64,000 nucleotides of DNA from Thelephora terrestris (taxonomy: Eukaryota; Basidiomycota; Agaricomycetes; Thelephorales; Thelephoraceae): the NCBI GenBank assembly GCA_015956445.1, contig WIUZ02000003.1, positions 2,604,001-2,668,000 of the forward strand, given 5' to 3'. Within the stretch, counting starts at the first letter, position 1; the number at the start of each line of letters is the position of its first letter. Below are positions 1 to 64,000 of this stretch, piece after piece. The notes under the pieces are model-generated. The model ran no database searches. It had not been told where the DNA came from and saw nothing but the letters and a program-made list of their open reading frames with translations. The position numbers and the translations under genes were made by a program.

Positions 1-1
1 G

Positions 2-127
2 AGAAATCCCGGGCCCCCTCGTGTGATGTCGAGCCAGGTCGTCGAACGCTCTTCTACTGGGGCTAACCAGCAACGAGAGGGTGTACCTGGTAAGAAGTTC
101 TCGAGGTTCGCTGCAGAACGCCGTTAA
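2..127 (+). CDS. C-terminal end of a gene entering from the left edge
   Basis: An open frame runs from the window edge to a TAA at 125-127 and gives 41 residues ending in GKKFSRFAAERR. The basic, conserved-looking tail and the absence of stops suggest the last exon of a plus-strand gene. It is too short to name. Tails of this kind close some prefoldin/URI-like proteins, but that is only a resemblance. No start lies inside the window. Confidence 0.4.
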   Translation, partial: RNPGPPRVMSSQVVERSSTGANQQREGVPGKKFSRFAAERR

Positions 128-416
128 TTAGGTTCAAGGCCCAAATTTAACTTATAATGTAAACAAGTAGTTTCCCCTGTAGCATGCAAGTTAGGTCTCT
201 GTTATTTATCTCTATGTATCGGTATCGCATTATTTATTGTATGTTGCTTTGACTATGTCTATCTGCTCGGACGAGGATGGGCCTGGATGGGCACCAGTGC
301 TGGGATCGCGTTACTGCTGTGACCGTGTGACTTTTCCTACAACCAGTGCAAGACGGAAGGTGGGGGGTGCCGTCCAAGCATCACTCTTTCCCTCATCCCC
401 CTGCATCTCATTCCAG

Positions 417-1475
417 ATGTTCGCCCGACTGGTGGCGGCTCGGCCAACGGTCTCGCTTGCCTCAACAGCAGCGGCGACATCTCCATACACAACAACACAC
501 GTGGCGCATCAACACGTTCGCGCCTTTTCGTTTTTCTCATCCAAATCCGGAGGAGGTGGGGGAGGTAACGGGAACAAGCACAAATATTTCACGGCGAACT
601 CGTCTTCGTCTCGGAGGTCGTCTCCGCCGAATGGGGCGAACGGGAGTGGTGGGAATGGGGGTGCGGCGTCGTCGAAACCGAAGATGGACGGGAACACGAC
701 GACTACAGCCACCACTGTGAGGACGGCGTCCACGACAGAATCGGCCGATGCCACGACCACAGTAAAATCGCAACCTCCCAAAGACGCCACGAAAAAGACC
801 GACTCTCCACCCTCTGTGACTTCGTCAACGTCAGCTTCGAATCCTGCTGCTGCTAGTGAAGAATGGACAGCGAACTTTCAACCGCAACCAATGCACGCCC
901 CGCTAACCCAGAAAGACCTCGACCTCCACAGTTTCTTCTCAGGTCACAGACCTCTCCTCCTGCTCTCACAACCTTCTTCGAGTGTGTTCGAGTCTTGGCC
1001 GGACTTACGGCTTTCCAACAAACCTGACCCCGCGGCGTTCCAGCACCAATCCTTGTTAAACCAGCTGGGTGGTATTAATCTCGAAGACCCTCCTGAAGCG
1101 ACGCCAGAAGCGGACGCGGACGCTGCGAGGTTACTCAACCGCGCGTTGGTCGTGAACAGGCTGGGCGGTACCGTCTCTTGGGAGGAGACCTTGGCCAAAT
1201 TGGGCGTCGCTGAGGAGAGGATGAACTTTGCTGAGATGGGGATGGGAGCCCACGACGTCGTGGACAGCTCGATGATGAGTGGGTTCGATGCGTACATGGA
1301 CAGCACGAAGAGGAAGAAGAGAAAGAAGATGAAGAAGCACAAGCTGAAGAAGAGGAGAAGAGTGCGTTGACTTTGCCTTCTACCCCCTTCCGTCCTGGGG
1401 CTTCCTCTGACTGACACACCCCATCTTTCTTTCTTTCAGTTACAACGGTCGCAGAGGATTAAGATTGGCAGATAG
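417..1475 (+). CDS. Mitochondrial ribosomal small-subunit protein mS38 / Cox24 (DUF1713 family)
   Basis: Exons are 417-1361 and 1440-1475, giving 326 aa. The intron has donor GTGCGT and acceptor TTTCAG. The start at 417 gives an Arg/Ala/Ser-rich, acid-free N-terminus (MFARLVAARPTVSL) typical of a mitochondrial presequence. An in-frame ATG at 237 would hide it. The middle is Ser/Thr/Gly-rich and poorly conserved. The C-terminus carries the family signature: a very basic KKRKKMKKHKLKKRRR block, continued by exon 2 as LQRSQRIKIGR. In yeast, Cox24 is linked to COX1 mRNA processing and translation, and mS38 is a structural protein of the mitoribosome decoding region. Without the intron the last 11 residues are lost. 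Family assignment rests on the C-terminal motif alone. Confidence 0.75.
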
Positions 1476-1494
1476 GCCTCGACCGTCACGTCCG

Positions 1495-1690
1495 CTTCCT
1501 GCATCACTACTCCACTAATCCCTTGTCCTCCCACGCCATCACATCACTTCGCCATCTCCTAGCGCTTAGAATCACATAAATCGCTTTCTGCTCCCTAGCT
1601 ATTGGCCGTCAGCGCCATGGACCTGGTTTGGTAAAATACCGCTGTTTTGTTCGAATGACTGAGTGTTCTCCCTTAGGCTGCTGAAAGCGA
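1495..1690. repeat. Dispersed repeat, uninterrupted copy A
   Basis: This stretch matches 1960-2110 plus 2757-2840. Shared blocks include TCACTTCGCCATCTCCTAGC, AGCGCTTAGAATCACATAA, CCCTAGCTATTGG and GTTCTCCCTTAGGCTGC. Copy A runs straight through the site where copy B carries an insertion, so it acts as an empty site. It has no coding potential. Confidence 0.7.
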
Positions 1691-1959
1691 ATGGGGGTGT
1701 GACCGATGATCGAGAGGGAAACGCCTGTAAACGCGGCCGGGACTCGGAGTGGAATGATTCATTTCGATCCCTGAGGATCTCCCGTAGAGGCGGTGGGAAC
1801 CTACAATACGTATAACGTATAGCCTACACGCGCTCAAGATGGTGCAGGGCTAGCCTCGGCGGTCCCGATATCAATGCCTCGCAATTGATTTGGCCAATTG
1901 CGTGGCTAGAGATCCAGGCAATGGGCTCCCTTTTCTCAGTGACATCCGCTTCCGGCATC

Positions 1960-2840
1960 ACCACTTCCTCAATCCGCCAATCTCTCAATCCCTCTCCCAC
2001 GCCATCGCATCACTTCGCCATCTCCTAGCGCTCGCCATATGCATCTCCCAGCGCTCTCGCCATTTCCCAGCGCTTAGAATCACATAATACGCTTTTCGCT
2101 CCCTAGCTATTGGGGGATCCCGATAACTGGCGGGAGAGGTCCGACCGGTTTGGAAATCTTGGTCCAGACACTCTTTGCACATCTGGTCCGGATTGGACAT
2201 TGAGTTATGGCTTAGTCCGGAATGGTGACACAGAAGCAACAAAAAATCGAAATTTCATTGATTTTTGGTCTACAGGCTCCTTATCAACGTGTTTTTCGCT
2301 TTACGGCTGTTGGCCCTCTCCCAAAGTTGGGTGGCCTTATTTCTGAGGATCGTTCAATTGTTCAACAAATAAATACAGGTCTGCCAACGGTGACCTCAGT
2401 CTGGATGCATTCACCAATCAAATCAAGAACTGTGCCGTTGAGCTGAGCCTGCAAGGAGTTGGAGTAAGGTCAACCTTGTTGCACATTCTCGGCAAACCGT
2501 GATATTGGCACCCCACCTGGTGCGGGCGAAATGTTACCTAGCAGTGGTGAACACTGCTGAGGCCATGTCTATGCTAGCACCCATTCCTTCCTCACGGTGT
2601 TCAGCTCTACCAGCCACTCCCAGGGGGCGAGGACCCAGGATGGTAGAAACAACCTGGGTTGGCTCTGGAAATTAGAACATAAGATTCTTTGCGTCCGGAC
2701 GGCCTTTGGTCCGGATTCGGTGTCGGACCTCTCCCGCCAATTATCGGGGGTCTGCTACTGGCCGTCCCATGGACCCGGTTTAGCGAATGCCGTGGGTTTT
2801 TTGTGATTGACTAAGCGTTCTCCCTTAGGCTGCCACAGCA
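1960..2840. repeat. Dispersed repeat copy B, split by a TIR element
   Basis: The left half (1960-2110) and right half (about 2757-2840) together reproduce copy A at 1495-1690. Copy B also has an extra block near 2030-2070 where CGCCAT and CCCAGCGCT are locally repeated. The halves are separated by about 645 bp of unrelated DNA bounded by inverted repeats. Confidence 0.7.
2111..2756. mobile_element. Non-autonomous TIR DNA element inserted in a repeat
   Basis: The left end contains CGATAACTGGCGGGAGAGGT at 2121-2140. The right end contains its reverse complement with one mismatch (ACCTCTCCCGCCAATTATCG, about 2727-2746). The inverted ends extend to about 30 bp. A short GCTA flanks both sides and may be the target duplication. 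The interior has no credible coding frame, so this is a MITE-sized passenger of a DNA transposon. The superfamily is not certain. Confidence 0.7.
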
Positions 2841-2867
2841 GTTTGCATCGGGACCTGAACGTGAACG

Positions 2868-3655
2868 TTGACAACGTTGAACGCGCAGACTCTTGGGTTG
2901 TGGCCGGTAGGATGATGGTGACGTGACAGTAATATAACGCTTACCATACTCTAGTACCTTCAGGAAAGCATCCGATTCAATTCGGTTCCTTTTATTTTCG
3001 GCTTTGGAGGTTGGGCGATGTTGAATGATGTGACGCCGGAGTGGTCGCGCGCCTACAGTATTATTAGGATAGTTCGTGGGTCGATATTTGAACACATCGA
3101 CACAGGCGAGCGGACACCTCTTCTCGGCCGTTTCGCTCGCCGTTCCCGACGCATGGCCTCGCTGGTATGTCACCTTATCCCTATTATTCCGTACTTCTAC
3201 AATGCTGGAATTGACCCCCGCCACCTGACCATAATTCCTGTAAAAATCGACGATGTGGTGTACAAAGCCGACCGAGACGTTGAATGTGTCAGCGACTGTC
3301 CTCATGGTCTCCCCTTGGTGGTAGCACCTGACGGTTCTTTCTCTCAAGCCGCAGGAATATGCGGCGACCATGACCGAGCGGGTGAGAAGAGGTGAGGCCA
3401 GTGTCCGCAAGTGACCGCTCGCCTGTGTCGAGATGTTCAAATATCAACCCACGAACTATCCTAATACTGTAGGCGCGCGACCACTCCGGAGTCGCATCAT
3501 TCAACATCGCCCAACCTCCAAAGCCGAAAATAAAAGGAACAGAATTGAGTCGGATGCTTTCCTGGAGGTACTAGAGTATGGTAAGCGTTATATTAGTACT
3601 GTCACGTCACCATCATTCTACCGGCCACGACCCAATTCTCAGTTCTGCGCGTTCA
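2868..3655. mobile_element. Foldback-type element with ~245-bp inverted arms and a transposase HTH fragment
   Basis: Positions 2868-3113 and 3413-3655 are inverted copies about 90% identical, for example TTTTCGGCTTTGGAGGTTGG and its complement. The central 300 bp, read on the minus strand from about 3371, encode a helix-turn-helix segment (GETMRTVADTFNVSVGFVHH, then YRNYGQV). This resembles the N-terminal DNA-binding domain of fungal Tc1/mariner (IS630) transposases. No DDE/D catalytic domain follows, and the frame runs into the inverted arm. It is therefore a non-autonomous element that keeps or captured only the DNA-binding part. Confidence 0.7.
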
Positions 3656-4065
3656 GCTTCGGCGTTGCTGTTCACCCACGCATTGCTTATCACGCGATGG
3701 CCGCAAATGGAACACTGATCATCACTGATTCTCGTAAACCAATTCAGATTTTCGAGCAATTATGACGATTTACTAAAGATAAAATCCATCTCCGAGAAGG
3801 TGTGGGATGTCGCGGGCGGGAGAACCTGCTAGCCCTGACCCTGGGCTCCCCACCGCTCGGGTCCCTGTGTTGTCACACGCGGACAAAAGGCTCAGCCGTC
3901 TCGTGTGGGCGTGGACAGGCCAAAACGATATAAGCCAGCTGCTTGTTCTCCTCCCTCGCTCACTCTAATTCCCCTCTTCCCCTGACATCGCTCAGCCAAA
4001 GGAATTGCTCAGTCGTCGAACAATACCCTTTGCTACAGTGACTTCTTCATCTATTGATACTGGCC
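3656..4065. other. Upstream region of pseudokinase copy 1
   Basis: No gene is seen. A TATA-like GATATAAGCC lies at 3928-3937, followed by a pyrimidine-rich tract before the ATG at 4066. This is ordinary fungal promoter architecture. Confidence 0.4.
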
Positions 4066-5208
4066 ATGGATGTTGTATCCCTCACTCAGCATTACGCGCA
4101 GATCGCTCAGGTCCTCCGATCATTCATGCCACCTACGTGCCGTTTCCTCGGTTCGGAGGACGTCAAACCCTCCGGCACTCACCCAGTTGCTGCCGGGGGA
4201 TTTGCTGATATCTGGGAAGCGATATACGACGGCCGCAAGGTCGCCTTGAAGTCTTATCGATGCTACATGAGATTCAATGTTGCTCAGGCCGTCGAGGTAC
4301 ATTGTCGTGCCTACACCAAGTGGTACACTGCTGACGTCTCACAGAGGTTTTGTACTGAAGTTCGCGTATGTGGTCTCCTCCACAGCACAGAAGTGAACGC
4401 AATACCATTGGTGGGCTTCTACTCTACTGAGGCGCATCCGTTTGCCCTTGTCTACGAGTATATGGATGGGCTCGACCTCAAACAGTACTTGAGCAACGAA
4501 CCCGGTGCTAGGAAGTTGAAGCTGGTAATTTTTCCCTTGCGCGCCCTCCCCATACTAGGTGCCGGCCCTCTAATACCTTATAACAGCTGACAAATATTGC
4601 TCAAAGCCTGAGCGGCATGGTCAATCTTGGGATCATCCACAGAGACCTCCGGGCGGTAAGCCACCTATCCATCCCATGTTGCAGCTCATGTGAGTCCCAT
4701 GGCCTAGGCAAATATACTGGTCGACAAAGATGGTACTCCCCGCATCGCCGGACTCGGCAACGTGCGTATTCCTTCCCATTCAACGGCTCGGGCAGCAGAG
4801 AGCGAGATCGGCATCGATCGACTCGGTCGTAGCCGCGTTGAACCGCCACTGGCGCTGTCGCCAAATGTGACGGGCCCCACACAACCTACCGAGGCTAGCG
4901 AAATGTACTACGCCTTCGGTGTTATGGCCTTTGAGGTGCGGGTGTTCTGTTGAATGATATTTTCACAAATCGCTCATTTGAGACAGATTCTCACGGGACA
5001 TCCCCCGTTCTTCGAGCTGCCAGGGATCGCGGCAAGGAATGCAATGATGACAGGGCGTAGACCGCCTCGACCGAACCGTCCCGAAGTCTCGGATCGCCTG
5101 TGGGCTATGGTCGAACGGTGCTTGCACGTTGTCCCCTCGCAGCGCATGTCGTTCAGAGAGGCGGTTCACCTTCTGGAGACTGAACTGCGCAACGGATCTA
5201 GCTCCTGA
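4066..5208 (+). CDS. Protein kinase-like protein (TKL-like), DFG-degenerate, copy 1
   Basis: Exons are 4066-4296, 4345-4524, 4587-4655, 4708-4935 and 4987-5208, giving 309 aa. All four introns are GT-AG and 48-62 nt. Recognisable kinase elements are a short glycine loop (AAGGFADIW, residues 42-50), the VALK lysine (K62), hinge VYEYMDGLDL, the catalytic loop IIHRDLRA with HRD at 155-157 and following N162, and a C-lobe tail ending in a MSFREAVHLLE helix. The DFG motif is replaced by GLG at 175-177 (context PRIAGLGN), so the metal-binding Asp is missing and catalysis is doubtful. The activation segment is long and Pro/Gly-rich. A paralogue at 11589-12744 keeps all exon junctions, and about 100 bp of 3' flank is also similar. 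Such expanded pseudokinases are common in Agaricomycetes, but their role is unknown. Confidence 0.8.
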
Positions 5209-5819
5209 GAATTACCCTGTGCCTTGAGTCGGATTATGTAACAAATACGAGGAACCAAGAGATTATGACTTTCGCTACCGTAGCCGCCTGTAATGGATTT
5301 TTTTAATGAATTGTACTCGCCTCCGGGGTTGTGCCAGCTGACAGTCACATTGCCAATTATTGTGCACCGTCTGTGATTTTCGCGACAACCTTCTCTCACG
5401 GCCGGCAATGAGGAGAGGAAGAAGGAGGAAGAGCACCCGGAAATCAGTTGGCAACCGTCCCGATGGCCCGAAGCAAACTCATTGTTCGAATTTCGGCAAA
5501 CTGGGCCTATCAAGAGATTCCAGGCATGTAGACGTGCTTTTTTGCAGAGAATGGTGTGTTTTCGTCTGTGCAAGATTAGGGAGCTGAAGGTAGGTGCCTG
5601 GTCGAAAAAGAGACACAAACCGACTTCATTCAAGTCGCTATCAAGTCTTTGCGGTGCACGAACAGCCGCGTTTGGTACTGCAATGGCCATTCCGCCTTTG
5701 CTGTACAACTACCATCACGGATAGTTGATACCACCTTTGATCATTCTCGAGTGTGTACAGAATCGTTGTGTACAGAAGGAATTTTTTTATTGAGGATACC
5801 GCTGCCTGACGACAAATTT
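5209..5819. other. Convergent intergenic region
   Basis: This lies between the 3' ends of pseudokinase copy 1 (plus) and the dioxygenase (minus). The first ~100 bp resembles the 3' flank of pseudokinase copy 2. No convincing gene is seen. Confidence 0.4.
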
Positions 5820-7204
5820 CTAAACACGGTCAATGGCGGCAGGGATGCGTACGATAATGCAGGGGCGACAGTAAGTATATCTCGTTTCGTATTCGTTCCC
5901 GTATGTTGTCTGGAAATCCTCCAATTTGTTTCGCTCGTTGAGCCGAGAAACCCAAGTGATGAACTCTCCTCGAATCCCCCTTTCGGCGACCCAGTAGGAA
6001 TTTTCGATCGCAGCGCCCTCGACTCTATTGACCGGAACACCGCCCATGGCCTCCACCAGAGCACCTTCATAGCTGCTCTCCTCGTAGTCGTAATCGGGGT
6101 TCTTTACGATCCGATCCAACATGATGCCATATTCTTTCGATCGCATGCTCTGATGATCTTCGTAGATCATCCGCAACAAGGGCTGGAGTCGGAGTTGCTG
6201 GCAGGCTTGGTACACGTGCGCGTCCTCACCCTTGAGGCGACTTGCCGTTTCCTTGAGCTTCGTTTCTGATGTGACAGGGTAGAGGTGGGTGAGACCGAAA
6301 CCCAACGTTCCACCACTTGGTAGGAATTCAGGGCTTTTGAGGAAGCCCTGGAGCGTGTTTTGGAGGTTGGAAATGCTGTTGGGGTCTGGCGCGATCACAG
6401 AAGTTCCGGGTTTTGACGTTGGGTTAACCAAGTACAGGTTGTATGTGATGGTGACCCTACGGCCGCTGGTGACTTTCAAGACTTCGTGCTCGATGTCACT
6501 GTAGAACGCAATGTATGCGAAGGAGGGAGATAATTGGAAAGCTGTTAAAGAGCGGGCGTCGAATTTCCACTCGCGATCCTTGTGGCGGAGGACGAGCTCT
6601 CCTCCTTCGTGGGGAGTGGGGTAGATGATTACGAGTGATCCCAGCATGTCTGTTCCCCGAGGTGTGTCCTTGTGCGCCTTGAAGAACGAATCTTTGCCTA
6701 GATGGACAAAGCAGTGTCAGAAACCTGTGAATGGTGGGGCGAAACGGGGAGGAATTACCGTAAACGTTGAGCTTGTACAGCTCAGCCTTGATGCGCATGT
6801 TCTCTGTCTCACCTTGAAGTAGCTGGTCCTCGATGGTTTGAATCAAGCCGAGACTCGCCAGGTCTAATTGGACGGAGAAACTGGAGGCATCCATCTTGAC
6901 CGCCCTGCGGTAAGATTCGTCGTAGACATCCTCTGTCCCGCGACCAAAAGTGGCGGGCTCGCAGGCTGCGGTGAGGAGGTCCAGATCCTTGGGAGTCGCA
7001 GAAGAGAAATCTATGAATCTACGAGAGGGGCGTTCATGATGGAGGGTCGCAAGTGCGAGGAAAGAAATGTACGCACCTGGCATTCTTCTTGCCATAGTAA
7101 AGGTAAAGACCTTCTGCGGGTGGCGATATCGCACCACTGCAGAGAGGGGGGCGGTCGAAAGTGATGGCCTTTCTGAGAGATTTCAACTGCGTGGGGGTCG
7201 CCAT
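5820..7204 (-). CDS. Fe(II)/2-oxoglutarate-dependent dioxygenase (prolyl 4-hydroxylase-like), copy 1
   Basis: Minus-strand exons are 7204-7077, 7018-6759 and 6697-5820, giving 421 aa. The start at 7204 matches the paralogue at 32760 residue for residue (MATPTQLKSL against MPTPTQMESL). The double-stranded beta-helix signature is present: HxD in FFKAHKDTPRG (H138, D140), distal histidine in DIEHEV (H200) and the 2OG-binding arginine in GRRVTITYNL (R210). Around it are LVIIYPTPHEGGELVLRH and AYIAFYSDIEHEV, as in fungal P4Hc-type proteins. Hydroxylation of a protein or small molecule is expected, but the substrate is unknown. No signal peptide is seen. The C-terminal half (YRDxx, CRPCIIVRIPAAIDRV) is conserved only with the paralogue. 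Confidence 0.8.
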
Positions 7205-8183
7205 GGGATGTACGTTGTTGGTTCTGAGTAGAGCCCGCCTGAATTTATAGGTTTCGGGGAAGCCCAGTCTGGCTTGTTGACTCGGTAACGCCACACAGAA
7301 TCAAATCGAGTTGGGATCTCATAGTGTAAACGCCACTCAAGTCTTATCGATAAACCATAAAAGTCGCGATGACTCCGCCAGGTGTCGTGGACAATGGAAG
7401 GCGATCGGCCCTGGCGTTCGGTTTGACTGGTGTAGGTGATGACCGTGCCGTGTTATGTACATGAATGTCGCACTTTGGTGATACACTGTTCGTTGGCCAC
7501 TCCATACGTTCACATTTGACTCACCATCCGGAGATGCGCATCAAATTCCAGGCTATAAGTCTTTTCTCCTCTTGAAAACGAGGTCATATATGGTGGAACG
7601 AATCGTCTTACCCTTGGGCCAAATCACGCAAGTGACACGTCAATGGATCAACTTGACTTCCGGCCAGTCTTACACCCATCTGACCACCGGCATGTGGTAT
7701 GTGGTGGCCGACCTCTGGAAAGGCACTTTTAGATTTAGAGAAGTCAAAGCCCCCGGGAGATTCGAATCGCGATGATCGATGAACGCCCCCTTTCGGAGTC
7801 AGGCGAGAGAGTGAGCTGATCGATCACTTGTTCCAAGTCAGGTAAGTGTGGCGGGATCAACGAAGGGAGAAAGAGAATCCTGGCGCTCATTCTCGTACGC
7901 AAAGGTTCATTGCATGGTCAGGAATCTCCCCGTGACCCTATCATGGCACCATGCCTCCGCCTCGCGGGTGTTCTATAGAACGAAGAACGATTGGAAGCGA
8001 GGGCTAGCAACTCTCTCAATACAAGCCCCCCCCCCCCAGATTCCTTGACATCCGTTTACCTCGTGGTCGAGTGAAAAATCAGAACGGCAGAATCCGACGC
8101 TATTACAATGAATATAACACTGGCTCATGCGTTCCTCTCATCTTCCACAGTGCAGGGAGATCCCTCGTCTGGGAGCAGCGACC
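7205..8183. other. Divergent intergenic region
   Basis: This is shared upstream DNA between the minus-strand dioxygenase and the plus-strand F-box gene. It contains a run of about 11 C at 8027-8037 and no convincing gene. A TTCGAATC-containing motif near 7755 does not form a tRNA. Confidence 0.4.
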
Positions 8184-10083
8184 ATGTCCACCCGTGCGAA
8201 GGGCCAGTCCTCCGCTCTTCGGAGCACCATTCCGCAAAAGATAGTCTCCACAGACCTCGACAGCTACAATCGTTCCGACCCCTTCGCCGCCATGAACGCT
8301 CTGCGAAAGTTGTTCTCATCGCTCGCCACAAAGCCCGGAACGCGTCAGTACAAGATGACACCAGAAGAACACAAACTCTCGATGCACCTGTTGATGATCG
8401 TTGGGCCTTTCGTTTGCTCGACGCCCTCTCCCGGGAACATCTCTCGCTTGCCGGTCGAACTCTTGGATAAGATCGCATTCTACGTGGACTCGAAGAACGA
8501 CGTATTGTACTTTGCACTCACTTGTCAGTGGATACACAGCGCCGTATTCTCCGCTCACTTCGAGTACCGCGTTATCAAGGCGAAAATCGGCTCGGTCGAA
8601 GTGTGGCGCCATATCATCGGCAACAGCCGCCTCGCCCATAACGTCAGGCGTTTGGAAATTGTAGACGAAAGGAGCTCTGAGTCCCAGATCATTCCTCAAA
8701 GAATCGCCGATACCGACGCAAAGAACATTGGCAATGAATTGGATCTCCGCGCCGAACTGGAGAAGTTACTCGTCTCGGCGATCGCCAATATGGACCACCT
8801 CCAGGAATTCAAATGGTCCTGCACCACTTCCCTCGTATCTATCAAGAGCCTATTGCCCACCCTGCACAAGCTCCCTCATCTTCGCCTTGTTGATCTCAAC
8901 GACAACGCCATGTTCTCGTCACAGAACGAGAATCCCGAAGAGGAAGACGAAGACAACTCCACCGAGGAAGATCCTGCTGTGCGTCAATATCCACAAAGCG
9001 TTTGACTGTCGAACTTACTCAGATACTTTAGCTGACGGAAATGACCACCGTTTCCGTCCACAGCTCATGTAACATGAAGAACCCTCAACTCATCTATATT
9101 ACGGGCTTACTCACCGATTGCCCTAACTTGCAGGTGGGACTAAACTTTTCCATGCGTGTTCAAAGGTCTGAACCTGCTGTAGAATCTTGACATAAGGTAC
9201 ATGTCCCCAGGTGGTCCCATTGCGGACGAGTTCTACTCGACTGGAAGCTGGAAAAACCTCACTTCGCTTACCCTCAACAACCTCCGGTGTACGGCTCAAG
9301 GTCACAGGATCCTTGCCGTATTCTTTTCTGAGCATCAGAATCTTGAGACCCTCCATTTCGATTCCCAAGTTGCCCAGATCTCCGCACTCGCTGTGCACCT
9401 CCCGCTCGACATCCTTCCTCGCTTGAAAGAGCTCAAGTCAGACAGAAAATTTGCCAACGCCATCTTATCCCGCAAAACACTTGCCTCGCGACCTTGAGAA
9501 ATCCTCAAAGGCGTCAAATTAAGTGGGCCCGACCCAGACAAGGCTTTCCTCGAGAACCTTGCTCGAATTGGGGGCGAGATCTCTCGAGTAGAGTTGGCGG
9601 GGTGGAAGGAAATGGATGACCTTCGAAAACTCCTCGACTGCGTCCCCAAGTTGACCTGGCTGGATGTTGGGAATCGCCGCACCTCCGAATACACTCCGAA
9701 CAAGGCTGTGAACGCGTTTAATGCCGTGAGTATCAATCCCTATCCGTTTCTAGATATGCAGTTACTGAAACAGCGAGCAGGACGACTGGGCAACGTTGCT
9801 TCAGCGGGTCCCAGAGATAAAAACGTTCTTCGGCGTGAAGCTTTTCTCCCCGGTTCCCACTGTCGAGAAATGTTCTATCCTTTCTGTTTCTGATCGCAGT
9901 AAGGTCAAAAAGAACAAGGAGACCGCCTCTCGCCTTGCGTCCAGGTGCAAAAAATTGAGGAGGCTGGACCACTGGGACGATGGAGGGTCTAAGGTCATCA
10001 TTTTGTCGCGCGAAGGAAACGAAAAATACCAAGTCAAGCGTATGATACAAGAGAACGCAAACCCCGAATCTTCGATTGAGTAA
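8184..10083 (+). CDS. F-box / leucine-rich repeat-like protein, interrupted by an in-frame TGA
   Basis: Exons are 8184-8978, 9032-9133, 9183-9725 and 9781-10083, 581 codons with all phases consistent. The start at 8184 has a good context (GCGACCATGTCC); an upstream in-frame ATG at 8127 is possible. The F-box lies at about residues 86-125 (ISRLPVELLDKIAFYV then LTCQWIHSAVF). Leucine-rich strands follow (LRLVDLNDN, LTSLTLNNLRC, LETLHFDS, LTWLDVGNRR), as in basidiomycete F-box proteins that feed substrates to SCF ligases. Codon 405, at 9495-9497, is TGA in otherwise continuous coding sequence (SRP, stop, EILKGVKLSGP), consistent with a CGA-to-TGA change. The product would stop after 404 residues unless a weak intron removes the stop. 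It is probably a recent pseudogene or null allele. Confidence 0.6.
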
Positions 10084-10850
10084 AGATGTACTAGTATGGT
10101 GCACGTGTGCCTCGTGTATGTTTTGGATCCGGATTATATAACCACAAACTATGCCTTACAGGCGTTTACAACTTTGCCCTTACCGAACAGCAGTTCGGAA
10201 ATTTGCGAGCCGCGCGGCAGAAAGGCAGTGGTGGGCGTTGTTGTGCGTGTAAAATTGTCCGCTTTACCCTCGATGCCACATATCGCCTCACTTTTAGGAT
10301 GCGGACAGCCTCACTTGCAATACTCAACTTGTGTACATGGCAGTACTTATCACTCACTGGAACCCAATCGACTCCGCGTACGATACCATATCGATATCGT
10401 TGGCCGTCACCTCGCCGAATCGTTGCGTGGTATTTCTGCACCTCCCCTCCGGACAATACTTTACGGTGAGGCGGGTTGTCGGAAAGGCCCGAAGGACAGC
10501 GCCACTCACGCAGGCTTGACCAGCTGGGATTTCCAGAAAGGCCGTATGAGCCGAGCCAAATAGATCGCCAGACCCTCGCGTCTGCCGCTGAAGAGTCAAT
10601 AATACACAGGGGCAAGATCTTATCGTCAGGTTCCTAATCTGCCTCCGTCTGGCAAGATGTAGCCTTATGGGCTCCAGCTGGCTAGATTGCCTAATATCTA
10701 GCAATTCGTGGGAATTGCTGGCAAGATCTTGTCCTCCCCAGTTTGCTGATGGGTGTGGATGATTGAGTGGCTGACACGAGGTGGAGGTGATTAAATTTTG
10801 CCGCGCGGTTGCATCATGTACAAGTATGCTCCGAGTCTGCGGACGTAAGG
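10084..10850. other. Intergenic region without a supported gene
   Basis: Short overlapping frames occur on both strands, but none has family features or consistent splice sites. GGCAAGATCTT occurs twice (near 10611 and 10720). Nothing further is seen. Confidence 0.3.
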
Positions 10851-11060
10851 AAGAGAGCGAGTGATTTACCAAAGTGTTTGAAGAGAGCGAGTGATTGACC
10901 AAAGTGTTTGAAGAGAGCGAGTGATTGACCAAAGTGTTTGAAGAGAGCGAGTGATTGACCAAAGTGTTTGAAGAGAGCGAGTGATTGACCAAAGTGTTTG
11001 AAGAGGACGAGTGATTGACTAAAGTGTCTGCAGAGGACGAGTGACTGACGAGAGTGTTTG
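10851..11060. repeat. 30-bp minisatellite, seven units
   Basis: There are seven contiguous 30-bp units, each an AAGAGAGCGAGTGATTGACC block followed by AAAGTGTTTG. The inner units are identical or nearly so and the outer ones diverge (AAGAGGACGA, CAGAGGACGA). The period divides by three, so the minus strand reads as an open 10-residue repeat (NTLVNHSLSS), but nothing else supports coding. There are no spacers, so it is not a CRISPR array. Confidence 0.9.
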
Positions 11061-11080
11061 TTCCTATGCCGGAATGTACC

Positions 11081-11110
11081 AATGCATTCTAATGCATTCT
11101 AATGCATTGA
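11081..11110. repeat. Three tandem 10-bp units AATGCATTCT
   Basis: AATGCATTCT, AATGCATTCT and AATGCATTGA follow the minisatellite by about 20 bp. Each unit contains the palindrome ATGCAT. Confidence 0.8.
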
Positions 11111-11136
11111 ATTTGTAAACATGTCGCACAAATCCC

Positions 11137-11210
11137 ACGTGGACTATAATCCAAGAGGTCGGACCACCAATCAAAATTGGACCTCTCCAATTACCGCCCA
11201 CCCGGTGGTC
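11137..11210. mobile_element. Possible tiny relic of the TIR element family seen at 2111
   Basis: AGAGGTCGGACC near 11153 and GGACCTCTCCAATTACCG near 11188 face each other. They resemble the TIR core of the 2111-2756 element (CGATAATTGG, CGGG, AGAGGTCC), lacking only CGGG. With a spacer of about 13 bp this could be two abutting TIRs. The similarity is short. Confidence 0.3.
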
Positions 11211-11588
11211 CCGGTCATCGGAAATTTTTCCAGCCAAACTGAATTGATTACATATGTTAGGATGCCGGTTGGTCGTGTCGAGATGGCAGCATAGTCGATT
11301 TTTGAGACGATGTTCGGTTTCCTATTGATGCAAGTACCAGACCGGGTAGCCTCTGGTGGAGAATTAAGACTAACTCCGTCCCAAGTGTCCGAGCCCCAAA
11401 CCCTGAGGCCTGATCTTGCGCGACCTTCAATCCCACAAAATGCCTGGTTGCTTCCCTCCCTCCCTTACTTCCACCACTTCTTCTCCTGCCTTCGCTTTTA
11501 CCTGTCAAGAAAATCCCTCAGTCAGCGAGTATTAGTGACCCCATCCGAATCTGTCGATACTGCCCCTACGAGCCTATCCACTGTAGAC

Positions 11589-12744
11589 ATGGATGCCCTA
11601 TCAATTTCTCAGCGCCATACGCAGATGGCTCGAGCCCTTTGGCCATTCATGCCACCCACCTGCCGTTTCCTCGACCCAGAGGACGTCAAATTCATCGGCA
11701 GTCACCCAGTGGCAGCTGGGGGGTTCGCTAACATCTGGCAAGCGACACATGATGGCCGCAAGGTCGTCTTGAAGTCTTATCGTTGCTACCTGAACTTCAA
11801 TGTTGCTCGAGTTGTCGAGGCACGTTATAATCATCGCTCACGCAGAGTCGCACACTACTGACAACTAACAGCGGTTTCAAGCTGAGGTCCGCGCATGCAA
11901 CCTTCTTCGCAACAGAGACATGAACGTGGTATCGTTCGTGGGGGTCTACTCCACTGAGGCACACCCGTTCGCCCTCGTCTACGAGTATATGGACGGCCTT
12001 GACCTCAAACAATATCTGAGGAACGAACCCAATGCAAAGAAGCTGGAGCTGGTATTCGTTTCTTCCGCGCCCTCTCCACACTTGACATCGACCCTCTGAT
12101 CCTTCTGACAACAGGTTTCGGATATTGCTCAGAGCCTGGACCGCATGGACAGACTTGGGATTGTCCATGGAAGCCTCAAGGCAGTAAGCTTCCACCCGTC
12201 ATGCACATCGGTTTCATACAACTCATGCGAGTCTCATCACCTAGACAAACATACTGGTTGACGGAGTTGGTACTCCCCGCATCGCCGGCCTCAGCAATGT
12301 GCATATCCCCCCTCACTTTGCGGCTTGGGCAACGGAGGGTGGGGTGAACATCGATCGACTTGGTCGTGGCCCCGTTGAGTTTGCCGAGCCGGGACTAGCG
12401 CCGAATGTGACGGGCTCTACGCAACCGGTCGAGGCCAGCGACATGTACTATTCCTTTGGTGTTATGGCCTTTGAGGTGCTGGCGAATTCTTTTGAGCAGT
12501 TTTTCCACGGTTTACTCACCCGAGGCAGATTCTCACAGGACATGCACCATTCTCCGAGCTGACCGAGGTCGCAGCAAAGTATGCGATGCTGAGGGGGGAT
12601 AGGCCACCGCGTCTAAACAACCCCGAAATCTCGGATCGTCTATGGGATATGGTCGAAGGGTGTTGGCACATCGTCCCCTCGCAGCGCATGTCGATTGAAG
12701 AGGCGGTTGATCTCCTGGAGATAGAACTGGGGCGCACATCCTGA
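11589..12744 (+). CDS. Pseudokinase (TKL-like), HRD and DFG both lost, copy 2
   Basis: Exons are 11589-11819, 11872-12051, 12115-12183, 12245-12475 and 12529-12744, giving 308 aa. Intron positions match copy 1 (4066-5208), and the first three exons have identical lengths (231, 180 and 69 nt). The ATP-lysine context is kept (RKVVLKSYRCY, K62). The catalytic loop reads IVHGSLKA, so HRD becomes HGS at 155-157, and DFG becomes GLS (PRIAGLSN). Both catalytic aspartates are absent, so this is a pseudokinase. The first intron begins GC (GAG then GCACGT) rather than GT. A GT four bases downstream would break the frame. A scaffold or regulatory role is possible but not shown by sequence. Confidence 0.8.
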
Positions 12745-13198
12745 ACCTAATCTTTCACAAAACAGTAAATTAGCCTAGTATGAATACAAGGAATCAGAAG
12801 ATCGTAATTTTAGCCCTTCGCAGCCGCCTGAATGGAATCGCACGCACCTCTACCGTTTCTTGATGTGTTCACGGAGAGGATGATATGTCTGTGTGAAGAG
12901 GAACGCTGTAGCGGCGGCGGCGGCCGACCACATATTCAACCAACGTAACTATTCGTCATCAATATCAGCGCAGCGTTTGTTTTTTTTTGTGCCTCCTCGC
13001 CTACCCTTTGTAAAAAGAAGCGGAGGGTTTGGTCCGCGCACATCGGGTCGGTGACAAAGATGGGTGAAAGGTCCACTGCTGCGCTCTGAGGTAACAAACA
13101 TGCAGATGCCTATTGGATTCGGAGATAAAAAGGAGACAGCGCTAACAGGAACCGTCTGTGTCAAGGTGCTGAACAAAGAGGGGTGCTAAGGACGGAGG
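12745..13198. other. Convergent intergenic region
   Basis: The first ~100 bp is a diverged copy of the 3' flank of pseudokinase copy 1. A T-rich tract lies near 12980. No gene is seen. Confidence 0.4.
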
Positions 13199-14415
13199 TC
13201 ACGTCACTGTAACGATCTCGCCCCGCCCGTCCTTGAGTATGACAACTTCGCAATCCGCCGTTTCCCCGGTATCCAGGAACTTAACGTCTGTTGGGTCCAA
13301 GGGGTTCAGCTTAACCTATATCGAAATCGTCAGCGCACTCGTGGCGACAGGATATCATCATGTCAGACCTGTCGTTTCTCCATGAACGATCGGCCAAGAA
13401 CAACGTCGAAATGGGGTTCTTCAGAGAGGTACACGGTGTGGGAGGTTGACGTCAAGGAAAGTTCGCGTTCGCCTTGGTCGTTGAGGACGTATAGTCTGAC
13501 CGGCCAAGATCCGATGCTGTGATTTTCGGGTGGACATTGTCAGCTTGTGGTGGCTTCGTGGAAAGCAAACGGGGAACGTACTTGACCAACCCGCCGTATC
13601 CGTAGTACCCCAATGACGCGTCCTTGGGTACAAACCCGTGTTTGACCGCAAAATTCCGCGACATATACACGTGTCGGTAGCCATTCTTCAGGAGCATCCT
13701 CACATTCCCTATCGGGCCGATACTCCCCGTCAAAGTCCTCACGCCGTTCTCGCTGTGAAACTTGTCAAACGCCTTCCGAAACACGGGTTCCTTCTCGTCC
13801 TCTTCTTTCGTCTTCGTCGTCGTCTTGGATCGAACTGATCGAGCCGATTGTTCTGTACGAGCGCTGCGAACCGAGCGAGACCGTGACGGTCGATCTTCCG
13901 CAGTGGACGATGAGGCTTGATTCGGAAGAAACATGTAGAACAGAGGGTTCCGGTAGTCGTTCGGTCCTGGTAGGGGTTTATTTGGGTTGCGTAAATGGAT
14001 CACGGGCACGTCTTCCTCATCCGGGTGGGGCGAGGAGGATTTCCGCCTCCACACAAAGATCGTGTAGTCCGATTCTGTCGCAAATTCATTTCAGTGCCGC
14101 CGTTGCAGGAGAGAACGATGAAGAGGGTCACCGTCGTCAAGTTGCCAGAAAGTGTTGTTGTACCTGTACTTGAGCCATCCTGGGCGAACTCGCTCGCCGT
14201 GATAGTCAGTGTGGGCCTTACGGCTGAGTTTGTCGTATAATGCTGCCAGAGATTCCTGGGTGACTGTGAGTGCAACAGGGGTTAGAGGGGAGGTGATCTA
14301 CGCAGTTTGGTAAGTGAGATTGATAGTTACTCGAATGAACCAGCGAGAAAGAAGCGGTTGGAGTATGGATATTCACGAGCGGTGGTTCTGCCATGCGGAT
14401 TGTTTCGGATACCAT
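13199..14415 (-). CDS. Unrecognised protein: PB1-like N-terminus and retropepsin-like C-terminus
   Basis: Minus-strand exons are 14415-14331, 14263-14132, 14074-13582, 13516-13369 and 13315-13199, giving 324 aa with all introns GT-AG. The first ~80 residues have the pattern of a PB1-like ubiquitin fold: a PPLVNIHTPTASFSLVH strand, an ESLAALYDKLSRK helix, WLKYRYNNTFWQL, then acidic DDESDYTIFVWR. A Ser/Arg/Lys-rich linker follows (about 125-165). From about residue 185 the order resembles a retropepsin-type barrel: GNVRMLLKNGYRHVYMSRNF, KHGFVPKD, WPVRLYVLND, HFDVVLGRSFMEKR. The usual catalytic DTG is replaced by LKNGYR, so protease activity is not expected. I cannot name a family; the fold statements are inference. 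Confidence 0.65.
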
Positions 14416-14640
14416 TCAATGTTCACCTCAGGCGCCAAACCAGTAAAAGGGGGTAGGTGGTTTTACACGTGACCACGGAGACGAAATGTGATCGAAAATA
14501 ACGGATCAAAATGTCTCGGGGGTCGGAGAGAAAAATGCGGCCTTCCCACCCTCTTTCATCGACGACCAAGGATCATCCATTTCGTGAGGTCGTCTTCCCT
14601 TCAACCAAATCCCCTTCTCCACCAATTCGCGCGTTTGATA

Positions 14641-15236
14641 ATGTCGGATCCATCCAGCCGTCCAAAGGCGTGGCCATTGGCGCCAGCCGAATTGAACAAC
14701 CAGGTATGCCTTTGTTTTCTTTCTCGGGGGTGTTTTCAACCCTAGGATTCATTTTCATCACTCTCGTGCTTTTTTTCATCCTCCTCGAACAAGATTCTGG
14801 AGTTGATCAATCAGGCTACACAATACAAGCAACTCAAAAAGGGTGCTAACGAGGGTACGCACAAACTGATTCTCACCCCTTGCCGGTTTTATATATATTC
14901 GCACCTTTTTCCTGCAGCTACGAAGACCTTGAACCGCGGTATCGCAGAACTCATCGTCCTCACCGCCGACACGGAGCCTATCGAGATTCTCTTGCACCTT
15001 CCATTGCTTTGCGAAGAGAAGGTATTTAAATACCAAAAATCGCCCATTACAATGGCGACTGATTGTGTGACCTGCAGAACGTTCAATACGTCTTCATCGA
15101 ATCAAAAGCTGCCTTGGGACGCGCTTGTAACGTCTCACGGCCCGTCATCGCAGCGAGCGTGACCACCTCCGAGCACCGCGAGCTCCAGAGCCAGCTCGAG
15201 ACCATCAAGAATGCAATCGACAAACTCCTGATCTAG
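14641..15236 (+). CDS. SNU13: Snu13 / 15.5K, L7Ae-family U4 snRNP and box C/D snoRNP protein
   Basis: Exons are 14641-14703, 14794-14854, 14918-15021 and 15078-15236, giving 128 aa, the usual family length. The whole protein matches: [86 protein letters not shown] and the C-terminus [13 protein letters not shown]. Snu13 binds kink-turns in U4 snRNA and in box C/D snoRNAs, seeding both the tri-snRNP and the methylation snoRNP. It is nuclear and nucleolar. The gene converges on UBC9, with about 310 bp between stop codons. Confidence 0.95.
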
Positions 15237-15548
15237 TTCCCATACATCCACCCCTGTACTCGCACGATCTTAACGTAACGGATGCTATGTGATGACGACA
15301 TGTCAGAGAGTCAGCGCACAAAAAACTCAACCCCCATACGTTCAACATGTACTTGTGAAAATGGTACATTGCGCATACTTCGTGAAGACTGACGTGTATG
15401 AGCGAGACAACGAGTGTTACAACCCAGCAAAAAGGAATTAGAACCAAGCAGAAGATTAGGGTAAGGAGTGTTAGTCGCACGAAACACCCCTCTCCACGCG
15501 AAACCTAATGACCACAGCTTCAAAGAGAGGGAGCGTCACGAGCGAGGG
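15237..15548. other. Convergent intergenic region SNU13 / UBC9
   Basis: About 310 bp between two stop codons. No gene or RNA signature is visible. Confidence 0.5.
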
Positions 15549-16501
15549 TTACTTGGGAATGTTCTCGCGAGCTTGAGCCCGAACGCGTTTCCTGTCAAGT
15601 AATGTGGTCAACATAGTCATTGGATCATTCCTACATCCCGACTTACTCATAGGCGACCTTATCGTTCCTGCATTGCAAGATATATCGGACTTCACGTGGC
15701 GAGAGAAACTCATCACTTACTTAAACATAGTGTATGCGTCGCTCTGAGCGGGATCATTGACGTTTGGATCGTTAAGTAGTTCCTGGATGCCCAACAAGAT
15801 CTGACATTCTCCAGTGAGAACAATCCACCTTCGAAGTCAAAGGAAGTAGTACTTGTTTGATTGTGATGGCGGGCTTCCATGCTTTCTCCTCATCCAAGAT
15901 GGACAAACAGACTGTACCGGACGGATAGACGTTCGGGTGGAAGAGCGCGGGGGTGAATTTGCCTAGATCCCAGCTGTGAGTTACAAGTGGGGCGACCTAT
16001 CGATGGACGAACACTTGGGTGGTTTGGATGGATAATCTGTTCGCAGATATGCGTTAATCTCAGCATCCCGAGGCGGTGATAAGGAGCAAACCTTCTGGGA
16101 AGATCATCATAAGCTTGAACACGCCCCCCTCCCAAGGTGTCTGAACGCATCGTTCCAAGTACCGCTCAGCTACGCAGAAGCGAGAGGAGAGAACCTAGAG
16201 ACACGTACGCTTTGTTTTCCTGGGATGCCCACTTCCCATTCCATCAAGTTCATTGACCCATCGGATAGTTTGGTGGGCTTCGCGTAAAACCCCTACGTGA
16301 TCCATCCCACGCCAGCCAAGCAAAATCAACAGTCATAAAAGCGCATCGAGGAAATCGGTAAGCCTCGATGTGTAGTTTGGGGGAAGGGTGGAAGGGAAAG
16401 AAGGGGTGGAAACTAGGTTAGATCGGACAACTCACGAATGGATGATCTTTCCGCCACTGTTTGCGTTCTTCGGCAAGACGCGTTCTGCAGATTCCGGACA
16501 T
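15549..16501 (-). CDS. UBC9: SUMO-conjugating enzyme E2 Ubc9
   Basis: Minus-strand exons are 16501-16436, 16292-16209, 16140-16092, 16036-16013, 15962-15853, 15800-15721, 15667-15647 and 15591-15549, giving 158 aa (family about 157). The N-terminus reads [40 protein letters not shown], the E2 core [18 protein letters not shown] with catalytic C93, [27 protein letters not shown] and [13 protein letters not shown] follow in register. Ubc9 takes SUMO from the Aos1/Uba2 E1 and transfers it to substrate lysines. Two exons are very short (24 and 21 nt), yet all phases close. The first intron (143 nt) is unusually long for this window. Confidence 0.95.
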
Positions 16502-16868
16502 AGTTCGACCTTGAGAGGATGGGTTGGTGGCGCTGTGGCGGGGTGTTTAGGCGTGGATGGTATGAATTGAAGGATGTGGCAAAGACCAAGGTAGATACGG
16601 AGGGCGCCGCGGTTGCTCAGGCCACTCGGGGTTCTTAGAGATGGAGACAGATATCCTCCCAGTTCTTCGCACATTTTGACAACAGATCATCACAGATTGT
16701 GCAGTTGAACAATTTAGGGGATATTTACATATTTTTGCGACGGCAGATCCATAATAGTAATCCCCTGCTTCCCAACGGAGGCGGCTCTCAAGATACGAAA
16801 ACGCCCAGAATTTACCACATCGCAATAGAGGCCCCAACCCTGTTACCCCACCATGTGCCAGAGCACGC

Positions 16869-18221
16869 CTAGTCCTCCCAGACGTTGATCACTTCGGCTT
16901 GGTGTGTCATCACGGCCGCGTCTTTTCTGATAGGGTTGACTCGGGGGAAGACAAACTGCATCGGGTGGTCAGCAGGGGGTTTGAAACATCCAGAACATGT
17001 TTACCTTTTCATCGTATTCATGCATGACCTCAGCGGCGATAATATCCTTATCTTTGATCAACATTTGGAAGGCATTGGTCAAAGTTGACATCTTCAGTGC
17101 CGATTTTTGTCAGAACCGCAGAGAAGTAAGGTGGAAGGAGACACTCACTTGAACCCACACAAGGGGCATGAGCATCAACATCCAGATCCAATTGGATCCA
17201 TTCGTCACAGTCCACATCAAGAAATTCGCCGGAGAATAGATCAGGAACAACTCTTTCTCGAAATCACCTGGATACCAGATCTCCAGTTGCTGGACCCTAG
17301 CCATTTTTGGAGTGTTCTTCGCGGTAGTTGCTGGTATGTTTAGCAGGAATCTCCAGAAGATCACAAATGCCCTCCACAGGCGAACCGGCAGGGAAGGCGG
17401 TGGTGGTGGATCACTGACGGTCGCGACAAACTTGGCATTAGGAGAGTTGACGAGATTGGATGGTTGGAGGCTGAGATCATAGTTGCGCGTGCGAGAGAAG
17501 AGGTATATGGAATTAAAGACCGCGATACCAATCAAGAGTATCTGGGCGGGGAACGTCTGGACGGTGGATCGATGATTATCAAAGATCCGCTGGAATGAGG
17601 AGTAGGACATACCCAATCAAAGAACGAGAGTTCTTCAGCTTCCATATACATTTCCTCCCACCCAGTTACCGACTCTGGGACCTTCCTTATCCGGGAGATG
17701 CACACGCACAGGTGCACGAGGTTCAGCGATCCACCGACAAGTCGGGCAGACGTCTTCGAAGATGGGAAAGAAAGTGTTTCTGGAAGCATCTCGACCTGGA
17801 ACATGATCTCAGATGGTAAATTGACAACCCTGTTGACCTCGTTCAGCAAGAAACAATTGCGTGACTGTGGATGGACTCACTTCTGCCACATTGTCTTTTT
17901 CCTGACCGTCCGTTTCGGGGTGGATTTATTAGGTGTCAGAGCACCACCATTCTTGAGAGCCTGGAGCCGTCTATCGACAAATGGGGTGGCATATGGTGGA
18001 GGTTTTCTGAGTCTGGCTGCGTCCCAGTCGAAAGGCGTGGAAGAAGAGATGGAGGGTGTGGCCGATGGAGGGGTAGAGATATTGTAGGATATCTTTGAGT
18101 TCCTTGGGGTGGTTGGGTTAAACACGCCCGTCTGCCTTCGGGTGGATGCCGAACTGAGTGTGGACATAATGTTCAAGTAGGTGGAAGCACGCTGTGTCAC
18201 GCTCACGCTATTGGGTGTCAC
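16869..18221 (-). CDS. Nur1/Mug154-like nuclear rim membrane protein
   Basis: Minus-strand exons are 18221-17881, 17829-17613, 17556-17149, 17091-17005 and 16955-16869, giving 379 aa. The N-terminal ~110 residues are Ser/Thr/Pro-rich and probably disordered (an alternative start is at 18167). The conserved part includes VVNLPSEIMFQVEMLP, TGWEEMYMEAEELSFFDW, a first membrane segment at QILLIGIAVFNSIYLF, the signature RVQQLEIWYPGDFEKELF, a hydrophobic stretch NWIWMLMLMPLVWVQ, then LIKDKDIIAAEVMHEYDEK and FVFPRVNPIRKDAAVMTHQ. This motif series is that of fungal Nur1/Mug154 proteins, which sit at the inner nuclear membrane and help anchor rDNA or heterochromatin. The third exon starts at 17556; an earlier AG would give an impossible 23-nt intron. 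Confidence 0.8.
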
Positions 18222-18631
18222 GGAACACGACTAAGACACGCCCACTGTAAGTTCGATCGCGTTTGTTTCCGATACCTCCGGATGTCTCTTCCACTCCTCC
18301 GACGCGACGACAACAATGAACGCGCGTGTTGCAGTCACTGACTATCCGAAGAGAAACTGAATAGACACGTGGGGGCTCAAAATTACATCAATCAAATTAA
18401 ATAATTGTTGACCAAATATGGAAGGAATGTTTGGCGTTATTTGTGTTCGGTTGAGTTATCCCCTTTTTTAGTTGACAGGTTTTCGCAGGTTGTCCTTCTT
18501 TCTACAACCCCCATCTTCACCTGTATTTCTCCCATTGCGACACATCTTAGTTTTCAACCATTTCTTCCAAAACGCACTCCAGGCACGCCCCAACCTCATC
18601 CCTGTCGCCCTCGAACTCGATCAGCGTCAGG
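18222..18631. other. Divergent promoter region
   Basis: About 410 bp separates the minus-strand Nur1-like ATG (18221) from the plus-strand ATG at 18632. Pyrimidine-rich tracts precede 18632. No gene is seen. Confidence 0.4.
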
Positions 18632-20062
18632 ATGGCCCAGCCCTCGTCTTCACACCATCGCTCTCATGGAGAGCGTTCTGACCGCGAACGCTCTTCCTCT
18701 CACCGCCATCATCGGTCCATCTCCTCCACGACCCTTCTCCTCGTCCTCTCTCTAATTCTTGCTGTCCTTGCTGTAATGCTTTCATTACCCTCTCAGCACT
18801 CGTCTACATCAACCAGTCCTGCAACTCACCCCGCCCATCCTCCCAATCCCGAGCCGAGCATAAATGAAGGTATTTGGGGATATGTTACTCCTAAAAGGTC
18901 TCAAGCCCTCGCTCAGCGTGAGCGCGATGTTGCTCAACGTGAAGCCGAGGTTGCCCGTCGTGAGGCTGAAATTCTTGTTGGTGCTCCTGGCGGCGTCGTT
19001 CAGTCCCCCTCTTGCCCCGCCTGTGTCCCTACAACGATCACCGAGTTTTCCCCGTCTCCCACCATTATCAAGGAGGTCGTGAAGGAGGCCGACCTTGCTG
19101 TCCCCAGTTGGATGGATAACGCCCGTGCTAGGGCGGAGGATATCTTCGAACGCGAGCTCAAGATTGCCGAGCGCGAGCGTGAAATTAGCCGTCGTGAAGA
19201 ATCAGTCAACCGACGTGAACATGATGCGTCTCGCCGCGAATCTTGGATCATGGAGCAGCTCGCGTAAGCGAACCCTTCTGTCCCTTGATTTTCTACTGAA
19301 ATGCATCTCCCCTCAGCAACATCGGAGACAGTCCCCACGCCGAGGTCGTAGAAGAAGAATATGCTTATGAGCAGCCTGTCATTAAGCGCAGACCTCTCAA
19401 GGTACCACCTCTTCAACGACCATTCTGAGCGTTTCCTGAGACGAAGGGGGACTACGACAAACACGCCGACGACTACCTATTCTTCTTGTACACAGTCAGT
19501 TGCTTCCCCTCCCCCTCCCTTTCCTGAAAGGCTTGGGGGACACTATCGCGTGCTATGTCAGCTATCATCAGTCCCCCTCGTCTCGCGGTTGTTCCGTCCT
19601 GGTGATCGATCACGTCACGGATCTACCTTTTAATCGTACATCCAGGCCAGATCCCAGCCGGCGCCGCCATTTAATATGCCTTTCATTTCGCCACCGATCT
19701 CGAACTTAGACTGACGGTGTCCTTTTCTATAGCAAACATTCCAGGAACCAATCGTTGTTACAGAAATCGAGACCGAAATCAGAACCGTTACACAGACCGA
19801 AGTCCAACGTCATACCGTCTATCCTTCACCTATCTTGGGCGGTCCCGCCCCAGCAAATACCCGTATCGCAGCCATCCCTACGCCTGTCCAACTCTCTCCC
19901 CATGTCAAGATTAACAGTCCTAAGACAACTGCTGTCGAATACGTGGTCGAAGAAACCCCCATCCCTGCTTCTCCTCAGGTCATCGAGGAAGAGTTTGAAG
20001 AGGATCTCCCATCGCTGAGAAGGCGAGCGCCCGCTCGTCCCCCTCAGAGGTGGTGGGGTTAA
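18632..20062 (+). CDS. Hypothetical single-pass membrane protein with heptad-rich coiled coils
   Basis: Exons are 18632-19263, 19317-19401 and 19733-20062, giving 348 aa. An Arg/Ser/His-rich N-terminus (about 30 residues) is followed by one membrane segment (TTLLLVLSLILAVLAVMLSL, residues 33-52). Two charged helices with repeating RRE/QRE pattern come next (ALAQRERDVAQREAEVARRE and ELKIAEREREISRREES). They are predicted coiled coils separated by a Pro/Ser loop with two cysteines (SPSCPACVP). The C-terminal third is Thr/Val/Pro-rich, then acidic, and ends in RPPQRWWG. The second intron would be 331 nt, so an extra small exon may be missed. No function is recognised. Confidence 0.6.
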
Positions 20063-20673
20063 GTTCAAATCCTCCGTCTTGTGTATGTTCATGGGCGTTC
20101 TGCCTGATACCGGTTGACCCGGTTGCGGACTCCTTTGTGGATCGTTTCTGTCGCTTCTCCTCCCTTCCTCTTATGCATCTCATGTCGGCTGTATCTTTTC
20201 CTCGCTCTTATCTACTCTCCCGTCTACGATCAGCGCTACCTCCCCCTTCCACGATACGCTCACGATTTCCTTTTTCTTTTCCGTCTCCGTTTACTAACAA
20301 CGACGCTGCTTTGTCGTTGGCTGCGTGCGATTTTGTACCTCTTTTCTCCCTCTTGTTTAGGACGTGATGAATGGTTAGATGATCCTACTTAACCTTACCT
20401 ACCCGAATAGTTAGCCGCAGTGAAATATACTTGGACTCGCCAAGCCACGGATCTTGAGATCGATGGCAGTTATAGCAAAGAGGAGGAAAGCGGCGATGTC
20501 GTTTTAGACTCGAGATCTGGGCGCTAATTTGTAGCTGGGTTTGACGCGTGCTATAAAACGCCGTTCTCACCTCCGTCGCGTTCTTTCTGGTGCTCGTCTC
20601 TTTCGAGAGATCGTTGTCCGCCACACCTACTATTCGATTTGTTGGGTAACGCCGAGGTCGCGACCTGGGACAG
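20063..20673. other. Intergenic region upstream of the zinc-finger gene pair
   Basis: About 610 bp, rich in T/C runs in the first half (3' UTR-like). No supported gene. Confidence 0.4.
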
Positions 20674-23600
20674 ATGTCTGGCCCCAAGAACATCCGGTGC
20701 AGGGTGAGCATTTCCATCTTCTCATCTTCCCCGCCTGAGGTCACTGCTATTCCCGATATCTATGCTGACCACTGAATTCCCCTTTCTTTCGACCACTCAC
20801 ACCGCTCGGCCTCCGCTCAATTCCAAAACTCAAACCCCTTCCAACGATCACTCCCGATTTCGGGCCCAATTCGCATCCGTCGCCGACCCACCAAACTACT
20901 CAGAATTTCAACGACGAAGGGGTCGGTGAATGTGATTCTGGGGAGTACTGCCATTTCGTTCATCCTGGTCCGAGATGGGCGAACGCACGTCCGTATGTTA
21001 CCCGTACCGGGTTCGACCACATACCGAGGTCGTACTTTGAGGGCAGTGGCGGTAGTGGCGGGGGTGTTGGTGACCGTCGAGGAAGTGGCGGCGGAGGGAA
21101 GAAGGGTCCAATTCCAAGGAGATGTCGGGTAAGCATCCTCCCCCGCTCTTTCCCTGTTTTCATCGATCTTTTTGTGGTTTCCTCCCCCTCCACCGCTTTT
21201 TATCCCCCAGGGCTTCCTTAATTTGGAGTGCTGATCGCTCACACTTCGATCATCGCTCGGACAATCTCCATCAGAGGCTTTTTTGTCCGCTATTCAAGCC
21301 TGATTTTCCTCTTTGCTCGTCTCCATTGTGTACCTCCGGATTGCATATCTAACGTGCGTTGACCCCTCCGTTGCACAGTATTACGAGTCGGACGGGACTC
21401 CGATAAGAAACGGTTGTCGCCAACACCCCAAGGGCGAATGCAAGTTCACCCATCCGGATCAGCCGGGATGGGACACGGCGAGCGCAGCGAAGAACTTTCA
21501 CTCGAACGCCAATAACCCCTCCGGAGCGACCGGCTCGAATTCCCTACCCACTGGCCTTGCTCGGGGAGGCTCGAGTTCGAGTTACACTCGAGCGAGCAGG
21601 GATACGACCGTTGACACCACGGTTGGATCCGGGACCTGGATTACGTCGGGCGAAATCCATCAGTCCCCTGATCTGAGCACTCCGACTTCGGGTTGGGGTC
21701 AGAGCGGTGGTAACGAAGCTGAGAAGTCTACGGATGGTGCCTCTGGTGGTGGTGGGTGGGGCAGTGGGTGGGGGGGAGAGACCGGCCATGGGTGGGGAGG
21801 TGAGACCAGCAACACCGCTGGTGGATGGGGAGCGAGCGAAATCGACAACACCGCTAGCGGATGGGGAGCAAGCGAAACCAATAACACCACCGGTGGATGG
21901 GGAGCGAGCGAAACCAATAACACCACTAGTGGACGGGGAGCAAGTGAAACCAACAACACCACCAGTGGATGGGGGGCAAGTGGAACCAACAACGCCGCCA
22001 GTGGATTGGGAGCAGATGAAAACAGCAACGTCAACAGTGGATGGGGAGCCGATAAAACGAGCAACACCAACACTGGGTGGGGGGCTGGTGAAACAAGCAA
22101 CACCAACAGTGGGTGGGGAGCGGGCGGAACAAACGACACCGGTAGCGGATGGGGCGGCGGAGACAGCAACGCAGGAGGCTGGGGGTCATCTACGAACGAA
22201 CCCGGTTCCGGTGGTGGTGGATGGGGGAACAGCAAAGCAGGAGGATGGAGCTCGTCAGCAAACGACTCTGGTTCGGGTGGCGGCGGATGGGGCTCCTCCA
22301 ACAAGAACCACAACACCACTGATACGACCCGGCCAGCCGCGCAGACGAAGGCCGTGGAGAACGATTCACAAGCCGCCGCTTCATCGGATAATACCTGGGG
22401 TTCGTCAGGCGGTACCTGGGGCTCAACCAACAACACTTGGGGTTCGTCCACCAACACCTGGGGCTCGACCGAGAACGCCCAGGGTCCATCTGGTTGGGGC
22501 TCCTCGGAGAACACTTGGGCCGCTTCGAACGAAATCTCAAGGCCCGAACCCGCCAGTGGCGCCGGTCCCGATAAAGGGAAGGGAAGGGAATTGAGCACTA
22601 GTTCCCAGGCCGGTGGTTGGGGTGCTTTGCGCAATACGTCTAGGGCTGTTAGTACCACCCAAGGTAACGATTTTATTTGCCTATCACGCCCCTTCCCAAA
22701 ATGGTACGCTCACGTGAGCTCCTTCGTGGCTTTACTCGTTTTCAGATTACGCCAACGTCACCCCCCGCCTCGACACTGCGCCAGCGGCCATGGTCGTCGA
22801 CAAGGAGGAGCCGCAATTCGAGGGCAAGGCGATCTTAAACGCCTTAGAGAACGCTGTTCAGAGACGCCGAAACAAGCGCAAGAGAAGCCTCGAGGATGTC
22901 AGCCAATGTCCGCGGTATTATCGTCACTTACATTCTGGAGTTGATGGCGACGGCGACGCAGCAATGGGCAGCATGACGGACCGGTCCATCCGCGACGAGG
23001 CTTTGGAAGCTGGGGAGATCGTTGAGATGCTTCCGTGTATCGAATACGACATGAACGTTCTTTCGCGAGAGCCAAAGACCTCCGAGGAGCAGACCAAATA
23101 TGCCAAACATTTACTGTAGTGAGCACGCCCTCAGAATCGTTCCCTGGGTGTTTTGCATAACCATTCGATTGTCCCTAGTCTCTTTACGGATGCCGCGGTT
23201 GCGGTGGATCGAAGCAGGAAAGCCGAGAAACGATACGAAGACTATAAGAAATTGCAAGAATCTCGGATTTACAACCATCCTGGCCGCGAAGCGCGACAGG
23301 TTCTTATGGATAAGCTTCACATGCTCCGTGGGACCTCCCACGACGAGAGCGAACGGTTGGCACGTATCATCGCGCATCTGGGAAACCTCCCATCTCATCA
23401 ACTGTCTGACGTTGTCGGGTACAACGAACACAACCACCCGACTGGAGAAACCCTCGCAGGGGAGAAGAGAAGGGCAGTCATTCTTGAGGCGGAGAACAAG
23501 TTGAAAGAGAAACATGATCATCTTGACCGGAACCTTATCGCTCTCCAGGCTAAGCTCGAGGACTTGATGAAAGAGAAGCAGGCTAGAGAGGTCAACTGTG

Positions 23601-24405
23601 GTCTTCGTCCGCCCCCCGCGGACCCCATCGAGATGGCCGTAGAGGAGGCGGTCGCCGCGCATCAGACTAACGTCCAGCGGGTCGTTGCTGTTGAGGTTCG
23701 CTTCCACTCAATCGGTCCCGACTGTGCGTCTTACCGAAGTTCGTTCTGTTGCAGAATTCGCTACAAACGATCACATCTGTGGAGGGGAATCCCCACAAGG
23801 GTGGTCTAATTCAAACCATCGAGGAGTCGCTCCCTGCCCCGGACTGTCAATCCCTGCAGCTACAAGTGTTCGCTGAAAGTATCGCGAAGCTCATTTACCA
23901 AGTTCCTGTGATCCGCCAAGAGATCGCCTCTATCAAGGTCGGCAATGACCAACGCAAAGAAGAGGAGAAAGTCGTGAGTACTGGCTTTTGCGGATGGCCT
24001 ATCTCGTGCTGAAATTCATAATAGCACGAGGAGAACGTTCGAACCCTCGATCGGTACCTAGATGCTTCCTCTGCGAAGCTCGATGCCCTTCATTCTCGGG
24101 TTACGGAACTCATCGAAGGATTGAAGCACGAGATCACAATCGAAAACGTCAAGGCCGCTGCTCAGCCAACCTTGTACGAACACACTCGTGTCATTCTCGA
24201 GGATGTAAGTGTGCATGTCGAGCGCGGAGTAGAACGCACACGCAAGGAAATCCAAAGGGAACGATCCCGGATGGAGGGGCAGATTTATGCGAGACTTGTG
24301 AATACTCAAAAGTTGTTCGAGGCCGTTGGACATTATCTGCGGTCGGTAAGAGCTGACTTGGCCTCGTTGGTGGACAAGGATATTGGCATGGGCGAATCCT
24401 CGTGA
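20674..24405 (+). CDS. CCCH-like double zinc-finger, GW-repeat, coiled-coil protein
   Basis: Proposed exons are 20674-20703, 20904-21128, 21379-22663, 22746-23115, 23179-23695, 23755-23973 and 24025-24405, giving 1008 aa with all phases closing. Finger 1 is C9-x10-C20-x5-C26-x3-H30 followed by PGPRW. Finger 2 is C84-x13-C98-x7-C106-x3-H110 followed by PDQPGW. Residues about 190-500 are a Gly/Ser/Asn/Trp-rich region with about 18 GW dipeptides plus several TWGS. The last ~450 residues are mostly charged helix, probably coiled coil (KLQESRIY, ENKLKEKHDHLD, LQAKLEDLMKEK). The next gene (24787) has the same plan without GW repeats. CCCH fingers usually bind RNA and GW arrays in other eukaryotes bind Argonaute. 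A role in RNA handling is inference. The first intron (200 nt) is the least certain. Confidence 0.65.
21826..22160 (+). repeat. 36-bp coding minisatellite (12-residue GWGA repeat)
   Basis: Within the GW gene, nine to ten consecutive 12-residue units occur: GWGASEIDNTAS, GWGASETNNTTG, GWGASETNNTTS, GRGASETNNTTS and so on to GWGAGGTNDTGS. DNA identity between neighbours is high, so the array probably expands and contracts. Two units have lost the Trp (GRGAS, GLGAD). Confidence 0.85.
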
Positions 24406-24786
24406 TCATCCCCTGGTAAATGTTACACATTAAACACGCTTTCCTCATCTGCTTTCTCTCTCATCCTCACCCTCATCTCACCTTCGTAATGTTTTCTTTC
24501 TTGTTTGATGTTTACCTGGTTTCCTCGACGTCCTCCGTGTTGTTTTGAATACCTGATCTCATAGTGCATCCATATTCCCCCAGTGTATCCATTTTACTTG
24601 CCTCTTGTTATCGAATTTTCACCACAATTTGGACCAAAATTTCCACATCTTTAGTCATTGTGTTTTTCATAGTAGGCTATCTTTCCCTCTCGATCATCGC
24701 ACCATCCTATATCCGTAACTCGACGTAATCGGCCCCTTGCACAAAACACACTCGTGGTCTCGGTCTTTCGACGTGTCCTCTGTTCG
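24406..24786. other. Short intergenic region between the tandem zinc-finger genes
   Basis: About 380 bp between the stop at 24405 and the next ATG at 24787, T/C-rich, with no gene. It holds both the 3' end of the first gene and the promoter of the second. Confidence 0.45.
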
Positions 24787-27261
24787 ATGGCACCAAAACA
24801 AGTGAAAGTAGTTAAATGCCTGGTACGTTTCTCGGTGGTCATTCTCCTCAGTGGTTTATCTCACGACGGGTCTTTCGTCGTTCTTCTTTGCGTGATCTAA
24901 AGTATTACAATCCGGAAACGGGAGATCCCGACCCGGCGCCGTGTCCACGAGGTTCCAAGGGCTGTTGGTACATTCATCCGAATGAACCGCAGTGGGACAA
25001 CAAGGGGAAGAGGCTGTCTTCGCCGCCGAGGAGGCTTGTTGTTGGTCGGAAAGAGAGTTTGAGCTCGAGAATCGGGAGAGGAAGAAGTAGGAGTAGGAGC
25101 AGGAGTAGGAGCAGAGGTAGGGGTAAGGCTGGGAGGCCGAGAAGTAGGAGTAGGAGTCGAAGCAGGAGCAGCGGAAGATACGTGAGTCCAAGCAGAAGGC
25201 GTCCGAGACGGTCGTCGCCGCCTCCTCCACGTCGACCACTCCATGAAAGAATTCAGCCTTCACGTTCTCCCCGCCGACCCTCTCCCTCTCGCTTGAGACC
25301 ACGAAATTCTCCGCCCCGTCATGCAAGAGACCGTCGACGGACGACAACACCGATCTCGTCGTCGAGCGGCCCTACTCCTCCGAGGGACACTAAATTGGAT
25401 AATGCCCCTCGGAGGGTGAAGGTCGAGTCTCCGGCCGACGTGGTTCCTAGCCTTTTGTCAAAATCTACTCACTCAGTGCTCAGTGGCAAGAACAGGACCG
25501 TCGCGGGGGATCAAACGCTTGTCCGGCCTACAACTTCCGTCGATCGAGACCAACAGCGGCCTTCTCTGAACTTGCCTCTGGGGGAGCAAGCCACTGTCAC
25601 TTCCGATTCTATTCTACAACCTTCACCTCAGGTGGACCCGCAGTCGTCCATATTCGCTCCCGAAACTCCAGTTATTCCCGGCCTTACGGTCTCCGCTGAC
25701 CCCACTCAAACCAGCAATTTCCCAATGTCCGCACTCCAGAGGTCATTAGAGCAAGTTATCAGAGACCAGGCGACCACACAAGTCACGGACCCATCTACCA
25801 CTACACCCGACGGAGGTCCTGCGGTATCCCATGCCGCAACTATCCCGGAAGCGGAAAAGACTGAGATTTGGACGACGCGGGTAAAGTGCGTTGACTTTGC
25901 TGGTTTCGTGAAAGGAATGTTTGACGCCTCCTTTGACAAACGTTTCTTTCAGGCTATGGGCTGACCTAATGAAAGCCAAATCCGAAGTAATGGACTGGCA
26001 AGACGAAGTGAAGATGGCTCAATCTTACAAGAACCGCGCCGGCTACGAGTCATTCTCCCCGGAGGCTCGAGCGCAAGTTGATGCTAGAGTCACGTACGCT
26101 ACAACGAACCTCGTTCAGCATCAACTCGCTTTCGAAGCAATCGTATCGCAGTCGATCGCCCTCGACAGAAACGTTTCAAAGACCTACGCCGCTCTTGCGC
26201 CTGCCCCACCCGATACACGGGCTGCGACGGCTCGTGAGATTGAATGGGTACAAGAGAAAATTCAGTTTGCGACCGTCAGGATGGATGAACTGGAGCAGAA
26301 GCTGGCTTTGCAGGACCGGCTATTGGAGCAGATAAAAGCAGAACAGGAGTCCCTTGCTGCTGCTCCTCCGCCGGCATCGTCTACCCCTCTCTCATGGTCT
26401 CCTATGGAAGTTGAAGACGGAGACGGTGTCCTTGACCACACACCCCCATTGAAGAGGAAGAGGGCGGATGACGACGACCCCAGACCTTCGTCGCGGCGTA
26501 AGTCCATGGCACGGACCATCGCTGACCTTCGAAAAGCGAACGAAACGCTTGTTGATCGGATCACGGAGGCCGAGGGAGCGATCGATGTAATTCTCAACGA
26601 CGTTGTGGAGGACTCTGAGGGCGAAGATTTATCTCGGGTCACTCGATTGAAGGAGATAGTACAGGATTATCAAACGTTCTCAGAAAGCGCGAAGACCGCA
26701 GCCGAAGTTACGGAGAGCAACTCACGGGTCGTCGTGGCTCTTACGACAGAAGCGGAAAGGGCCCTTGCGGATTGGGACGAAGTATATCAAGAATTCGAAG
26801 TGGTGCGGAAGGATGCCGCAGAAATTGACAACAGGGCAAACGGGGTGAGACACAGATTCTGGTTTTCTGTGTCTATGAGCTGAGTTGATATTCCTCCCCG
26901 ACAGCGCGTGAAAGAGATCAAGGAGAAGGAGGAGAAAATCACCTCGATGCAGCGAGAGATCGAGGCTCTCAATGCCACCGTCCAGGCATTCGTTGAACAG
27001 CAGAGTGCGCAACCTGAAGTTCCTCTGACACTGGAACAGGTCATCCAGTCGTTGAAACCCTACCTCTTGGAAGAGATGCGGGAAGCCACGCAGCCCCTAC
27101 TTAAACGGAAACACGCGGAATTGCAACACATGGTGAACGAACACATAGAGGCGGTCCGGGTGAGTGTATACGAACCTATACGCATGTCCGAGCAGGTGGC
27201 ACAAACGATGGTAAATTGGCTGGAGGCAGAGTTTGACTGCGGTAATATCAAAAGGCCTTAG
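24787..27261 (+). CDS. CCCH-like zinc-finger, RS-rich, coiled-coil protein (tandem paralogue)
   Basis: Exons are 24787-24822, 24903-25885, 25953-26844 and 26905-27261, giving 755 aa. The single finger is C11-x14-C26-x6-C33-x3-H37 followed by PNEPQW. As in the upstream gene, a phase-0 intron falls one residue after the first cysteine. Residues about 65-170 are an Arg/Ser-dipeptide region (SRSRSRSRSRG), as in splicing-factor RS domains, followed by a Ser/Thr/Pro-rich stretch. The C-terminal ~430 residues are charged helix with likely coiled coil (RVKEIKEKEEKITSMQREIE). A bipartite basic patch KRKRADDDD lies near residue 510. Nuclear RNA-related function is plausible. The exon 2 donor is GTGCGT at 25886; the nearer GTAAAG would cause a stop. 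Confidence 0.7.
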
Positions 27262-27440
27262 ACTGGATGTTCTCAGTTTTTTGTATTCTTGTCGTGTACC
27301 TTACCTTCTGTTTGTTTTAATTTATCAGCAAAACCCTCAGGTTGCTGAGCCAGATGCTTCCAGGGACCCAGGTTTTGCTGATGTCCCCCCGAGTGTAATT
27401 CCATGTCATTTTTGCTTCGTTTTGCCAGGGTGAGCGGGAA

Positions 27441-27445
27441 AAAGA
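27441..27445 (-). terminator. RNA polymerase III terminator of the tRNA gene
   Basis: The minus strand reads TTTTT six bases past the tRNA 3' end, a standard Pol III stop. Confidence 0.7.
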
Positions 27446-27450
27446 TACCA

Positions 27451-27538
27451 TGGACCCTCCGAGAATCGAACTCGGGACCCTTGCATGACGGGAGTTAACC
27501 TCATAAGTACAAAGCTCTACCGATTGAGCTAAGGGTCC
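27451..27538 (-). tRNA. tRNA-Ile (predicted anticodon UAU) with a ~15-nt intron
   Basis: On the minus strand the acceptor stem GGACCCT pairs with AGGGTCC, the D stem GCTC with GAGC, the anticodon stem TTGTA with TGCAA, and the T stem CCGAG with CTCGG around TTCGATT. The A box (TAGCTCAATCGGTAGAGC) and B box (GAGTTCGATTCTC) fit. The anticodon loop is CTTATG, then AGGTTAACTCCCGTC, then A. An intron after position 37 gives anticodon TAT (Ile, AUA). G at position 37 is unusual after U36, so the anticodon call is less sure than the tRNA call. Confidence 0.8.
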
Positions 27539-28229
27539 GGCATCCGAATTACAACCTTTTACAATCATACCCGCAAAGGTATCTCCACCCTCGCAAAAAC
27601 TTTGTCCCATCGCGGGGACATGATCGCGAGTACTCACTGGGAGACTTTGTTGATAAATTTATGCGGTTGGGCTTGACAATTTGCCTCGACGCTCGATGCT
27701 GGTTCCATATTCTTCGCATAATTGTCTCTCGCTGTCGTCCCATTAGGGCGGAGGGGTCAACCAAGTTGCGGCACTGATTGCGCTAAACATTTGGCACAGA
27801 AACGTCAGTCAAGGTGTTGGATTTTCGATCGCACGTAACCACGACATGCTTGTCATTCGTCCTTATCCGTGATAGGCAAACCTTTCGTGCCGTATGATTC
27901 CATATATCTTTCACATCCGTAGGGGTCAGACCGCAGCGTAAACGAAAGGTCCACACCGCGCCAATATGGTTCCTTCGGGACATCGCATACATGGGGTGTT
28001 AATCTACCTCTTGGATTTGACCTTTCGGAACATTTACGTGGACGTCGTGGCCGTGTAAACCACTCCAGGCTCTCCTCCTGTACTTGTGATGTCAGTAATG
28101 CGCCGTGGAAATTGCGTCGTTGTCACTAACCTTTTCATGGTATTGAGAATTCCCAGTACGAAATTCGACCTTGGAGGCTGAGCTGGATTCCATTTACATA
28201 ACTTATCCCCACCCATTCCCGCTGGTATA
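27539..28229. other. Intergenic region upstream of the tRNA and downstream of TilS
   Basis: No supported independent gene. A possible alternative 3' exon set for the TilS-like gene lies at about 28060-28190 (see that entry). Confidence 0.35.
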
Positions 28230-30101
28230 TTACTCAAACACTCGCGCAAGCCTCCAGCTTACCCACCCTGCTCCAGGCGAGTGCCCATCGCTTCCGGAAA
28301 CCGTCACGACAGATCCCACCTCGGGGGTAGTGTCAGAGGCGCCAATTTCTCTGATGATGTCATCCCCATTCGATGACCGGAGAACAAGGCGGGGTAAGAA
28401 GTATTTTCCGGTTGCGGTGACCACAAGTCGGTGTTCACCAGAGGGAGTTCGTAATCTCTCGAAAACCTTTTCTGGGATCGCATGAGGGTCGAAGGACAGG
28501 ATGAACCGGTTATCGTATAAAACTTCGACGCGATTCCCAGAAGGTCTCTTATTGAGGATGAGAGATGTAATATCGATATCCAATCCCAAGGAACCGATTG
28601 CACAAGTGTAGGGGGGCAATCGGGAGGCGATCCAGCCTTCAGTCCATCCGCCCCTGCTCGAGGCCGGTTTCTCACGCTTGACTTGGCCATCGGGTTTGAT
28701 GTAAACCGGTGTCCAAAGGACATGGGATCCAGCAGAGAAGGCAATCCGTTTCCCGGAGATCTTATCCGAGCAGTGGTTGAAGAGGATGGAAACGATTCGA
28801 TCCAGACTGGCTAATTTACGGGACCCTTCTGCTCTGGGTGAGCCCCACGGATGCGGGGACACGAATCTCAGGATCTGGATGACAATCGATCGCTGAGTGA
28901 GTGGATTAGTAATTTGGGAGAGTTTGTCCTGTGAGAGAAAAATTGTGGAAGGAGGTGATGGAACGGCGCAATCACGAAGGATAGTGCGAGCTAAATTGCA
29001 GACACACGTTAGTGGAGGTATGGTAAATGCGTTGAAGACCAACCTTCGGCCTCCACCATCTCGACCTCCGCTGCGTAGGCACCTGCTAACGATCGAAGGG
29101 ACTCAATCCCATCAAGAAGCATGAGAGGAACTCCCAGGCGTTCAGCATTCGCGGCTGCCCTCTGTAGCGTTTTCCCGTGACGGATAATCTTGTGTTTATC
29201 AGTACGGCATGGTAAGGCCATGAAGAAAATGCTCACGTCAGTTATCTTGCCTCTAGCAAGAGCATGCCTCACAGCGTTCCTAAACGTAACCTCTGGTTGG
29301 AAGTTCGTCTTGTCGGTTACGTACTCTAATCCATGCTCTTCACAAGTCGCAAGCACACGATCCTGCAAGGCCGGGACCCGGTCAATGGGAACGAGGGAGG
29401 ATACAGTGACGAATCAACCTTGGAGACGCCAAGCATGGGACGGATTATCCACCGCTGCATGCCATCAATCCCGTAACAACCCATCTGACCTGGTGACCCT
29501 TCACCCATTCCAAATCGCCGGAAGGGCTTCATACCACCAAGTCCAAAAAAACCCGTGCCATTTTCGAGCCTCATCAAAAGAATCTCCGACTGGTCGTCTG
29601 CGTGGTGGCCAGATGCAATGGCGTCTGCTCCGTATCGGCACATAGCAGAGAGCAACAGTGTGTACCTCGCGTCTCGGGCAATTTCTTCAAAGGATTGGCC
29701 TGGGGAAGGTTTTGCCGTATAAGGAGGAGAACCCCAAGGGATTTGCAGTGTTTCGTGAGGAATACCGAGGGAATGGGAAATATTTGCGGTCTTGAGGGAC
29801 ATCTCGGAAGAACAAGGTTGGAATTGATGATCCACGTTCAACGATATGAGCTCTCCAAACCATTTCCCCGCCTGAGTCGCGTCATTTTCTTTGACTTTGC
29901 GTAACACGTCATTCAGGAGGAATGAAAGGCATGTGGAGTCTGGTCCGCCTGAGTTGGCAATGGCTGGGGGGGCTGTTGTTAATCTCACCTTTCAACAGGG
30001 AATATATTCGTACCAAGCTTTCCGGGCCAGCCAGTGGGAGGTTTACACCTCTGAAGCATGGAGATGAACTCGCATGTTGTGATGGGTTTGACCGGTATCA
30101 T
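28230..30101 (-). CDS. TilS-like tRNA(Ile)-lysidine synthetase (PP-loop ATPase)
   Basis: Minus-strand exons are 30101-30014, 29963-29419, 29362-29237, 29188-29044 and 28990-28230, giving 554 aa. The PP-loop SGGPDS is at residues 34-39. NVDHQFQPCSSEM, the TilS signature SGHHADDQSEILLMRLENGT and FFGLGGMKPF follow, then the RPML segment and TNFQPEVTFRNAVRH. TilS adenylates C34 of tRNA-Ile(CAU) and replaces it with lysidine so that AUA is read as Ile. In fungi a mitochondrial role is expected, though no clear presequence is seen. The third intron (48 nt) has no in-frame stop. The 3' end is uncertain: a GTAAGC donor at about 28257 could join further exons near 28060-28190. Confidence 0.75.
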
Positions 30102-31132
30102 CTACCTCCTCAAAAGTACGCGATGGTCCCCACCTTCGGGGTTGACGTAGACAATGAACGATCCTGGGAAAGGAACTCTGATCCGTTCTCCAACCCTGCG
30201 CCGTGCGGCTACCACCAGCATCACTTCCGCACCATTTGAAGAGAGGATGGTAGAGCGCTTCCGCTTCTTCACTTGGCTTGGGGAGGGGCAATAGTACAAA
30301 TTGTAGGTGTTGGCTTGAGATTTTTCCGACGGCGGGGAGTGACAGGTTGCCAGCGAATGTACAACAAAACCCTCCCCTGCCATTGGCGGAAGTGCTCTTT
30401 GGGTTTTTTCATTTGTGATAAACATTCGGACCGGTATTTACAACAATTGCTTTCCCCAGAGATAGTCACCGACTACAGGCCGAGATTAAGTTGATCACCG
30501 TACGTGCTGGTTTCCAGGAATCTCCCCTCTTCCCGCCTTACGATAAGAGGGTCGTTGAAAATATTTCCAGCCGAGTCTACAACCCTTTCCTGCACTGTAA
30601 GTGCCGGATTCGATGCAGATGAGAATGGATCGTCGACAGACAACGACACGAAGAATTGCGGGCAGATTCACCATCCAGACCGGCGTAAACACCTATATCA
30701 TCGGGAACAATTTCGACGACACCAAGCTCACGATACCACTGTGACCCACAAAGAGGATGTGTACGGTAAATGAATTTGGCTCACTGTACTGAAACAGGGG
30801 AGAGTAATGTGGGGATCGCGCGTGTATGTACTTTAGATAGAAACACATCGGTTTCGTAGATCGTAGAGTTGGACTCGGTCAAGTCAGACTTGGCAGACTG
30901 CTATATTACACATATGGAGGCCCAGTGTTTGTCATTGACAACGCCATTCCGGACGTTTTCGTATACCTCGCTGACGCTCCAGTTCTGGACAGCGCGATGG
31001 AGTTCCTAGATTTGAAGACCTCCAGAAGTTCCTCCTCGGGGCTCTGCCTCGCCGATTAAAAACTCGAAGTTTTACATTCCAGAGTAACGGTCATAAGTAT
31101 TTTATATTGTGAATAAGGCACAACATTTGACG
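30102..31132. other. Intergenic region with possible decayed plus-strand coding pieces
   Basis: Two stretches read like protein on the plus strand: about 30656-30745 (RIAGRFTIQTGVNTYIIGNN) and about 30915-31065 (GGPVFVIDNAIPDVFVYLAD). No consistent gene model joins them and no family is recognised. They may be remnants. Confidence 0.25.
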
Positions 31133-31884
31133 TTAGTTACTGTATCGCTTTTCTGGGAACCCCCACGGCAAACGGATAAAGTAACAAACATCGGCGGGGC
31201 ACGAGAAAGCAGGAGGCAGACGTGGAGTAAAAGAATAAAGACCATAGTAGCCCACGCTGAACTGTGGTAGAAGTAGATCCAGCTTTCGATTTGGCTCGTC
31301 GATCTTGCATTCCAGAACATTGAGGCGCTGTTTTACAAGGCAAGTGCCGCTCTCCAATCGTATTGGAATGACACCGTGCCATCTGGAATCCCCACAATAG
31401 AGGGAGAACAGGGTTGACGCTCCTGGAGGCCAATGGTCAATAACTGGATACGAGCAACCAAAACCCGCAAAACGCACTGGAAGATCGCGTGCACAAGAAC
31501 AGGCGACTTCGCGGAAGCCGAAGCCGTGTTTACTCCCCACGATGAGCAAGGTAGCGTCGCGTGAGACCTCGGTCCTGAGTCGACGACTTGCAGAGAGGAG
31601 GTGAGGGTGAGGAAACCATGAGTTTGCTAGTCGAGTGCGGAAATGTGATAAACGGAAGACTCGATACGGAAGGAGTTTGAGAGGCGGTGTTTGGTGAGGA
31701 CTTCTATGCCCGAAACAGCGCAGTATTTATAGAAGTCCTGAGGTGGGTGCCCCGCGACCATGGAAATAAAGGTATTGCTGACTACATGGCTGTTCTTTTC
31801 GTTTAAGCGGAAAGAAAAGACAACGCCGCGGTGCAGAGGGAACAAGACATGACCGGCAATACTTCGTGGTGGAATCGACGACAT
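31133..31884 (-). CDS. Hypothetical minus-strand gene, exon structure unresolved
   Basis: Two open segments in protein-like composition lie in order: 31884-31627 (starting MSSIPPRSIAGHVLFPLHRG) and about 31585-31133 (containing RFAGFGCSYPVIDHWPPGAS and ending PWGFPEKRYSN). They probably belong to one gene, but I could not find a splice junction whose phases agree. No family is recognised. The second segment has four cysteines in its first third. Confidence 0.3.
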
Positions 31885-32759
31885 GGCCGTTGAAGCGCAA
31901 TGACCCGCTTTCCCGGTGTCATGTCAATTGGGATTAAGTGCAGGGCCTTCACCATGGTTGTGGTGTGTGGTGCATACAGAACCGTGCAGGAACATAGTGC
32001 GCTTTCTTGACCGCTCCCCCGTTTAGAGCCCATGGCCGTGATCTCCTGGTCCCACCTTGGGAAGGGACCCGCCGCACGGGTCCCGTGGGCAGTCACCAAG
32101 TCAGATCTCTAGATTTCCAAAGCCAAGAGCGAGCCTACGAAGTGATTCTAGCCCCGTTCATTGTCTTCATGACATGACGTAGAAGACTGAAGACGACGTG
32201 GTTGTGGGGGGAAACGCCGAGATCGCTGATGGTGCATGATGGTGCCTGATTTTGCCATCTCACGCGTTCTCCATTCCAGTGCTTTTGGCCCTTGAGTTTT
32301 AGGCGCCTTGACACTCACAATTGTTACATAACCGTCCGCCATTTGTAGAAGCTGTCCACCAAATCCATCGCATGTCTTGGGGGATTTGACCCTGGGGATT
32401 TTACAGTGTCCCTTTTGCGATGCCAGAGGGGTGCAGTACGGCATCTTCGACGTGTCATATCTGTGACTCGATTTACACAAAAGTCCACGACAAAGAACCC
32501 TCGTTCTTTATGTAAGTAAGTACAGCTGACCCGGATAGAATCCCTGTCAGACTCAATTACGTGCATCGTTCCATCCATGTAACTTACCGTCCGTCTACTC
32601 CTGACGGAGTCAATCCGATTGCTACCAGCTATTGACTCATCGCGTGCTATTTCTCATATAGGATTCTCCGAGTCAACAAGACTTATAAGTTAGGGGGCAG
32701 CCCAACTCATATACAAAGCCAGATGCTCAGCAGGGCCCTAACGTCGTAACCACGCACAC
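31885..32759. other. Intergenic region upstream of dioxygenase copy 2
   Basis: No supported gene. A TATA-like CATATACAAAG is about 50 bp before the ATG at 32760. Confidence 0.35.
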
Positions 32760-34132
32760 ATGCCAACCCCCACCCAGATGGAATCTCTCCGGAACGCCAT
32801 CTCTTACGATCGCCTACCTGTCTGCAGCGGCGCCGTATCGTCCCCTCCAGAAGCACTCTACCTCTACTATGGAAAGGAGAAGCCGAGGTCCGTAGAATTC
32901 CCCCTCACATTCGTGGTTCTCCCTAGGAACTTCGATTCCCCAGATTCGTAAACTTCGGGTCTGCAACTCCCGAGGATCTGGACTCCCTCGTCGCAGCGTG
33001 CGATCCTGCCACGTTTGGCCGCGGAGATGAGGACGTCTATGATGAATCTTACCGCAAGGCGTTCAAAATGGATGCTGCTAATTTCGCCGTCCAGTTTGAC
33101 CTCGCAGCCTCTGGTTTGATTGGGACTCTCGAAGACCGGTTACTCCAGGGCGATACCGGGAATATGAAAATCAAGGCGGAGCTGTACAAGCTCAACGTTT
33201 ACGGTAACTCTTCCTTGGGATACCTCGTTGCTGCGACTTACTCTCTCGATCGTCGCATTCACCTAGATAAGGATTCGTTCTTCAAGGCGCATAGGGATAC
33301 ACCTCGGGGGACGAACATGATTGGGTCGCTGATGATCATCTATCCCACCCCTCACGAGGGAGGCGAGCTCGTACTTCGTCACAAGGATCACGAATGGAAA
33401 TTCGACGCGAAATCGTTGACTGCCTCTCAAGTTTCTCCTTCTCTTGCATACGTTGCATTTTACAGTGACATCGAACACGAGGTTCTCAAGGTCACCAGCG
33501 GCCGTAGAGTCACCATCACCTACAACCTGTATCTGGAAGTCCCAGCGGCGGACACCAGAGCCTCTACCATCATCCGGGAAGTCAAAAGTATCTCCAACCT
33601 CCAAAGAACGCTTCAGGGCTTGCTCAAGAGCCCTGAATTCCTACCTACAGGTGCAACGCTGGGTTTTGGTCTCGTTCATCTCTACCCTGTCACTTTCAAC
33701 ACGAAGCTCCGAGATTTGGCAAACTATCTGAAAGGCGAGGACGCGAACGTGTACCAAGTTTGTCGAGAGCTCCGACTCCAACCCTCGGTCAGAGTAATTT
33801 ACGACGACGTCCAGAGAGGTTCAAGATTCGGTATCATGATGGAAAAGATCGTCAAGAACCCCAGCTACCACTACGAAGAAGAGGAGGGCTACGAAGACCG
33901 TCTGATAGAAATAGGCGGAAAGGCGGTCAACAAAAAAGAAGGCGTCGATCTCTCGAGGATCCAAGAACGGAGCAGCACGAATGCAGAGCTCATTACTTGG
34001 GTTTCTCCGTTCAATCGACGAACTAAGTTGCACGACGTCAATGTGACGTATGGGAACGAAGTTTCCGTGGGGTACATGTACTGTAGCCCCTGTATTATCG
34101 TTTCCATCCCTCCTGCCATTGACCGCTTGTAG
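32760..34132 (+). CDS. Fe(II)/2-oxoglutarate-dependent dioxygenase (prolyl 4-hydroxylase-like), copy 2
   Basis: Exons are 32760-32887, 32944-33203 and 33267-34132, giving 417 aa. The first two exons have exactly the lengths of the copy at 5820-7204 (128 and 260 nt). Metal and cosubstrate ligands are kept: FFKAHRDTPRG (H138, D140), DIEHEV (H200) and GRRVTITYNL (R210). The strongest conservation is at IIYPTPHEGGELVLRHKD. The second intron is 63 nt with no stop, so a retained-intron form with 21 extra residues just before the HxD motif could be translated. The C-terminus SPCIIVSIPPAIDRL is repeated in decayed form just downstream. Confidence 0.8.
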
Positions 34133-34210
34133 AAATCATACATAAGCACAAGTTGTATCCACAATGGCAGATTGGCAATCCCGCTGAACATGATGCAAAC
34201 ATCAGCCCGG

Positions 34211-34285
34211 CGTATGGAAACGACTATCTCGCGGAGTATATTTACTGTAGCCCTTGTATCTACGTCCGGATAGTTGCATTCAATT
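34211..34285 (+). pseudogene. Decayed tandem copy of the dioxygenase 3' end
   Basis: The frame YGNDYLAEYIYCSPCIYVRI echoes the end of copy 2 (YGNEVSVGYMYCSPCIIVSI), which ends 80 bp upstream. Only about 75 bp are recognisable. This is a relic of a local duplication. Confidence 0.6.
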
Positions 34286-34620
34286 TTCCGAGTCTACTGA
34301 TCAATTGAATCTGCCCCGGTAATCAAATACCGATCTTGCTCATCTGCTCGGTGTACGGCATCCTTGGAGGAATAAAGAGCCAGCTATTAAATAAATTGCG
34401 ACTTGAAATGCTGCCCCTCCGTGAGCGGCTCCTTCTTGCCTCGCGTTCCACAAAGTGTGAACATGTCTTGACCCGTCCGCGTCAATGGTTGAAAAAGGGT
34501 ATAAGCGTATTATATTATAATAATAAAAGCAGTAATGATGTGTCTAGAGAGAAAACTATGCATTATCCTGATCGATCATGATTGGGAAGCACGCCAGCGT
34601 TTACATAGTCATATCGATAA

Positions 34621-35217
34621 TTAGGACTCGTGTATCGCAGCGAAGCTTCCCAGCTGCCGTGTCACACGAGCCTCGATCCAGGGGGGAGGGGTCGTTGGCC
34701 TTGCGCTTGCAGATCGCCTGGTCAGCTCACCCCCCTCGGATCTTCTACGCTCCGCGTAGCCTTGCGAGGGCGAGCACGGAGGCCCACGGTTATGCGACTC
34801 ACGGCCTCGCCCTCGGTCCTGACGTTTGAGATGACCGCTATCGGTCGTTACTGATCTGGGGACCGACTCGGTGGGCATACTTCTATGTGGCCTACGCCGC
34901 CTTCCTTCGACGTTGGAGTCTTTGGCGTGGGTCGGAGTGGTGGTGGACGACGGGAGAGCGTAAGCTGAACCTTGATGGGCCGTCTCAGTCTTTGAGGGGG
35001 CCTGGTATTTGAGAGAGGGGCGACCGCCGGTGGAATCGGATGGTGTTTGTGGGGGACGTGGTCGGGGCTGTCTGGTTGTGCGGGCTCGTGGGGACGCGCG
35101 ACTAGGGTCTTGACCAGGTGTTAGGGAAAACCCCTGGGACTGCCCTCGTCTTAGATCCTCGCCATGGGAAAGGTGGAGGTTGTTGCCCGTATATTCGACT
35201 TTGACTTTAGAATCCAT
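34621..35217 (-). CDS. Hypothetical Arg/Pro/Ser-rich protein
   Basis: A single open frame of 198 aa starts at 35217 (MDSKVKVEYTGNNLHLSHGE) and ends AAIHES. The composition is low-complexity and basic, probably disordered, with no recognised domain. Support for a real gene comes from a TATA box (GCATATAAGG on the minus strand) about 60 bp upstream and a CT/CA-rich leader. It could still be chance in GC-rich DNA. Confidence 0.4.
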   Translation of the reverse strand: MDSKVKVEYTGNNLHLSHGEDLRRGQSQGFSLTPGQDPSRASPRARTTRQPRPRPPQTPSDSTGGRPSLKYQAPSKTETAHQGSAYALPSSTTTPTHAKDSNVEGRRRRPHRSMPTESVPRSVTTDSGHLKRQDRGRGRESHNRGPPCSPSQGYAERRRSEGGELTRRSASARPTTPPPWIEARVTRQLGSFAAIHES

Positions 35218-35274
35218 CTGGGATGTGTGTGTTGTGTGTGTGAGTGTGTGGATGAGAGGGTGAATGCTGCCCCC

Positions 35275-35285
35275 TCCTTATATGC
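35275..35285 (-). promoter_or_regulatory. TATA box of the 35217 minus-strand gene
   Basis: The minus strand reads GCATATAAGGA about 60 bp before the ATG at 35217. Confidence 0.4.
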
Positions 35286-35289
35286 ACCC

Positions 35290-36664
35290 GCTCGACTTCG
35301 AAAGGACATGGTCGAATCAAGCGCAGCGACCTGGCAGGCTTAAGCGCGGAATGGCGTTTACACGAAGGGCATGGCTACGAACCTCCGAGCCTCCTGGACA
35401 TTGACATCGTCCAAAATCGGGCACAAGCAACCCAGATCTGTCCGAAGTTGGTAGCGGCGGGTCTCGTATACAGCTCGCGGGCAGGGACTGGTGAAGTATG
35501 GTTGCGCCTTTGGCACCCCAAGAGAGAATGGCTGAGCATGGTAAAAAGGGTAGTGGAAAGGACCTTAGATCGACGTTGGATCCCCTGCTTCTGTCGCGGG
35601 GACCGACTGGAGGACATCGTCAAGGTTTCATTGCCTTGTTTGTTTCTCAACACTCCCACGAACGCCGAGGAGGTCCAGACCGTCGGTAGTGGCAGAGGTT
35701 AATTTTATGGACCTATGATATTGTCAATAATATAGGGTCGCTGGCGATGACTGGTGAGAGTTGGAGTCGCGAGCGCCTAAGAAGCTTACTCTGGTGATAC
35801 TAGGGTAGTAGGGTCTGCGGGCAAGCCAGGTGATAGAAGGAATAGCCATTTTCAATTATATGGGTGATAATAGGGTACAACGGATGGAAAGTGGTCCAGG
35901 CGCTACGTTGCGGGTTGAGGGGTCGCGGCGGCGTTTTTGAGGTCTACGAGGCCAAAGTGCCTGCTACGGCCGAGGTTGGTATCATCTCTGGGGAGTTTCT
36001 CCCCTCTCGTGAGAACGACTCCGACATATTTCCGGTCTGTTCGCATCCACTTCTCTTTGTAGAAGCGAACAAAGCCTGGGGTGGTGGCGTAGATTGTATG
36101 ATCTCTACCCATCTTTACCTACGGAAGGGTCGAGAAGGTGTGAGGGGGGCGGAAAAGAGTGAGACCAAAATAGGGCGCGCACATGTTGGCCCGGGTGGAA
36201 TTGTGACCCACGCTGACGGACAATGATGTTTCCCGGAATGACATGCTCGTCTGTGCCGTGTACCCGCTTGTCAGCAAACCACGGTCGTCGCGCGAAAAAA
36301 AGAGGAGTGCGAACCGGAGAACTTCTTGATTCCCAACCGTTTTCCGGGCGAACCTCCGTGGTTTCTGACCGTGCCACCAGCGCGTTTTGTAGCAGTCCTG
36401 ACCGATCCAAGACCTTTGTTCCTAGGTGAGTCACTGCAACAAGGCAAGTATCAGTCACTTTACCATTGGAGGAAAAAGGACCGGTGGTTGTTATTGACTG
36501 CAGCCCTCGCCAAAGATTGAGCCAAGTCATGGTGTCTGGGACTCAAATATGAGGGTGCGTAAACGGGGAGGATGCTCGGGTAGCTTACGTAAAGGGCACG
36601 TATTTACACCCGGTCGTTCTCCGTTTTCCCCTCTTCCTTCTCCACCTTCATCTCATCCCCCACA
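35290..36664. other. Intergenic region upstream of SKP1 copy 1
   Basis: About 1.4 kb with short frames on both strands, none supported. The TC-rich tract at about 36608-36660 is the SKP1 leader. Confidence 0.35.
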
Positions 36665-37449
36665 ATGGTTCTCCTCGTCACTTCCGATAATGAGCAGTTC
36701 GTCGTTGACAAGGAAGTTGCCGAGCGTAGCGTCCTCATCAAGAACATGCTCGAAGGCAAGTCCACCCCCTCCCTTCTATTCCCTATTATCCCATATCTGA
36801 CCGCCCTTTCCACCTGTAGATGTTGGAGAAAGCGACCAACCTATCCCATTGCCCAACGTTTCTTCGTCAGTGCTGAAAAAGGTAAGGACACACTACACCG
36901 CGCACGTAAATCGCGCGTCGACTGATCGCATTTATCGTCAAGGTCTTGGAGTATTGCGAACATCATCGTGGCGAGCCTCTGCCGACTGCTGACGATGCCA
37001 ACGCGGACGAGAACCGAAAGCGGACAACCGATATTGGTGAATGGGACCAAAAGTTCATCACCGTTGATCAAGAGATGCTCTTCGAGATTATCCTTGCTGC
37101 CAACTACCTCGATATCAAGCCTTTACTGTATGTTAATCCTTCGCGAGTCACTAATGCTCGGACTTCTGACGGTGTTGTAGCGATGTCGGGTGCAAGACTG
37201 TTGCCAACATGATCAAGGGCAAGACTCCTGAGGAGATCAGGAAGCTCTTCAACATTGTCAACGATTTTACTCCTGAAGAGGAGGTACGTGGAACAACGTG
37301 TCTTTGCAAGTTCCCCTTTGACCTTGTATCCTTGTTCTCTCCCAGGCTCAAATCAAGAAGGAAAATGTGAGTTCTTTGCCTTGTTTTCATGCGTTTATGG
37401 GCCGTCTCTGATACCCGTTTCTCGTCAGGAATGGGCTGAGGATCGTTAG
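36665..37449 (+). CDS. SKP1: SKP1, SCF ubiquitin ligase adaptor, copy 1
   Basis: Exons are 36665-36755, 36820-36881, 36943-37127, 37181-37283, 37346-37366 and 37429-37449, giving 160 aa, the family length. It has the BTB/POZ-like N-terminus ([20 protein letters not shown]), the acidic loop, [31 protein letters not shown] and [20 protein letters not shown]. The F-box-binding tail is complete: [20 protein letters not shown] then QIKKENEWAEDR. Skp1 links F-box proteins to cullin 1. The first intron starts GC in a perfect context (GAAG then GCAAGT). A paralogue lies 3.2 kb away in inverted orientation. Confidence 0.95.
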
Positions 37450-38111
37450 AGCCGTGCTGATTGTGTCCCCTGTCTCTTTTTTCGCCCTCTACCTCTACCG
37501 CTATCAAACATGATTGTACCAGTTCACTTCAAGAGTCTCTCGACGCTAACTGTAATGTGTGTATGTGAACCTTCTCGGGGTTAGACAACGCCTCCCCGTC
37601 CTTGTCCCACACCTCGGCCATCGTGCCCGATCACTTTGATTTTGAACTGTGTGCACATCCCGAAAATCTTACCACCACCAGGTCCTGTTGATTGGACGTC
37701 TGCGAACACCAGGGCGGTTGGTAAGACCATGGGACTGTGAATGTCGCCAGCCTTTTAATGCGTCTCATTCAGTGGGCAACATGCACTGCTCGCGCGACAT
37801 CAGGCAATTGAATCCATTCCATTGGAACCCAAAGCTTGTACTAACTGGAAAGCGGAAACACTAACTGTACTACGGATTAGGGAACACTAGACCGAAAAGG
37901 GTGACCACTGGACAACTGGACCACCAACCCGACAGTGGGCTGCCTGCCCCCAACGACGGACCACTGTACGCCCGTTTCCCGGAATGCTCACTCCTATGAA
38001 GTATTTTGTCCCTGGTAAACAATAAAAGCGGAAATAATTTCTATCATATACAAACATATAATAGTCCTCACGGCATAAGTTGTCGCGCCGCCACACGAGG
38101 TCAACATAACC
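37450..38111. other. Convergent intergenic region SKP1 / CEG1
   Basis: It begins with the SKP1 3' UTR (GAGCCGTGCTGATTGTGTCC), which is also present after SKP1 copy 2. No gene is seen. Confidence 0.45.
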
Positions 38112-40283
38112 TCAGATCCGGTACATACCACCCCATATAGCAGGTCCAGTCACCTTACTCCATTTTGACGGTTGCATCGGTCCATACCTAATCTCCCCGC
38201 CTTGTGATGGCAGCCCCGTATTAACCTGAACTGGCGTCCGCCCAGAACCATCCTGCACGCCCGCTTGAGCGTGCGAGAAGGACTGTTGCTGTGGTTGGGG
38301 CTCACGCGCCTGGAGATGGGAATGTGGGTTCTGCTGTGGAGGTTGTGGAGGTTGCGATGGTTGGGGGTAAGAAGGCGGTAGGGGTCTCTGCTGGGCGAGA
38401 CCAGGAGGGATGTTTGGTGGTCCAGTGACGTGGGGAGGAGGTGGGCCAGGCGGCTGGTTTAATTGGTTGTGTCGAGCCTTCCAAGCCGTTCGGATGTCCC
38501 CACTTTTTTGAAGGAGCTGAATGAGAGAATGCGTCAAGAATGTGTTTCGTAAAACTAAGAGTCGTGGGGGGACTCGTACCGCCTCTTTTTCAACGCCATC
38601 ACGTATGCTCACTATCACGCTCTCTACGGTGCTGATGTGGTTCGCTGTCGGCTTGTCGTCCCTAAATCGCATCATCTTCCATCCCTCCACGGCGGGATCC
38701 CAATGCACCTCGACGATCCTCTCCTCGAACTGTTCACCTGATACTTTCATCCTATGGACAAAGATAGCATACATCTTATGAGCACAAAGCAGAAAGTAAA
38801 GCGGATGAGTCGCAAACATTTACATACCTTTCCCACTCGTCATCTGTGACGTGCATAACGTCGTATGGTTCGTACTTCGCTTTCGGTCCCTCCCCTCCCA
38901 ACCACGCGTACAACGCAAACACGGGCTTCGCAAAGAAATCTGGTTGGGACGGGTCGTTTGGAGAAGGAGGGAATTTTAACATCAATTTGAAGTCGATTGA
39001 GTTTTCGGATGGTGGTTTCCATTTCAATCTGAAAGGGAGCAAAATAACCAAGAGGGGGGGGAGAAGAGGGACGGAGAATAAACGTACATGTTTTTGTCGG
39101 TACCTGGCGTGTAGGGTGTCGTGACGCATGTGTAGATCAATCCATCGTTCCCGTGGTGCGAAGCCGGAATGTCAATTTCGAAGACCTTTTCTAGGTGATA
39201 CGACAGGTTCGTCTCCTTGACGGCGATTCTGACGGAATCCAGCAGGTCAGAAGATCTTCGTAACCGGAAGCCATGTGCGGAGGATGGGTCTCACCGGAAT
39301 GGATGCTGGGCGGCGACCTGAGGGAACTGGGTAAGCATCCGCTGGTATGGTTTATAGAACCAATCCTTCAGCCGCTATAAGAAACAAAGATGTTGAGTGC
39401 TTCAAGAGATGGGGCAGGTCGGGTGAGTGTGCTTGCATACACCATACCGCTTGTCCAATGTCCTCCTCATCACGTTCTGGTCATCGATCACTAAGCAGTC
39501 GAAACACAGATACCGCAAGGTTTCCTATCCTTGGAGGTTAAACAATGCTTTATGAGGGAGAGAACGAGGGGCCCTTGCAATTCTCGTTTGAGGGTCAACG
39601 TCCAGAACCAATTCTCCATCCACCAGCGAGTTCTTGAGAGGAAGGCGGGGATCTTCGTGGTGAGGGAAGTAGAATCCTTCGATTTGATAGTAGTTGTTGT
39701 GTCTGTCCAGCTGTTTCGGTCCAGAAATTTCAAGGGCGGAATCCGGACGTGGATATTGTAGGAGCTCAGAGACCAGCAAGAACTCGACGTACTGTGCGCA
39801 CGCACCAAAAACACGGTCTGATTTTCCCCCAGAGTCGAGACGAACAACAGCACACGAATACCGTCCGACTTCTCGCACACCCAATAGCTGACGAAGCGTC
39901 GCGCTCAGTACATATTTACTTGACACCGAGATTGGAGGATAGGGATAGAGTGGGGGGCGGGGACTGACTCATCCTTGATCAACCTTTGGATGTCGAGCGT
40001 TGTAAAGCTGACGGGCTGAGCGCCAGGAAACCGACTGAACGTTGGATCATCCGCGTACAATGAATCCACCGAAGGTCAAAGCATGAGAGAGTGATGTATG
40101 GACGCGTGGATGAGGGGCGGGAGCGGAGAGGCATGTTAGCCTGAGCCGGAACGGATGGAGAGGAACAAGATGGCCGGACTTGCTGGTAAGGTTACAGAGC
40201 TCGCTCACAGCTTTCCTTAACCATTGGACGTGATCTGAACCGCTCGGAAGGAGATACCCTGGCAGATCAGGGATACGAGGCAT
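38112..40283 (-). CDS. CEG1: mRNA capping enzyme guanylyltransferase subunit (Ceg1)
   Basis: Minus-strand exons are 40283-40180, 40034-39969, 39887-39806, 39710-39579, 39524-39441, 39374-39295, 39228-39088, 39028-38828, 38751-38580 and 38516-38112, giving 488 aa. The nucleotidyltransferase active site is WVCEKSDGIR (K63 forms the GMP adduct). QIEGFYFPHHEDPR, SLVDGELVLDVDP, RYLCFDCLVIDDQN and GNDGLIYTCVTTPYTPGTD follow, then LKWKPPSENSIDFKL. The OB-fold end contains MRFRDDKPTANHISTVESV. A Pro/Gln-rich tail of about 90 residues ends YGPMQPSKWSKVTG. Ceg1 caps nascent Pol II transcripts with the triphosphatase Cet1. The intron after DVDPQTRI starts GC (GCAAGG); it joins directly to the conserved ETLRYL. 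Confidence 0.93.
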
Positions 40284-40669
40284 CCTTGCGGTCGGTTGGT
40301 GGGTGACGGAATGCGCGGACAGGGTTCAAGCTCGATCTACAGAGTGACAGCTCTAATGTTACCGTAAAATCTCACATGTACTTACACACGCGTCGCGCCT
40401 AACGAAGTGCAAGAACCGAGGGATAGAATTATCCAACGAGATTTTGCTGTGATAAAACAAGCGATAACATAATTACAGAGAACACCCTCTGCGGTAGAGA
40501 CTAACGTTACTGAGCCCATTCCTGAAGAATATTGGATAATACCAAGGTCTGGCATCACAAGATTCACAAGACATAAGACTCACATTTTCCTTACGAATCG
40601 CGGCCTGGAAGGGGGTGAGGATGTGATGGAACGACACGAAAAGAGACAGGGGACACAATCAGCACGGCT

Positions 40670-41448
40670 CTAAGGATCCTCAGCCCATTCCTGACGAGAC
40701 ACGGGGTATCAGGGCCAGTCCATAAACGCATGAAACCAAGGCAAAGGACTCACATTTTCCTTCTTGATTTGAGCCTGGGGGAAAACAAGGACACCAGGTC
40801 AGAGGGGAACTTGAAAAGACACGTTGTTTCACGTACCTCCTCTTCAGGAGTAAAATCGTTGACAATGTCGAACAACTTTCTGACCTCCTCGGGGGACTTT
40901 CCCTTGACCATGTTACCGATCGTCTTGCACCCAACATCGCTACGGCACTAGCGACTCGCGAGGGATTTACATACAGTAAAGGCTTGATATCGAGGTAGTT
41001 GGCAGCAAGGATAATCTCGAAGAGCATCTCATGATCAACAGTGATGAACTTTCGATCCCATTCACCGATATCGGTTGTCCGCTTTCGGTTCTCGTCCGCG
41101 TTGGCATCATCAGTAGTCGGCAGAGGCTCGCCACGATGATGCTGGCAGTACTCCAAAACCTGTAAGAAAGGTGAGGTTAGTTCAAAACAACCCCCATTCA
41201 GCATCGGCGGCGTGGCTATCGACAACCCTTTTTCAGCACAGAAGAATAAACTTGAGACAAGATAACAGGATGGTCGATTTCTCCGGCATCTACAGGTAGA
41301 AGAGATATGAAGTCAGATAAGAGGAAACGAGAGAAACAAGGAGTAACCCACCCCTAGCTTCGAGCGTGTTCTTAACAAAGACACTGCGGTCAGCAACTTC
41401 CCTATCGACGACAAAGTTCTTGTTATCCGAAGTGACGAGGAGAACCAT
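40670..41448 (-). CDS. SKP1 paralogue, copy 2, with eroding splice sites
   Basis: Minus-strand exons are 41448-41352, 41289-41228, 41159-40975, 40939-40837, 40774-40754 and 40690-40670, nominally 162 aa. All SKP1 regions are present ([59 protein letters not shown]). Three junctions differ from copy 1. The first donor lies 6 nt further on and adds two residues. The second exon ends AAG then GGTTGTC, so the nearest GT breaks the frame. The third intron is only 35 nt (53 in copy 1). Exon 2 also diverges ([17 protein letters not shown]). It may be spliced differently, for example from GTGCTG at 41240, or be turning into a pseudogene. Confidence 0.7.
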
Positions 41449-42122
41449 CGCTGTTCAGACGGTGAGTGAGAGAAGTGTGGCTGGGGGAGCGACAGGGAGC
41501 GCCTGGGAGCAAAACTGCGCCGTATAAATACTTTCCACTTATATGGCTCACGCTGGATAAGAGGCATTGGGCGCCAAGATGTCGATAACGGGATAAAATC
41601 CCGACTAGAAGGCCCCTCAGCGGCTGGCGTACCGAATACCTTCTTATGAATGACGAATAACCAACATGGCGAACGCCCAGGGGTTTGGCCGCTTCCGTGT
41701 TGGGGTCGCCGTACGCTTACCGCCAAAACCTCCAACTCAAGGGGGTAGCAAGGTTTGTTACAACGTTGACGGAGGAGAAGCAGGGGCTCGGATAGGAGGC
41801 AAGCCTCCCCGAGCTCGAGGTCCTGAGGCGGCTACATAGCGCGTTCCAAAGGGAGCGTCACAGTCTTCGGGGAATTCTGGGCCAAAGACGTCAAGATAGA
41901 TGACGAGTTATCTGAGGGGTGTGAATCCTGCGCATGCATTTTCGCAGCCGAAACGCGTTCTGTACGGGAACTTGAAGACGCCGGTAAACGCGTGACGGAA
42001 CGAGTCCGGTGCGTGACATCAACTTGAAGTTCAATCACGCCGGCCGCCCGGCGGGCCTCTCTGTATATCCTCGACCCCGCTGGTAGCCGTCTGGCACAAA
42101 CCACGGCTCATTGCAGCCAACA
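41449..42122. other. Divergent intergenic region
   Basis: Lies between the SKP1 copy 2 start and the DUF6535 gene start. Nothing supported. Confidence 0.35.
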
Positions 42123-45107
42123 ATGGGGGAAGCAATCATCAACCAAGGGTACACCAATCTCACTATCATCTGCCTTTGACTTTTGCTAACCATGTTCCTC
42201 CCTGTGCTTGCAGTTCGGAGGATGCTGTGCTGAAAGCATTGCCACCTCTCTTTTCAAGTCTCCTCGGGGCAGGTTACACCTCTCGCACTGAGTTCTACAA
42301 TAAATTCCAGCGTGTAGCTGACGACAACGACAAAAACTTTATTCAAAAACACAACGAGGAATTGAACAGCACATTAATCTTTGTGTGTATTTTCTTATGT
42401 CCGCACTGAGCTTATCGTGAATTCCATGTTGACCTGGGGAACAGGCCGGTTTATTCTCCGCGGTCACATCCACTTTCATCGTTGACATTCAAAGCGAGCT
42501 CGGACCGGATTTTGAAGAAATGAATCATTCCCTACTCAAGATTATCGCCAGCGCTGCGCTTGGGAATATCCCAACTGGTGCTGATGCTGCGTTCCCTCAA
42601 TGGAATGGCCCAGATCCCACAATCATCCGCGTTCAAGCCATCCTCTACTCGAGTTTGTTCGCTTCCCTCCTTGCCGCATTATTCGCCATGTTGGGTAAGC
42701 AATGGTTGAATCGCTATGCATGGGTGGATTTTGGATCTGTCGTGGATCGGAGTCGACTCCGGAAGCATAAAATGGACGGAATGGAGACGTGGAATTTCGG
42801 ACTTGTGATGGGATGTTTACCTCTTATCCTCCAAGCCGCTCTTTTCCTCCTCAGCTATGCACTCTCCGAATGCCTCTACTTCGTCAACAAGGTTGTTGCC
42901 AGCGTTATCGCCGCCTTCCTTGCATTTACGATTATCTTCTACATCCTCATTGTCTCCGTCGCAACCTTTTCCTACAACTGTCCATTCCAAACTCCCCTAT
43001 CCGTCGTCCTTCGCACATTAATCCGCTTAGACCGCCAAAAAAACAAGTACCTCGAAAGATCCGTAAAGTGGCTCGGACGCCTCCTTTCCCAAATGAAGAA
43101 AGGATGGCTGAGAGCGGTGTCTGTCCTCCTCTCTGGTTCGAGTGGGTCTGGTGCACCGGATTGGGACACCGTTGGTGGCATCGAGTTACTCATGACCACC
43201 CCGTTTGGTCAGCCACCCCCACTCTTCAATTACGAGATTGACCGGGATGGTTTTGCGGTGGACTCCAGTTGTATCGTTTGGATGTTTAAGAAGCCAATGG
43301 ACACAGACGTCGCCGTTGCTGTGACGAGGTTCATCCCCGAGATCGTCTGGCACCCTGGCATTAATGTCACCCCACTGAAGAAGCTTTATGACACAGTCCT
43401 AGGATCCTTCGACCTGCGTTCTACTGGGCGCCTTATTCTGAAACCGGTGTTAAGGGATAGCGTTTACCTCAGTGCCAAGGCTTTCCTTCACATTTACATC
43501 CAGCGCAAGTGCCTTGGGAACGGGTCCGAAGAAGCGGTGTTCGAGTCCATCTTGAGCCGGCATCAACCCATGGCCAAGCATTACAAAGGGGACCCAGACC
43601 TGGAATCCATTCTTGGCGTTATCGACTGCGCCATCGGTGACTTCTTCCTCGATTTTGGTGATTCAAGTTCAATGCGATGGCAGCACTTCTCCTTTACCAT
43701 TCCACACCATACTTGGATGAGCCATATTCTCCTCTATTGGGCCTTTGATGTTTACAGGAAACACAAAATTCTACCTGGTGTTATCAAAGGATTCGTCCTT
43801 CACTCCGTTCGATCGGTCCCTCTCCCTCCAGCGCCGATCATAGCAGACTGTCTCTTCATCGTTGGACTGGGCCTAGGAATCCAACTACATTGTAATGACC
43901 TGGCTGTCCTGGACAAGAGGTGAGTTGATTCACGCTGTGTTTGCTATGTAATGAAGCTGGAAGGGTCTATTGCAGTCATGGGATCAACATTCAGATCAAC
44001 AGGATCTACGAGAGGCTTCCCCAGATTCTGAGGGCTTCCACAACTAAAGAGATCGACCAAGCTCTGTTGGCAATGGAGGTCATCACTTCCATCTCTGAGG
44101 AAATATCTTCTCCAATATCTGGAAGTCCCCTCCCTCAAAGGTGTTATGACTTGTTCCGTTCCATCAGGCAAGTTCCCATATCCCTTGCATTTTCCCGAAA
44201 GAAGATGTGGGAGGCTTCTCGCCTAGCCATGCACGGCGCCTACAAGCGAGACAAGTTTCTGCCGTTGGTCGGAGATCCTCAAGACTTACTCGATTTCTTG
44301 AAACTTCACTTCGACCTAGCCACCCAACACGGTCAAAATCAGGATGAACCGATTCAAGACGCTTTGCGCGCGCTCGCTTACGCCTCCGGTCCCGACACCA
44401 TCAACGCGCTCAAGTCTTTCGACCCGACCGAAACCTCCTTCGTCCACGGAGTCTGTTACGCATACCACGACGGGAGGCCGGCCCAGCTTCACAAAGCTGC
44501 CCTCTTCCTCCTTCCTCTCATTGGTGACGGGTGGTTCAACACCCCTCATCCGATCATGGGGACTGATCAAATGAGGAGATTTTGCGCAGATTGGGTTTCT
44601 GTAGTAGATGATGTTGAGCACACGCGCGACGCCCATCAAGCGATCCTCGCGACCCTCTTTTATATGATCAACTCCCCTCACTGGCGTCCCCACATCGTCA
44701 CAGATAGCTGGAAACTGTTGGAGTACCTCACTTCGGTTCCGGACGACTCTCAGCCTCTGAGGAGGTGCCTCGACAACCCAGCGCTGACTACCGCAATTTC
44801 GGAGGTAGAAGATCCGGCCGCTGTCTTCCTTTGGTCGAAGATCCTGTGGTTGAAATACGCGGAATTGGCCCCTGAGGTTCGAGAGCAGTTGGAGACAGTC
44901 ACGAGAGAGCTCGCCCAGAGTGGGAGGGGGACGGACCTTGACAAGTATCTGGAAGCGATGGATTTCGAGTTGAGGAAGGCTGAGGGTGTGTTGAACCAGT
45001 ATCATACGCAACCCACTGAGCCAGCGGTCAACGCCCTCAAGGCTAAGATCGAAAACCTCCAACAAGCCAGGAGATCCTTGACCGCTCTCAAGGAAGATAC
45101 ACCTTGA
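42123..45107 (+). CDS. DUF6535-family integral membrane protein
   Basis: Exons are 42123-42148, 42214-42382, 42445-43919 and 43976-45107, giving 933 aa. The N-terminal DUF6535 region has the motif order of this Agaricomycete family: EFYNKFQRVADDNDKNFI, AGLFSAVTSTFIVDIQSEL and a first hydrophobic segment. Further membrane helices are at about 129-149 (ILYSSLFASLLAALFAML), 182-205 (FGLVMGCLPLILQAALFLLS) and 215-240 (VVASVIAAFLAFTIIFYILI). KQWLNRYAWVDF lies in between. The remaining ~690 residues are soluble, alpha-helical and not assignable, ending in a short coiled coil (LKAKIENLQQARRSLTALKE). The family is large and of unknown function. The first exon is only 26 nt and is the least certain part. 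Confidence 0.8.
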
Positions 45108-45480
45108 TCCTAACTGTGTTGATAACTCGCGCTCTTTTGTACGTCTTCTCCTTTGTTCGTACTATCCTCGCTTTTTCCTTATTTTTGTTCCGTTCGCGGA
45201 GATTTTACCCCCATGACCGCAAGGGAGGGGTTTTTGGTACAACAGTTGTGGCCGTACGAGAGACTCAGGTTCCCCCTTTCCGCTGGGCGATAAATTTTTT
45301 TTTCGGTGCTATGGAATTTCTGGATTTGCTTAGTCGATTTACGACTGACCTTGTAATTTCAGTCGCCAGGAAGTCCGCGTGCATCATTGCTGTGAGGAAG
45401 TAGACGGCCCTCCTTCTCATAGTGGTGGTGAAAGTCTTCCCCCTTCCTATCTATTCACTACCCCTGCCTCAGACCACGTC
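45108..45480. other. Intergenic region downstream of the DUF6535 gene
   Basis: T-rich DNA, consistent with a 3' UTR. No gene. Confidence 0.35.
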
Positions 45481-45619
45481 GTCGTTGTCGAGCGGGCAAC
45501 CTCTTGCTATTTTATAGACGAGGTCAGGTATGCAAGAGGTTGCCCAACCTTTTGTCTCTTGAAATTTGGGCCTGGAGCCCGTTCCCGGACGCTGGGGCGG
45601 GATATCACTCACTTTCCAT

Positions 45620-45903
45620 GGGCTCGCCGGTCGTGGGCCATGCCACTCGTCGGCGCTGATGATGATTCTAAACGTGGAGCATCCCTTTGTATTCCATGAA
45701 GGCATGTTTACCAGACCACAAGCAACGCTAGTAATCCACCGGTTCGAACAGGTTGGGAAGATGTTGAATACCACGCGTATATGAGGGTACCGTGACCAAA
45801 CGGCCTCCAATCTGGGCTCACTTGGTTCGACGTCTCGGATCCCGAAATCCCCTCAGATGTTGACGCTCAGTCCTTTTTCTTCCTCAAGCTCGCTAGTAAC
45901 CTC
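45620..45903 (+). pseudogene. Remnant of a plus-strand coding region, unit 1
   Basis: The fragments GPCHSSALMMILNVEHP with RPQATLVIHRFE, and LTWFDVSDPEIP with DAQSFFFLKLAS, are each readable but in different frames. Unit 2 keeps the same pieces at 47915-48230 (ALMMILNVEHPSV, RPQATSVIHR, VTWFDVPTLDTQPFVFLKFG). The parental gene is not recognised. Conservation across both units suggests it was coding before the duplication. Confidence 0.4.
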
Positions 45904-45983
45904 CTTCCGTAATCTGTTTAATTCGAGAATATATATGCAAGAACAGGCGTAGTAATACATGCAAATAAAATCTTCAACCGCGG

Positions 45984-46917
45984 CTATTTCTTCAACATCA
46001 TCTGTAAATTATAGGTTAACGGGACGCCTCGTGTTGCATGGACGAGCAAGCGAGTGATTCCTCACCCTGACAAATTCATCGTAGTTGATCTGTCCGTCGC
46101 CGTCCACATCAGCCTCGCGGATCATCTCGTCGACCTCGCTATCCGTCATTTGCTCTCCTACACACCGCGCACGCAACCCCTATGAGCAACGGCCCACAAG
46201 AAAGTTCTAGAGAACGAACGCCTACCATGCGTAGCCATGACGAACTTCAGTTCGCCCGCGCTGATGTACCCGTTCCCGTCCCTATCGAAAGTCTTGAACG
46301 CCTCCTTGATCTCCTCCTCACTATCGTTCTCGCGCATCTTCCTGGCCATCATCGCCGAAAACTCTTGAAAATCGATGACGCCGTTCCCATCCGCGTCGAC
46401 CTCTTCGATCATCGCTCGAAGCTCGGCTTCGGTGGGGAACTGGCCAAGGGAGCGCATGACGGTGTCGAGCTCACTGACGGTGATCTCGCCGTTTCCATCT
46501 GTTGCCCGCGTGGTCAAGTGTCAGTCAGTTAAAAGGGGTCAAACCGGTGGACGTCGTGGAGGTGCCGTGAAGCGATGCGCGGGTGACTGGTCTACTGACC
46601 TTTGTCAAACAGGTGAAAGGCCTCTCTGTACTCTGGAGGCTGAATTAGCGCCGAAGATTGTGGCGACGAGGGTGTGTGTGTGTGATCCACCAACCTGCGA
46701 GCTGTTCTGTTTCAGTAGAACAAACAGAAGTGAATCATTACTCGTGATCCTGTCTGTGGTTGAGAGCGGGGGGTGGGACTGAAGCATACCTTCGGACTGT
46801 GGCGCACAACGACGAGGCGGCGAGTCATTGCGGTGATCGATCGAAATTCGTCAGTACCGTCGCGAGGGGTTGTAGACTAGAGGTACTCACCAATTTGTCA
46901 ACGCACGGGTCAGCCAT
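45984..46917 (-). CDS. Calmodulin-like EF-hand protein, copy 1
   Basis: Minus-strand exons are 46917-46891, 46796-46790, 46632-46600, 46498-46226, 46157-46066 and 46001-45984, giving 149 aa, exactly calmodulin length. All four EF loops are complete: [36 protein letters not shown] and [12 protein letters not shown]. The linker [17 protein letters not shown] is calmodulin-type, and the protein ends FVRMMLKK. Exon 2 is a 7-nt micro-exon (TCCGAAG) flanked by CACAG and GTATGC; it joins DKLSEEYREAF in frame. The start [12 protein letters not shown] differs from canonical MADQLTEEQ, and several core residues vary, so this is a divergent calmodulin paralogue rather than certainly CaM itself. Four Ca2+ sites are predicted to be functional. 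Confidence 0.85.
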
Positions 46918-48254
46918 GGATCTCAGAGGATATTGTGTTGTGGTGAGAGGGAAGGGTGGTCAAGTAGTTATATGGAAACGAAAGGCAGGTTTGTTTTTGT
47001 GGCGGGCCCAGCGCCCAGGAGGCTGTACTTATATTGACCCAACTTACGAACGTCCAAACCGCCCGAATTCCCGTTTACATATTAGTATATTAGTATCTAG
47101 TCATGTAATTCGAATTCAAAGCCACAGGTAAGACGCGCTGTCGTACTTACATACATGAGCGTTTGGTAGTGATACATATAAGAGTCGTCGAATTGAATTC
47201 CTTCGTGACTTCTATCCGTCCTCGTCTTCCCGGAACAAGATGAATTGACGCGCTTGCGTTCTCCCAGTGGCCCAGCCTCCTCGCTTTTCCTGCACCAAAA
47301 TGCCAGGCGGTATGTGCAATTCCTTCAACCTGTCGCCGCGATCAGGTAGCGCGGCAAGGACATAATCCTTACACATTCAGAACCCGGTTGTCTCACTATG
47401 AGATCTTGTGAGATACTAAAGCAGAAAATTGAACCGCGCACTCCTTTCTTCGGGAGGAGACCCAGCCGCTTGCGATCTAGAGGGGCTTCCTGACATGTTT
47501 GGGGCGTGTCTGGCCCCTTATGTGAGATTATTCGGAAACCAAGTACGACATGCTGCGGGAATCAAAGCACAGCAGAAGGATGTCAGGGCAGTGATCAGCC
47601 AGGGTCTTATGCGGAAACAAGGAGGTACCTCTTGATCATTAGCCACAATAGGCTGGAATCCAGCCTCCAAGTCAGAGGCGAGGAAGACGCGAGATAGGAC
47701 GTCCACCCATTGGCGTTCATTATCCGAAGCACCCCAGATCAGGGGCGACGGAGTCCTTCCCATCGGAAGATCCTCCCCTCCCTACTTGCGGTCGAGCGGA
47801 CAATCTCTTGCTATCTTGTTGACTAGGTCATGCGTACAGGAGGTTGCTCAGCCTTCGTCTCCTGAGATTTTCCCGGAGCTCGTTCCCGGACGCCGGGGCG
47901 TGGCTGCCCATGGGCCTGCCGCTCGTGGGCCATGCCGCTCGTCAGCGCTGATGATGATTCTAAACGTGGAGCATCCCTCTGTTTCACATGAACGCATGTT
48001 TACCAGACCGCAAGCCACGTCAGTAATCCACCGGATTAGTCTGGACCCAAGAGACTGGCCCGAACGGTAATCGGTCAACGATGCCGAGTGCCAATCGTAC
48101 GAGGGTTATTGTGACCAAGCAGCCTTCGACTTTGGTTGCGCGCCAGAATCGCGAGGTCACTTGGTTCGACGTCCCAACTCTTGATACTCAGCCCTTCGTC
48201 TTCCTCAAGTTCGGAACCCCCCTCTCGGCATCTCTCAATCTGGTTCGAGGATCT
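46918..48254. other. 5' flank of copy 1 and start of duplication unit 2
   Basis: It contains the unit 1 upstream region and, from about 47775, unit 2 including the plus-strand remnant at 47915-48230. No intact gene other than the calmodulin-like ones. Confidence 0.5.
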
Positions 48255-49199
48255 TTATGCAAGATCAGCGGGATGACGCTCACGCTGTGAATGGGGACGG
48301 GCGAAAAGAGGCGATTCATTGAGTCACCCTCACAAATTCTTCGTAGCTGACCCGTCCGTCACCGTCCAAATCAGCCACGCGGATCATGTCATACACCTCG
48401 TCATCCGTCACCTGCATCCCTACAAACCAAAACCGCGCACACGACCTCCATAAGCAAACGACCAACAAGAAACTCTAGTGGAAGAGCACCTACCGAGCGC
48501 AGTCATGAAGCTCTTCAGCTCGAGCGCACCGATATACCCGTCCCCGTCCCTATCGAGGGTCATGAACGCCGCCGTCGCGCTCTCCTCGCTATCGAAACCG
48601 CACATCCTCCCTGCCATCATCGCCAGAAACTCTTGGAAATCGATGGCGCCGTCCCCATTAGTGTCGGCGTCGTTGATCATATCCTGAAGCTCGCTTTCGG
48701 TGGGATTTCGGCCTAGGATGCGCATGACGACGCCGAGCTCCCTGACCGTGATCTTGCCGTCTCCATCTGTTGCCCGCGCGGTCAAGTGTCAGTAAGTTGA
48801 AAAGGATCAAACCAGTGGACGTTTGTGGGGCGTCATGGACACGATATTGCGCAGACAGCCAGTCCACTAACCTTTGTCATACAGGCGAAAAGTCTCTCTG
48901 AGCACTGGAAGCTGAGATTTAGCGCAGAAGATCGTCGCGATGAGGGTGCGTGTGATCACCAACCTGCGAGCTTTTCTGTTTCAGTGGAGCGGATGATTAC
49001 CAGAGCTCCCGTCTACGATTGAGAATGGGGGTGGGGACCGAAGCGTACCTTCGGACTGTGGCGCGCAACGACGATGCGAGTCGATGATTGCGGTGATTGA
49101 TCGAAATCCGTCAGTTTTACAGAAGAGCGAGAGAATAGCGGGCTGGCGGGGTCAAGGACTAGAGATTCTTACCAATTTGTTACCGCACGCGTTAGCCAT
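48255..49199 (-). CDS. Calmodulin-like EF-hand protein, copy 2, altered C-terminus
   Basis: Minus-strand exons are 49199-49173, 49055-49049, 48904-48872, 48766-48494, 48419-48328 and 48284-48255, giving 153 aa. Exons 1-5 have exactly the lengths of copy 1 (27, 7, 33, 273, 92), including the same 7-nt micro-exon TCCGAAG. The four EF loops are [36 protein letters not shown] and [12 protein letters not shown], all with the required acidic positions. The linker is changed ([17 protein letters not shown]), and the last exon encodes RERHPADLA instead of MMLKK, replacing the final helix end. The divergence is much higher than in true calmodulin, suggesting relaxed or redirected function. Confidence 0.75.
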
Positions 49200-51411
49200 G
49201 GATCTCAGAAAATGCAGCGGGGTTGGACTCGGGGAGGGTGTCACATGTCAAGTACAGTTGTGGAACGGAGATCAAAGGCAGTTTGTTTGTGACGGTCAGC
49301 GCCCAGTATGCTGCACATATATTGACCCAGTTTACGAACGTCCGAACTGCCCAAATTCCCGTTTGTTCGAATCCTGCAGCATCTTGTTGTGTAATCCAAA
49401 TTCAAAGCCGTGTGTGAGGCGCGTTGTCGTACTTAAATTAGCGTTTGTGGTAGATACATATAAGAGTCGTCGAATTGTATGGCCCAGCCTTCTCATGTTT
49501 TTTGCAATGAGACGCCAGGCGGTATGTGCAGTTTCCTTTTGGTTGTTGCGACGATCAGGTATTGCAGCAAGGATATAATCCTCACACACTCAGGACCCGG
49601 TCGTCTCAATATTAGAGGTAGTAAAGCAGCAAATTGAATCGCGCACTCCTTTCTTTGGAAACCCCACCACTGACAATCTGGATGAGCTTCCTGACATATT
49701 TGGGTGTGTGGCTCCTAATTATGCCGATGGCACTCTCGCCCCGTATAGCTTACGTGAGATTATTCGGAAACCAAGTAAGACATGATGTCGGGCTTCTGCT
49801 GTGCTTCGAATCCCACAGCAAGGCAGGGATAAGGCCTCCACTCATCGGCGTGGTTTGACCAGCGACGATCTATTTTCGACACAGAAAAAAGATCGCAAGA
49901 GAGTAGACTGGTGGATCTCTCCAGAGGATATCTCGCCGAGGAACCTCCTCGTCCGGGACAAACACAAATTTCTCATCCTCCTGACGGGAGGACAGTTACT
50001 GTTCAGGCGGCTATCGAGGAGACAACCAAGTGGTTGGGCGCAAGCGTTGTCAACTCGTGGGCACAATGCATGGGGGGCATGGACGCCAGTAGTCAGGCGG
50101 TAGAAGATGGAATGACTGGGGCATTTCAGTCCCATGGTGTTCGAGCGCGTCAGGACATCCTACGTGGGCGAGATCCGTGTACATTAGGCCCAAAGCGACG
50201 GAGGGTCAAATCGAGAGCAGACTTTGTTGGCACGTTTCGGCAGGTCCAATCATTTGCTGTCATACCTCTGAGGAGACCCTCATGCGGCGTGAATCGAGGG
50301 GGACCCCAAGCGTTTTGAAGACGACGAATTGAAAGTGAGTCCACGTAGAAGAGTATTAAGAAGGTTCCGCAGATCACATGGTCAACATCGATCGTAGCAT
50401 GGACTCTCCGATTCCTCTGACGTGGCTGCCTATGCGTCACGAACGCCAATGGTGATCACAAACGTTTAATCGAGGAGTGCTCACTCTGGAAATCGAAACG
50501 ATTTGATCCGACGGATATATAGTGTCGGGTGGGAAACGCGGGGGAGCGTGCACCTTCGGAAGCATAATCGACGCGTAAAGTAAATTTCGTTTCTGTATGA
50601 ATCATGATCGACCCAGAGGGGAACGACCATTAAGGGCCAAGCGAGGGAGGAGGTAGAGGAGATGGGGAAGCAAGAGAAATGGTGTGTAATGTGTAAGAGG
50701 GAGCCGAGAGTAGAGGGGAGAAACGAGACCAAGGGGTAAGACAAGGGGGGAATAGGTGCACGGCTAGCTGCAGAAGTGCGAATGGGAATGTATGTTACGC
50801 AAGATGTGGGCCTGGGAAGCAAAACAAAGGGAGGGCGAGAAGGGGAGGATGCATGCGGGGGTGGTGATACAAGGATGGTTGAAGTGAGACATTAATGAAG
50901 AACGAAAACAAAAGGACTAGGTGGTGGTATAGACAAGAATAAGCTCGAAGGCAGTCGGATCTAGGGTCCGAAATAGTTTGGTGTTGTGTATGGGTGTACG
51001 ATGCGATTTTTGCTCGGTCGGGGACAGCTGCTCGAGTTAGTCCCCTGTACCGAGGCTATGTGGCACAGGATTTACATCGACACGGGGGTCATGCAGCGTG
51101 AGGGATCGTTATTTGTGGAGGAGGAAAGGGAGGGGTGCGGAGGTTGCATGAGCCTCGCGAATACTTTGGCAGGAATGAGCAACAAAGCAAGAATGGAGGA
51201 GGGTCCCGGCGTCAAGCAGGTCTACGACATATATCTTCAATGAGATCGTCGTCTGGGTAAACGAGGAAGTGTGACTGAGAGTGGAGTCAGAAACCCAAAG
51301 ATTCACAGTGATGCAGATCGATGATCGACGGCCTAAATCACTCACAGTATTTGCAAGAGGAACGTCGGATGGACCAAGATAAGGGAATGAAACCGACATG
51401 GTTTCAGGGGC
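49200..51411. other. Upstream region of calmodulin copy 2 and following intergenic DNA
   Basis: Unit 2 of the duplication ends near 49830. A plus-strand frame at 49911-50318 (AIEETTKWLGASVVNSWAQC in its middle) is open for 135 codons but lacks other support. The remainder to 51411 is the 3' side of the minus-strand gene that follows. Confidence 0.3.
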
Positions 51412-52215
51412 TTATAACAAGAAGCCGTCGTTTATGAACTGGGTAAATGAGCTGTCGAGAACCTGTGAGAAGGCAGGGTTGCAGGGGATGATATCGTCAT
51501 TAAAGTCGATACAGGATTCTGGAAGCTCGCTTCCGAGCCGTGGTGGTGTGGATGGGGTGTAGAAGCTGGAGATATCGGAGAAGCAGTCGTCACTGAAACC
51601 GAAGTTGAAGGCTGGTGTGGTGGTGGGCGTTAACGGTAACGGACTCGGTTCGGGACTTGACGTAAGAGAGGAGGCAGAGGAATGATCCTCAAAGTCTGTG
51701 GACAAGGAAGTGCCCAAGGTGCGGTAGAAAGATGTGGGGACGGTGTGTCTCCTCGCAGCGAGAGGAGCACGACGGGGGGCGACAGAGAGTGCGGCGTAGC
51801 CTGCGGCCCGGGAATTGAACTGGTGAAGATGAGACTGAGCGCGAAGACGGACGATCGGTGGGAAGCTACTCACAGAAATCGTAGTATGGACAACTGGTGA
51901 ATCCTCGCTGAGGACAGACTCTTCGACATCTTCAGCCGTAGGTGGGTCTGGTTGAGTCCGTTCAGGAATGGGGGCCTCGACGTGAACGTTCTCGTCTTGT
52001 GCTTGTGGGGTGGCCGTGGCTGGTTGGAATTCTGTGGCGGCTGGAACTTGACCATCTGAGACGGTCCACCAGTCGATATCGGCCAAAACGCGACGACGAG
52101 AGGTCTCCGGACCAGATGAACGGCGGTGTGGGTAGGGGTGTTGAGCGCGTTGCGTTGGCCCATAGGGGGATGAGCGGAGAGTTGGGTGTGAGGAAGTTCT
52201 GCGCAAGGAAGGCAT
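51412..52215 (-). CDS. Hypothetical Ser/Pro-rich protein with acidic-aromatic C-terminus
   Basis: A single open frame of 267 aa from 52215 (MPSLRRTSSHPTLRSSPYGP) with no intron needed. The first 60 residues are basic, the middle is Ser/Thr/Pro-rich, and the end alternates acidic and aromatic residues (FGFSDDCFSDISSFYTPS, then SSFTQFINDGFLL), a composition seen in transcription activation domains. No DNA-binding domain is visible. A TATA box lies about 90 bp upstream and a CT-rich leader precedes the ATG. No family is recognised. Confidence 0.6.
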   Translation of the reverse strand: MPSLRRTSSHPTLRSSPYGPTQRAQHPYPHRRSSGPETSRRRVLADIDWWTVSDGQVPAATEFQPATATPQAQDENVHVEAPIPERTQPDPPTAEDVEESVLSEDSPVVHTTISVSSFPPIVRLRAQSHLHQFNSRAAGYAALSVAPRRAPLAARRHTVPTSFYRTLGTSLSTDFEDHSSASSLTSSPEPSPLPLTPTTTPAFNFGFSDDCFSDISSFYTPSTPPRLGSELPESCIDFNDDIIPCNPAFSQVLDSSFTQFINDGFLL

Positions 52216-52300
52216 GATAGGGATGAAAAGGTGGTAGATGATATGGGTAACAGAGAGAGAATAGAAGTGGAGGAGGAGGAGGAGAATGGTGAAGGCTGGG

Positions 52301-52310
52301 TGGTATATAA
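52301..52310 (-). promoter_or_regulatory. TATA box of the 52215 minus-strand gene
   Basis: The minus strand reads TTATATACCA about 90 bp before the ATG at 52215, followed by a CCTCC-rich leader. Confidence 0.5.
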
Positions 52311-52311
52311 C

Positions 52312-53462
52312 AAGTAAGTTGGTTCAACTTGAGAATGATCAAATCGTGAGCCGTGTGATCAATCGAAGCTGTGGCGTTCCTCTTGAAGAAATTCACAAAT
52401 CCTCGTGTAATCAATATTTCCTCTTTATCAACAAACTCTTTGTTCAGTCACGGTAAAAATCCACCGAACGCCCAAGGCCGGAAGAGATGCCTTTGAACCA
52501 GGAGCGGGGCTTCGGCTGTGGTTTTTCACCTCCCGACCCGCCGCGCGCATGAATCAGAAACAACTGCAGGGTACGGAATCCCGAGCGCGACAATCCCAGG
52601 AATTGATATTGGGCTCCCACGAGGCACCAACAGCCGGAGTTTGATCAAGTCAACCATTCCCTCGTCTCCTTTTGTAGTCACGCCCGATGATATCATGTTG
52701 GGAGCCATGTGCGAATCCGAGCCAAACAATTCCCCATAAATACAATTCTTTGCAGTCTCTGAATCCAACGATGCTCAGGGAGAAGGACCGATGTGAAACA
52801 CCGGAACTGGTATCCATCAATTCTGTTCCGTTTCCGCGTTCACCGACCCTTTCAACCCCGACAACACGCTTCCGTGTCAACTTCACTTCTGGCAACCCGG
52901 ACAGCTCGAGGGAAACCGGCCAGTCAGGAGCGGTGACGTCTCCGGCCTTCCTGACATGGCTACCGATGGGCCATCATCGTTGCAGAACGTCCACGGCCTC
53001 CACGGGCGCTCCTCTCTCCGGAGATGTTGAGACCGTGGGAAAGCTCAACTCTAACCTTGAAACCAAACAGCCACCCCCCATACTAAGTCGTCCTTCGAGT
53101 TCCCTCACTTGAGGAATAGGAATCTTCCCTTTAAGCAAAGTTTGCATGGTCGAGAATCCCTGATGAGCACCTCCACGTGACCGTCACTTCTACGGACCAT
53201 TCAGCTGTGGCCTACACGAGTCTCGGCTCTACCCCATGGCTCCTCTTCCATGTTTACCATTCAGACACCCACGCAGAGAACCATAGAGTCCTCCTATCTG
53301 TCGCTCTAATTCCCGCTTCCGTCGGTGTTTTCTATCCCCGCGTTGTGTTCGTCCTTCCCTGCTGCTTCGGCTACATCCGGCTGTCCCGGGCCGTAGCCTT
53401 ATATACGGCAACACTCCCCATCCGCCTCATCCATAACCTCTGACATCTCCCCGGAGATCAAA
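52312..53462. other. Divergent intergenic region upstream of guanine deaminase
   Basis: No supported gene. A TATA-like CTTATATACGG lies at 53398-53408, about 60 bp before the deaminase ATG. Confidence 0.4.
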
Positions 53463-55461
53463 ATGCCCCTGCTCATCTCTGGCTCTATTATTTCCCCCAT
53501 CGATAAGCTTCACTACAAAAGCCTTCCCAATGCATTTGTCTACGTCGCCGATGACGGTCTGATCAAGGCTATCCACCAGCTCACGCCAACAGATGCGCCG
53601 ATGACCGAAGAAGCATTCTTGAGAAAGGTCGACCACAGAGGAGAGCTCGAGAAGTTGCATCTGGCCAAAGGAGAGTTTTTGATCCCAGGTCTCATCGATA
53701 CTCATACTGTACGTGCTCTTGATCGTCAGTCCTAAGCGATTTGACCGAGCTGTGTGTGTGGACAATTCACGAACAGCATGCCCCGCAATTCCCCAATCTT
53801 GGAGCAGGTCAAGAGTACGAACTCTTGCAGTGGCTCGACAACGTTGTCTTCCCTATGGAAGCCAATTTCAAGGACGTGGATTTTGCCACGAAGGCGTATA
53901 ACAGAATCGTGGAACGTGTTATCGATGCAGGGGTACGTGCCGGCTGCTCCCTGTCTCCCTCCCTTCCTCGTGGACTTTGGTCGCCCTTGCTCGGCCAGGC
54001 ACAAGACGCCATGCGTCACATGGTCTTCTTCACCCCACACGTCACCCATCATTTGCCATACATAATTGAGATACTACCGACTGACGTTTAGCCCATCGTT
54101 CTGGACTACAGACCACAACTTGCTGCTATTACGGGTCATTGCATCGAGATGCTACCAAGGAGCTCGCTAAGATAGCACACAAATTTGGTGCGTTGACCTC
54201 AAACATTTCGGATGCGCACGCCAGTTGTTGACTCTTTTCGTTTAGGTCAACGAGCATTCGTCGGGGTGAGCGCATCCTTCTCGTCTCCTGTCTTGCGGTA
54301 ATCCTGATTCTCGTTTTTTCGTGATAGAAATGCAACATGGATCGAAAATCTCCACCTTACTACATCGAGCGAACCGAAGAGTCGGTACCACATACCAAAG
54401 AGCTGATAAAATGCATCAGGGAGCTCTCCCCTTCCAAAGGTCCGTTCCACGGTGCGGTTCCTTGACCCTCTAAATCTCATCTGGAAACTTTTGTAGATGG
54501 CTCCCCCTACGTTTATCCTATACTCACCCCCAGATTTGCTATCTCGACGACGGATAAATTGCTCGAGGAACTTCGCGATTTCGCCGACTCAGATCCTACC
54601 CTTGCCATCCAAACACACATTTCCGAGAACCCCGCCGAGGTCGCAGAGGTGAAGGAACTATTTGATTACCTCTCAAAACCAGGAAACCCGATAACATACG
54701 CCGGGGTGTACGATCACTTCCATCTCTTGAGGGGTAACACCATCCTTGCGCACGCGGTCCACTTGGAAGAAAAGGAGTTGAAGCTGATCAAGGAGAGGGA
54801 AGCCGGGATAAGCCATTGCCCAACGAGTAACTTTAACTTGACCAGCGGGATGGCCAAGGTCGGGGATATGTTAGACAGGGGAATCAAGGTTGGTCTCGTG
54901 CTACTTCTACGTTCTTCCCTGACTTGAATTCTTCCTCAGGTCGGGCTCGGAACTGACGTCGGAGGCGGATTCGCGCCTTCAATCCTAAGAACCATTCAAG
55001 ATGCATCGATCGCCGCCAAAGTCGTGGCTCTTACGTCCCCTATCAAATCGCCGGATCCAGACTCGTTCGCGTCAAAACCGCTAAAGATAGCAACGTTGTT
55101 CTGGCTAGCCACACTTGGAGGCGCACAGGTGTGTAATCTGGAGCACAAGATCGGGAGTCTGGAAGTTGGGAAATCGTTCGACGCGATCGTTGTCGACATC
55201 CGCAACACCCACCGTCATTCGCATCATCAGGAAGTCTCCCCGCTCAACCCGAACATCTGGGGCGTGGGAGACGACCTCGAGCTTGGCCTCGATATCAGGA
55301 GACGTAATGATGGCGAGGACGTTGACGATGAGGAGAAGTTGAAGCAAGAGCTGGATGCCATGCTTGAGAGGCTCATGTTCTGTGGGGATGATAGGAACCT
55401 GAGGAGGGTCTACGTTCAAGGACGCTGGATAGGTGGAACCGAACATCGGAGGAGGGATTGA
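53463..55461 (+). CDS. Guanine deaminase (amidohydrolase family)
   Basis: Exons are 53463-53708, 53777-53932, 54112-54187, 54246-54265, 54328-54439, 54497-54888 and 54940-55461, giving 507 aa. The metal motif PGLIDTHTHAPQFPN (H81, H83) spans the first intron. GTTTCCYYGSLH, GQRAFVGKCNMD, IQTHISENPAEV, NTILAHAVHLEEKEL and SHCPTSNFNLTSG follow, then GLGTDVGGGFAPSILRTIQD, all in the order of eukaryotic guanine deaminase. It converts guanine to xanthine and ammonia in purine catabolism, in the cytosol. An Asp/Glu-rich insert (RRRNDGEDVDDEEK) near the C-terminus is lineage-specific. Exon 4 is only 20 nt. Confidence 0.93.
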
Positions 55462-57086
55462 TCTTCAAATCGTCGCGATGGGAGCCTATCTGCCTATCTG
55501 TGCCTACGTCAGGTTACGTCGACTGTCCGGACTAGCCCGTTTGCGACGTGGACGTACACGTCGTATGTAAGGATCTCGTAGTGGGTACAGATTGCTTGAT
55601 CTCGCCTGAATCTTGACGCCAATGCAGTAATTCACGCCACGCAATAAAAACCGGTTGATTGTCTCTATATATTCTCGTGTGCGTAATTTGACGGCCGGCG
55701 CTGCGCCACCGGCGATATCAGGACACGAAGTTACGAACTCTCCCTGTCTTCCCTGCCACCGACGCGCCCCACCACCGGGGTGGGATCGGGATTCGGGTGT
55801 GTAAAAGCCCCCCGAGCGGGTGTCGCTCCCGGCGATCCCTTTAAACGTCGCGTGGAAGCGAGCATCGTGGGATCCGGGGCCACAGCAAGAACAAAAGTGG
55901 TTTATCCGTGGATACCCACGAGGTTCACTTTTTGCCTGAAACCCCCTTACGGCCGGAAGTAGTGACTATACCAGGCGCCGACTCCGGTGTTGGGCTGAAT
56001 CATGAAGAGAAGATCCGGACCGGTAAATTCTACCGGCTCGGGAGCCGAACGTTCTCACGGTTGCTCGTCATCGCAGATTCGATCGTTGCTAACTCGGGGG
56101 GCATAGACGAAAAACAGTAGATTCGATGGATCATTATAAGTTAGCCACAGCGTATTCTTGCTTCAACGTGACAACAAAAGAAGGAACGAAACCTCGCACT
56201 CGCACGAACCCTTGATCAAGCCTCCATTCATGCACCACCCTGGCATCCTCCAACGCCCCACTCCTCCCTTCCACGACAGCCCCAAAGGCAAACTTGATTC
56301 CGTCTCATCGCGGTGGTGGCCAAAACGCCCCCCCTCCCGATGTACTTCGGTGTGTCGATGGTATAAACTACCGAACCAATCTCTGAATCTCGGGCCGGTA
56401 GTGTTGAGGGATGCCATCTTCCTCGTTCGGAGAGAAGGGCAAGTTCATTTTTTGTAGGGCTCAACAAAGCCTCGGGAGAGGTTATATGCAATGCTAGAGA
56501 TACCAAGGCGGCAACGACAAACCCTGACGGAGCTCGTATTTACGACTTCCTGGAGGATCGCTGAGAGATGTTAGAAGCTGCCTGTCTCAAAACAATGGAA
56601 ATAAAAAGCCTTTGCGCTCCCCAATCAACCCCATCTTGGCGAAAAAAAGGGGTAACTGTCGTTCGAACGGGGTATGGGCGGTAAAAGCTGGCCATATATA
56701 AAGCAGCCGACGAATTTTAGCAGACGGCGCCCATCGCGAACAGATGAGGAACCGCTGAACATCTGAACAGTTTTTGTTGAAACGCAACAAAGGCCAAAGC
56801 AGTGTCCGATAAGCGCACGTATGCCCTTACTCCGAAGGCGAAAATACAAAGAAATATTCTGGCAACAATTTGGAGGCACGTTCCAGTGGTCACCGGTCAC
56901 CGTTTACCAACCTTCTATTCTAATGCTCAAACCTGTTCGGGTTCCAAGGCTGTGATGTGGGCGCAGTCTGACCTGAGTAACCCCCCCTCGAGGACATAAT
57001 CAGCCGAGATCACATACAGGCCTTCTCCATCCCAGTTGTCGAGTACTAAAATTACAGGCTTGCTCCAACATGAGCGCAAGAAAATG
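55462..57086. other. Convergent intergenic region
   Basis: About 1.6 kb between the stops of guanine deaminase and the glutamine synthetase-family gene. Only short unsupported frames are present on both strands. Confidence 0.4.
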
Positions 57087-59333
57087 TTAGACAAGTTCCA
57101 AGTATCGTTCCACTATGTCAAACGTTCGGTTAGCGACTCTGCATCAAACGCGAGGAGAGGCTGTCGCAGACCGGAAACGAACCTTCCCAATTTGTGACCG
57201 CGGAATTCCACACCCCAACCTCATGCTCCCTCGTCCCTCCAAAATGCTCCACAAACTCGTCTCCGAAAACCTCCCTCGCAACGCTTCCTTGCCTCATCAT
57301 GCGGATCGTCGCGGCTTCAAGCGACCGGGGTAGCATAGTAACCTACGAAAACAAAAAAAAACAGAGCATCTAGACACCCTCCAGACGAACGAACAGTGAA
57401 GTGGCCAGCACACCTTTCCGGATTTTTTATCCTCCGGCGTCATCTGCGTCACAGGCACCACATCCAACTCGAGTTTCTTCTCGATACCCCTCAATCCCAA
57501 CGCAAAAATTGCGCTCAAGGCAAAGTATGGGTTCATATCCGCCCCCGGTACACGGACCTCAAAGCGTGTGGCAGAAGGTGGAACGGACGGTGGCGAGATG
57601 ATCCGAACTGATCCTGCGCGGGAGTCATACCCGTAAGTCACGGCGTTGGGGGCCCAGAAAGCATCTCCGCCGACAAGCCGTTTGTATCCATTGATCGTAG
57701 GAACGAACTAGAAATAAGATATATATGTCAGTTGGACGAAGTCCTGCTCTGAAGGACGTATATATCATACGAGAGGTAAGACTAAGAGTTCACTCGTTAG
57801 CATCCATCTTGTGCACTCATGGAAAACCTCACCGTCCGGGAGACCGTCTAGAATACCAGCCAAGAAATACTCCGCAACCTCGCTGATAAACTTGGTGTCG
57901 TCATACTTAGCACCTTCGCGACCTTTGCCGGTTTCTGATCCAGGGAACGCAAAGATGTTCTTACCCTCCGAGTCTCTCAGGGACACGTGAATGTGTCTAG
58001 CACCCACCGGTGAGCGAACACAGAAGAAGTGGTAATAGCGACTGACCCGCTACAACCTGGGAGCTGAGAGCATGCTACGTCAAGTTGGTGATGACGGATT
58101 ATGGTACGCGAGCTCACATTTGCCCAAGGTTTCGCCATAAAACTTGGAGTGATTCCGTGCTTCATCCCGACACTCTTCGCCAGGAACTTGAACAGAATAG
58201 CATTATCAGCTATTCGCAACACAGGCTGATAAGCCAGGGCCGTCTCGTATACTCCCGGGCCTGTCTCCGTATCTAGAAACTAGAGATGAGGATCACACAG
58301 GGAAATAAAGAGGGTGGAGCGTACGGTGAGCCTCGATGGCGACATCGAACTTTTCTGCAACATCAAAGATATCGTGGAAATATGTGGTATTCAGCTGGGT
58401 TCTGAGAAGGGAGTACCCGTGCACTACCTCGAATCAGCGAAGGTTCCGAGGGTGTAAGTATCCTGGAAGAGCAACTCACTTCCTGGTGTTAAGGGATCGA
58501 GGTTCGTGAAATTCTTCTCGGCTAGGGTGTGAGGCGTTTCTAGAAGCCCATTAGTACAAGACCTTGCCGATCCCTAGTTTCCATTACCTTTGAATTGGAA
58601 ATACTTCCCTCGACGAATAAGTGAAAGCCCCACAATGTGAACGATAGCATACTCACCTCATATTCGCAACCTGCCATCGGGGTCCATCCTGAAGCTTCAG
58701 CCTTCTTTGCTACAAGTGACACAACCCCGCGTGGGCACACAGATAAGGGTTTGCGGGTGTCAGGGTCCAAGAAAGACACGAGGAAGAAAGGGACATTGTT
58801 TTCCCAGGGTATCCTTCGGTACGTTGAGAGGTCGATCTCGGCAATCACATCTCTGTAACCGTTCGCCTTAGTTGAGATCAGCAATTCTCGGGAATAGACA
58901 GCGTCGTGGATGTCCCATCCGCTGTTCGATAGTAAGAGCTTCAGTCTAGAGATCTTGGAGCATCACAATAGACTGACAACACGACGCTGCAGAATCCAAA
59001 GCCGTTGGAAGATACGGCACTCAGGAATTTGTCCTTGGACTAGATGCAGTGCAAGCGTAAGATGTGGCGTCGGACGGCGGAAACTATTCAGTATTGTACC
59101 ATGAACTTTCCACGAAGTACCCCATCGACTACCGTGAACAAATCAGCGCATGCGGAAGGCCGGGAGCATCTATCGCGGCTGTACCATCGATCCCTATGGC
59201 TTCGTTATCCTACGGTTGAGACAACCCAAGCACACGACCTACCCGCGACCTTGACTTTGTTATCATTCATCAACAAGTTCTTCAAGTCCTCCGCGGTTTT
59301 GGGGGCATTGGCCGTCGCAGGAAGACTGGCCAT
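57087..59333 (-). CDS. Glutamine synthetase-family enzyme (bacterial type I-like)
   Basis: Fourteen minus-strand exons: 59333-59243, 59128-59100, 59039-58981, 58921-58657, 58603-58588, 58539-58480, 58423-58325, 58272-58118, 58063-58047, 57996-57833, 57781-57771, 57707-57414, 57342-57183 and 57112-57087, giving 481 aa. Motifs in order are VDGVLRGKFM, GWDIHDAVYSRE, RPLSV-type strand RKPLSVCPRG, GCEYEYFQFKETP, YSLLRTQLNTTYFHDIF, EAHHTETGPGVYETAL, the ATP region MAKPWANLPGCSGHIHVSLR, YKRLVGGDAFWAPNAVTYGY, RFEVRVPGADMNPYFALSAI and final NWEVERYLELV. This is the fungal GS-I-like (FluG/GS-domain) family. Gamma-glutamyl ligase activity is expected, but the amine acceptor is uncertain. Exon 11 is an 11-nt micro-exon (TCTTACCTCTC, encoding VLPL) needed to join GILDGLPD to FVPTINGYKR. 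Confidence 0.9.
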
Positions 59334-59502
59334 GGTAACCTTGGTCTGTTATCGGGAAACAGAACGCAAGATCGTGGTGGTAGAAGAAATCCGAAACCCG
59401 CAGTGACCCGAGAACCCTGTGATTACTTCCGATCGTGGGCAATGATGCAATGATGCCGTGCACAATCGGTGCACACGAATCAGTCGAACGAAGGTTTTAA
59501 TC
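59334..59502. promoter_or_regulatory. Short shared promoter between head-to-head genes
   Basis: Only 169 bp separate the start codons of the minus-strand GS-family gene (59333) and the plus-strand WD40 gene (59503). Both promoters must lie here, so co-regulation is possible. Confidence 0.5.
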
Positions 59503-60892
59503 ATGGACACCCAGTCTTCGACCTCAACCACAACCTTGACCCCGCCGGAGTTGAAGCTCTCACTACGCACTCCTGCGGCAGCGTCCGCTCTGGCGTTTGG
59601 GAAAGGGAACTACCTTGCTGTGGGTTCAGGTGAATGTTCAGGTCTGACTACTCGCTACCGCAACCATCTCACGCTGTTTTTGTGAAAGACGATGGCTCTC
59701 TCAGACTCTACAACCTACCGGAAACAAGGGTCCTCAAGGCCGTGAGGGGCTTAGGATCGGATGTCTCGTCTATAGCCTGGCTGCACCCTCCGGGAGCGGA
59801 TATCGGAAACGTCTTAGTCGCTGCCGGACCAAAGGTCTGCCAGTGTCAGCCATCCGTTAAGGTTGTGATTAACGCCATATATCGGCGTACTTAGATCTTC
59901 CTTTTTGGCCTGGATGCCCCCTCCATGATACGAGACCCTTCACAGTCCCTTATTTTATTGGACGACATAATTGATTCGGACGATATTTTCAACGAGGTGA
60001 TCGCGGTTTATGGGCCACGTAAGAACATGTCTGATCCTTCCGTTGGTTTAGCTAGATAGACATCAGTGCAAACGGGAAACTTTTGGCATTTTCTTGCGAT
60101 AGGGGTCTCGTTGGTGTCATCGACCTCTCGACAAAGCGGGCCACGAAAATGAGGACCTCGCACACCAATGTAGGTCTCGCCCCTCGTGCGGAATCTATTT
60201 TATTGATTTGTATCCACAAGATCTGCGGCGCTGTGAGATTCATTCCCAATAGGCCAAGTGAGATTCTCAGCGCGGGGTATGACTCGGTCCTTTTACACTT
60301 TGATATCACCCAAGGATCCGTGCTTTCGAGATTTGACATCGGTAGGGACTCGATGGCTGTAAATGATTCTTTACTCATCTTCTCCCCAGACGGCCTTCCA
60401 CCCTCGAGCACGGTATCAATGTCGCCCCCTTTCGTCCATTGTATAGCCTTTTCCGAACATGGCGCTGCGGCTGCGAGCACAGCCGATGGACGTGTGTGGA
60501 TTGGGAGGGGCGGCGATAAGTCAATCCCGTCAAAGAAGAAGCGTATCAGAAAGTGGGAGGGACTGAGGGAAGATGCGGGAAACTGGGTCAGCCTGGCTGA
60601 AGGACCCGTGGTGTCAGTGTGAGTCAAGGGTCTTCCCTAGCCCAGATTTAAGCCCATTGAGAACTACCATCACAGGGACTTTACAACCTCGGAAAGCTTC
60701 GTGGCGTGTACGCTGCTGGGTTCGTTGTCCCAGTACAAGGTTGGCGCCGGGTCAACGGAGGGCGGGATAGTCTGGTCCAGGGACGTGGAACAGCTGGAGA
60801 AAGTCAATTGCATGCGGACAAACGGGGCGTTCATTGTAGTAGGTGGGTTCTCAAATGGCGGAAAGGGACTCGTTGAAGTGTACGGAGTGTAA
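59503..60892 (+). CDS. WD40-repeat protein, WDR53-like
   Basis: Exons are 59503-59629, 59689-59834, 59895-59996, 60056-60169, 60221-60618 and 60676-60892, giving 367 aa. WD-type blades can be read as LALS/A-type starts and x-[LV]-W/Y endings: DGSLRLYNLPETRVLK, SSIAWLHPPGADIGNVLVAA, NGKLLAFSCDRGLVGVIDLS, AVRFIPNRPSEILSAGYDSV, LLHFDITQGSVL, CIAFSEHGAAAASTADGRVW and ACTLLGSLSQY. The basic insert KSIPSKKKRIRKWEG between blades and the whole order fit the fungal WDR53-like group, in which human WDR53 is a DDB1-CUL4 partner. The third-last intron (51 nt, 60170-60220) has no stop, so retention would not be seen as a break. Confidence 0.75.
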
Positions 60893-61519
60893 AACTTGCT
60901 AGCAAGCCCGACAAGAGCAAATCTCTAAAAACTGGCGAGGATGAGCCGTCGAAGTTGTTGTCTTTCACGCACGATTCTGAGAGTGTGTGCCAAGTCAAGT
61001 TCCTATCTGCGTCTTCCTGTTCACAGGTTGAAGACGAACATAGACGATAAGCGTTACTGCTTCGAATCAGTCAAAGGACGTGTAAGCTCTGTCGCCGAAC
61101 GTCGAGGCTTACCTCCCCTCGATGGAAGTTTGTCCACCACGAATGTGTAGCACCACGGATGCCAGTTATGGTTTTGTTCATCAGGAAAAGTCTCAGCAGC
61201 TACGCGGCTCTAGGCGATGCTATCTGACGCTATTCACACGTATAGCTGTTTAGCCGTGTTAGCCATCAACTTGAGATCAGCTAACCTTTCACGTCAGAGA
61301 CTTTCGCACGTGTGGTGGGCGTCTGATAGTTAAGATTTTGCGTGTGCAGGCCCTTGGTCGGTTTGGAGCAGGATCGGTATGTTATTGACGCAGCCGCTCG
61401 AAATCTTGATGATTTGCTTGTTGCATAACATTCATTGAGCAAGCCAGATATTATTACACAATCCACAAAGTACATAGGGTTGTTAAAAGGAAGTGAGATT
61501 TCTGCAAATAGTCATGCAT
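60893..61519. other. Intergenic region
   Basis: No supported gene between the WD40 gene and the Ca2+-ATPase pseudogene. Confidence 0.4.
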
Positions 61520-62752
61520 GTTCTAACATGTGAAGGAGAGGGGGAACAGTCCAATAAACACGACGATAATGAAAGACCAATTGTTGAGGATACCCTCGAA
61601 TATGTTGAGCCGGTTGTCGAGCCTCCAACATTGACCGAGTTGAATATTTGAGCAAAGACGAAGGTGTTGAACACGATGGTGATAACGATCTCATCACCGG
61701 TCCAAACCGAGGATCGAGTGGCCGAGGAAGTGGAAGATGAGGATGATGGCGACCTGGTAGATCGACTGCCCAAGGATCATTTTGATCATGTCGGCAATGA
61801 AGAGTCGTGTTCCACGGGTTTCTGACATCCGGTCTAGAGAGATTCCGAGGTGGGGTTGGCGGCAAGGGCGAGAGCGGCGAAGGTATCCATGATGATGTTG
61901 ATCCAGAGAGAGCGGAGGGTCTCGACAAGTATCTTCTTATCCTCTGGAGAAGAGCGGGCCAGAACCTGGAGACGAGGGACGACTTCGGTACGCTCCTTTG
62001 GATTGAGAGCGCGGAAAACAGGACCTTCTATGATTATTCCGCCTGCAGTTTAAATCCCACATTGAGTGGCGATCGAGCAAACGGTCAATGTTGTCTCCGA
62101 TCCACATCTTGACGGTGACTCCAGCGCGGCGGTAGGAAGCGACGGCATCGCGGACGCCAGGACGAAGGGGGTCCCCGATGCCGATGATGGCCACCGGGAT
62201 CGTTGAAGTCTCGATACCACAACGCGATGGTCAACATCTGGTTGGCGTAGAAGCTGATCGTTCTCGAGATGTTGTCCTTTGTAGTCTCGTTGATAGCCTT
62301 GGTCTCGATCCTGGAGTTGGGGTCTTGTGGTTTATCCGCGTGCTTAGAGGCGACAACATGCCGGGTGTATTTCTTGGTGAGAATTTCTGAGGCGCCTTGG
62401 AGAAACAGACGGTAGCGGCCGGAACGAAGGCGGATAAACACGCCCATGGCCTTCCGTTCGCTGGAAAAGGGGATCATTTGGACAATCTCCGCCGAATCAT
62501 GAGTGTGCTTCCAGTTATCCCAGCCGAGATCCTTAGTGAACTGGAGAAAAGCTGTCTCGGTCTTGGATCCGACGAGGACAGTACCCCCTTGGTTTCCGGG
62601 TCGATGTCCTCAAAGGCGGTGGAATTGATCGCATCCAGCGATACCCATCGAGAAGCCGACGTTGGCTGTCTTGAGGGCAGAAACATCGTTCGTACCGTCG
62701 CTGGTAATGCCAGCAATCTCGCCGAGTGACTGGAGGGTCTCGACTAGGACGT
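61520..62752 (-). pseudogene. Scrambled PMCA-type Ca2+-ATPase pseudogene
   Basis: On the minus strand the pieces read, 5' to 3': hinge DGTNDVSALKTANVGFSMGI (62700-62641), N-domain INSTAFEDIDPETK (62628-62587), SKTETAFLQF, MIPFSSERKAMGVFIRLRSG (from 62477), NISRTISFYANQ, IGIGDPLRPGVRDAV (about 62188-62144), IIIEGPVFRALNP (about 62030), VLARSSPEDKKILVETLR (about 61965), then LWINIIMDTFAALALAANP and the last membrane part DMIKMILGQSIYQ. In a normal pump the hinge comes after the N-domain and before LWINIIMD; here it is moved to the front and about 100 residues are missing between VETLR and LWINII. The hinge TGDGTND is TSDGTND, a stop breaks GIYTAGG, and frame changes occur near 61830 and 61625. 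No DKTGTLT is present. Confidence 0.8.
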
Positions 62753-62904
62753 TCTAGATGATATCTCTAAGGGAGAATGTGCATTGACCGCCGATCCCAA
62801 GGACTGAATTGCCAACTTGTGGGCTTTTCAGGGGAGAAAAGAGAGTTGGCGGATGTGAGGATGCTTGTCATCAGTCAGGGCGATGGATAACGTTCGGGCG
62901 TAAC

Positions 62905-63575
62905 AGTTCCCACGGTCGCCACATCTCCCCGCACAACGTCGACCGATGGACCACCGCGTACAATTTAAAATCCAAACTCTGTTGTGCCCCTGGCTTGGTC
63001 GGGAAGATAAGGTCTGCTGATGTGAGCCATGAACGACATCTCGCTTTGTCAAGGCGCTGACCCCACAACCACAACAGGAAGGGCGTAAGCTGTTTTGGGC
63101 CTACATTGGGGGGCTGTCCATTCAAAGTGACTATAGCGTCGTGCAGGACTGGATCAACCAGTTGCTCGAGCCAAGTGAGAAGCGAGTGAAGAATGAGCCG
63201 CTTCCAGTTAGCATTCATTCTCCTCTTCCCCAACAGATCGGTGCTCCGCCGAACATCGCAGAGTCTAGCCGGCATCAGTTGTTCGGCCAGTTTGGTAACA
63301 CACCAACCTTCTCGCAACCCAGCCCTCGTCCCGTCCAGCCCCCTCCTTACATCCCTGGGAATGTTGGGTCCCCGGGTGTTGGCATGTGCGCCCTTTCATG
63401 CGGCCTGGAACTTCCCAACCGCCGCCCCCGGCGACCAAGCCCCCGCCGCTTCCACCCACCCCCAGCGGACAACAGATCTCATACTTGCCCTTGTCTTCCA
63501 TACAGCGTGCTTCTAGGCTTGATTGCGGTAGCTATTTATTTAAATTACACTTGGAATCCACCTCAGGCAATATAA
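62905..63575 (+). CDS. Fragment of an RNase III / dsRNA-binding domain protein
   Basis: Exon ends are readable at about 62905-63021 and 63078-63575. NVDRWTTAYNLKSKLCCAPG, then GKIRSAD, spliced (GTGAGC...AACAG) to EGRKLFWAYIGGLSIQSDYS and VVQDWINQLLEP, fits the second half of the RNase III domain found in small Agaricomycete proteins. A Pro-rich linker follows, and a different frame near 63460 reads GQQISYLPL, the usual start of the dsRNA-binding domain, so an intron or frameshift lies at about 63370. The first half of the RNase III domain, including its acidic catalytic motif, was not found. The dsRBD is cut off. It is probably a partial or decayed gene. Confidence 0.4.
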
Positions 63576-64000
63576 TACATGTGTCTATCTGAGAATTGGT
63601 TAAGGTAGAACGTGCTACACTCTTCGAGCACGTTGACTGATGTCCAGTGCTCCGGAACGTTGGGTCCAAACTTGGGGATGAGATGGATGCTGCGCCTAAT
63701 GGAGGATAGAGGTACAACACTCGTGATGCGTTCTTGGCCATCGAATGCGTGGTTGACCTTCAGCATCCTGTGATTGGGATCTGGCGCCGTGAATTTCGTG
63801 AACCACTCGACATATGCAAGATGTTCGTCTTCAGCCCCCGGTAATGCAAAAATCACCCGGACTTGCCCCACCTGGTGCCCTCCATGTAAATCAGCTCGCG
63901 GTCTACGTTACTGAGGTAAGGGACCCACCTCGCAGCCCATTTTCGCTCTCCCCATTTGGCTCAACACTTAGAAGTGCTGTGTCAAAGCGTGCACCAATCA
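63563..64000 (-). CDS. C-terminal part of a mobile-element-associated protein (Plavaka-type neighbourhood)
   Basis: Minus-strand exons are >64000-63929 and 63879-63563; the intron GTGGGT...ATGGAG joins ENGLRG to HQVGQVRVIF in phase. The tail contains YVEWFTKFTAPDPNHRMLKV, SVVPLSSIRRSIHLIPKFGP, WTSVNVLEECSTFYLN and FSDRHMYY. This ending is characteristic of the large repeated basidiomycete proteins that accompany Plavaka/CACTA-like DNA transposons. The gene continues beyond the window, so its state cannot be judged. Confidence 0.65.

Follow-up and report, generated by a model that had tools for sequence, protein, structure and literature searches.

Which partner, if any, reads the tryptophans of a long GW/WG array that lies between two zinc-finger-like motifs and a helical C-terminus in a protein of the fungus Thelephora terrestris? 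The array was found in the window, i.e. the whole analysed stretch of 64,000 nucleotides (contig C23:2604001-2668000 of a genome of 40.6 Mb in 60 contigs), to which all positions below refer unless another contig is named. Our answer is a tentative one, possible rather than probable: we lean towards a fungal CCCH-type RNA-binding adaptor that would recruit mRNA-decay machinery, most likely via Not9 of Ccr4-Not.

In the plus-strand frame, exon 3 encodes 429 residues with 25 W, 19 GW (one of them in the tail of finger 2), 21 WG, 17 GWG and 4 TWG. About 18 GW and several TWG had been claimed for 21700..22650 in the earlier note, and our count for this interval (317 codons), 17 GW and 4 TWG, agrees well with that; its view that the array is partly a 36-bp coding minisatellite is likewise borne out by Tandem Repeats Finder (Table 1). 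In 321 consecutive residues, of which 23 are W and 79 are G, there are 18 GW and 21 WG, counts that were attained in none of 10,000 composition shuffles (means 5.6 and 5.7; maxima 13 and 15). The spacing from W to W is 12 in 6 of the 24 gaps of the array, and W is present in three unlike repeat types (36-bp, 66-bp and 21-bp); the in-register codon that follows the 21-bp repeat (22480) encodes Q. Elsewhere in the window there is no stop-free stretch of at least 60 codons with at least 5 GW/WG. As a separate observation, a 30-bp tandem repeat (10850-11060; 7.0 copies, 94% matches) lies within a minus-strand open stretch (10357-11088) that begins with a 10-residue NTLVNHSLSS-like repeat.

Table 1. 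Positions of the modelled exons, the repeats, the neighbouring gene and further GW-rich reading frames of the same genome
Feature	Position	Strand	Content	Basis
Exon 1	20674..20703	+	start codon through first Cys of finger 1 (MSGPKNIRCR)	splice model
Exon 2	20904..21128	+	completes CCCH-like finger 1 (C-x10-C-x5-C-x3-H); spacer rich in Gly; opening Cys of finger 2	splice model
Exon 3	21379..22663	+	remainder of finger 2 (C-x13-C-x7-C-x3-H) and GW/WG region, disorder judged from composition	
Exon 4	22746..23118	+	charged linker including basic RRRNKRKR	splice model
Exon 5	23179..23695	+	helical region	splice model and AlphaFold2
Exon 6	23755..23973	+		splice model
Exon 7	24025..24405	+	long helices, possible coiled coil, stop codon	splice model and AlphaFold2
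36-bp coding minisatellite	21805..22154	+	9.7 copies, 12-residue unit like SGWGASETNNTT	Tandem Repeats Finder
66-bp repeat	22163..22292	+	2.0 copies, GGW motifs	Tandem Repeats Finder
21-bp repeat	22414..22470	+	2.7 copies, TWGS motifs	Tandem Repeats Finder
Adjacent paralogue	24787..27261	+	a single finger of this type, linker rich in Arg/Ser, GW/WG absent	gene model and finger match
L045	G000:C1, about 1.059 Mb		405 aa, 10 GW/WG	
L046	G000:C1, about 4.024 Mb		324 aa, 10 GW/WG	
L058:1-2190	G000:C45, about 2.435 Mb		730 aa, 16 GW/WG, highly charged N-terminal part	

All pN/pS figures derive from 10 in-register 36-bp units that are related by descent and non-independent, so that they are indications and no tests: between units, the value is lowest of the six frames in the array frame (0.48; 0.61, 0.74, 0.85, 1.12 and 1.17 in the others), which looks like the coding frame, and a wrong reading frame for the array was rejected on this ground. 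Within this frame pN/pS amounts to 0.14 in the G-W-G columns versus 0.56 in the other nine, and the nonsynonymous rate of the G-W-G columns is the second lowest among 220 column triplets (the lowest triplet, G, G, A, does not include the W). Eight of the 10 units retain W in its column, the remaining two having R and L; one Asn column is likewise retained in 8, the Ala column in 9 and both Gly columns in all 10. There are thus indications of constraint on the repeat units, clear for the Gly flanks and only moderate for W. This unit-to-unit comparison serves as a proxy for the orthologue comparison suggested in the earlier note. The low value in the G-W-G columns and the recurrence of W in three unlike repeat types favour a Ccr4-Not adaptor, while the loss of W from two units and its absence from the lowest triplet disfavour it.

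The same repeats suggest another explanation, namely a low-complexity linker, enlarged by a minisatellite, that would provide general stickiness (condensates, RNP granules) or have little function, with no specific tryptophan receptor. Tandem repeat expansion is indeed seen, two of the units have swapped W for R or L, and W is kept no better than the neighbouring Asn. The pN/pS values, overall and above all in the G-W-G columns, argue against such drift, although they come from few and related units, as does the recurrence of W across different repeat types. We regard a drifting or sticky linker as possible, only slightly less so than the Ccr4-Not adaptor.

The exons around the observed array are modelled. 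Built without transcripts from splice-site consensus and open frames, the model gives a plus-strand gene at 20674-24405 with seven exons and 1009 aa, in which two CCCH-like fingers are followed by a W-rich linker and a helical C-terminus; this arrangement is one reason to favour a Ccr4-Not adaptor. AlphaFold2, run on single chains without alignment, predicts helices in exon 5 (mean pLDDT 70.9, pTM 0.28; best helix at residues 92-139) and exon 7 (mean pLDDT 86.6, pTM 0.43; helices at residues 2-36 and 39-122). When exons 4-7 were compared with solved structures, the best match had E=0.31. No relatives of exon 7 were confirmed in prokaryote or virus contig collections, as expected of such collections, and in its own genome it found besides itself only two weak matches (E=0.07 and 0.9), at loci where a scan showed neither GW nor fingers. 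Exon 3 matched only itself in the genome.

The earlier note had coupled a GW platform to putative RNA-binding fingers. The array is real and adjoins CCCH-like fingers, so this part stands; the fingers themselves, however, stay below the threshold, with the zf-CCCH profile (PF00642) matching the N-terminal 132 aa at E=0.018 and 15.4 bits (curated cut-off 20.5) and no match listed for the full-length 1009 aa. A match to a MEX-5 finger was found at E=0.025. When the three finger exons (two in the GW gene, one in its neighbour) are aligned, all of them share Cys, Cys, His-Pro, Pro and Trp (a HPxxPxW-like tail); the first Cys of each finger is encoded in the preceding exon, and in all three a modelled phase-0 intron splits the finger right behind this Cys and one further residue. 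On this evidence, 'CCCH-like' is a fair name, and the protein probably binds RNA. The sub-threshold score and the unusual spacing of finger 2 nevertheless count against a Ccr4-Not adaptor. A single-finger query against the genome returned only itself, and at the 27 zf-CCCH matches listed elsewhere in the genome we found no GW-dense ORF (stop-free for at least 40 codons, at least 4 GW/WG) within the 3 kb scanned per locus, exons farther off lying outside the scan; this is in line with a drifting linker.

Since Nup42 also consists of a CCCH finger and dipeptide repeats, a CCCH-like finger joined to a dipeptide-repeat linker could mark a nucleoporin-like mRNA export factor after the manner of Nup42, with GW in place of FG. 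This seems highly improbable to us, as the dipeptide is GW rather than FG, the protein has two fingers and a long helical C-terminus, and no nucleoporin-type Pfam match is listed for it.

The gene directly downstream (Table 1) also bears on the Ccr4-Not adaptor. Its finger matches the GW gene by BLASTP (E=1e-4, 39% over 36 columns), the C-terminal parts of the two match weakly (E=0.4 to 1), and it contains 9 W overall, with 0 GW and 0 WG. We take the two genes to be tandem paralogues with unlike linkers, the neighbour being a diverged duplicate. The lack of GW/WG in this paralogue disfavours a family-wide Argonaute role and also speaks against the Ccr4-Not adaptor; its Arg/Ser-rich linker would suit a drifting one. 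Several other features were noted further downstream in the window: a tRNA at 27451-27538, called His with anticodon ATG in a bacterial-mode scan, the odd anticodon possibly reflecting an unrecognised intron; a minus-strand PP-loop match at 29329-29991 (ATP_bind_3, E=2.3e-26), presumably TilS-like, with an adjoining minus-strand open stretch (28233-29102) that has no Pfam match; an mRNA capping enzyme C-terminal domain at 38115-38819 (E=5e-20); and a DUF6535 at 42433-43920 (E=1.2e-28).

Searching the genome for DNA that would encode three GW at spaced positions gave 16 matches, 8 of them inside the array, compared with 18 for the reversed control; outside the array the pattern is no more frequent than expected by chance. 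The 8 outside matches fall at six places, and 3 of the 5 places examined carry stop-free stretches with at least 10 GW/WG (L045, L046 and L058), for none of which Pfam lists a match up to E=0.1. L058 is a further candidate GW protein. That GW-rich ORFs occur at these loci as well would again fit a repeat without a specific receptor.

The earlier note had proposed Argonaute as the receptor. On this reading, the array would be an Argonaute-binding GW/WG platform that carries Argonaute to finger-bound RNAs as GW182, Tas3 or Gwo1 might. Dense GW/WG motifs in a low-complexity context and the recurrent W-W spacing of 12 count in favour of such a platform. Argonaute genes, whose absence from the genome the note would have held against its proposal, are present: PIWI matches (13) lie at five genomic places, RdRP matches (20) at seven and Dicer-dimer matches at two, a presence that likewise speaks for the platform. 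On C9, two Argonaute-like pieces (L004 and L008, G000:C9:383149-387055) show shifting frames and a stop near the DVT motif, which may reflect a decayed gene or introns.

The tryptophan pockets themselves fit less well. Human AGO2 residues P590, F659, K660 and E695 were derived from ALG-1 residues (PMC5147811) by a shift of 143, which is itself inferred, and P590, K660 and R688 were also taken from constructs named in PMC11336974; they were read from pairwise alignments at 4 of the 5 places (the one on C12 was left out). F659 and K660 are kept in none of the four scored Argonautes, and R688 in two of four. Of the three Argonautes scored at E695, none keeps it; an insertion makes the column uncertain in two of these, and the C9 copy aligns too poorly there. 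P590 is kept in 2 of 2, the C9 copy (broken frame) and the second C6 copy (motif not found) being excluded. In our alignment, Neurospora QDE-2 has Ser-Leu in place of Phe-Lys, the same as the main Argonaute of T. terrestris. The Ago_hook profile (PF10427) is built on animal GW182, so that its miss is weak evidence: it is not among the matches that the 1009-aa protein gives up to E=10, and nothing was found in the genome, where the control stayed silent too and the search thus shows little.

A 2025 survey describes the tryptophan-docking sites of fungal Argonautes as remarkably variable, the third pocket being better kept than the second, and also reports GW proteins that act with Argonaute in fungi (PMC12477606). 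In Cryptococcus, also a basidiomycete, Gwo1 was found in a complex with Ago1 in P-bodies (PMC6643885), and GWC1 and GWO1 are listed among the RNAi proteins as a 'GW/WG protein' and as 'GW182-like', next to the zinc-finger protein Znf3 (PMC4778953). As a class, an 'undescribed' GW-type silencing protein is therefore too strong a claim. Among the literature titles listed, none concerned a mushroom CCCH protein with GW motifs. The changed pockets, the variability of the fungal docking sites, the Ago_hook miss and the GW-less paralogue lower the Argonaute reading, and the retained P590 and R688 residues and the fungal GW proteins reported with Argonaute keep it standing; we consider it unlikely but not negligible.

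For tryptophans next to CCCH fingers, Not9 of Ccr4-Not is documented as an alternative receptor. In CNOT9, Y203 and R244 form tryptophan pocket 1, and R205 and H208 form pocket 2 (PMC11009413). Matches to Rcd1/Not9 occur at one place in the T. terrestris genome, and the exon there keeps three of the four tryptophan-pocket residues (Y203, R205 and R244), with Ala in place of H208; the residues are named after the same source and their numbers placed by letter spacing. Many residues of the Not9 site are called invariant across eukaryotes in a paper that also reports that a W motif in S. pombe Puf3 contributes to Ccr4-Not stimulation and predicts it at the Not9 pockets, with a confidence that is not high (PMC12819147). 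One W in a disordered region of Unkempt, a metazoan protein with CCCH clusters and a C-terminal coiled-coil dimer, is predicted to enter the CNOT9 pockets (PMC11009413), and GW182/TNRC6 has been placed on the same pockets (PMC5303829). For TTP, mutation of four W (4xW/A) abolished NOT9 binding, yet deadenylation in vitro was still stimulated, and these tryptophans are described as poorly conserved and missing from two family members (PMC12350847).

Taken together, the three pocket residues kept in the fungus' own Not9, the W-dependent Not9 contacts documented for TTP and predicted for Puf3 and Unkempt, and the poorer fit of the Argonaute pockets favour a Ccr4-Not adaptor. Against it stand the changed H208, the activity of the TTP mutant along with the poor conservation of its tryptophans, and the fact that the known Not9 partners, as far as the sources describe them, carry between one and four W rather than a GW array; GW/WG motifs set among Gly, Ser and Asn resemble GW182 and plant Argonaute hooks more closely. 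Between the two receptors, layout and pocket residues make the Ccr4-Not adaptor better supported than the Argonaute platform.

In such an adaptor, the two CCCH-like fingers would bind RNA, the helical C-terminus may cause dimerisation, and the long GW/TW-rich linker would offer many weak, exchangeable tryptophan contacts that could tether mRNA-decay machinery, most likely at the Not9 tryptophan pockets in Ccr4-Not. The 36-bp minisatellite would have been the route by which much of the array grew, its G-W-G core being mildly constrained. Both receptors could also be joined in an independent fungal GW182-like bridge, in which the array tryptophans bind Argonaute as well as Ccr4-Not, the CCCH fingers pick the RNA and the tandem duplicate is Arg/Ser-linked. 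We think this improbable; if true, small-RNA silencing and sequence-specific mRNA decay would converge in one fungal protein. To our knowledge, the use of GW proteins in fungi seems to have received little study outside Cryptococcus and, in fission yeast, Tas3. A CCCH protein with dense GW motifs beside a GW-less duplicate offers a natural test of the role of the tryptophans, and, through the same pair, of their recognition by fungal Argonaute or Not9.

We liken the protein to Unkempt and TTP by its apparent design and claim membership in neither family. Tristetraprolin (TTP/ZFP36) has four W without a GW array, and we know of no coiled coil in it. Our protein, with its two CCCH-like fingers and presumably disordered linker, resembles it in that TTP has CCCH fingers in tandem, flanked by disordered stretches that contain W; the W of TTP are required for NOT9 binding, and it bears a C-terminal NOT1-binding motif in addition (PMC12350847). 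GW182/TNRC6 and the plant Argonaute hooks share the reiterated GW/WG in a disordered stretch; they differ in that no Ago_hook is listed for our protein and the hAGO2 pocket residues are mostly not kept in the scored Argonautes of its genome. Cryptococcus Gwo1 and Gwc1 are basidiomycete GW/WG proteins too, compared here by description only, and the available text of the two papers mentions no CCCH finger for them (PMC4778953, PMC6643885). Unkempt has two finger clusters and a single W (W622) in its disordered region, and it shares with the protein described here the order of CCCH fingers, W-motif disordered region and C-terminal coiled coil, the last being a possible one in our case (PMC11009413).
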